This document shows, piece after piece, positions 1 to 32,023 of a stretch of 32,023 nt of DNA. Each line of letters opens with the position of its first letter. Position 1 is the stretch's first letter. The notes beneath the pieces were generated by a model. It was not told where the DNA came from. It worked only from the letters and a program-made list of their open reading frames with translations, and made no database searches. Origin of the DNA: Pseudomonadota bacterium (GTDB taxonomy: Bacteria; Pseudomonadota; Gammaproteobacteria; Steroidobacterales; Steroidobacteraceae); the NCBI GenBank assembly GCA_947453225.1, contig CANGFV010000013.1, forward strand, positions 1-32,023, in the 5' to 3' direction. Position numbers and translations under genes: made by a program.

Positions 1-5
1 ACCGA

Positions 6-55
6 CATGGCGATACCTCGCCATGGGTGCAAGCAATACTTCAAGGGAGCTCCCT
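6..55. repeat. Two short perfect inverted repeats at window start
   Basis: Positions 6-13 (CATGGCGA) pair with 18-25 (TCGCCATG) around a 4-base loop, and 44-55 is the 12-base palindrome AGGGAGCTCCCT. Neither is followed by a clear T-run on either strand. They could be part of a terminator, a structured RNA or a protein-binding site that continues to the left of the window. I see no coding sequence between 1 and 279. Confidence 0.4.
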
Positions 56-189
56 GTGTGGGGGCGGATTGTTATTTTTCAAGTTCGGCCGGGGGCAGCC
101 GATATCACCAGCAGTTCAGACTGTAACTACCGCAGCCCAGTCGCGTTGAGGCGCAGTAACTAACCCACGTCAATCATGTCTCAGAGAAG

Positions 190-249
190 CCACCTAAGCC
201 CTCAAGGGCCTACTCAAGCACCAAGAAATCGCTTGATTACCCTAGGTGG
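190..249. other. Putative three-way-junction RNA or DNA structure
   Basis: An outer 7-bp stem, 190-196 (CCACCTA) with 243-249 (TAGGTGG), encloses two complete hairpins. One is GCCC-TCAA-GGGC at 198-209. The other is TCAAGC at 214-219 paired with GCTTGA at 231-236. The three helices together form a compact cloverleaf-like junction. It lies downstream of the small minus-strand gene at 280-492, so it could be the 3' end of that transcript, part of a small RNA, or a recombination or attachment site. It has neither T-arm nor anticodon features of a tRNA and does not match an attC core that I recognise. The fold is seen in sequence; any function is unknown. Confidence 0.4.
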
Positions 250-279
250 CACCTGAGCACACCTTATATGGATAAATTT

Positions 280-492
280 CTAATCCTCATCTTTGTGCCA
301 TGCCGTGTTCACCTTTTCAGCCCAACTTCGATAATTTGGAAAGTTAGCCAACTTATTGGTGATTGCCGCATGTCGCGGATTGGCAGGCTGAGCACGGTTC
401 AACCAGTTTCGCGCAGTAGAAGCGCCCATACTGCCTCGCCACACTCTAAATGCGCCGGTTTCTGATAATTGATCAAGTTCTTGTGATGACAT
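280..492 (-). CDS. Small hypothetical protein, 70 aa
   Basis: A short minus-strand gene of 70 residues beginning MSSQELDQLSETG. The start is chosen at 492 because a near-perfect Shine-Dalgarno, GGAGG, lies 8 bases before that ATG. An in-frame upstream ATG at 537 lacks such a site. The protein is hydrophilic and rich in Ala, Asn, Arg and Trp, with no signal peptide or membrane segment and no motif I recognise. A possible promoter lies upstream at 568-596. It is not part of the mltD operon, since about 165 bases separate it from the lipoprotein gene. The initiation signal supports it being real; the function is unknown. Confidence 0.5.
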   Translation of the reverse strand: MSSQELDQLSETGAFRVWRGSMGASTARNWLNRAQPANPRHAAITNKLANFPNYRSWAEKVNTAWHKDED

Positions 493-567
493 ATTCAATC
501 CTCCGTGTGTCCGAGCGTAGGCGCGAAGACGCGCCATCAGGAGGAACTAGATCACATTTGATTTTTG

Positions 568-596
568 ATCATCAGAAATCGCGTATGAGTTCTCAA
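568..596 (-). promoter_or_regulatory. Possible sigma-70 promoter for the 70-aa gene
   Basis: Read on the minus strand, TTGAGA (591-596) and GATGAT (568-573) are separated by exactly 17 bases. The first matches the -35 consensus at five of six positions and the second the -10 at four of six. It lies about 75 bases before the ATG at 492 in an AT-rich gap. Confidence 0.35.
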
Positions 597-656
597 TTTT
601 TAAATGATTATGTTTAAGGCTGGGTATTCATTATTTAATTGTTAGATTGATCCAAT

Positions 657-1028
657 TCAATCGATCGCTTCTAACGTCACCTGTGTGCAGCCTTGCTGGG
701 GCGTCGCCTCGGCACGCAGCTTGTAATGCGCTGCAGTATTTAATGTTACGTTCAGCTCATGACGAGACAACTGGTTGGACGCACTGACCATACAATCCAC
801 CAATAATCGATGAGCACCGCCTTCAACATCAGCGGCTGACTGCCAAAATTTGAGTAAGTGCTCATCAACGCTACGTAAATAAATACTCACAGGCGCACCC
901 GCACGAATACGATAATCGCCACTGACGCGCGCCAGATGCTCACGGTTAGAAGAGGCACCCTCTGTGTGCAAGGCAACACACCCAGAAAGCGTGCCACAAA
1001 TCATCAATAACGCTTGGCTTCGCATCAT
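657..1028 (-). CDS. Small lipoprotein, translationally coupled to mltD
   Basis: The 123-residue product has an N-terminal hydrophobic signal ending in the lipobox LSGC (residues 14-17), so it is probably lipidated at Cys17 and anchored to a membrane facing the periplasm. The rest is a small soluble domain with no family I can name; one Cys occurs mid-protein and one near the C-terminus, possibly a disulfide. Its ATG overlaps the mltD stop codon in an ATGA arrangement (1025-1028), which indicates translational coupling and co-transcription. This context suggests an accessory cell-wall or envelope role, but that is inference. A second Met follows the first immediately, so the start could be one codon later. 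Confidence 0.75.
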   Translation of the reverse strand: MMRSQALLMICGTLSGCVALHTEGASSNREHLARVSGDYRIRAGAPVSIYLRSVDEHLLKFWQSAADVEGGAHRLLVDCMVSASNQLSRHELNVTLNTAAHYKLRAEATPQQGCTQVTLEAID

Positions 1029-3103
1029 CCCTCAATAGGCTTAACGTTAGGGATCACCAACTTAGTGCCAGGCTTAACTGCATTTAACTCAACCCCTGGG
1101 TTGTACTGACGCAATAACCAGACCGGCACATTGTTGGCACGCTGCGTAATCAACCAAATAGACTCACCTTTTTTCATTTCATACACATAGCTATCAACAA
1201 TGCGGTATTGCGCGAAAAATGCTTGTTGTATTTGTTGATGAAACGCAAAGCGCCGCGACTCAAAATCCTTGACCGTCTCATGCGAAAAATCGAGCTTTAA
1301 TTGATTACCCAACTGCACCGGCGCATTGGCAGTGAGATTATTCAAGCTACGCAAGATAGCTGGCGATGACTTCAGCCATTCCGCATAGTGACTTAGACTT
1401 TCCCCAGCTTCGACACGAATAGTATTTTCGCCACTCACAGCATAATCGGCCGGATCGGCCGATGCCGCGGCTTGCACACCTGGCAACAAAGTGGGTCCTA
1501 ACTCATCTGCCTCACTGTTTGTTTTAGGTTCGGCCGTTTCGGCACGCGTAATTGTCGTAGCCGTCACAGGCAACTCATCCGGTTCACTGGCATTGGCAGG
1601 AGCTACACCCGCCGCACGAATCAACAATTGCTGACCGAGGCGCACTTGATTGGCGTTACGCAGTGAATTCAAAGCCATCAACTCACTTTGCGATACTGAA
1701 TAACGTTCAGCAATTTTGGACAAACTATCGCCCACCTTCACAGTATGGCGCACTGCCGGTGCCAACTCAGGTGTTAGTGCTTCTGCAGCAATCACCGCGC
1801 CCGGCAACTTCAACACCTTACCCACCGTGACATGGTAAGGCTGACGTAAGCCGTTTAATTTGGCGATTGTTTGTGTGCTCGTACCATACTTTGCTGCAAT
1901 ACCCGATAACGTTTCCCCTTGGCGCACTCGGTGACTCTGATCCTGTACCTGCGTGGCAGCCACCGCAGCGCTAGGCAAATTTTTTAACGCTTCGAAAGGA
2001 TCGGCGGTACTCGGCACCCGCAGCTCAAAGCCCGAAGGAATACGCTTGCTGCCCGTCCACACTGGTGCCATTAGCGAAGGATTCAATTGCTTCAGCACGG
2101 TAGTATCAACTTGCAACGACTTAGCCAGCGCAGGCAATGAAGTGTAAGTTTTTACGGGTACCACTTGGCTACTGTCCGGCGGATTCAGACGAATACCCGG
2201 AAAGTATTTTTCGGGATGTGAGTCAATTTCCAGCGCCGCTAGAAAACAAGCATAAAAATTTCGCGAGGCAAAGCCAAAGGTCTTACTTTCGTAGCGCTGA
2301 ATAATTTCGCCAATATCATCCGTACCGAGCTGCTCTTTAGCACGCAACATGCCCGCCGCACCGTGGTTATAGGCCGTCACAGCCAACGCCCAACTTTGTA
2401 CCACAGAAAAATTTTGCTGCATAAAATTTGCCGCAGCCACTGACGCTTTGTAAGGATCTAAACGTTCATCGACGACATTATCGATACGCAAAAAACGCTG
2501 CCCCGTAGTGCGCATAAATTGCCACATGCCTGCGGCACCCACTTTGGAATAGGCGTGAGTATTAAAAGATGACTCTACATGCGGCAAGGCCGCTAGTTCT
2601 TCTGGCAGGCCAAGATTCTTAAACGTATTTCTAATGGTGTCACGCCACGCGCCAGAACGAATCAATCCTTCTTTGAAGCGATCGGCTTGTCCGAGCTGAA
2701 ACCTCACTCGATCGGCAGCAACACCAAATTCTGCTGGGGTCGTCTCTTCGGGCCAGCATGCACGAATCGCCGCTTCTTCTTCCGTCAATTCAGTAACACC
2801 ATCAGACAACTTGCGCAGCGTGGCAATGACAAACTGCTTACGCTCTTCAATGCGCCGACTACGTACCGCACTTGGCGTACCGTCTGGAAACGTGATGACG
2901 TCATAGATGACATCCAAACGAGTATGGTCATGAATTAGTCCGCCGGTGGTACCCACCTCGGTATAAATGCGTTTCCAAAACGCAACAGCGGGCTCAATAG
3001 CAGCAGGACGGTCAAAAATATGCTCTTGGGCATACGCCGAGGGCAGCATCAGCCAACTCAGCACACTGAGTAAGAGCACGCGTGGAAGAAAAATACGGAA
3101 CAT
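1025..3103 (-). CDS. mltD: Membrane-bound lytic murein transglycosylase D
   Basis: This 692-residue periplasmic enzyme should cleave the MurNAc-GlcNAc bond of peptidoglycan to give 1,6-anhydro-MurNAc ends. Residues 1-25 form a signal peptide with a likely cleavage after AYA; no lipobox Cys is present, unlike E. coli MltD. The SLT (lysozyme-like) domain spans roughly 160-300, with the catalytic Glu177 in HVESSFN, followed by GAAGMWQFM and AVTAYNHGAAGM, all diagnostic of the MltD group. Peptidoglycan-binding LysM modules follow at about 391-434 and 452-496, with two more diverged ones near 560-610 and 640-688, which makes it longer than many homologues. It heads a two-gene unit with the overlapping lipoprotein. 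The ATG at 3103 fits the signal peptide. Confidence 0.93.
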   Translation of the reverse strand: MFRIFLPRVLLLSVLSWLMLPSAYAQEHIFDRPAAIEPAVAFWKRIYTEVGTTGGLIHDHTRLDVIYDVITFPDGTPSAVRSRRIEERKQFVIATLRKLSDGVTELTEEEAAIRACWPEETTPAEFGVAADRVRFQLGQADRFKEGLIRSGAWRDTIRNTFKNLGLPEELAALPHVESSFNTHAYSKVGAAGMWQFMRTTGQRFLRIDNVVDERLDPYKASVAAANFMQQNFSVVQSWALAVTAYNHGAAGMLRAKEQLGTDDIGEIIQRYESKTFGFASRNFYACFLAALEIDSHPEKYFPGIRLNPPDSSQVVPVKTYTSLPALAKSLQVDTTVLKQLNPSLMAPVWTGSKRIPSGFELRVPSTADPFEALKNLPSAAVAATQVQDQSHRVRQGETLSGIAAKYGTSTQTIAKLNGLRQPYHVTVGKVLKLPGAVIAAEALTPELAPAVRHTVKVGDSLSKIAERYSVSQSELMALNSLRNANQVRLGQQLLIRAAGVAPANASEPDELPVTATTITRAETAEPKTNSEADELGPTLLPGVQAAASADPADYAVSGENTIRVEAGESLSHYAEWLKSSPAILRSLNNLTANAPVQLGNQLKLDFSHETVKDFESRRFAFHQQIQQAFFAQYRIVDSYVYEMKKGESIWLITQRANNVPVWLLRQYNPGVELNAVKPGTKLVIPNVKPIEG

Positions 3104-3234
3104 TAATTCAATGGGAAATAGTGATTAAATTCAGGCGTACAGTTAAACGCGCGAACGGGCTGAAGGCAAGCGTCTATAACAGAGTGATTTGGCAGATTTT
3201 AAGATCTACCGCAGGCATTAACATCAACCGACAG

Positions 3235-3270
3235 AAGGCTTGGTTAATTTTCCAAATAGAACCAAGCCTT
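3235..3270 (-). terminator. 11-bp inverted repeat after nrdJb, probable terminator
   Basis: AAGGCTTGGTT (3235-3245) pairs perfectly with AACCAAGCCTT (3260-3270) around a 14-base loop. It lies 17 bases beyond the nrdJb stop on the minus strand and 130 bases upstream of mltD. No long T-run follows on either strand, so it would be a weak intrinsic terminator or an RNA 3'-end-protecting stem. Confidence 0.45.
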
Positions 3271-3287
3271 ACGGCATTAACCAAACA

Positions 3288-4001
3288 TCAACCGCATTTA
3301 CTGTCGCCACAGTTCAGGCAAGTCATGCAGCCATCCATCATGATGACGGCCGTGGTGCTGCACTTGGCGCACATTTGTGCACCTTCAGGGAATACGCTCT
3401 TAGCAAAGGCATCTTCTTGCTTGTTACGCGCTTCGTATTCGGCCTTTTTCTCTTCGATGAGCTTTTTACGATGCTCATCCATTTCGGTTTTCTTTAGTAG
3501 CCCAATGAACTGCAAGTGACGCTCAATCACATGACCGAGCTCAGCAATAATGGAGGGCATGAAGCGACCACCTGCTTGCCAGTAGCCGCCACGCGGATCA
3601 AATACACCCTTCATTTCATCGACCAAGAAGGTGACATCGCCACCCTTACGAAACACTGCAGAAATAATGCGCGTTAACGCCACAATCCACTGAAAGTGGT
3701 CGAGGTTTTTGGTGTTAATGAAAATTTCAAACGGACGACGCTGCTCGTGTGGCGTACCTTCATTCAGGATCATGTCGTTAATGGTCACGTACATGGCGTG
3801 ATCTGACACTGGCGTCTTAATCTTATACGTCGAGCCAATCAGCATGTCAGGACGTTCGAGCTTCTCGTGCATCCAAATCACGTTATCTTCCTGACGCGGT
3901 ACGGCAGCAACAGCCACCTTTTCTGCCGCCGCTTTGGCCGCTGCGACATCTTCAGGTTTTTCTACGCGGTATTTAGAAATCTTTTTTTCAATAGTAATCA
4001 T
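3288..4001 (-). CDS. nrdJb: Class II ribonucleotide reductase, small C-terminal subunit NrdJb
   Basis: This 237-residue protein matches the detached C-terminal part of vitamin-B12-dependent ribonucleotide reductase, as in Pseudomonas, where nrdJ is encoded as nrdJa plus nrdJb. The central domain (about 40-165) contains the motifs EIFINTKN and GGDVTFLVDEMKGVFDP. The C-terminal 30 residues carry six Cys in the pattern CAKC...CMTCLNC...C, which is the region expected to hold the redox-active pair that re-reduces the active site and probably a zinc site. A Shine-Dalgarno AGGAAA precedes the ATG. The gap to the nrdJa stop is 23 bases, so the two genes are surely co-transcribed. Residues 18-37 are an Ala/Lys/Glu-rich linker. 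Confidence 0.9.
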   Translation of the reverse strand: MITIEKKISKYRVEKPEDVAAAKAAAEKVAVAAVPRQEDNVIWMHEKLERPDMLIGSTYKIKTPVSDHAMYVTINDMILNEGTPHEQRRPFEIFINTKNLDHFQWIVALTRIISAVFRKGGDVTFLVDEMKGVFDPRGGYWQAGGRFMPSIIAELGHVIERHLQFIGLLKKTEMDEHRKKLIEEKKAEYEARNKQEDAFAKSVFPEGAQMCAKCSTTAVIMMDGCMTCLNCGDSKCG

Positions 4002-4024
4002 GTGAGTTTCCTGTGGGCGCGCGG

Positions 4025-6166
4025 TTAGAACTTGCCGTAATAGCCTTCTTTCAATGCATCAAACAAGTTGGCCGCAGTATGCGTTTCGCCGTCGTACTGC
4101 ACTTCTTCATCACCGCGCAGCTTGACTTCACTGCCGTCCTCGAGCGTGAACACATACGTCGTATTTTTCAGATCTTGCTCTTTCACCAACACGCCTTGGA
4201 AGGCTTCTGGATTAAAGCGGAAGGTAGTGCAACCTTTTAAGCCCTGCTCGTAGGCGTACAAGTAAATATCTTTGAAGTCTTCATACTTATAATCCGTCGG
4301 TACGTTGGCCGTCTTGGAAATGGATGAATCCACCCACAACTGTGATGCCGCCTGAATATCCACATGTTGTTTCGGCGTCACATCATCTGCGGTGGTGAAG
4401 TATTCCGGCAATTTCTCGTTGGCATTTTCCGAAAACGGCATGGCATTCGGATTGACCATTTCACGATAGGCCAGCAATTCGAACGAAAACACATCGACTT
4501 TCTCTTTGGTCTTTTTGCCTTCACGAATCACATTGCGGAAATAGTGATGCGCGAATGAAGGCTCAATACCATTAGACGCATTGTTGGCCAACGACAGAGA
4601 AATGGTGCCAGTGGGCGCAATAGAACTATGATGCGTGAAGCGTGCACCTACCTCGGCCAGCTCTTCTACCAACTCAGGCGCCGCTTCAGCGACGCGCTGC
4701 ATGTAGCGGCTATAGCGCGCATGCAAGACACGGCCACTGATTTGTTGACCTACACGCCAGCCATCACGAACCATTTCAGGACGCTTGCGTAACATTTCCT
4801 TAGTCACTTCAAAATCTTCCATCATGATCGGCGCTGGGCCTTTTTCACGTGCGAGCTCTAGAGCGGCTTCCCAACCAGCAAGCGCTAACTCACGCGAGAC
4901 ATTTTGCGTGAAGGCTACGGATTTCTTCGAGCCATACTGCATGCACAGCATGGTGATAGCTGAACCCAAGCCTAAGAAGCCCATACCATGACGACGCTTA
5001 CGCAGAATTTCATCGCGCTGCCCACCGAGTGGCAGACCGTTGATTTCGACTACGTTATCAAGCATGCGAGTGAATACCTTCACCACTTTACGGAATTCTT
5101 CCCAATCAAAACGGGCTTCATCGGTAAATGGATCCACCACAAACTTGGTCAGGTTAACAGAACCGAGCAGACATGACCCATAAGGCGGCAGCGGCTGCTC
5201 ACCACAAGGATTGGTCGCACGAATGTTCTCGCACCACCAGTTGTTGTTCATTTCATTGACCTTATCGATCAGCACGAAGCCGGGTTCGGCAAAATCGTAG
5301 GTGGAAGTCATGATGATGTCCCACAAACGCTTAGCGGGAATGCTCTTGAAAATCTGGCAACACACCAAACCTGATTCGTTTGTGATGTAACCTTGAGTGA
5401 CAGGCCACTCGCGCCAAACAAACTTTGAAGCGTCGCTCAAATCAACTGAATCGGCTTCTTTCAGCGACACCGGAAAGGCCAACTGCCAATCGGTATTATT
5501 TTTTACGGCCTGCATGAATTCATCGGTGATCAACAGCGACAGATTGAACTGACGCAAGCGCCCCGCCTCACGCTTAGCACGCACAAAATCGACCACATCC
5601 GGATGACCCACATCAAACGTACCCATTTGCGCACCGCGACGACCGCCAGCAGAAGAGACGGTAAAACACATCTTGTCGTAGATATCCATAAAGGACAGTG
5701 GGCCTGAAGTGTGCGCGCCAGCACCCGACACATAGGCGCCCTTGGGACGTAGCGTGGAAAATTCATAACCAATGCCGCAGCCAGCTTTGAGCGTTAAACC
5801 AGCTTCGTGCACTTTATTAAGGATGTCATCCATTGAGTCGGTGACAGTGCCGGACACTGTGCAATTAATCGTTGAAGTCGCTGGCTTGTGCGCTAACGAA
5901 CCTGCGTTAGACATGATACGGCCAGCTGGAATGGAGCCTTTACGTAACGCCCATAGAAACTGTTCATACCACTGCTCACGGGCTTCAGGCTGCTCTACAT
6001 CGGCTAACGCACGCGCTACGCGGCGATAAGTATCGTCCATAGATTGATCGACAGCGGTGCCATCTTTAGCAGTTAACCGATACTTTTTGTCCCAGATATC
6101 TAGCGAAGCGTCTTGGAACGGAATGGTGTTAACGTCCATAGGCTCCAACTTAATGGCAGTTTTCAT
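4025..6166 (-). CDS. nrdJa: Adenosylcobalamin-dependent ribonucleotide reductase, catalytic subunit NrdJa
   Basis: The 713-residue catalytic subunit of a class II ribonucleotide reductase reduces ribonucleotides to deoxyribonucleotides using an adenosylcobalamin-generated thiyl radical, so it is independent of oxygen. Diagnostic motifs are STINCTVSGT, with the substrate-site Cys102, and the radical-site signature NPCGEQPLPPYGSC (Asn319, Cys321, Glu323); TGTISLSLANNASNGIEPSF lies further on. The protein stops before the C-terminal Cys-rich region, which is supplied by nrdJb. I chose the ATG at 6166. A reading frame continues 21 codons further upstream, but through a 14-bp hairpin and with non-family residues. 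The Shine-Dalgarno is weak (GGAAAA). The gene is preceded by NrdR and DnaA boxes and a structured leader. Confidence 0.93.
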   Translation of the reverse strand: MKTAIKLEPMDVNTIPFQDASLDIWDKKYRLTAKDGTAVDQSMDDTYRRVARALADVEQPEAREQWYEQFLWALRKGSIPAGRIMSNAGSLAHKPATSTINCTVSGTVTDSMDDILNKVHEAGLTLKAGCGIGYEFSTLRPKGAYVSGAGAHTSGPLSFMDIYDKMCFTVSSAGGRRGAQMGTFDVGHPDVVDFVRAKREAGRLRQFNLSLLITDEFMQAVKNNTDWQLAFPVSLKEADSVDLSDASKFVWREWPVTQGYITNESGLVCCQIFKSIPAKRLWDIIMTSTYDFAEPGFVLIDKVNEMNNNWWCENIRATNPCGEQPLPPYGSCLLGSVNLTKFVVDPFTDEARFDWEEFRKVVKVFTRMLDNVVEINGLPLGGQRDEILRKRRHGMGFLGLGSAITMLCMQYGSKKSVAFTQNVSRELALAGWEAALELAREKGPAPIMMEDFEVTKEMLRKRPEMVRDGWRVGQQISGRVLHARYSRYMQRVAEAAPELVEELAEVGARFTHHSSIAPTGTISLSLANNASNGIEPSFAHHYFRNVIREGKKTKEKVDVFSFELLAYREMVNPNAMPFSENANEKLPEYFTTADDVTPKQHVDIQAASQLWVDSSISKTANVPTDYKYEDFKDIYLYAYEQGLKGCTTFRFNPEAFQGVLVKEQDLKNTTYVFTLEDGSEVKLRGDEEVQYDGETHTAANLFDALKEGYYGKF

Positions 6167-6203
6167 TGAAATTAGTTTTCCGAATTTGTTCCCGATAAGG
6201 GTC

Positions 6204-6242
6204 CAAGGCGGGCATTTCACTCCGGGCAAAATGCCCGCCTTG
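6204..6242 (-). promoter_or_regulatory. Strong leader hairpin with alternative fold, upstream of nrdJa
   Basis: CAAGGCGGGCATTT (6204-6217) pairs perfectly over 14 bp with AAATGCCCGCCTTG (6229-6242). The right arm can alternatively fold with the loop as CGGGCA-AAA-TGCCCG (6223-6237). These two helices are mutually exclusive. No T-run follows on either strand, so a simple terminator is unlikely. The element ends 37 bases before the nrdJa ATG, where it could influence translation, RNA stability or elongation. Confidence 0.55.
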
Positions 6243-6270
6243 TAATCACTAACGCGCGTCCCACGTGCAA

Positions 6271-6344
6271 TCAGGCGTGAGCGCGCTCCCCTGACTTTGG
6301 TCTTGTTGGTGCGATGCCTGTTCTAATGGCTTATTAGGGCATCG
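6271..6344 (-). promoter_or_regulatory. Two further stems in the nrdJ leader RNA
   Basis: On the minus strand the first stem is CGATGCC/GGCATCG (6312-6318 with 6338-6344), closed internally by CTAAT/ATTAG (6323-6327, 6333-6337) with an AACA bulge. The second is TCAGG/CCTGA (6271-6275 with 6290-6294) enclosing the palindrome GAGCGCGCTC. With the hairpin at 6204-6242 they fill most of a leader of about 200 nt between the predicted promoter and nrdJa. A candidate RNA motif upstream of nrdJ genes has, as I recall, been described by comparative genomics. Whether this leader belongs to it needs a covariance-model search. Confidence 0.45.
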
Positions 6345-6352
6345 TGTCCCAC

Positions 6353-6368
6353 ACACAAGATGTTGTGT
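6353..6368. promoter_or_regulatory. NrdR box at the nrdJ promoter
   Basis: The 16-mer ACACAAGATGTTGTGT matches the NrdR consensus (acaCwAtATaTwGtgt) at 14 of 16 positions and is palindromic except at two central-flank bases. It lies just downstream of the predicted minus-strand -10 element, overlapping the expected start region, which is the geometry for repression of nrdJ by the ATP/dATP-sensing repressor NrdR. Confidence 0.75.
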
Positions 6369-6379
6369 CAGGGAGCTAG

Positions 6380-6407
6380 ACTATGATGCGAAGCCAAAGT
6401 GCGTCAA
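6380..6407 (-). promoter_or_regulatory. Probable nrdJab promoter
   Basis: On the minus strand, TTGACG (6402-6407; five of six -35 matches) is separated by 16 bases from CATAGT (6380-6385; four of six -10 matches). Transcription would start near 6373, giving a leader of about 200 nt. The NrdR box at 6353-6368 lies immediately downstream. Confidence 0.5.
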
Positions 6408-6417
6408 GAGTTTGTAT

Positions 6418-6446
6418 TTGACTAAATATAGGTTACTTATAACAAT
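6418..6446 (+). promoter_or_regulatory. Possible divergent plus-strand promoter
   Basis: TTGACT (6418-6423) and AACAAT (6441-6446) are 17 bases apart on the plus strand in an AT-rich stretch. It could serve the protease gene at 6748, with a leader of about 300 bases containing the distal NrdR box and DnaA boxes. The -10 match is modest (four of six). Confidence 0.3.
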
Positions 6447-6528
6447 TAAAACAATGACTTGTGGGTTTATACGCAGGAATTTACCTAGAAAAAATGTTCT
6501 TATTGACAGCTCGGCTGATTTACGGCAA

Positions 6529-6544
6529 CCACAATATATTGTGT
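6529..6544. promoter_or_regulatory. Distal, near-perfect NrdR box
   Basis: CCACAATATATTGTGT matches the NrdR consensus at 15 of 16 positions. Its centre is 176 bases from the promoter-proximal box, far from the roughly 31-base spacing usual for paired NrdR boxes. It contains TATATT on both strands, so it may overlap a second minus-strand promoter for nrdJ or affect the divergent protease gene. Confidence 0.75.
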
Positions 6545-6558
6545 TTCACTAACAAATT

Positions 6559-6567
6559 TTTTGCACA
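6559..6567 (+). promoter_or_regulatory. DnaA box
   Basis: TTTTGCACA fits the DnaA-box consensus TTWTNCACA exactly. It lies 14 bases from the distal NrdR box and in the same orientation as the second DnaA box. DnaA control of ribonucleotide reductase genes is known, for example for E. coli nrdAB. Confidence 0.55.
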
Positions 6568-6580
6568 GCTCATACACGAC

Positions 6581-6589
6581 TTATCCACA
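6581..6589 (+). promoter_or_regulatory. Consensus DnaA box
   Basis: TTATCCACA is the canonical high-affinity DnaA box. It is 22 bases (about two helical turns) from the box at 6559, same orientation and so the same helical face. The pair lies about 400 bases upstream of nrdJa and 160 bases upstream of the protease gene. Confidence 0.65.
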
Positions 6590-6747
6590 GCACTCTCCAC
6601 ACCCTGAACGGGGTCAAGACTCAGTCCGCCGCCCTTCTCAGAATTAAATGTGCGTAACACTGCGGCGACTGATGAATTCTCGTGCCTAGAATCACCGCCA
6701 TTGCAAACCCTGCGTGTTTTTCTTACCTGAACGAGGTCAGTTTTATC

Positions 6748-8145
6748 ATGACAATCCGTCACTCCAGCTCCGCAAACCTAATGCCTAAGGTATTTGCCGG
6801 CCTGGCCAGCGTGTTGCTCGTCACCAGCACCTTAGCCATGGCACAACTTCCCGCTCAGGTTGGTTCTGCACCCCTACCCTCACTTGCGCCCATCATCAAA
6901 CGTACTTCACCTGCGGTGGTGGGCATTTCCGTTAAGGGCGCACAGCAACAACAAGTCAATCCGTTGATGCAAGATCCTTTTTTTCGGCGTTTTTTCGACT
7001 TTCCTGAACAGCAACAAGAACGTCAGTTCCAAGCCTCAGGCTCGGGTGTGATTATTGATGCACAGCAAGGCTACATTCTCACTAATGCGCATGTGGTGGA
7101 TAACGCCAAAGAAATCACCGTAACGCTACTCGACAATCGCGAATTAAAAGCCACCGTCAAAGGCACTGACAGACAATCAGATATTGCAGTGCTGCAAGTG
7201 AAAGGCACGAACCTGACTGAAATCGGTATTGCTGATTCAAGCAAAGTCCAAGTCGGTGACTTCGTCATTGCTATTGGTAATCCCTTTGGTCTTGAACATA
7301 CCGTCACCTCCGGCATTATCAGCGCATTAGGTCGCGCTACTGGCATGAGCCAAGATAGCTTTGAAGATCTCATTCAAACCGATGCGCCCATTAACCCCGG
7401 CAATTCAGGCGGTGCACTGATTGATCTAAATGGTCAACTGGTCGGTATTAATTCCTCTATTTTTTCCGGTAATGGCGGCAATATCGGTATTGGCTTTGCG
7501 GTGCCTTCCAACATGGCAAAAGCTGTGATGGATCAATTGGTGAAATACGGCAAAGTGCAACGCGGCTTGCTAGGCGTGAGCATCACCAACCTCACGGCAG
7601 ACATCGCAGCAAGCCAAGGCACCACTGAAACACAAGGCGCATTTGTTTCAGAAGTCTCTGAAAACTCCGCCGCAGAAAAGGCCGGCATCAAAGCAGGCGA
7701 CATTATCACTGGCATCAACGGTAAACCGGTTAAAACCAGTTCCGCATTGCGCGCCGCCATCGGTGTGCTGCGCGTCGGTGAGAAAGTAGAAGTCAGCCTA
7801 GTGCGTGAGGGCAAACCACGCAAAGTAACTGCTACCATCGCTGAAGGTGCAGACAGCACCGTCGCCGCAGACACTGGCAATAACGGTAACAAATCTAACG
7901 GCACACATCAGGGCTTACGCGGCGCTGAATTGAGCAATAACACCGGCGGTGGCGTCTTGGTCAGCAGCGTCACCGAAGGCAGCAACGCCGCTCAAAATGG
8001 CCTGCAACGTAACGATGTCATCACGGCCGTAGGTCGTACGCGCGTCAACAGCATCAAAGAATTGCAAGACGCCACCAAAAACTTGAATGCTTTCACCTTG
8101 ATGATTCAACGCGGCAATCGCACGTTATTTGCGGTGATCCGCTAA
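6748..8145 (+). CDS. Periplasmic HtrA/Do-family serine protease
   Basis: A 465-residue DegP/DegQ-type protease and chaperone for misfolded envelope proteins. The signal peptide covers about 1-32, cleaving after AMA. The trypsin-like domain carries the triad His115 (TNAHVVD), Asp145 (SDIAVL) and Ser220 (NPGNSGGAL). Two PDZ domains follow at about 255-345 and 375-460. A Ser/Gly/Asn-rich stretch (about 368-380) links them. The Phe/Gln-rich segment near 75-95 corresponds to the LA loop and is short, which favours DegQ or the MucD-like group over E. coli DegP. I chose the ATG at 6748, with GAGG upstream, because it gives a normal signal peptide; a longer frame from 6682 and an internal ATG at 6781 exist. 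It is followed by a strong terminator. Confidence 0.9.
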   Translation: MTIRHSSSANLMPKVFAGLASVLLVTSTLAMAQLPAQVGSAPLPSLAPIIKRTSPAVVGISVKGAQQQQVNPLMQDPFFRRFFDFPEQQQERQFQASGSGVIIDAQQGYILTNAHVVDNAKEITVTLLDNRELKATVKGTDRQSDIAVLQVKGTNLTEIGIADSSKVQVGDFVIAIGNPFGLEHTVTSGIISALGRATGMSQDSFEDLIQTDAPINPGNSGGALIDLNGQLVGINSSIFSGNGGNIGIGFAVPSNMAKAVMDQLVKYGKVQRGLLGVSITNLTADIAASQGTTETQGAFVSEVSENSAAEKAGIKAGDIITGINGKPVKTSSALRAAIGVLRVGEKVEVSLVREGKPRKVTATIAEGADSTVAADTGNNGNKSNGTHQGLRGAELSNNTGGGVLVSSVTEGSNAAQNGLQRNDVITAVGRTRVNSIKELQDATKNLNAFTLMIQRGNRTLFAVIR

Positions 8146-8191
8146 CCGTTCCCGTTTTTTGCAGGTTTCAAATCCCCCTCCTGCAAAACCT

Positions 8192-8224
8192 TGGCGCGTC
8201 AGTAAAATGACGCGCCATTTTTTT
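8192..8224 (+). terminator. Strong intrinsic terminator after the protease gene
   Basis: A 10-bp GC-rich stem, TGGCGCGTCA with TGACGCGCCA, around the loop GTAAAA is followed by seven T residues (8218-8224). It ends 44 bases before the cca start. Confidence 0.9.
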
Positions 8225-8268
8225 ATAAACGACATGCACTGCCTGCGGTCTGGGCTACTATTAAGCGC

Positions 8269-9516
8269 ATGAAGACTTACCTAGTCGGTGGTGCAGTACG
8301 CGACAAACTGCTTAACCTGCCTGCTCAAGAGCAGGACTGGGTAGTAGTGGGCGGCACCCCTGAAGCATTACTGGCACAAGGCTATCAAACGGTTGGCAAA
8401 GACTTTCCTGTATTTTTGCACCCAGAGACACATGAGGAATATGCGCTGGCGCGTACTGAACGCAAAACCGGCACCGGCTATTACGGATTCGATACGCGCT
8501 TTTCACCCGATGTCACGCTGGAACAGGATTTATTGCGGCGTGATTTGACCATCAACGCCATCGCTGAAGATCTGGCTACTGGCACACTCATTGATCCCTA
8601 CGGTGGCCGCAAGGATTTAGATACCAAAGTACTGCGCCATGTCTCATCGGCATTTGTCGAAGATCCACTGCGCGTGCTGCGCGTGGCGCGCTTTGCGGCA
8701 CGCTTTGCTTCAATGGGATTTAGTGTTGCCAAAGAAACCATTGCGCTGATGCGTGAGATTAGCGCCAGCGGCGAACTCAGCACATTAACGCCCGAGCGCG
8801 TGTGGCGCGAAACACAACTGTCGCTGAGCAGCGACGCACCACAGGTATATCTGCAAGTACTGCGTGAATGCGGTGCGCTAAAAATCATTTTGCCTGAGGT
8901 TGATGCGCTCTTTGGTGTGCCTCAACCTGAACGCTGGCATCCAGAAATTGATACGGGTGTGCATATGCTGATGGTCATGACACAGGCGGCGCGCATCAGC
9001 AGCGATCCAGTCATGCGCTTTGGTGCGCTGATGCATGATCTTGGCAAAGGCACCACACCCAAAGCTGAATGGCCGCGGCATATTGGCCATGAAGCACGTG
9101 GCGTGCCGCTGGTCAAAGCGGTATGCGAACGCTGGCGCGTACCCAATGAATATCGCGAGCTTGCTGTGATGTGTGCTGAGCATCATGGCAAATTACATAC
9201 CGTGTTTGAGATGCGCACCAGCACCCTGCTGAATTTCCTTGAGCAACTTGATTCACTACGACGCCCGCAGCGTTTTGAACAATTCCTAAAGGCCTGTGAA
9301 GCAGATTCGCGCGGTCGTACCGGATTTGAAAACCGCGACTATCCGCAAGCTCAATTCCTCTCACAGGCACGCAGCATTGTGGCCGACATCAAACCCGATG
9401 CCGCAATGATAGAAAAACATAGTGGCGCACAAATTGCGGACACTTTGCGTCAGCAGCGCATTGCTGCCTTAGATCAATTCAAATCGAACTACCCGCACCC
9501 AACGAATGAGGCATGA
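8269..9516 (+). CDS. cca: CCA tRNA nucleotidyltransferase with HD domain
   Basis: The 415-residue enzyme adds or repairs the 3'-terminal CCA of tRNAs; its length is close to E. coli Cca (412). The N-terminal nucleotidyltransferase signature is GGAVRD (7-12). It is followed by the metal-binding motif, which reads E21-Q-D23 instead of the D21-x-D23 of E. coli. Then come EEYALARTERKTG, RRDLTINA and EDPLRVLRVARFAARF. A C-terminal HD phosphohydrolase domain contains MHDLGKG near residue 250. There is no clear Shine-Dalgarno before the ATG. The last 34 codons plus the stop region are repeated directly downstream (see 9431-9634). The gene is convergent with the methyltransferase at 9619. Confidence 0.93.
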   Translation: MKTYLVGGAVRDKLLNLPAQEQDWVVVGGTPEALLAQGYQTVGKDFPVFLHPETHEEYALARTERKTGTGYYGFDTRFSPDVTLEQDLLRRDLTINAIAEDLATGTLIDPYGGRKDLDTKVLRHVSSAFVEDPLRVLRVARFAARFASMGFSVAKETIALMREISASGELSTLTPERVWRETQLSLSSDAPQVYLQVLRECGALKIILPEVDALFGVPQPERWHPEIDTGVHMLMVMTQAARISSDPVMRFGALMHDLGKGTTPKAEWPRHIGHEARGVPLVKAVCERWRVPNEYRELAVMCAEHHGKLHTVFEMRTSTLLNFLEQLDSLRRPQRFEQFLKACEADSRGRTGFENRDYPQAQFLSQARSIVADIKPDAAMIEKHSGAQIADTLRQQRIAALDQFKSNYPHPTNEA

Positions 9517-9634
9517 TTACAGCCGATCACGCAAATTGCGGACACTTTACGCCAGCAGCGCATTACTGCCTTAGATCAATTCAAATCGAACTATCCACAC
9601 CCAACGAATGAGGCGTAATTACAGCCGATCACGC
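9431..9634. repeat. 102-bp tandem duplication of the cca 3' end
   Basis: Unit 9431-9532 is repeated as 9533-9634 with period 102 bp, exactly 34 codons. About seven substitutions separate the copies within the coding part: TTG/TTA, CGT/CGC, GCT/ACT, TAC/TAT, CCG/CCA, GCA/GCG and the stop TGA/TAA. Only GCT/ACT changes an amino acid. A short similar sequence at the methyltransferase end (AAATCGCGGA at 9635) matches the repeat start AAATTGCGGA, which suggests recombination at short homology between the two convergent gene ends. Copy 2 stays open in the cca frame after the first stop but has no start of its own. Confidence 0.9.
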
Positions 9635-10815
9635 AAATCGCGGAACATAAAGCCACTTAATTGCACTTCGCAATCTTTAGAAAACGCCATGGCCTTGAAG
9701 CTTTCACCCATCTCACTGGGTAGCGTGAGTTTTTGCACTTGTTGAGACAGCGACCAGCGCACCGCATCGGGTTGTTCACTCATATCCGCCAACAATCGAT
9801 CTAAACCACACCCCAACAAAAAATGCGCCTGCGTAGCAAAGCCTTCTAAGGTCAGCCCTGCAGCAAGACCTGCACTAGCCACTGCGGTGAAATCCACCCA
9901 CGCAGTAATATCTTGTAAACCGACATTCATCAAAGGATCGTCGTGCATGCGCTGACGAAAAAAACAACTGAGCGTACCGCGCGTACGTTCGGCACTGTAA
10001 TACTGCGACTGAGAAAAGCCGTAATCGATAAACAACACGACGCCCTGTTGCATGCACTCGGCCAAGGCGCTTATCCACGCGGGTAGTTGCATATTTACTT
10101 CACTGCAATAACCTTCTGGCCACGCGGCTCGTAGAGCTGGGTCAATCTGCTCTACTCCTGCAGTTAATGTTGTATCTGCACTACGCGACTGCCAACGCAA
10201 GCCTGCCTCACTGTGGGCAACACCTAACCCCTGCACGCTGCCGCGCTGCACACAAAAACGTTGCACCGGTAAGGCATCCAACACTTCATTAGCAACAATC
10301 ACACCCACAAAATTTTTTGGCAAGGAAGATAGCCACTGCACTCGCTCAACATGCTGCGGTGCTTGCTGTTGAATCAGCGCTTGCTGGCGCGCACGCAAAT
10401 CGGCGCTGACCTCAAGAATGTAATAACGCTCAGGTAGACAGCCCATACGTTCAAACTCGTGCAGCATTTCAACAGCCATGACGCCAGAGCCCGCGCCCAA
10501 CTCAAGTACACTGCCTTGTGGTAATTGACGCAATACCTCAATGCATTGCAGTGCCACACAACGACTAAATAAGGGAGAAATTTCTGGCGCTGTAGTGAAA
10601 TCGCCACCCGCGCCCAACTTATGCGCGCCGGCGCTGTAATAGCCCAACCCCGGCGCATACAACGCTAAATTCATAAAGGATTGAAAATCCAGCCAGCCGC
10701 CGGCCTCTTGAATGGCCGTGTGAATGACCTGCAACAAACGCGCACTATGCGCCTGCTCTTCAGCAGTAAGAGACTCTGTTAATTCGTAGCGTGGTGATGC
10801 TAAGGTGTGTTGCAT
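9619..10815 (-). CDS. Class I SAM-dependent methyltransferase, MidA/NDUFAF7 family
   Basis: The 398-residue cytoplasmic protein has the COG1565 architecture. The SAM-binding motif I LELGAGSGVMA lies at about 100-110, then ILEVSADLRARQQ, NEVLDALPVQRF, and the family-typical FIDYGF and the Arg/Gly/Thr segment RTRGTLSCFFRQRMHDDP with GLQDITAWVDFT. The eukaryotic relative NDUFAF7 methylates an arginine of respiratory complex I; the bacterial substrate is not settled, so I give no gene symbol. Its last seven codons fall inside the duplicated segment shared with cca. It is divergent from the pteridine reductase gene, with only 38 bases between the two starts, so their promoters must overlap. Confidence 0.85.
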   Translation of the reverse strand: MQHTLASPRYELTESLTAEEQAHSARLLQVIHTAIQEAGGWLDFQSFMNLALYAPGLGYYSAGAHKLGAGGDFTTAPEISPLFSRCVALQCIEVLRQLPQGSVLELGAGSGVMAVEMLHEFERMGCLPERYYILEVSADLRARQQALIQQQAPQHVERVQWLSSLPKNFVGVIVANEVLDALPVQRFCVQRGSVQGLGVAHSEAGLRWQSRSADTTLTAGVEQIDPALRAAWPEGYCSEVNMQLPAWISALAECMQQGVVLFIDYGFSQSQYYSAERTRGTLSCFFRQRMHDDPLMNVGLQDITAWVDFTAVASAGLAAGLTLEGFATQAHFLLGCGLDRLLADMSEQPDAVRWSLSQQVQKLTLPSEMGESFKAMAFSKDCEVQLSGFMFRDLRDRL

Positions 10816-10853
10816 ACTGTTTTGTGGGTCATTGCCTTAGCATCAAATGAGTC

Positions 10854-11615
10854 ATGAGTAATATCGCCCCTACACCTTCGCTGGCTGGAAAAGTTGTACT
10901 GATTACCGGCGGCGCTAAACGCCTCGGCAATGCCATTGCTCATGCCCTACATGAGCAGGGTGCACAATTGGTTATTCATTATCGCAGTTCACAGACCGCC
11001 GCTGAAACACTTGTTGCAGAATTAAATGCGCACCGTACTAATTCAGCTATCGCCGTGCACTGTAACTTACTCGACACTCAAGCACTGCCGCACCTGATTG
11101 ATACGACGATAAAGCACTTTTCGCGCTTAGATATCCTGATTAACAACGCGTCTAGCTTTTATCCCACGCCCATGGGGTCAATTAACGAAGAACAATGGGA
11201 TGACCTATTTGCCAGCAATTTGAAAGCACCGCTATTTCTTGCACAAGCGGCTATGCCACATTTGCGTGCTACGCAAGGCTTGATCCTGAATATGGTCGAC
11301 ATTCATGCACAACGCCCGCTGCCCAACTACACGGTGTATTGCTTGGCTAAAGCCGGATTGATCACTTTGACTAAATCTTTAGCGCGCGAGCTAGGTCCTG
11401 ACATTCGCGTTAATGGCATCGCCCCCGGCCCCGTGCTCTGGCCAGAACAGCCAATGGATGTTGGGTTACAACAAGAAATTATTAGTAAGACCGCGTTAAA
11501 GCGCCAAGGCTCGCCGCAAGACATTGCGCTTGCGGCGTTGTACTTTGCTAAAGACGCGCCTTATGTCACCGGTCAAATTCTGGCCGTTGATGGCGGCCGA
11601 AGCATTGGCTGGTAG
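10854..11615 (+). CDS. folM: Pteridine reductase, FolM-like short-chain dehydrogenase
   Basis: The 253-residue SDR enzyme probably reduces dihydromonapterin, dihydrofolate or a related pterin with NADPH. It has the cofactor motif in the pteridine-reductase form TGGAKRLG (residues 19-26; Lys-Arg instead of the usual second Gly region), then HYRSS, which favours NADPH. NNASSFYPTPMG and the catalytic YCLAK (Tyr-x3-Lys) follow. The distinctive Ser/Phe/Tyr stretch after NNA is typical of FolM/PTR1 rather than FabG. It is convergent with folK, 18 bases apart, and folB lies next to that, which strengthens a pterin assignment. FolM is an inference at substrate level; the SDR fold is certain. Confidence 0.8.
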   Translation: MSNIAPTPSLAGKVVLITGGAKRLGNAIAHALHEQGAQLVIHYRSSQTAAETLVAELNAHRTNSAIAVHCNLLDTQALPHLIDTTIKHFSRLDILINNASSFYPTPMGSINEEQWDDLFASNLKAPLFLAQAAMPHLRATQGLILNMVDIHAQRPLPNYTVYCLAKAGLITLTKSLARELGPDIRVNGIAPGPVLWPEQPMDVGLQQEIISKTALKRQGSPQDIALAALYFAKDAPYVTGQILAVDGGRSIGW

Positions 11616-11633
11616 CTAGACTGGAAATAAGAT

Positions 11634-12116
11634 TTACAGATCAACCAGCGTCAGCGGATGCGCGGTCTGATCAAACTCACTCCACAACTGCCCAATGGTT
11701 TTGTGCAATGTTGGATGCACGACATCAGGGGCAATCTCGGCCAATGGACCCAGCATATAAGCGCGCTTGATAAGATCAGGACGCGGTAACGTAATCGCAT
11801 GCGTCGCGCACACCATATCGCCATAGAGCAATAAATCTAAATCCAGTGTGCGCGGCTCAAACTTAGGTGCTTTGCGCGGACGACCACATAAGTTTTCAAT
11901 CGCTTGTAACACCGATAACACTTCGGTCAGCGTTAATTCAGCTTTAAAACCAATCACCAAATTAATGAATTCTGGCCCGTCGAAACCGGCAGCCTTATTT
12001 CGATACGCGCGCGACAACTGCACATCGCCCAAGCGACGTTTAATGGCATTAATTGCAGTGCGCAAGTTTTGCTTAGGCTCGATATTGCTACCGGCCGAAA
12101 CGTAGACATCTATCAT
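11634..12116 (-). CDS. folK: 2-amino-4-hydroxy-6-hydroxymethyldihydropteridine pyrophosphokinase
   Basis: HPPK transfers pyrophosphate from ATP to 6-hydroxymethyl-dihydropterin, the step before dihydropteroate synthase in folate synthesis. The 160-residue protein is of normal length. It shows the N-terminal YVSAGSNIEPK, the RNKAAGFDGPEFIN region corresponding to the substrate loop, and the signature RTLDLDLLLYGD with the metal-binding Asp pair. It follows folB after 16 bases in the same direction and is presumably co-transcribed with tsaD and folB. Confidence 0.93.
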   Translation of the reverse strand: MIDVYVSAGSNIEPKQNLRTAINAIKRRLGDVQLSRAYRNKAAGFDGPEFINLVIGFKAELTLTEVLSVLQAIENLCGRPRKAPKFEPRTLDLDLLLYGDMVCATHAITLPRPDLIKRAYMLGPLAEIAPDVVHPTLHKTIGQLWSEFDQTAHPLTLVDL

Positions 12117-12132
12117 TATTTATCTCGTACAG

Positions 12133-12504
12133 TTATAGGTAATCTTCAGCGGATCGCTCAACAGATATCCCTACATCCCGCGAGTTGCGTATTGCACCTT
12201 GTTTGTTCAACCGAACACGCACCCAAGGCACAGAAAACTCCGTTATTACAACCCGTGCGATATTTTCGGTCAAGGCTTCTACCAATTGATATTGCGAATT
12301 ACCGATAAAATCGAGCAATCGCTTACTGACAGCTTTGTAATCTAGAGTGTCTTTGATGTTGTCGCTGGCGGCAGCCTTACGAATATCGAAGCTCATTTCT
12401 AAGTCCACCACTACCGTTTGCTTGACCTTGCGCTCCCAATCCCAAATACCGACGATGCATTCGGTACGCAGACCCGTCAGGAAAATTTTGTCATTCATCG
12501 CCAT
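12133..12504 (-). CDS. folB: Dihydroneopterin aldolase
   Basis: The 123-residue enzyme converts dihydroneopterin to 6-hydroxymethyl-dihydropterin and glycolaldehyde, and usually also epimerises it; it acts immediately before FolK. Family features are GIWDWERKVKQ, the LDYKAVSK segment, the catalytic-region LVEALTENIA with its conserved Glu, and the C-terminal VRLNKQGAIRNSRDVG. The start is ambiguous between the ATGs at 12504 and 12498, neither with a strong Shine-Dalgarno. It lies 39 bases after tsaD. In E. coli and Pseudomonas plsY is near this position; it is not present here. Confidence 0.92.
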   Translation of the reverse strand: MAMNDKIFLTGLRTECIVGIWDWERKVKQTVVVDLEMSFDIRKAAASDNIKDTLDYKAVSKRLLDFIGNSQYQLVEALTENIARVVITEFSVPWVRVRLNKQGAIRNSRDVGISVERSAEDYL

Positions 12505-12543
12505 GTAAATTTACTCAACACCTTCTAAATCGTTGCCACACCA

Positions 12544-13572
12544 CTACGGCGCCAGCAGGCTATCGATGGGCCAACGCGCCACCGCACGAATATTTAACTC
12601 ATCGCACTCACCCGCCATCAATCGCTGACAGCCCACATACGCAATCATCGCGGCATTATCAGTACAAAACTCCAGCCGTGGATAACGCACTGTAACGCCA
12701 TGCCGCTGACCAATAGATAACAAGCGCGCGCGCAAGGCGCGATTAGCGCCCACGCCACCGGCCACGACTAAAGTTTTTGCACCGGTGTGCTTCAGCGCGC
12801 GCATACATTTGGCCGCCAAGGTTTCCACCACCGCCTCCTGAAATGAACTGGCCACATCGGCACGCGTTTGCTCATCTAGCGGCGCGCCCTCTTGCTGCAA
12901 CTGGCGCAATGTCGTGACCACCGCCGTTTTCAAGCCACTAAAACTGAAATCCAATCCGGGACGGTCGAGCATGGGTCGGGGAAAGTCGAATCGATCGGGT
13001 CGTCCCGTTTCTGCCATTGCGGCTAACGCCGGCCCGCCCGGATAGGGCAAACCCATAGCTTTGGCGGTTTTATCAAACGCCTCACCGGCAGCATCATCTA
13101 AGGTAGAGCCCACAATTTGGTAGCGCCCCAAGCCCTCCACCTGCGCCAATAGGGTATGCCCGCCTGAAACCAGTAGCGCCACAAACGGATACTTCGGCGG
13201 GTCGTCTTCGAGCATTGGCGCCAGCAAATGCCCTTCTAAATGATGCACCCCTAGCGCCGGCAGGCCACGGGCAAAGGCGTAACTGCGCGCCACGGCTGCA
13301 CCCACCAGCAATGCGCCGATCAGTCCGGGACCGGCGGTATAGGCCACGCCGTCTAGTTCATCTTGGGGAGTACCCGTCTCGTTCAGCGTCGACTCGATGA
13401 GGGGCAGCAGTTTGCTGACATGATCGCGCGAGGCCAGTTCCGGCACCACCCCGCCAAAAGCGGCATGCAAGGCCACCTGACTATGAACCTGATGCGCCAA
13501 AAGGCCCCGCTGGCTGTCATAGACCGCCACGGCCGTTTCGTCACAGGAAGTCTCGATTGCCAGTACCCGCAT
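12544..13572 (-). CDS. tsaD: tRNA N6-adenosine threonylcarbamoyltransferase
   Basis: TsaD (formerly Gcp/YgjD) transfers the threonylcarbamoyl group from TC-AMP to A37 of ANN-decoding tRNAs, working with TsaB and TsaE. The 342-residue length and N-terminus [16 protein letters not shown] are typical. The metal ligands are visible as His111 and His115 in HHLEGH and Asp near 304 in CTDNAAM, and the nucleotide-site motif is [13 protein letters not shown]. It is divergent from rpsU across 131 bases, the arrangement conserved in gammaproteobacteria, and is followed on the same strand by folB and folK. Confidence 0.96.
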
Positions 13573-13665
13573 GCGCTGTTTCTACCCAAAGTAATCCGCG
13601 GAGCATACCTGCCTTTGCTTTTCCGCGCGGGTCTCATTAAACTGCCGCGCTCTTTTGACCCCATA

Positions 13666-13689
13666 GACCGGTAAGAACTGGTCTTTTTT
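13666..13689 (+). terminator. Terminator-like hairpin in the rpsU leader (possible attenuator)
   Basis: GACCGG (13666-13671) pairs with CTGGTC (13678-13683), including one G-T pair, around TAAGAA, and is followed by six T residues (13684-13689). This is intrinsic-terminator geometry, but it lies only 14 bases before the rpsU ATG, downstream of any rpsU promoter. It may therefore act as an attenuator limiting ribosomal protein S21 expression. Confidence 0.5.
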
Positions 13690-13703
13690 AGTTCGAGGTT
13701 GCG

Positions 13704-13955
13704 ATGCCTAGCGTTCGCGTTCGAGAGAACGAATATTTCGATGCCGCCCTGCGCCGTTTCAAGCGCGCCTGCGAAAAAGCAGGTGTGCTCACTGAACTAC
13801 GTCGCCGTGAATTTTATGAAAAACCCACTCAAGAAAGAAAACGCAAAAAAGCGGCTGCTGTAAAGCGCCACATGAAGCGCTCTAACCGTCCATCAAGCGC
13901 CCCACGTGGTCGCCCACTGACGGCGGCTCGTCCTGCTGCGGCACGCGCATCTTAA
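13704..13955 (+). CDS. rpsU: 30S ribosomal protein S21 with altered C-terminal tail
   Basis: S21 sits on the 30S platform near the mRNA 3'-anti-Shine-Dalgarno region. Residues 1-60 match the E. coli protein almost throughout ([42 protein letters not shown]). The protein is 83 residues instead of 71. After residue 60 the usual Arg/Leu-rich end is replaced by a Pro/Ala/Arg/Ser tail with APRGRP and [11 protein letters not shown] good Shine-Dalgarno (GAGGT) precedes the ATG. It is the first gene of a unit with yqeY, 18 bases downstream. The tail looks like a lineage-specific extension rather than a frameshift, because it remains basic and ends in a normal stop. Confidence 0.96.
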
Positions 13956-13973
13956 TTACTTCTAGTTAAGATC

Positions 13974-14420
13974 ATGTCGCTCAAGGAACGCATCAGTGAA
14001 GACATGAAGGCCGCCATGCGCGCCAAAGACACCGATCGTCTTGGCACCATTCGCATGTTGCAAGCGGCCATTAAACAGCGTGAAGTCGATGAACGCATCA
14101 CGCTGGATGATGTCCAGATTATGGCCGCGCTGGAAAAGATGATTAAATCTCGTAAGGAAGCGATCGAGCAATTCCGCGCAGGTAATCGTGAAGATCTGGC
14201 TGAGAAAGAAGCTCGCGAAATTGCTCAACTACAGGTGTATCTGCCTGAACAACTCTCTCCTGCCGAACTTGAAGCTGTGATTGCTGCTGCAATTGCTAGC
14301 ACGGGCGCCACATCCATCAAAGACATGGGCAAAGTGGTCGCTGCTGTTAAACAGCAAGCCGCGGGTCGCGCAGACATGGGCGCCGTGAGCGCCACCATCA
14401 AAGCCAAACTCGGCGGCTAA
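13974..14420 (+). CDS. GatB/YqeY domain-containing protein
   Basis: The 148-residue helical protein resembles the tRNA-binding tail domain of the GatB subunit of tRNA amidotransferase, as a stand-alone YqeY protein. Seen motifs are LKERISEDMKAAMRAKD, RLGTIRMLQAAIKQREVD, the YLPEQLSPAELEA segment and the C-terminal GKVVAAVKQQAAGRADMG. Its precise function is not established. It lies 18 bases after rpsU and ends before an intrinsic terminator. In Pseudomonas the same gene is placed between rpsU and dnaG. Confidence 0.92.
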   Translation: MSLKERISEDMKAAMRAKDTDRLGTIRMLQAAIKQREVDERITLDDVQIMAALEKMIKSRKEAIEQFRAGNREDLAEKEAREIAQLQVYLPEQLSPAELEAVIAAAIASTGATSIKDMGKVVAAVKQQAAGRADMGAVSATIKAKLGG

Positions 14421-14447
14421 TGCCGCTACTGTAAAATTTCTTTACAC

Positions 14448-14471
14448 AAGGCGCTACACAGCGCCTTTTTT
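14448..14471 (+). terminator. Intrinsic terminator after rpsU-yqeY
   Basis: AAGGCGC (14448-14454) pairs with GCGCCTT (14461-14467) around TACACA, and the T-run continues to 14471. It separates rpsU-yqeY from the following barrel-protein gene, so dnaG cannot be in the same simple transcript. Confidence 0.9.
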
Positions 14472-14555
14472 GTTGAGTTCTGTTGAGGCTACTTCACGAC
14501 ACTTGCGATAACAGGATAATCACAAGCTTGCTTCCCCCAACACAGGTCAATTCAC

Positions 14556-15314
14556 ATGCAACCCATACGTTTTACGCTTCAAGTTATTGCCGCTTCACTG
14601 ACATTAAGTCTTGCCTATATCAGTGGCGCTCATGCGGCAGCGGATGAAATTCAGGTGTATGACGGCGGTCTTGCGGACCCTGGCGTGTTTAATCTGACTT
14701 GGCACAATAACTACACCATCAGTGGTGATAAGACAGAACCCTACCCAGCAAATCATGCGTTGAATGGTGTAACTGAATGGGCCTATGGCGTGAATAACTG
14801 GTGGGAAGTAGGCTTGTATCTGCCGCTGTACACCATCAACGAAGGCGGTGGCGCGCGCATGAATGGTTTCAAACTGCGCACATTGTTTGCCACACCCAAT
14901 GCCGCTGATCGTAAATTCTTCTATGGCTTTGGTATGGAATTAGGCCGTAATGCCAAGAGCTGGAGCGATGACTTAATCACTTCTGAGTTCCGTCCAATTG
15001 TTGGCTGGCACTTGGGCAAAGTCGATGTGATTTTTAATCCCATCCTTGGCACCAACTATAAAGATGGCTTAGGTGGACTGGCCTTCTCTCCATCAACACG
15101 CGTTGCCTATAACGCGTCAAAGAACTGGGCATTCGCCCTCGAAGAATATGCCAGCCTTGGTACACTCAATGACTTACACAGCGAAACGCATCAACTGTAT
15201 GGCGTAGTGGACTACGCTGGCGAATCGTTTGAGCTGCAAGCTGGGCTAGGCTTTGGCCTGACCGACGCTTCAGACAACACTGTCTTCAAATTGATTTTCG
15301 CCCGCGATTTTTAA
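14556..15314 (+). CDS. Putative outer-membrane beta-barrel protein
   Basis: The 252-residue protein has a clear Sec signal peptide (about 1-28, cleavage after AHA). It then has alternating aromatic and hydrophobic strands characteristic of a beta-barrel, ending in the outer-membrane-type C-terminal Phe (ARDF). Repeated strand patterns such as WWEVGLYLPLY, KFFYGFGMELG and FELQAGLGFGLT support this. Its size would allow ten to twelve strands. I cannot name a substrate or family. It starts at an ATG preceded by AGGT and is flanked by a terminator on the left and an inverted repeat on the right, so it is probably monocistronic. Confidence 0.7.
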   Translation: MQPIRFTLQVIAASLTLSLAYISGAHAAADEIQVYDGGLADPGVFNLTWHNNYTISGDKTEPYPANHALNGVTEWAYGVNNWWEVGLYLPLYTINEGGGARMNGFKLRTLFATPNAADRKFFYGFGMELGRNAKSWSDDLITSEFRPIVGWHLGKVDVIFNPILGTNYKDGLGGLAFSPSTRVAYNASKNWAFALEEYASLGTLNDLHSETHQLYGVVDYAGESFELQAGLGFGLTDASDNTVFKLIFARDF

Positions 15315-15330
15315 TTAGTCGCTTCTTATA

Positions 15331-15367
15331 AGAGTCGTTGTGTACGTAACCTCTGCGCAACGACTCT
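15331..15367 (+). terminator. 10-bp inverted repeat after the barrel gene, likely terminator
   Basis: AGAGTCGTTG (15331-15340) pairs with CAACGACTCT (15358-15367) around a 17-base loop, 16 bases after the stop codon. No T-run follows, so termination is probable but not certain. Confidence 0.5.
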
Positions 15368-15482
15368 GATACAAAAAACGCCCTTAGAACAGTCGCCACT
15401 CTGTTCAACGCTCAAATGACTCCTTCGAGTCAAATTGGCGTATATTTCAAAGCCATGTTGCTAACATCATCTTCACCTCACC

Positions 15483-16703
15483 GTGGCACTGCCTGAGTTT
15501 TTTCTTTTATTGGCCGTTGCGCTGATTGCAGCACGAGTACTTTCTGAAACCGTAGCGCGCTTTGGTGTGCCTGCAGTCATTGGTGAATTACTCGCCGGCC
15601 TGTTGATTGGCCCTTCGCTGTTAGGCTGGGTGACGCCTGATGCCAGCATGAAGCTACTGGCCGAAATCGGCATCATCTTGTTGCTGTTCGAAGTGGGCAT
15701 GGACACCAATCTCCATCGCTTAGCCAGTTCCGGCATCAAGCCCTATGTTGTTGCTCTGATCGGATTCATTCTGCCCTTTGTTCTAGGTTATGCAGTGAGC
15801 ACGGCCTACTTTCAATTGCCTGAACTGACTGCCATGTTCATCGGCGGCACGCTAACCGCCACCAGCATCGGCATTACTGTGCGCGTATTGAATGATTTGG
15901 GACGGCGTCAGTCTGACGAAGCGCAGATTATTATTGGTGCTGCCGTATTGGATGACATCCTCGGTGTCTTAGCGCTGGCATTTTTATATCAGTTCGCTAT
16001 TGAACAACACATCTCACTGCAGTCGCTGGGCGAAGTCAGTATTTACATTGTGCTGTTCATGCTGCTCGCGCCTATCTGTGGCAAGTTGATCGCTGTGTTA
16101 ATTGATCATCTTGATCAACGCGCTCAAACACCTGGCTTACTACTGACGATGGCGCTGTCAGTCACATTGCTCTTCTCATGGTTAGCGCACGCGGTGGACG
16201 CACCTGAAATCATGGGCGGCTTTGCTGCAGGCCTGGCCTTTAGTCAACATTTTGGCTTTACCCTCAACTGGGGTAGTAAAAATTCAACGCTGTTCAAACC
16301 CAGCCCGAAACTGGCACATCGATTGGAAGAACAAATGCGCCCGTTAATTCACACCTTCACGCCGTTGTTTTTTGTGATGGTTGGCATTTCGCTCAACTTG
16401 CGTGAAGTCGATTGGAATTCAAGCCATGTGTGGTCACTAGCCGGAGCGCTGTTGCTATGCGCTATCGTAGGAAAATTCGCGGCCGGATTTTTCATCAAGG
16501 ATTCACGTGCAAATCAAATCTCCATTGGGCTTGCCATGATTCCCCGTGGCGAAGTTGGATTAATTTTTGCGCAGCTAGGTTTCACACAGGGCATTCTTGA
16601 TGGTGAACTGTATGCAGCACTGCTGATTGTCATTGCGCTCACAACCATTCTGCCGCCCTTCATGCTTAAAACTTTTTATAGCAAGTATTACCCAGCGCAA
16701 TAA
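15483..16703 (+). CDS. Cation/proton antiporter of the CPA2 (KefB-like) family
   Basis: The 406-residue inner-membrane protein consists of an Na+/H+-exchanger domain of about 12 membrane segments. Seen are the N-terminal RFGVPAVIGELLAGLLIGPS, the EIGIILLLFEVGMD segment, the ion-binding-site motif AAVLDDILGV with its Asp pair, and the C-terminal MIPRGEVGLIFAQ. It lacks the cytoplasmic TrkA-N regulatory domain of Kef potassium channels, so it is a simple exchanger. Whether the ion is sodium or potassium cannot be told. The gene starts with GTG at 15483, without an obvious Shine-Dalgarno; the alignment of the first membrane segment fits this start. Confidence 0.88.
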   Translation: MALPEFFLLLAVALIAARVLSETVARFGVPAVIGELLAGLLIGPSLLGWVTPDASMKLLAEIGIILLLFEVGMDTNLHRLASSGIKPYVVALIGFILPFVLGYAVSTAYFQLPELTAMFIGGTLTATSIGITVRVLNDLGRRQSDEAQIIIGAAVLDDILGVLALAFLYQFAIEQHISLQSLGEVSIYIVLFMLLAPICGKLIAVLIDHLDQRAQTPGLLLTMALSVTLLFSWLAHAVDAPEIMGGFAAGLAFSQHFGFTLNWGSKNSTLFKPSPKLAHRLEEQMRPLIHTFTPLFFVMVGISLNLREVDWNSSHVWSLAGALLLCAIVGKFAAGFFIKDSRANQISIGLAMIPRGEVGLIFAQLGFTQGILDGELYAALLIVIALTTILPPFMLKTFYSKYYPAQ

Positions 16704-16779
16704 ATACAATCGACAGCCCTCACTTAAACTGCGCTTAATCCTGATACAACAAAGATCACATTTATTCACGCGTTTTGCG

Positions 16780-16809
16780 TTGACTGAAAAATAGCTCGCC
16801 GCATAGCAT
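16780..16809 (+). promoter_or_regulatory. Probable promoter of the aldo/keto reductase gene
   Basis: TTGACT (16780-16785) and TAGCAT (16804-16809) are 18 bases apart, 36 bases before the ATG at 16846. Matches to sigma-70 consensus are five and four of six. Confidence 0.45.
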
Positions 16810-16845
16810 CCAAAGCCTACTGCATGACTCTTTGGGAGCTTGTTT

Positions 16846-17805
16846 ATGATGAATCGCCGTCAGTGTCTTGGTCTTACGCTGGGCGCTAGCGCTGCAATGT
16901 CGCTCAGCCCGCAATGGTTGTGGGCCGCACAACAAACTTTAGGCGAACGCATCATTCCTTCCACTGGAGAAAAAATTCCCGTAATCGGTTTAGGCAGCTC
17001 TGCCACCTTTGCTCAATTTGCCCGCTCTGAAGATTTAAGCAATTTGAAAGAAGTGATGCGCACCTTCTTTGAAAATGGTGGACGCGTGTTTGATACCGCA
17101 CCAGCTTATGGTGGCGCCGAAGAAGCTGCCGGAAAAATTGCACAAGAATTAGGAATTCATAAAAAAGTTTTCTGGGCAACCAAACTCAATGTTGCCACTC
17201 GCAATGGATCGGCCGACCCTAAAGCAGCACGCGCACAAGTTGAGCAATCGTTTAAGCGCTTGGGCGTGGAGAAGATTGATCTGATTCAAATACACAACAC
17301 GGGGGATTTAGCCACGCAGCTTCCGATCCTAAAAGAACTTAAAGCACAGCAACGCATTCGTTACATTGGCATTACCACCACTTTCCCAGAACAATACGCT
17401 TTGCTTGAAAGTATGATGCGTAATGAGCCTATTGATTTTGTGGGCCTTGATTACGCGATTGATAATCGTGATGTTGAAGAAAAACTATTACCGCTAGCCA
17501 TTGAGCGCAAGATTGGCGTACTGGCTTATCTACCCTTTGGTCGCACTAGCTTATTTAAGCGCGTGGCAAATGTTGCACTGCCACAATGGGCCAGTGAGTT
17601 TGATGCTAAAACTTGGGCGCAGTTCTTTATTAAGTATGTGATCAGCCATCCCGCTATTACTGCGGTCACGCCCTCAACCAGTCAGGCAAAGAATATGCTG
17701 GATAACATTGGCGGGGGCATGGGTCGTCTCCCTGATCAAGCCATGCGTAAACGCATGATCGAATTGATTGATGCGCAGCCTTATATTCCCGTAAGCCTGC
17801 GCTAG
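16846..17805 (+). CDS. Tat-exported aldo/keto reductase
   Basis: A 319-residue aldo/keto-reductase barrel behind a twin-arginine signal (NRRQCLGL, residues 3-10, then a hydrophobic stretch to about 28), so it is expected to fold in the cytoplasm and be exported. The catalytic tetrad is intact: Asp83 and Tyr88 (FDTAPAYG), Lys113 (WATKLN) and His150 (IQIHN). Late motifs include the TAVTPSTS cofactor region. GGGAG lies 7 bases before the ATG chosen at 16846; the frame also opens 2 codons earlier at a TTG. Periplasmic members of this group occur in many Proteobacteria, but the substrate is unknown. It is convergent with the sugar-hydrolase-like gene at 17850. Confidence 0.85.
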   Translation: MMNRRQCLGLTLGASAAMSLSPQWLWAAQQTLGERIIPSTGEKIPVIGLGSSATFAQFARSEDLSNLKEVMRTFFENGGRVFDTAPAYGGAEEAAGKIAQELGIHKKVFWATKLNVATRNGSADPKAARAQVEQSFKRLGVEKIDLIQIHNTGDLATQLPILKELKAQQRIRYIGITTTFPEQYALLESMMRNEPIDFVGLDYAIDNRDVEEKLLPLAIERKIGVLAYLPFGRTSLFKRVANVALPQWASEFDAKTWAQFFIKYVISHPAITAVTPSTSQAKNMLDNIGGGMGRLPDQAMRKRMIELIDAQPYIPVSLR

Positions 17806-17813
17806 ATAGAAAC

Positions 17814-17848
17814 TCACAGACAGATTACACGGACTGTCTGTGAATTTT
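17814..17848. terminator. Shared terminator between two convergent genes
   Basis: TCACAGACAG (17814-17823) pairs with CTGTCTGTGA (17834-17843), followed on the plus strand by ATTTTCT. The hairpin sits 8 bases from the aldo/keto reductase stop and 6 bases from the stop of the minus-strand gene, so it probably terminates both. Confidence 0.75.
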
Positions 17849-17849
17849 C

Positions 17850-18449
17850 TCAAATCGTTCTAATTTTTACTGACTTAAAGCGAATCGTGCCGCCGGCAGA
17901 TTGCAGCGCCAACGGTCCGCTTTTGTGTAGCGCATCATGTACATCTACAGTCTTCTGACCATTGAGGATCACAATCAAGTGATCGCCACGCATTGATACT
18001 TCAAAGACATTCCATCGATTCGCAGCTCTAGGCATCGGTTGCGGCACCTTAGCCACATTCACAATCGCACCCGTGCCATAAGAAGGATCGGAGCGCTTGT
18101 CATACACATTCACTTCATAGGCATTAGCTGCGCCTACATTATTTCTATCCTCGCAGCGCAAGAACAATCCACTGTTACAGTCTTCATCGGCCCAGAATTC
18201 CGCTCTTATTTCAAAATCGGTGTAACTGTCTTTACTGACGAGAAACCCTGTTTGACCCGCTACACCCTGCAACGCGCCATCGACTATGCTCCAATTGCCT
18301 TTGCCCAACTCTGTCCAGCCGTCTAAGGTTTTCATCTGGGCGCCATCCACCAAGGTCACCCAACCAGAGTCGCGAGTAGTGGCGCAGCCCAGTAATTGAG
18401 TGACACCAATAGCGGCACCAGTGGCAAGAAAAGTTCTTCGATTGATCAT
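17850..18449 (-). CDS. DUF1080 / 3-keto-disaccharide-hydrolase-like lipoprotein
   Basis: The 199-residue protein contains a jelly-roll domain of the DUF1080 family: LVDGAQMKTLDGW, the WSIVDGALQG motif, DFEIRAEFW, CNSGLFLRCED, NAYEVNVYD and the final GPLALQSAGGTIRFKSVKIR. Family members hydrolyse 3-keto-glycosides made by oxidoreductases. The N-terminus INRRTFLATGAAIGVTQLLGC combines a twin-arginine motif with a lipobox (LLGC), suggesting Tat export followed by lipidation. The ATG at 18449 has GGTGGGG upstream; a GTG 12 bases earlier is less likely. It is convergent with the exported aldo/keto reductase. Confidence 0.85.
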   Translation of the reverse strand: MINRRTFLATGAAIGVTQLLGCATTRDSGWVTLVDGAQMKTLDGWTELGKGNWSIVDGALQGVAGQTGFLVSKDSYTDFEIRAEFWADEDCNSGLFLRCEDRNNVGAANAYEVNVYDKRSDPSYGTGAIVNVAKVPQPMPRAANRWNVFEVSMRGDHLIVILNGQKTVDVHDALHKSGPLALQSAGGTIRFKSVKIRTI

Positions 18450-18491
18450 TTGTATCCCCACCTAAATTTATAAAAAATCGGACCTGATTAT

Positions 18492-18845
18492 TCATTTTTT
18501 GTATCTTCCCTTTTCACACCAGTGACGTGCCTTTGCGTTTTTCCATGGATCGACTCCAATATTCTGGATTTTACTTTTTTCAAAATCCGCTTGATATAGA
18601 TCAGCCGCCTCTTGGCACATGGGCTGGTTCAGCTCGTGCATTGATGCCACATCAAATGTGGCTATTGGAACCCTACCCCAGCCCGTTGGGAACTCCGTAG
18701 AATACAAAGTGTATACATCTGATTCTGGATACCCTTTATCAGAGCAAGCCGTCAAACTAATGGACCCCAATAAAATTGCAAGAAAAACATTAGTTATGGC
18801 TTTCGTACCAAATGGCGTGCTGTAACGATTATAAAAAAACAACAT
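18492..18845 (-). CDS. Orphan lipoprotein of unknown function, 117 aa
   Basis: The protein has an N-terminal basic and hydrophobic signal followed by the lipobox LTAC, so it is probably lipidated and periplasmic or outer-membrane facing. The mature part is about 80 residues, polar and aromatic-rich, with two further Cys (MCQEAAD and HWCEKG) that could form a disulfide. I recognise no family. The ATG at 18845 is preceded by GGGTGG; a TTG 12 bases upstream is possible. The region from 18450 to 19000 is visibly more AT-rich than the neighbouring core genes, which may reflect transfer. The gene is 42 bases upstream of the DUF1080 gene on the same strand. Confidence 0.6.
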   Translation of the reverse strand: MLFFYNRYSTPFGTKAITNVFLAILLGSISLTACSDKGYPESDVYTLYSTEFPTGWGRVPIATFDVASMHELNQPMCQEAADLYQADFEKSKIQNIGVDPWKNAKARHWCEKGRYKK

Positions 18846-18916
18846 AAGTCCACCCAATCCCTTTTAATACGTTACTAAGATTTCAGCGCCTCAAAAAATA
18901 TTTCCTTCTACCTCAG

Positions 18917-19645
18917 CTAGAAACGCAGTCCAACCTTTACGCTGTAACTGTTGTTATCACCAGTCTTATCAAATTCGCCAGCCAGATTGACAAGACCTAG
19001 ATTGAAATTGGCACCAGCGAATAACTTAGTCGCATTATTTTTTTCTTCTTTTAGTGTTAGCGGTATCGAAGCAGTACTCTGTGGTGTACTGGTAGACCAT
19101 ACTTTGCCAACACCGACATATGGGGTAACCATAGCAAAACCCTTGGATACGGATAACTCAACAGACTTACTAGTAAATTCTAGTTGATCTACACCTGACA
19201 ACTTGGTCATGGCTGCGCGAACCGCAACAGCTGGAAGCGCGACATTTCCTTCTACGATGGCGTAACGCAATTCACCGCCCATCAGCTTGATATTGCTGCC
19301 GGGCGCAGTGGAATACACAGCACCTAGATCAATTCCAAAGGGCAGGCCTTTGTGTGCGTGCAGTTTGGCTAATGGCAACGTAGATAGACTGCTGCCCGTG
19401 ACATCCTTCCAAATATCTGCACTTTTCAAGGAAGTGCCTGTCACTTCAATCCCAATATCAAAGCCCGTGAGCCCTAGAGGTTCTGCGGGCGAAACCGCTT
19501 TGTAACTGAGGGCGGCAGTCAGATCTTTAGATAGGGTCTGAAATTTATCTTGCGAGAGAGCGCCTAAATTATTTAGGTCATCTGCCTGAGCGGAAAGGGA
19601 AACGAATATAGTCGCGATGGCAATACACAGTAGATTGGCTTTCAT
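18917..19645 (-). CDS. Putative outer-membrane beta-barrel protein
   Basis: The 242-residue protein has a signal peptide (about 1-21, cleavage after AQA) and ends with VGLRF, an outer-membrane-type terminal Phe. Strand-like segments alternate with Gly/Asn/Ser turns: FDIGIEVTGT, FGIDLGAVYS, MVTPYVGVGKVW, LFAGANFNLGLVNLAGEF. The lack of large inserts suggests a small eight- to ten-strand barrel. Specific function unknown. AGGAGT precedes the ATG by a good distance, so the start is firm. About 70 bases separate it from the lipoprotein downstream, so the three minus-strand genes could be one transcript. Confidence 0.7.
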   Translation of the reverse strand: MKANLLCIAIATIFVSLSAQADDLNNLGALSQDKFQTLSKDLTAALSYKAVSPAEPLGLTGFDIGIEVTGTSLKSADIWKDVTGSSLSTLPLAKLHAHKGLPFGIDLGAVYSTAPGSNIKLMGGELRYAIVEGNVALPAVAVRAAMTKLSGVDQLEFTSKSVELSVSKGFAMVTPYVGVGKVWSTSTPQSTASIPLTLKEEKNNATKLFAGANFNLGLVNLAGEFDKTGDNNSYSVKVGLRF

Positions 19646-19803
19646 GGGTTACTCCTAAAAATTAACTCACTGGCGTTCATGGAATCAGACTAACACATCG
19701 ATAGGAGTAATTTGTCCCCCCTATCGTGCGCCTTGGCTTTGCACTGTCCCCCACCCTGCTGGTACTGTGCACTACTTATCGACAGGCTTGATGTTCATAC
19801 CCC

Positions 19804-21567
19804 GTGTCCGGACGCATTCCACAATACTTCATTGACCAGCTGATCAGTCGCATCGACATTGTCGAAGTGATTGGCACGCGGCTGACTTTGCGTAAGGCCG
19901 GCAAGGAGTACAAAGCATGCTGCCCATTTCACAATGAAAAAACCCCATCGTTCAATGTAGTGCCCGACAAACAGTTCTATCACTGCTTTGGCTGTGGCGC
20001 GCACGGTACGGCATTGGGGTTTTTGATGGATCACGACCATCTAAGTTTTGTCGAAGCGGTCGAAGAATTGGCGGCGCGCGCAGGATTAGAAGTACCGCGC
20101 GAAACCACCAGCACCCCAACGACACACAAACCGACCCAAGATCACTACACCCTACTCGAACAGGCAGGCGAGTACTTCCGTCAACAACTACGCAATAGCC
20201 CCGCAGCCATTGAGTACTTAAAAAACCGCGGGCTGACGGGCGAGATTGCTGCACGTTTTGGCATTGGCTATTCCCCAGATGCGTGGGATGGCTTGATCAA
20301 ACATCTCGGGCAAAACGATGCCGCGCTGCAAGCATTAGTACAAACCGGACTGCTGATCGAACGTGACAGTAAACAAGGCTTTTACGATCGATTCCGCCAT
20401 CGCGTAATGTTTCCGATTCGGGATGCGCGCGGTCGCACCATCGGCTTTGGTGGGCGCATTATTGATCAAGGCGAGCCAAAGTATTTGAACTCACCGGAAA
20501 CCGAGCTGTTTCATAAAGGCCGTGAGTTGTATGGCTTGTATGAAGCGCGCCAAGCCACGCGGCAACTCAAACAATTGATGGTGGTTGAAGGCTACATGGA
20601 TGTGGTCAGTCTGCATCAAGCAGGCATCACCTATGCAGTGGCCACGCTAGGTACGGCCACCACGCCCGATCATCTCAAACGACTATTTCGTGCCTGCAAT
20701 ACCGTGGTGTTTTGTTTTGATGGCGATCGCGCAGGACGTGCCGCTGCGTGGAAAGCTATGGAAGTGGCGCTGCCCGTCATCGGCGAAGGCCAAGTCATTC
20801 GCTTTTTGCTGCTCCCCACGGAGCATGACCCAGATTCATTAGTGCGCGAAGAAGGTCAAACCGCATTCGAAGCACGCGTGCAGCAGGCCACCCCCTTGTC
20901 CGAATACATGGTCAGCGAACTGTCTACACGATTTGACCTTCGCCACACCGAGGGGCGCGACCAATTCACCGCTGAAGCCAAGCGGTTGCTGAGCGTGATC
21001 TCCAATGACAGTTATCGAACTTTGCTGTATCAGCCTTTGGCCGACGCCTTGGGGATTTCTGTGGATCGGCTGCGCCAACTGATTCCGCCAAGCGGCACGA
21101 GCCAAAATAATCTTGGTCGCGCCGCAACCAGTACACCTCTAGATAGCACGGGTCGTGGCAGCCTGGTGCGCCAGATCATCCAGAACCTGCTGCACTATCC
21201 GACCGCCGCACGGGCACTGAACCGATTGGACGCCCTAGCGCAGGTCGACAAACCGGGCATCACCCTGTTGGTACAACTGGCCGGCGAGCTGCAGGACGAA
21301 CCACAGCTATCTACTCCCGCCCTGTTAGAACGGTGGCGGCACCGTCCCGATTTTCACTACATTGATAAGCTTTTATTAAAGGAACCACCTGCGGCAACCC
21401 TAGAAATAGCTCTAGATGAGGTTAAAAAATCCAGTGAAAAGCTGATTGCCGATCAGTTTCCTCAAGAAAAATTTGATGAATTGATGCGCCGTTTTCACCT
21501 AGGAGCCCTCAGCCAGGAAGAAAAACAAGAGCTTCGCGAACTGATCAAACAACAAGGATTACGCTGA
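19804..21567 (+). CDS. dnaG: DNA primase
   Basis: DnaG synthesises RNA primers at the replication fork and binds the DnaB helicase through its C-terminus. The 587-residue protein aligns with E. coli from the first residue (SGRIPQYFIDQL). The zinc-binding domain has Cys40, His43, Cys61 and Cys64 (CCPFH, CFGC). The TOPRIM catalytic core carries Glu262 (VVEGYMDV) and Asp306/Asp308 (FDGD). The C-terminal helicase-binding region from about 450 is less conserved. Translation starts at GTG, since no in-frame ATG fits the conserved N-terminus. It is preceded by 158 bases of intergenic DNA and followed by rpoD, as in other gammaproteobacteria, but it is separated from rpsU-yqeY by about 5.4 kb. Confidence 0.96.
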   Translation: MSGRIPQYFIDQLISRIDIVEVIGTRLTLRKAGKEYKACCPFHNEKTPSFNVVPDKQFYHCFGCGAHGTALGFLMDHDHLSFVEAVEELAARAGLEVPRETTSTPTTHKPTQDHYTLLEQAGEYFRQQLRNSPAAIEYLKNRGLTGEIAARFGIGYSPDAWDGLIKHLGQNDAALQALVQTGLLIERDSKQGFYDRFRHRVMFPIRDARGRTIGFGGRIIDQGEPKYLNSPETELFHKGRELYGLYEARQATRQLKQLMVVEGYMDVVSLHQAGITYAVATLGTATTPDHLKRLFRACNTVVFCFDGDRAGRAAAWKAMEVALPVIGEGQVIRFLLLPTEHDPDSLVREEGQTAFEARVQQATPLSEYMVSELSTRFDLRHTEGRDQFTAEAKRLLSVISNDSYRTLLYQPLADALGISVDRLRQLIPPSGTSQNNLGRAATSTPLDSTGRGSLVRQIIQNLLHYPTAARALNRLDALAQVDKPGITLLVQLAGELQDEPQLSTPALLERWRHRPDFHYIDKLLLKEPPAATLEIALDEVKKSSEKLIADQFPQEKFDELMRRFHLGALSQEEKQELRELIKQQGLR

Positions 21568-21690
21568 TCGTCCTTAGGGTATTTTTAGCTCTGGCGAGCC
21601 CGGTGAACTGATACGGACTTTTTACTTGATGAATCATTGCAAATAGCCCGGACTCACCCCACATTCATCCTAGCTATCAACCCCCACTCT

Positions 21691-21716
21691 GCGTAAAATG
21701 CGCGGTCATTTTACGC
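21691..21716. promoter_or_regulatory. 10-bp inverted repeat upstream of rpoD
   Basis: GCGTAAAATG (21691-21700) pairs with CATTTTACGC (21707-21716) around CGCGGT, 37 bases before the rpoD start at 21754. It is not followed by a T-run. It may be an operator or an RNA stem affecting rpoD expression or processing between dnaG and rpoD. The rest of 21568-21753 holds no gene. Confidence 0.5.
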
Positions 21717-21753
21717 CCGCGCCGCAGTGCCTAAATCCGTGAGGATTCCGACC

Positions 21754-23697
21754 TTGAGCAAGACCCCGCCAGCCAAGAAAGATATCAAAAAAGATATTAA
21801 GAAAGATCTTAAGAAAGAGACGATCCAACAACCTGCGCCGGCAGTCGAGGACGAGCGTCAATCCTTATTGAAGCTACTGATTGCCCGCGGCAAGGAACAG
21901 GGCTTTCTAACTTACGCCGAAGTAAACGATCACCTGCCAAGCGAAATCGTCGATCCCGAACAGATCGAAGATATCGTCAACATGATTAATGATATGGGTA
22001 TTGCGGTGCACGAAAAAGCACCCGATGCCGAAGCACTGCTGCTCAGTGAACCCGTGGTGGCCGACGAAGAAGCGGCTGAAGAAGCAGCGGCTGCACTGGC
22101 TACGGTAGATGCTGAATTCGGTCGCACCACTGACCCCGTGCGTATGTACATGCGCGAAATGGGCACCGTGGAACTGCTGACCCGCGAAGGCGAAATTCGT
22201 ATCGCCAAACGCATTGAAGAAGGCCTAACCGCAGTGAAAACTGCGCTGTCGATGTATCCGCCCACCTATTCACTGCTACTGAATCAGTATGCAGGCGTGG
22301 CCACACAGACCGTACGTCTGGTCGACATTATCGTTGGTTTCATTGATCCGAATGCACCCGATGAAATTGCCTCGCCCATCAATCCAAAACTGGCTGAAGC
22401 CGCCAAAGCTGCTGAAGAAGAATTGGAACTTGATGAAGAGGCACCCGCCGGCGAAGGCGAAGAGGAAGAAGCCATTGATACTGGCCCAGATCCTGAAGAA
22501 GCCGCAAAACGTTTTGCCTCTATTGGCAAGCTTTACATGCAGGTGCAGAAGGCCATTAATGATAAAGGCGCTAACGATCCTAAAGTCATTAAACAGCGAC
22601 AAAAGTTGGCCGATGAGTTTATGGAACTGAAACTAGCACCGAAAATGTTCGACATGCTGATCGAGCAAATTCGTGAGTCGCTGAATCAGATTCGTAACAT
22701 CGAAAAGAAAGTAATGCTACTGTGCGTCCGCGATGCTGGCATGCCTCGTAAAGACTTCATTTCATCCTTCCCAAGCAATGAAACGAATCTGACATGGCTT
22801 GATAAACACATTCGCGCCAAACGTAAACATTCGGCTGCATTAGCCAAGAACCGCGAGGAGATTGAGGCGCAACAAAAGAAGTTGATTGAACTTGAAGGCG
22901 TTGTGCAACTAAGCATTGCGATGACTAAAGAGATCAATCGCGAGATTGCCGTAGGCGAAGCCAAAGCTCGCCGCGCCAAGAAAGAAATGGTGGAAGCTAA
23001 CTTACGTCTGGTGATTTCGATTGCCAAGAAGTACACCAACCGTGGCTTGCAATTCCTTGACCTGATTCAAGAAGGCAACATTGGTCTGATGAAGGCGGTT
23101 GATAAGTTTGAATATCGCCGTGGTTATAAATTCTCGACCTATGCCACTTGGTGGATTCGTCAGGCTATTACGCGCTCAATTGCTGATCAGGCACGTACCA
23201 TTCGTATTCCAGTGCATATGATTGAAACCATCAATAAGCTCAATCGTATTTCACGACAAATGCTGCAGGAAATGGGTCGTGAGCCTACACCGGATGAACT
23301 GGCCATACGCATGGAAATGCCTGAGGACAAAGTTCGCAAGGTACTGAAGATTGCTAAAGAACCTATCTCGATGGAAACACCGATTGGTGATGATGAAGAT
23401 TCACACTTGGGTGACTTTATTGAAGACACCACAGTGGATTCACCCGTAGACGCAGCCACGATGGAATCTTTGCGCGAGACCACACACTCAGTACTTGCCG
23501 GTCTCACGCCACGTGAAGCGAAAGTGTTACGCATGCGCTTTGGTATCGATATGAATACCGACCACACTTTGGAAGAAGTTGGTAAACAATTCGATGTCAC
23601 CCGTGAGCGTATCCGTCAGATTGAAGCCAAGGCCTTGCGCAAACTACGTCATCCCTCACGTAGTGAGCAACTGCGCAGCTTCCTGATCGAAGATTAA
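21754..23697 (+). CDS. rpoD: RNA polymerase primary sigma factor RpoD (sigma-70)
   Basis: The housekeeping sigma factor of 647 residues directs RNA polymerase to -35/-10 promoters. All regions are intact: 1.1 ([20 protein letters not shown]), 1.2 ([15 protein letters not shown]), an acidic non-conserved region around 230-260, 2.1-2.4 ([17 protein letters not shown] to [13 protein letters not shown]), 3 and 4 ([20 protein letters not shown]). I chose the TTG at 21754 because GAGGA lies 8 bases upstream; a GTG at 21727 would add nine residues. The extreme N-terminus is unusual, with a lysine-rich repeat [15 protein letters not shown] before region 1.1. Confidence 0.96.
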
Positions 23698-23708
23698 TCT
23701 TTCTACTA

Positions 23709-23737
23709 CAGAGCACGATGGGCTGCATCGTGCTCTG
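23709..23737 (+). terminator. 12-bp hairpin after rpoD
   Basis: CAGAGCACGATG (23709-23720) pairs perfectly with CATCGTGCTCTG (23726-23737) around GGCTG, 11 bases after the rpoD stop. The downstream sequence CTTCAG has no T-run, but the position and strength make a terminator likely. Confidence 0.7.
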
Positions 23738-23880
23738 CTTCAGCGCATCCTGATAAAAATCAAAATTAAGTCACGGCGCAAATCAACTACAAAAAGACTG
23801 CCCTCACGCTTGCCGTATGACCTAGCGTGTCATTAGTATTCGCCTGCTGATCCCAATAACTAGACTCACTAGGACAGACC

Positions 23881-24468
23881 ATGATTAAGAACACCCAGAA
23901 TACTTATGGCAGCGTTGCAAAGTGGTTGCACTGGCTGACCGCACTATGGATTCTCGCCTCCTATTTCAGCATCCTGTATTTAGAATGGGTGCACGATGGC
24001 AAAGGCCCCATGCGCGGTATTTTTCTGCGTTATCACAAAGGTATTGGCTTTAGCGTATTAATCTTCGTGATTCTGCGTCTGTATTGGCGGCTCACTAACC
24101 CCAGCCCAAAGTTACCTGCCAGCATGCCCAAATGGCAAATTGGCGCCTCACATCTCAGCCACTTCCTGCTCTACTTCTTTCTATTTGCCATGCCTTTATC
24201 GGGCTATATTGGCAATAGCAATGGCGTTGACTATGTGCTGTTCAAAGTTACACCTTTCAAAGACACAGGCATTGGCATTTGGCTGATGAGTTTGTTCGAT
24301 ATGCCTTATGAGCAATTTGAAGTTGCTTTTGATGACTTCCACTATCGTATTGCTGGACCTTATATTTTCTGGGTCGTGATTGCCGTACATGCCTTTGCAG
24401 GTCTATATCATCACTACATTGAAAAAGATGATGTGATGAAGCGCATGCTGCCTCAGAAAAACAGCTAA
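23881..24468 (+). CDS. Cytochrome b561 family protein
   Basis: The 195-residue inner-membrane di-haem electron carrier of the bacterial b561 type has four membrane segments. Likely haem ligands are His17 (WLHWL), His52 (YHKGIG), His154 (FHYRIAG) and His170 (AVHAFAGLYHHY), the arrangement expected for this family. Such proteins move electrons between the quinone pool and periplasmic acceptors; E. coli CybB is a superoxide:ubiquinone oxidoreductase. AGGACAG precedes the ATG. The small membrane protein at 24493 follows after 24 bases. Partner and substrate cannot be told. Confidence 0.9.
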   Translation: MIKNTQNTYGSVAKWLHWLTALWILASYFSILYLEWVHDGKGPMRGIFLRYHKGIGFSVLIFVILRLYWRLTNPSPKLPASMPKWQIGASHLSHFLLYFFLFAMPLSGYIGNSNGVDYVLFKVTPFKDTGIGIWLMSLFDMPYEQFEVAFDDFHYRIAGPYIFWVVIAVHAFAGLYHHYIEKDDVMKRMLPQKNS

Positions 24469-24492
24469 CCACTCCAACAGCAGCACCACCGT

Positions 24493-24699
24493 TTGAAAAT
24501 TGCTAAACCTTTATTACTGACGACGACACCTATTGGCGTGATTTGGGGTGTCGTCGAAGCCTATCGATTCTATCCTTGGCTGGCTGCACTGATGGTGCTA
24601 TTACTTGGCATCATCAGTGCATTTATCTTGCAGTTAGTCAGCGTGATTCGACGCGAAAGTCGGTCAACACATTCGCCTTCTAATTCTGGCACTCATTAG
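24493..24699 (+). CDS. Small membrane protein, 68 aa
   Basis: The reading frame starts with TTG at 24493, 24 bases after the cytochrome b561 stop, and encodes 68 residues. Two hydrophobic segments are seen (about 7-22 and 29-52), followed by a basic and polar tail. No family is recognised and no convincing Shine-Dalgarno precedes the TTG. The coding direction, close spacing and continuous hydrophobicity make a small membrane partner of the cytochrome plausible, but the start is uncertain. Confidence 0.4.
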   Translation: MKIAKPLLLTTTPIGVIWGVVEAYRFYPWLAALMVLLLGIISAFILQLVSVIRRESRSTHSPSNSGTH

Positions 24700-24711
24700 C
24701 CTAGTGCTGGG

Positions 24712-26781
24712 TTACCAGATCGTTACACGCTGCTCTGACGCAAGATACATCTTGTCAGTTGGCTTCACATCAAAAGCCGCATAGAAAGAATCTTGATTCA
24801 CTGTAGCGCCCCATGCGCGATAAGCGGCAGGTGAATGCGGATCAACAGTCAATAAACGAATCGACTCTTTTTCGCGCGACTGACTCCGCCAAACCTGTGC
24901 CCAACCGCCATAAAAACGTTGTTGGCCAGTTAAGCCATCCAACACGGGCGCGGGTTGATCCTTAAGTGACAGTTGATAGGCTTTATAAGCAATCGCCAAT
25001 CCAGAGTTATCTGCAATGTTCTCGCCCAAAGTTAATTCACCATTAATGCGATAGCCCTTCACTGGCTCATAGCTCGCATATTGCTTAATCAATGCTTTAG
25101 TTTTGCTGGCAAACTTTTCATGATCTTGCTTGGTCCACCAATCGCGCAAATTACCATCGCCATCGTACTGACTGCCCTGATCATCAAAGCCATGACTGAT
25201 TTCGTGACCAATCACTGCCCCAATACCGCCATAGTTAACAGCATCATCTGCAAGCACGTTAAAGAATGGCGCTTGTAAGATGGCAGCCGGAAATACAATT
25301 TCATTTAATTCCGGATTGTAATAAGCATTAACCGTTTGTGGTGTCATGCCCCATTCATTACGATCAATCGGCTGACCCAATTTATTGATATTGCGCTGAT
25401 ACTCAAATTGTTGAGCGCGCATCACGTTACCGACCAAATCATCGGCCTTAATCTGTAAACTGGAATAATCACGCCACTGATCTGGGTAGCCAATCTTTAC
25501 CGTGAATTTACTTAACTTGTCTTGCGCAGCTCGTTTAGTGTCATCACTCATCCAGTCGAGAGTATCAATGGATTGCCGATAAGCCGTCATCAAATTATCG
25601 ACCAGGGTCCGCATACGCTGTTTGCTTTCGGCAGGAAAATATTTGGCCACGTACAGCTTACCTAATGCTTCGCCAATACCTGACTCAACCACTGCCAATC
25701 CACGCTTCCATCGTGGCCTGTCTTGTGGAATATCTCGCAGCACCGTGCCAGTGAATGCAAAGTTGGCATCCACAAAGGGCTTAGATAAATACGGCGCATA
25801 AGCAGTGAGCCACTTCCATTTCAAATACAACTTCCAAGTCTCTATAGGCTCTTTATTCAAGAGTCGCGCGTAAGCCGACACATAAGTGGGTTGACTAATG
25901 AGTAGGTATTCAACCTTTTCTTTTACGCCAGCAGCTTGCAGTAATGCAGCCCACTCAATCCCCGAAGTCAGCTTGGGCAATTCATTGATCATGAACTTGT
26001 TATAGGTCTTGATCGGGTTACGATTCGTCACCTTATCCCACTGAACTTTGGCTAACGCAGTTTCGAGCTTCAGTATTGAATCTGCAGCACGTTGACTGTC
26101 AGGCAATGAAGTCAGGTTAAACATTTCAGCGATATGTTTGCGATACGCTTCACGAATTTTTTTGTATGTTGCGCCCTCGCCATCTTTTAAATAGTAATCA
26201 CGATCGGGCAAGCCCAGACCCGACTGATATAAATCAACGGCATACTTAGTTGAGTCTCGATTGTCTTGATGCACAAACGGCACGATCGCCATATCCACAC
26301 CGCGCTGTACCGCCTGCGCCATATAGGCTGTTACTGCGGCCTTCGAATCTAACTTATCAATCAATTCAAATTCTGCTTGCAGCGGCTGTAGTCCCAAAGT
26401 ATCTAGCTGCGCTTCATTCATGAAGCTGGTATAAAAATCGCGCACCTTAATGGCATCTGCATCGGTGATCGCTTTGCCATCGCCTTGTAGGGATTCAACA
26501 ATACTGCGTAACTGCGCTTCAGCACTATCGGCCAGTTCGTAGAAAGCTCCATAGCGGGCTTTGTCAGCTGGAATTTCAACGGTATCGAGCCACTTACCAT
26601 TAATATGTCGATATAGATCGTCTTGTGGACGCACTGCTGCATCGATATGACTGAGTTGCAAACCACTAGTAAGCGGCTTGGTTGTTGTTGATGACTTGAT
26701 CGGCGCTTGAGGCTGTGAGCGCTGACCGCAGGCCGCAAGCGCGATACTCATCAACAGTACTGATGTACGTAAAAATTTCAT
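24712..26781 (-). CDS. M13 family zinc metallopeptidase lipoprotein
   Basis: A 689-residue neprilysin/PepO-type peptidase that should cleave small peptides outside the cytoplasm. The N-terminus MKFLRTSVLLMSIALAACG carries a lipobox (LAAC), so it is probably membrane-anchored. The zinc site is His526-Glu527-x-x-His530 (HEISH) with Glu587 in GENIADNSG, and INGELTLGENIAD fits the M13 signature. The protein ends in the family-type hydrophobic Trp (RVTIW). The NAYYNPELNEIVFPAAILQAP segment, of the kind that binds substrate backbone, is intact. I chose the ATG at 26781, since 18 further upstream codons are not signal-like. No operon partner is seen. Confidence 0.92.
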   Translation of the reverse strand: MKFLRTSVLLMSIALAACGQRSQPQAPIKSSTTTKPLTSGLQLSHIDAAVRPQDDLYRHINGKWLDTVEIPADKARYGAFYELADSAEAQLRSIVESLQGDGKAITDADAIKVRDFYTSFMNEAQLDTLGLQPLQAEFELIDKLDSKAAVTAYMAQAVQRGVDMAIVPFVHQDNRDSTKYAVDLYQSGLGLPDRDYYLKDGEGATYKKIREAYRKHIAEMFNLTSLPDSQRAADSILKLETALAKVQWDKVTNRNPIKTYNKFMINELPKLTSGIEWAALLQAAGVKEKVEYLLISQPTYVSAYARLLNKEPIETWKLYLKWKWLTAYAPYLSKPFVDANFAFTGTVLRDIPQDRPRWKRGLAVVESGIGEALGKLYVAKYFPAESKQRMRTLVDNLMTAYRQSIDTLDWMSDDTKRAAQDKLSKFTVKIGYPDQWRDYSSLQIKADDLVGNVMRAQQFEYQRNINKLGQPIDRNEWGMTPQTVNAYYNPELNEIVFPAAILQAPFFNVLADDAVNYGGIGAVIGHEISHGFDDQGSQYDGDGNLRDWWTKQDHEKFASKTKALIKQYASYEPVKGYRINGELTLGENIADNSGLAIAYKAYQLSLKDQPAPVLDGLTGQQRFYGGWAQVWRSQSREKESIRLLTVDPHSPAAYRAWGATVNQDSFYAAFDVKPTDKMYLASEQRVTIW

Positions 26782-27232
26782 TCTGCTGACTCTCAGATAA
26801 TGTTGGGCAGATTCTATATCTCTAATACGCTGCAAAAGCGACTGTATTCTTGCATTGATCTAGCCCTCGGTTTGGTTATGACTCTTGTGCGTCTGTATGC
26901 CCAGAACCTACAGACCACGTATCTAGGCCTTGTGTTTTGTAGCGCAGTTTTGTTTGAAACGCTGTGAGCAGGCGACAGTGCCATTGATTTTCTCCGACTC
27001 TAAAACACATAACTCTGTCTTAAATTTATTTAACGATTTGATAAATAATCATACAAAACAATGGCTTGAGACATTACTTCTATCTCAAAACCCTACAAAA
27101 AGACGTCTGCCAGAAGAAAAAACTGAAAATGGGCTTGCATTAATGCTTAGGCAGCAATATATTATTGCCCAAGCAGTTATTTACTAAGCAGTAAATATCA
27201 CTGCCCAAACAGTTAAAGCAGAGGTAAATATC
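26782..27232. other. Intergenic region without convincing gene
   Basis: This gap of about 450 bases lies between the divergent metallopeptidase gene and the 24-codon ORF. It is AT-rich, especially at 27000-27200. A TTG-initiated frame of 85 codons at 26930-27187 lacks a Shine-Dalgarno and resembles no protein, so I do not call it. The right end contains the imperfect direct repeat described at 27166-27233. Promoters for the metallopeptidase and the small ORF should lie here, but I cannot place them with confidence. Confidence 0.5.
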
Positions 27233-27233
27233 A
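27166..27233 (+). repeat. Imperfect direct repeat before the 24-codon ORF
   Basis: The unit TTGCCCAAGCAGTTA...GTAAATATCA (27166-27200) recurs as CTGCCCAAACAGTTA...GTAAATATCA (27202-27233, three bases shorter). The second copy has gained GAGG in its middle and leads directly into the ATG at 27233. It may be a duplicated operator or simply a duplicated leader. Confidence 0.6.
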
Positions 27234-27307
27234 TGATCGTTTTCGCAATCCTTTTTCTAGTTAGCGTCGCCCTGTTCCTATCACTGCAGGCCAACGACGA
27301 AGGCTAA
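27233..27307 (+). CDS. Very small membrane protein, 24 aa
   Basis: ATG at 27233 to TAA at 27305-27307 encodes 24 residues, beginning MIVFAILFLVSVALF and ending in a polar tail QANDEG. Its sequence is one hydrophobic helix followed by an acidic tail, typical of small bacterial membrane proteins that regulate larger partners. A strong Shine-Dalgarno (AGAGG) lies 9 bases before the ATG. It does not match CydX or KdpF as I know them. The nearest plus-strand gene is over 2 kb away, so it stands alone between two minus-strand genes. Support is initiation signal plus composition; no homologue is known to me. Confidence 0.5.
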   Translation: MIVFAILFLVSVALFLSLQANDEG

Positions 27308-27315
27308 GCCTCACT

Positions 27316-27361
27316 TGAATGTGTTAGCCCTACACTCAACAGTGCAAGGTGCTCACATTCA
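27316..27361. repeat. 8-bp inverted repeat between small ORF and OPT gene
   Basis: TGAATGTG (27316-27323) pairs with CACATTCA (27354-27361), loop 30 bases. It is weak as a terminator, with no T-run. It lies between the stop of the 24-codon ORF and the stop of the convergent transporter gene. Confidence 0.3.
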
Positions 27362-27404
27362 ACGCCACAAGTAGGTCGCCTTCGGCATGTGCCGCATCTA
27401 GCGT

Positions 27405-29663
27405 CTACGTCTTAGTAGGCTCGCGCCCTGCCCACATCAGGAACAGCGCCAAGCCTAAGAAAGGAATCATAGACAGTGCATCCGCATTGTCCCCCGCGTA
27501 AAAAGGATTATTAACCTGCGCCCACGCACCGATACCGGTATCGGCGCTTACAAACACGCCAGACATCAGCGCGATAAAAATCCCCGCAATTGCCCCACCT
27601 GCAATATAGCCCGAGGCCATTAATACCCCTGAGCTACGGTCCGCATTGGCTTGTATGGTTGCTGCATCATCACCGCGCTGTTGTGCTGCACGCAGTCGTC
27701 CTCGATCTGCCCACCAGCGCAGCACCCCACCGAGCAACACCGGTACGGTAGTGACTAAGGGCAAATAGACGCCGACTGCAAAATTCAGTGAATTCACACC
27801 GCACATTTCCACCGCAAGGGCCAGCATCACGCCTAGCAGCATCAAGCCCCACGGTAACTCACGATCTAACACCCCGCGAATGATGTAAGACATCAGTGTT
27901 GCCTTGGGTGCATCAAACTTGCGCACCTGCGTACCATCAGGCCGAGTGGTGTAATGACCATTAATACCCGGATCAACCAACCACACCGCTTGTCCCTGCT
28001 CATTGACTAAATATTTACCGGCAGGCGCGCCCTGCGCATCTCGTTTATGCCAGATGCGATAACTGGCTTGATCGCTACTAGCCTGAGGACCGCGCAGTGA
28101 TTCACTCTGCTGCATCACTTCATGCATCGGCGCGTGTAACCCCATGGGCGCGACTTGTGCAGCCGGTACATACACCGTCGCGGTGTCGTTTAGCTTCAGC
28201 AAAATTGGCCCCAAAATGAGCACCGACATTAAACTGCCAATGATGATGGCGTACTGTTGTAGGCGCGGCGTGGCGCCTAATAGAAAGCCAGTTTTAAGAT
28301 CCTGCGATGTGGTGCCGCCATTAGAAGCCGCAACACACACAATGCCACCGATCGACAAGGCCGCCACGTAATACGAAGTGCCCGTCCAACCTAGCAGCAA
28401 AAACACCAAACAAGTCAGTAACAACGTGGCAATAGTCATGCCGGAAATGGGATTGGACGTAGAGCCAATTTCACCGGTTAGACGTGCAGAGACGGTGACA
28501 AACAGAAAACCAAACAGCAGCAGCAAAATAGCACCGAATAAATTCATATGTAGCGAAGGGGCCAGCACAATCCAGAGTAGCAATACCAGCGCACCACTCA
28601 AGACATACTTCATCGCAATATCTTGCTCGGTACGTGGCACCTGCCCTGCCACCGAGCGCGCTGACGATGTGCTGCTGCCAAGTCCACGCTGCAGTCCACC
28701 CACAATCATGGGCAGTGAACGCAATAAGCTAATGATGCCTGCAGCCGCCACAGCACCTGCGCCGATGTAAAGCACATAAGCACTGCGAATGTCATCCGCA
28801 CTCATTTCACTAATCGGTATGGCGCCTGGGGGAATAATGCTCGCAGAAGCCGCGCCGAGTAACTTAATCATTGGAATCAGCACAAGATAGGCCAGCACAC
28901 CGCCAGCACACATCACGCCCGCAATACGCGGACCAATGATGTAACCCACGCCCAACAATTCGGGAGAGGCTTCACAACCAATGGAACCACCATTCAGCGG
29001 TGCACCAAATATTTTTTCTGGCACGTCCTTCCACAATCGAAAGGCAGACATACAGATTTTATAAATCAACCCAATACCAAAGCCTGTAAAAATGGTACGA
29101 GCACTTAAGCCCTGCAATGCACCACGCGCTTCTTCTGCTTTTGCCTCAGGCGAGGCAAAAGCACGAGATTCAACGGAAGCACCTGCCTTTAATACTTCTG
29201 CACAGGCCGTACCTTCAGGATATTTCAACTTTCCATGCTCACGAACAATGAGCGTCTTGCGTAGCGGAATCATCAATAGAATGCCAAGTAGCGCACCGAC
29301 CGCCGCCACCAACATCACGCGGGTTAATTCCAATTCAAAACCAAGAATCAAAATCGCTGGCATAGTAACGCCGACACCAAAGGCAATAGATTCGCCTGCA
29401 GAACCGGCGGTCTGCGCAATATTATTCTCAAGAATGCTGGCATCACGACCACCCATACGTGACAGCACGCGGAACAAGGTCAAAGAAATCACCGCCACCG
29501 GAATCGAAGCACTGACCGTCAAGCCCACCTTAAGCACCAAATACAACGATGAGGAGCCAAAGATCATGCCCAGCACCGTACCCACCAATACAGCGCGCCA
29601 CGTAAATTCAGGTAAGCGTGTTTCGGAAGCTATGTAAGGTGTAAAACGTGGTTCGCTCATCAT
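27405..29663 (-). CDS. Oligopeptide transporter, OPT family
   Basis: The 752-residue inner-membrane protein has about 14-16 hydrophobic segments and the bacterial OPT signature near the start (FTWRAVLVGTVLGMIFGSSSLYLVLKVGL), then AQTAGSAGESIAFGVGVTMPA and the KYPEGTACAEVLKAG motif. A soluble insert of about 100 residues (roughly 510-610), rich in Gln, Ser, Asp and Arg, splits the membrane core and is usual for the bacterial branch. Substrates of the bacterial branch are probably small peptides or metal-peptide chelates, which cannot be resolved here. GGGAG lies 5 bases before the ATG at 29663. The gene is divergent from the sui1 gene, 61 bases away. Confidence 0.9.
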   Translation of the reverse strand: MMSEPRFTPYIASETRLPEFTWRAVLVGTVLGMIFGSSSLYLVLKVGLTVSASIPVAVISLTLFRVLSRMGGRDASILENNIAQTAGSAGESIAFGVGVTMPAILILGFELELTRVMLVAAVGALLGILLMIPLRKTLIVREHGKLKYPEGTACAEVLKAGASVESRAFASPEAKAEEARGALQGLSARTIFTGFGIGLIYKICMSAFRLWKDVPEKIFGAPLNGGSIGCEASPELLGVGYIIGPRIAGVMCAGGVLAYLVLIPMIKLLGAASASIIPPGAIPISEMSADDIRSAYVLYIGAGAVAAAGIISLLRSLPMIVGGLQRGLGSSTSSARSVAGQVPRTEQDIAMKYVLSGALVLLLWIVLAPSLHMNLFGAILLLLFGFLFVTVSARLTGEIGSTSNPISGMTIATLLLTCLVFLLLGWTGTSYYVAALSIGGIVCVAASNGGTTSQDLKTGFLLGATPRLQQYAIIIGSLMSVLILGPILLKLNDTATVYVPAAQVAPMGLHAPMHEVMQQSESLRGPQASSDQASYRIWHKRDAQGAPAGKYLVNEQGQAVWLVDPGINGHYTTRPDGTQVRKFDAPKATLMSYIIRGVLDRELPWGLMLLGVMLALAVEMCGVNSLNFAVGVYLPLVTTVPVLLGGVLRWWADRGRLRAAQQRGDDAATIQANADRSSGVLMASGYIAGGAIAGIFIALMSGVFVSADTGIGAWAQVNNPFYAGDNADALSMIPFLGLALFLMWAGREPTKT

Positions 29664-29724
29664 TTAATCTCCCACCATTAATTCAAATTTGTTCTTGTCC
29701 GTTGTTCTTGCCACACTATTGGTT

Positions 29725-30093
29725 ATGTCTAAGACAAACCCCAAAAGCAGTAGCTCACTGGTGTACTCCACCGACAGCGGACGGCTGTGCCCTCAATGCA
29801 GTCAGCCGATTATTCACTGTATCTGCAAACAACAAAAGCCCAGCGCAAAAGGCGATGGCATTGTGCGCATCAGTCGTGAAACCAAAGGCCGTGGCGGCAA
29901 GAGCGTTAATGTCATTACGGGACTGGCGCTGGCGCCCGCTGAACTAGAGAAGCTGTGTACGCAATTGAAAAAACGCTGCGGCACCGGCGGCACCTGCAAG
30001 GAAGGCACTATTGAGATTCAAGGCGAGCACCGTGATACCCTCGTCGCTGAATTAAGCAAACTCGGCTATACCGTGAAAAAAGCCGGCGGGTAA
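29725..30093 (+). CDS. Translation initiation factor Sui1 / YciH family
   Basis: A 122-residue homologue of E. coli YciH with a SUI1 (eIF1-like) domain at about 45-122: [39 protein letters not shown] and GYTVKKAGG. In front is a short Cys-rich segment [15 protein letters not shown], likely a metal-binding knuckle that E. coli YciH lacks. The family favours faithful start-codon selection in bacteria, but its role is not firmly set. The start is the ATG at 29725 because [10 protein letters not shown] aligns with the family N-terminus. It lies 12 bases before rluF and probably shares its transcript. Confidence 0.88.
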
Positions 30094-30105
30094 GCACGGC
30101 AATTT

Positions 30106-30792
30106 ATGCGGATTAATAAATACATCAGCGAAACCGGCATCTGCTCGCGCCGTGAAGCCGATCAATGGATTGCCGCGGGTCGCATTACTATTAATGGAAA
30201 CATTGCCACTTTAGGCAGCCAAGTCGCCGACGGTGATGCCGTGTGTATTGACGCTCAGCCGATAGGTCAGAAGAAAACGCGCATCTATATCGCGCTGAAT
30301 AAACCCGTGGGCATCACCTGTACTAGCGAGCCGCACATCAAAGACAACATTGTCGACTTTGTCGGTCACTCGGAACGCATTTTTCCCATCGGACGATTGG
30401 ATAAGGACTCAGAAGGACTGATTCTGCTAACCAATGACGGCGATATCGTTAATGAAATTCTGCGCGTTGAAAATGCGCATGAGAAAGAATATTTCGTGAC
30501 CGTCGACCGCCCTATTACCGATGCATTCCTAAATGGTATGGCCAGTGGCGTACGTATTCTCGGCGTCACCACCAAACCGTGCGTAGTTAAACGTATTAAT
30601 CCGCGCTGCTTCAGCATTATCTTGACGCAAGGTTTAAATCGCCAAATTCGTCGCATGTGCGCCGCTTTTGATTATCGTGTACGTCGACTACAGCGCATCC
30701 GTATCATGCATATTCATTTAGGTGCTCTAAAAACAGGTCAATGGCGTAATTTAACTGACAAAGAATTAGCCGCTCTGAATCTAAGCCCTTAA
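30106..30792 (+). CDS. rluF: 23S rRNA pseudouridine synthase RluF
   Basis: A 228-residue pseudouridine synthase of the RsuA/RluB/E/F group. It has an N-terminal S4 RNA-binding domain ([21 protein letters not shown], 2-22) and the catalytic Asp99 in [10 protein letters not shown]; the remaining signature is LNRQIRRMC. Sequence around the active site and length without a C-terminal extension fit RluF (U2604/U2605 of 23S rRNA) better than RluB or RluE. E. coli RluF has a longer C-terminus (290 aa), which is absent here. It follows sui1 by 12 bases and is convergent with trmL. Confidence 0.85.
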
Positions 30793-30801
30793 AGCTTTTC
30801 T

Positions 30802-31266
30802 TCACCGACCATCGACAAAGCCATGCTGTCGCCAAGCCTCATACACCAACACGGCCACTGAATTAGACAAATTCAAACTACGATTACCCGGCAACATGGG
30901 AATACGCAGACGATGCGCTTCTGGACAGTCATCAATCAATGCTTGCGGTAACCCGCGCGTTTCCGGACCAAAGACGAAGGTATCGCCCGGCTGATACTGC
31001 ACCGTGTCATAGCGCTGCATACCGCGCGTTGAAATAGCAAACCAACGCAGCGGCTGAATGCTGTCAAAACAAGCCTGTAAATTTGGCCAGACATGCATAT
31101 GGGTAAGTTGGCGATAATCTAAGCCCGCACGACGCAAGCTTTTCTCGCTGACATCAAAGCCCAACGGCTCGATCAAATGCAAACGCGCGCCAGAGTTGGC
31201 ACTCAAACGGATAATATTGCCGGTATTAGGCGGAATTTCTGGTTCAAACAGAACAATATGGAACAC
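30802..31266 (-). CDS. trmL: tRNA (cytidine/uridine-34-2'-O)-methyltransferase TrmL
   Basis: A 154-residue SPOUT-fold enzyme that methylates the wobble base of leucine tRNAs, functioning as a dimer with a trefoil knot. The family signature begins IVLFEPEIPPNTGNIIRLSAN, then GFDVSEKSLRRAGLDY, VFGPETRGLP and the SAM-knot motif IPMLPGNRSLNLSNSVAV. I chose a GTG start at 31266 because it gives the family N-terminus MFHIVLFEPE and near-E. coli length (157); a TTG at 31281 would add five residues. No clear Shine-Dalgarno. It is convergent with rluF, 9 bases apart, without a visible terminator. Confidence 0.92.
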   Translation of the reverse strand: MFHIVLFEPEIPPNTGNIIRLSANSGARLHLIEPLGFDVSEKSLRRAGLDYRQLTHMHVWPNLQACFDSIQPLRWFAISTRGMQRYDTVQYQPGDTFVFGPETRGLPQALIDDCPEAHRLRIPMLPGNRSLNLSNSVAVLVYEAWRQHGFVDGR

Positions 31267-31406
31267 GATATAACCACTCAATGCACAAGCTCTCAGTGTA
31301 CTGAAGCTGTTCCGAGTTCTACAGAGTAATTGTTAAGGTAAGAGCTCCGCCCAAGAGATTTGCATCTAAATAAGCAAAAGTAACCAAATCATTCTATCCT
31401 GCCATC

Positions 31407-32023
31407 ATGACCTGTAAAGAGACCTCTCTACAAATTCGCCTAGTACAGGCCATGGTACAAATTGAAGCGCATGAACTTAAGGTGGTATTGCTAGCCTTTC
31501 TGTGTAACTTTGTACTGCTGGCCTGTTACTACATTCTCAGACCCGTACGAGACACTATGGCCACCGTATTTGGGGTCGATCAATTACAGCATTTGTTTAC
31601 CCTGACATTTATCGCCACCTTAATCTGCGCGCCACTATTTTCTGCCCTGGCTTCGAAACTCAAACTATCCCGACTGTTACCGGGAATATTCTGGTTCTGG
31701 CTACTTAATGTACTGGTGTTCTATTACTTGTTTAAAAGCGCCCCGCAGGATCGATGGATTGCTGGCGCTTACTATGTTTGGTTCAGCGTCACCAATTTAT
31801 TCATGATTTCAGTGTTCTGGAGTCTGATGGTGGATTTATTTTCTTCCAATCAAGCCTCGCGACTGTTTGCCTTTATCGCTGCAGGCGGAAGTATTGGCGC
31901 TATTGCCGGACCGATCATCACCAGAATGTGCGTCAGCATGGTTGAAATCAGTGGCTTACTACTCATCGCCGCAGCAGGCTTAGGCATGGTGATTGTATTT
32001 ATTCATTTACTCATGCGTGAAAA
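31407..32023 (+). CDS. NTP/NDP-translocase-like membrane transporter (5' part)
   Basis: An ATG at 31407 opens a frame that remains open to the window end (205 complete codons). After a cytoplasmic N-terminus of about 25 residues come repeated hydrophobic segments. The motif CYYILRPVRDTMATVFG is characteristic of the bacterial homologues of ATP/ADP translocases (major-facilitator-related, Npt/TlcA type), also AAGGSIGAIAGP. Free-living members have no proven substrate. The gene is truncated by the window, so length and C-terminus are unknown. It is divergent from trmL across 140 bases in which no gene is seen. Confidence 0.75.
   Translation, partial: MTCKETSLQIRLVQAMVQIEAHELKVVLLAFLCNFVLLACYYILRPVRDTMATVFGVDQLQHLFTLTFIATLICAPLFSALASKLKLSRLLPGIFWFWLLNVLVFYYLFKSAPQDRWIAGAYYVWFSVTNLFMISVFWSLMVDLFSSNQASRLFAFIAAGGSIGAIAGPIITRMCVSMVEISGLLLIAAAGLGMVIVFIHLLMRE

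Follow-up and report, generated by a model that had tools for sequence, protein, structure and literature searches.

The region upstream of nrdJ in the window, the 32,023-nucleotide stretch of DNA analysed here, is quite probably a long-range NrdR repression operator in which a loop bent by IHF would shut off nrdJ, as judged by comparison with related sequences. The first-pass annotation had offered looping as one of three explanations for two widely spaced NrdR boxes, and the putative loop is strongly supported by the conservation of their spacing, its helical phasing and a central IHF site.

The nrdJ gene (nrdJa), which encodes the large chain of a class II ribonucleotide reductase, lies on the reverse strand at 4025–6166 (Pfam PF02867, E 1.9e-129). 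It is the single PF02867 match in the 96%-complete genome, in a search that covers large subunits of the class I/II type. The listed open reading frame reaches further, to a TTG at 6229; since the homologues begin at residue 22, the conserved ATG at 6164–6166 is the more likely translation start. On the same strand, at 3288–4001, a TSCPD-domain protein (PF12637, E 1.3e-9) forms the second part of a split class II reductase and is nrdJb-like; P. aeruginosa has such a split enzyme, NrdJab. The divergent neighbour, an htrA/degQ-type serine protease (6748–8145, forward strand; PF13365 and PDZ domains), lies outside the regulatory device, and nrdR was found in the same genome. The nrdJ leader carries an inverted repeat (GGCGGGCATTT...AAATGCCCGCC, 6207–6239) a little before the start codon, and no Rfam family credibly matched the leader when a riboswitch or other known RNA was sought. 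In the genomes G085, G097, G106, G110, G001 and others, the nrdJ matches are split near residue 340, within open frames of 1020–1236 aa; these are probably inteins.

The proximal NrdR box (ACACAAGATGTTGTGT, 6353–6368) follows closely on the predicted nrdJ transcription start, and the distal box (CCACAATATATTGTGT, 6529–6544) lies 176 bp upstream of the proximal one, start to start, leaving 160 bp between the two. Both boxes, as well as the two strong DnaA boxes described below, were confirmed exactly where the first-pass annotation had placed them. With a matrix derived from relatives, whose training loci were mostly from the window's own order, the proximal and distal boxes scored 25.8 and 25.1, respectively; a score above 13 occurs in shuffled sequence about 0.007 times per kb. 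Boxes with no or one mismatch are very few in the 1.86-Mb genome, the nrdJ pair being among them, and the other one-mismatch matches are scattered. The region resembles the canonical NrdR operator of the E. coli, Streptomyces, Listeria and Streptococcus reductase promoters: two 16-bp palindromes precede a reductase gene, nrdR is encoded in the genome, the proximal box is at the promoter of the reductase gene, and the box centres are integer turns apart. However, the canonical boxes are separated by 3 or 4 turns (a gap of 14–17 or 24–27 bp), outside which the window pair falls, whereas the wide pairs at nrdJ span about 13–18 turns. Furthermore, both boxes of the wide pair are of strong consensus, and a conserved IHF site lies between them, unlike in the canonical operator. 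In the NrdR structures, a tetramer sits on two boxes three turns apart, with the DNA sharply kinked (PMC9110341, PMC12051234).

The first-pass annotation had proposed a comparison of this gap across relatives, and in that comparison the wide pair proved to be kept. When 172 non-identical regions upstream of nrdJ, most of them from the window's own order, were scanned with the matrix, two strong boxes 159–193 bp apart were detected in 136. The spacing of these pairs varied with a standard deviation of 5.5 bp, versus 41 bp for the distance between the proximal box and the start codon. Three upstream regions (L020, L021 and L098) retain a strong proximal box and a decayed distal one (CCACAACATATAGACA), still 177–178 bp away, and possibly represent a lineage that is losing the loop. 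Outside the order, a census of nrdJ upstream regions from the Gammaproteobacteria genome set described below, extended with exact-pattern matches, found wide pairs in 71 of 137 loci from 40 gammaproteobacterial families; a few of these pairs, such as those at 131, 147 and 211 bp, may have arisen by chance.

An unbiased class-wide scan of 369 Gammaproteobacteria genomes with the exact NrdR pattern yielded pairs at 159–189 bp in 42 genomes, at 128–158 bp in seven (every one at 155 or 156 bp) and at 190–220 bp in one. The reversed-pattern control gave no pair in any of the scans of these genomes. Close exact-pattern pairs were detected in only six of the 369 genomes, a low count that is partly explained by the degenerate box usually present in a close pair. 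Of 41 wide-pair loci that were fetched, 40 adjoin nrdJ, and the remaining one is on a truncated contig.

Compared with a pair, a single box is bound by NrdR 530–1000 times more weakly, and NrdR favours pairs whose boxes are a whole number of turns apart (PMC12051234); joint binding is therefore the best explanation for two strong boxes that stand alone. Alternatively, each strong box could be half of an ordinary three-turn pair with a degenerate partner, so that the region would contain two conventional operators. This arrangement does exist: in Xanthomonadales, nrdJ has one strong box with a weak partner at 31–33 bp, and 27 of the 38 single-box loci combine a strong box with a degenerate partner 30–33 bp away, which is the usual close design. 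In the 169 wide loci, however, no partner was detected at 31–33 or 41–42 bp on either side of either box, where the mean score equalled the background. Two conventional operators would also leave the central IHF site and the phased spacing unexplained, and we regard this alternative as highly improbable for the wide pairs. Across these loci, nrdJ therefore uses one of two designs, the wide pair or the usual close pair.

Within the order, the spacing has one dominant mode, mostly 175–182 bp, a range too narrow to be informative about phasing, and the class-wide scans were performed for this reason. In the other families, most spacings group around 145, 155.5, 166.5, 177.5 and 188.5 bp, and few fall in between. 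When one value was taken for each of 39 families outside the order and periods of 7–15 bp were scanned, the best period was 10.5–10.7 bp, with p-values of 0.0003–0.002 under uniform, smoothed and normal nulls; these p-values are approximate, because the families share ancestry. The exact-pattern matches gave a best period of 10.9–11.1 bp. The 176 bp of the window correspond to 16.8 turns at 10.5 bp per turn. As a comparison of locus populations, the period of 10.5–11 bp across families agrees with the integer turns of the canonical operator, and, on the same purely comparative footing, the operator spacing is tied to the helical phase as in IHF-assisted loops.

The nrdJ promoter is predicted on the reverse strand at 6380–6407, with a −35 element TTGACG (6402–6407) and a −10 element CATAGT (6380–6385). 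In most of the 169 loci a TTGAC −35 element is found 38–42 bp upstream of the start of the proximal box, often with a −10-like element 15–17 bp beyond it, and CTTGAC is present in 138 of the 169 spacers versus 6 expected. With these positions, the predicted nrdJ start site falls immediately upstream of the proximal box, and the promoter lies within the putative loop. It had also been suggested that the two boxes mark two nrdJ promoters, an idea that the single conserved −35 element does not support.

An IHF-like site on the forward strand (AAACAATGACTTG, 6449–6461), with one mismatch to WATCAANNNNTTR, would form the apex of the loop. It occupies the same place and orientation in the relatives and has an AT-rich flank at about 6418–6448. 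The spacers of the 169 loci contain 36 matches to the IHF consensus versus 1.6 expected, and a perfect site is present in 35 loci versus 1 after shuffling of the spacers. Nearly all of the perfect matches have one orientation and lie 92–96 or 82–84 bp upstream of the proximal box, in two adjacent helical positions, adjoining an AT-rich stretch near the midpoint between the NrdR boxes. With at most one mismatch allowed, 118 of the 169 loci have a site in the central zone, and about 30% are without one. Since ihfA and ihfB are both present in the window's genome, the region has what an IHF-assisted loop requires, a site at a fixed place between the operators and the genes for its protein, with one mismatch in the window's own site. 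A third HU/IHF-like gene (G000:C53:346-624) contains an in-frame TGA and is perhaps a pseudogene. For FNR-like sites, the excess was only weak. Intrinsic DNA curvature was considered as a loop helper and rejected, the spacer being barely above its shuffled versions (mean z 0.25).

The IHF site and the −35 element both lie at near-fixed distances upstream of the proximal box, as would be expected if the spacing were set by the IHF and promoter architecture, for example by IHF activation via an upstream arm, with the NrdR boxes riding along without bridging. However, both IHF-to-box arms vary across families mostly in steps of about one turn (proximal, 81–85 or 89–96 bp; distal, 72–75, 82–88 or 92–95 bp) and the distal box stays in phase, where a passenger box would drift. 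Moreover, the perfect IHF match is absent from the family without nrdR, described below. A spacing dictated by IHF and the promoter, with no role for NrdR bridging, thus seems quite unlikely, and a loop closed by NrdR is the preferred explanation of the phased arms.

The remaining proposal of the first-pass annotation, NrdR control of the divergent htrA, was not borne out. More generally, the boxes could be independent sites, the proximal one serving nrdJ and the distal one htrA or a second nrdJ promoter. In favour of this, the two genes diverge from the intergenic region that contains the distal box, some 200 bp separate the box from htrA, and most loci of the order have htrA next to nrdJ. 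Outside the order, however, htrA is found in only about a third of the wide-pair loci, and wide pairs persist with hsp20 or cbpA in its place. In addition, the distal box shows no conserved promoter that would read towards htrA, away from nrdJ. Independent sites would not keep a helical phase, and NrdR binds single boxes very poorly (PMC12051234). Conversely, family f12 of the order retains htrA beside nrdJ and lacks nrdR and both boxes. Independent action of the two boxes is therefore, in our judgement, very improbable, and joint binding across the spacer is retained as the preferred reading.

The f12 loci are without both NrdR boxes, the perfect IHF match and the DnaA box, and nrdR is absent from all eight f12 genomes (G060, G012, G050, G068, G038, G026, G075 and G086), while it is present in eight of eight genomes tested from the other families of the order. 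In f12 as a whole, nrdR and the NrdR boxes at nrdJ have thus been lost together, providing a natural nrdR-minus lineage. The divergent neighbours other than htrA were hsp20 in L103, L121, L138, L151, L175 and L189, and cbpA/dnaJ-like in L192, L196 and L197. The neighbour is thus repeatedly a protein-quality-control gene (of the htrA, hsp20 or cbpA type), which suggests a conserved association.

Upstream of the distal NrdR box, two strong DnaA boxes lie on the forward strand at 6559–6567 (TTTTGCACA) and 6581–6589 (TTATCCACA), 22 bp apart. Between them, a degenerate box (TCATACACG, 6570–6578, forward strand), with 6 of the 8 specified positions, completes a register of 2-bp gaps; the 2-bp gap in the window depends on this weak middle box, and a similar 9-mer occurs at its offset in the same-genus relative L090. 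A possible fourth, weak box (CTCTCCACA, 6593–6601, forward strand) follows after a 3-bp gap. By number alone, two such 9-mers are not unusual (2 in 32 kb versus 3.4 expected), and their weight comes from their conservation in relatives, not from the count. Within 60 bp on the upstream side of the distal NrdR box, the 136 loci contain 46 perfect DnaA boxes versus 0.44 expected, and the reversed pattern gave 1. Perfect boxes are found there in 38 of the 136 loci, and boxes with at most one mismatch in 78 (order and sampled relatives), nearly all on the same strand. Neighbouring boxes are 11–12 bp apart in 29 of 44 pairs and 22–23 bp apart in 10 of 44, corresponding to 9-mers with gaps of 2–3 bp. 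They lie at about −14, −25, −36, −47 and −58 from the distal NrdR box, and this regularity indicates that the array is phased to that box as well. The array is also kept where the neighbour is not htrA. In L218, L219 and L220 (family f143), a DnaA box lies inside the loop, 26 bp from the start of the distal NrdR box, in the orientation opposite to that of the order's array.

E. coli DnaA requires same-strand boxes with gaps of 2–3 bp (PMC11317965), the spacing seen across these loci. Such boxes are found near the reductase promoters of E. coli nrdAB and nrdDG (PMC11317965, PMC8203912), and DnaA can both activate and repress nrdAB (PMC8203912). The array might accordingly be the main device, acting like the DnaA double box of E. 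coli nrdA, with NrdR secondary. However, the array, which much of the order has kept, is weak or absent in several families there and rare elsewhere, whereas the NrdR pair is general; furthermore, it lies about 190–230 bp upstream of the proximal box, away from the promoter. In contrast to the E. coli arrays, it stands beside a class II nrdJ, is phased to a distal NrdR box and belongs mainly to one order. A primary role for DnaA is thus extremely improbable. The DnaA link drawn in the first-pass annotation stands as far as the conserved tandem same-strand array is concerned, and does not extend to the core of the device: present in only part of the clade, the array is best regarded as an add-on to the NrdR operator.

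A repression loop is the simplest reading of two strong NrdR boxes that stand alone, are locked in phase and enclose both an IHF site and a promoter. The sites, their co-conservation, their helical phasing, the lack of close partner boxes and the joint absence of boxes and nrdR were seen directly in the sequences, and from them we infer the following steps. At high dATP, NrdR carrying both ATP and dATP would bind the distal and proximal boxes jointly and, as a tetramer or a larger form, bridge them. The intervening DNA would then form a loop of about 17 helical turns, its apex bent by bound IHF. With the promoter inside the closed loop and the proximal box just past the start site, nrdJ would be off. 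When dATP falls, the oligomeric state of NrdR would change, releasing the DNA so that nrdJ could be made. In the window's clade, the tandem array that adjoins the distal NrdR box on its upstream side probably allows DnaA to assemble there and tune this promoter to the replication cycle.

Architecturally assisted repression loops are known from the lac, gal and ara systems, as are IHF- or HU-assisted loops. The nrdJ region shares with them two distant operators that are in phase on the helix and have a promoter between them, and a site for a DNA-bending protein where the apex would be. Unlike in the lac, gal and ara loops, the bridging protein at nrdJ would be NrdR, a dATP/ATP sensor that is not known to loop DNA, and the loop would control dNTP synthesis.

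The published survey of NrdR spacing considered spacers of up to 50 nt only (PMC12051234), and the wide pairs were invisible to it because its pattern stopped at that distance. Each element is known by itself: NrdR boxes, IHF-assisted loops and, at reductase promoters, DnaA boxes. No description of the combination of NrdR, DnaA and an IHF loop was found in the literature searched; an earlier remark on distant nrdJ boxes is possible, the original NrdR-box description of 2005 and many subscription papers being outside the search.

More tentatively, and with somewhat less than even confidence, we propose that these loci represent a second, long-range mode of NrdR action: dATP-loaded NrdR would close an IHF-bent loop of 13–18 turns at nrdJ in dozens of gammaproteobacterial families, and in the window's order a DnaA filament on the phased array beside the distal box would open or stabilise the loop, so that one promoter would read both the dATP level and the state of replication initiation. 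Current models confine NrdR to boxes separated by three or four turns and treat isolated boxes as unusable. The arrangement is directly testable, with the natural spacing variants at hand and the natural nrdR-minus family as a control. A real loop would mean that NrdR does control many nrdJ promoters to which a single NrdR site or none has been assigned, and would make NrdR one of the few repressors that form loops. It would also link dNTP supply to nucleoid architecture, by way of IHF, and in one order to DnaA, the initiator of replication.
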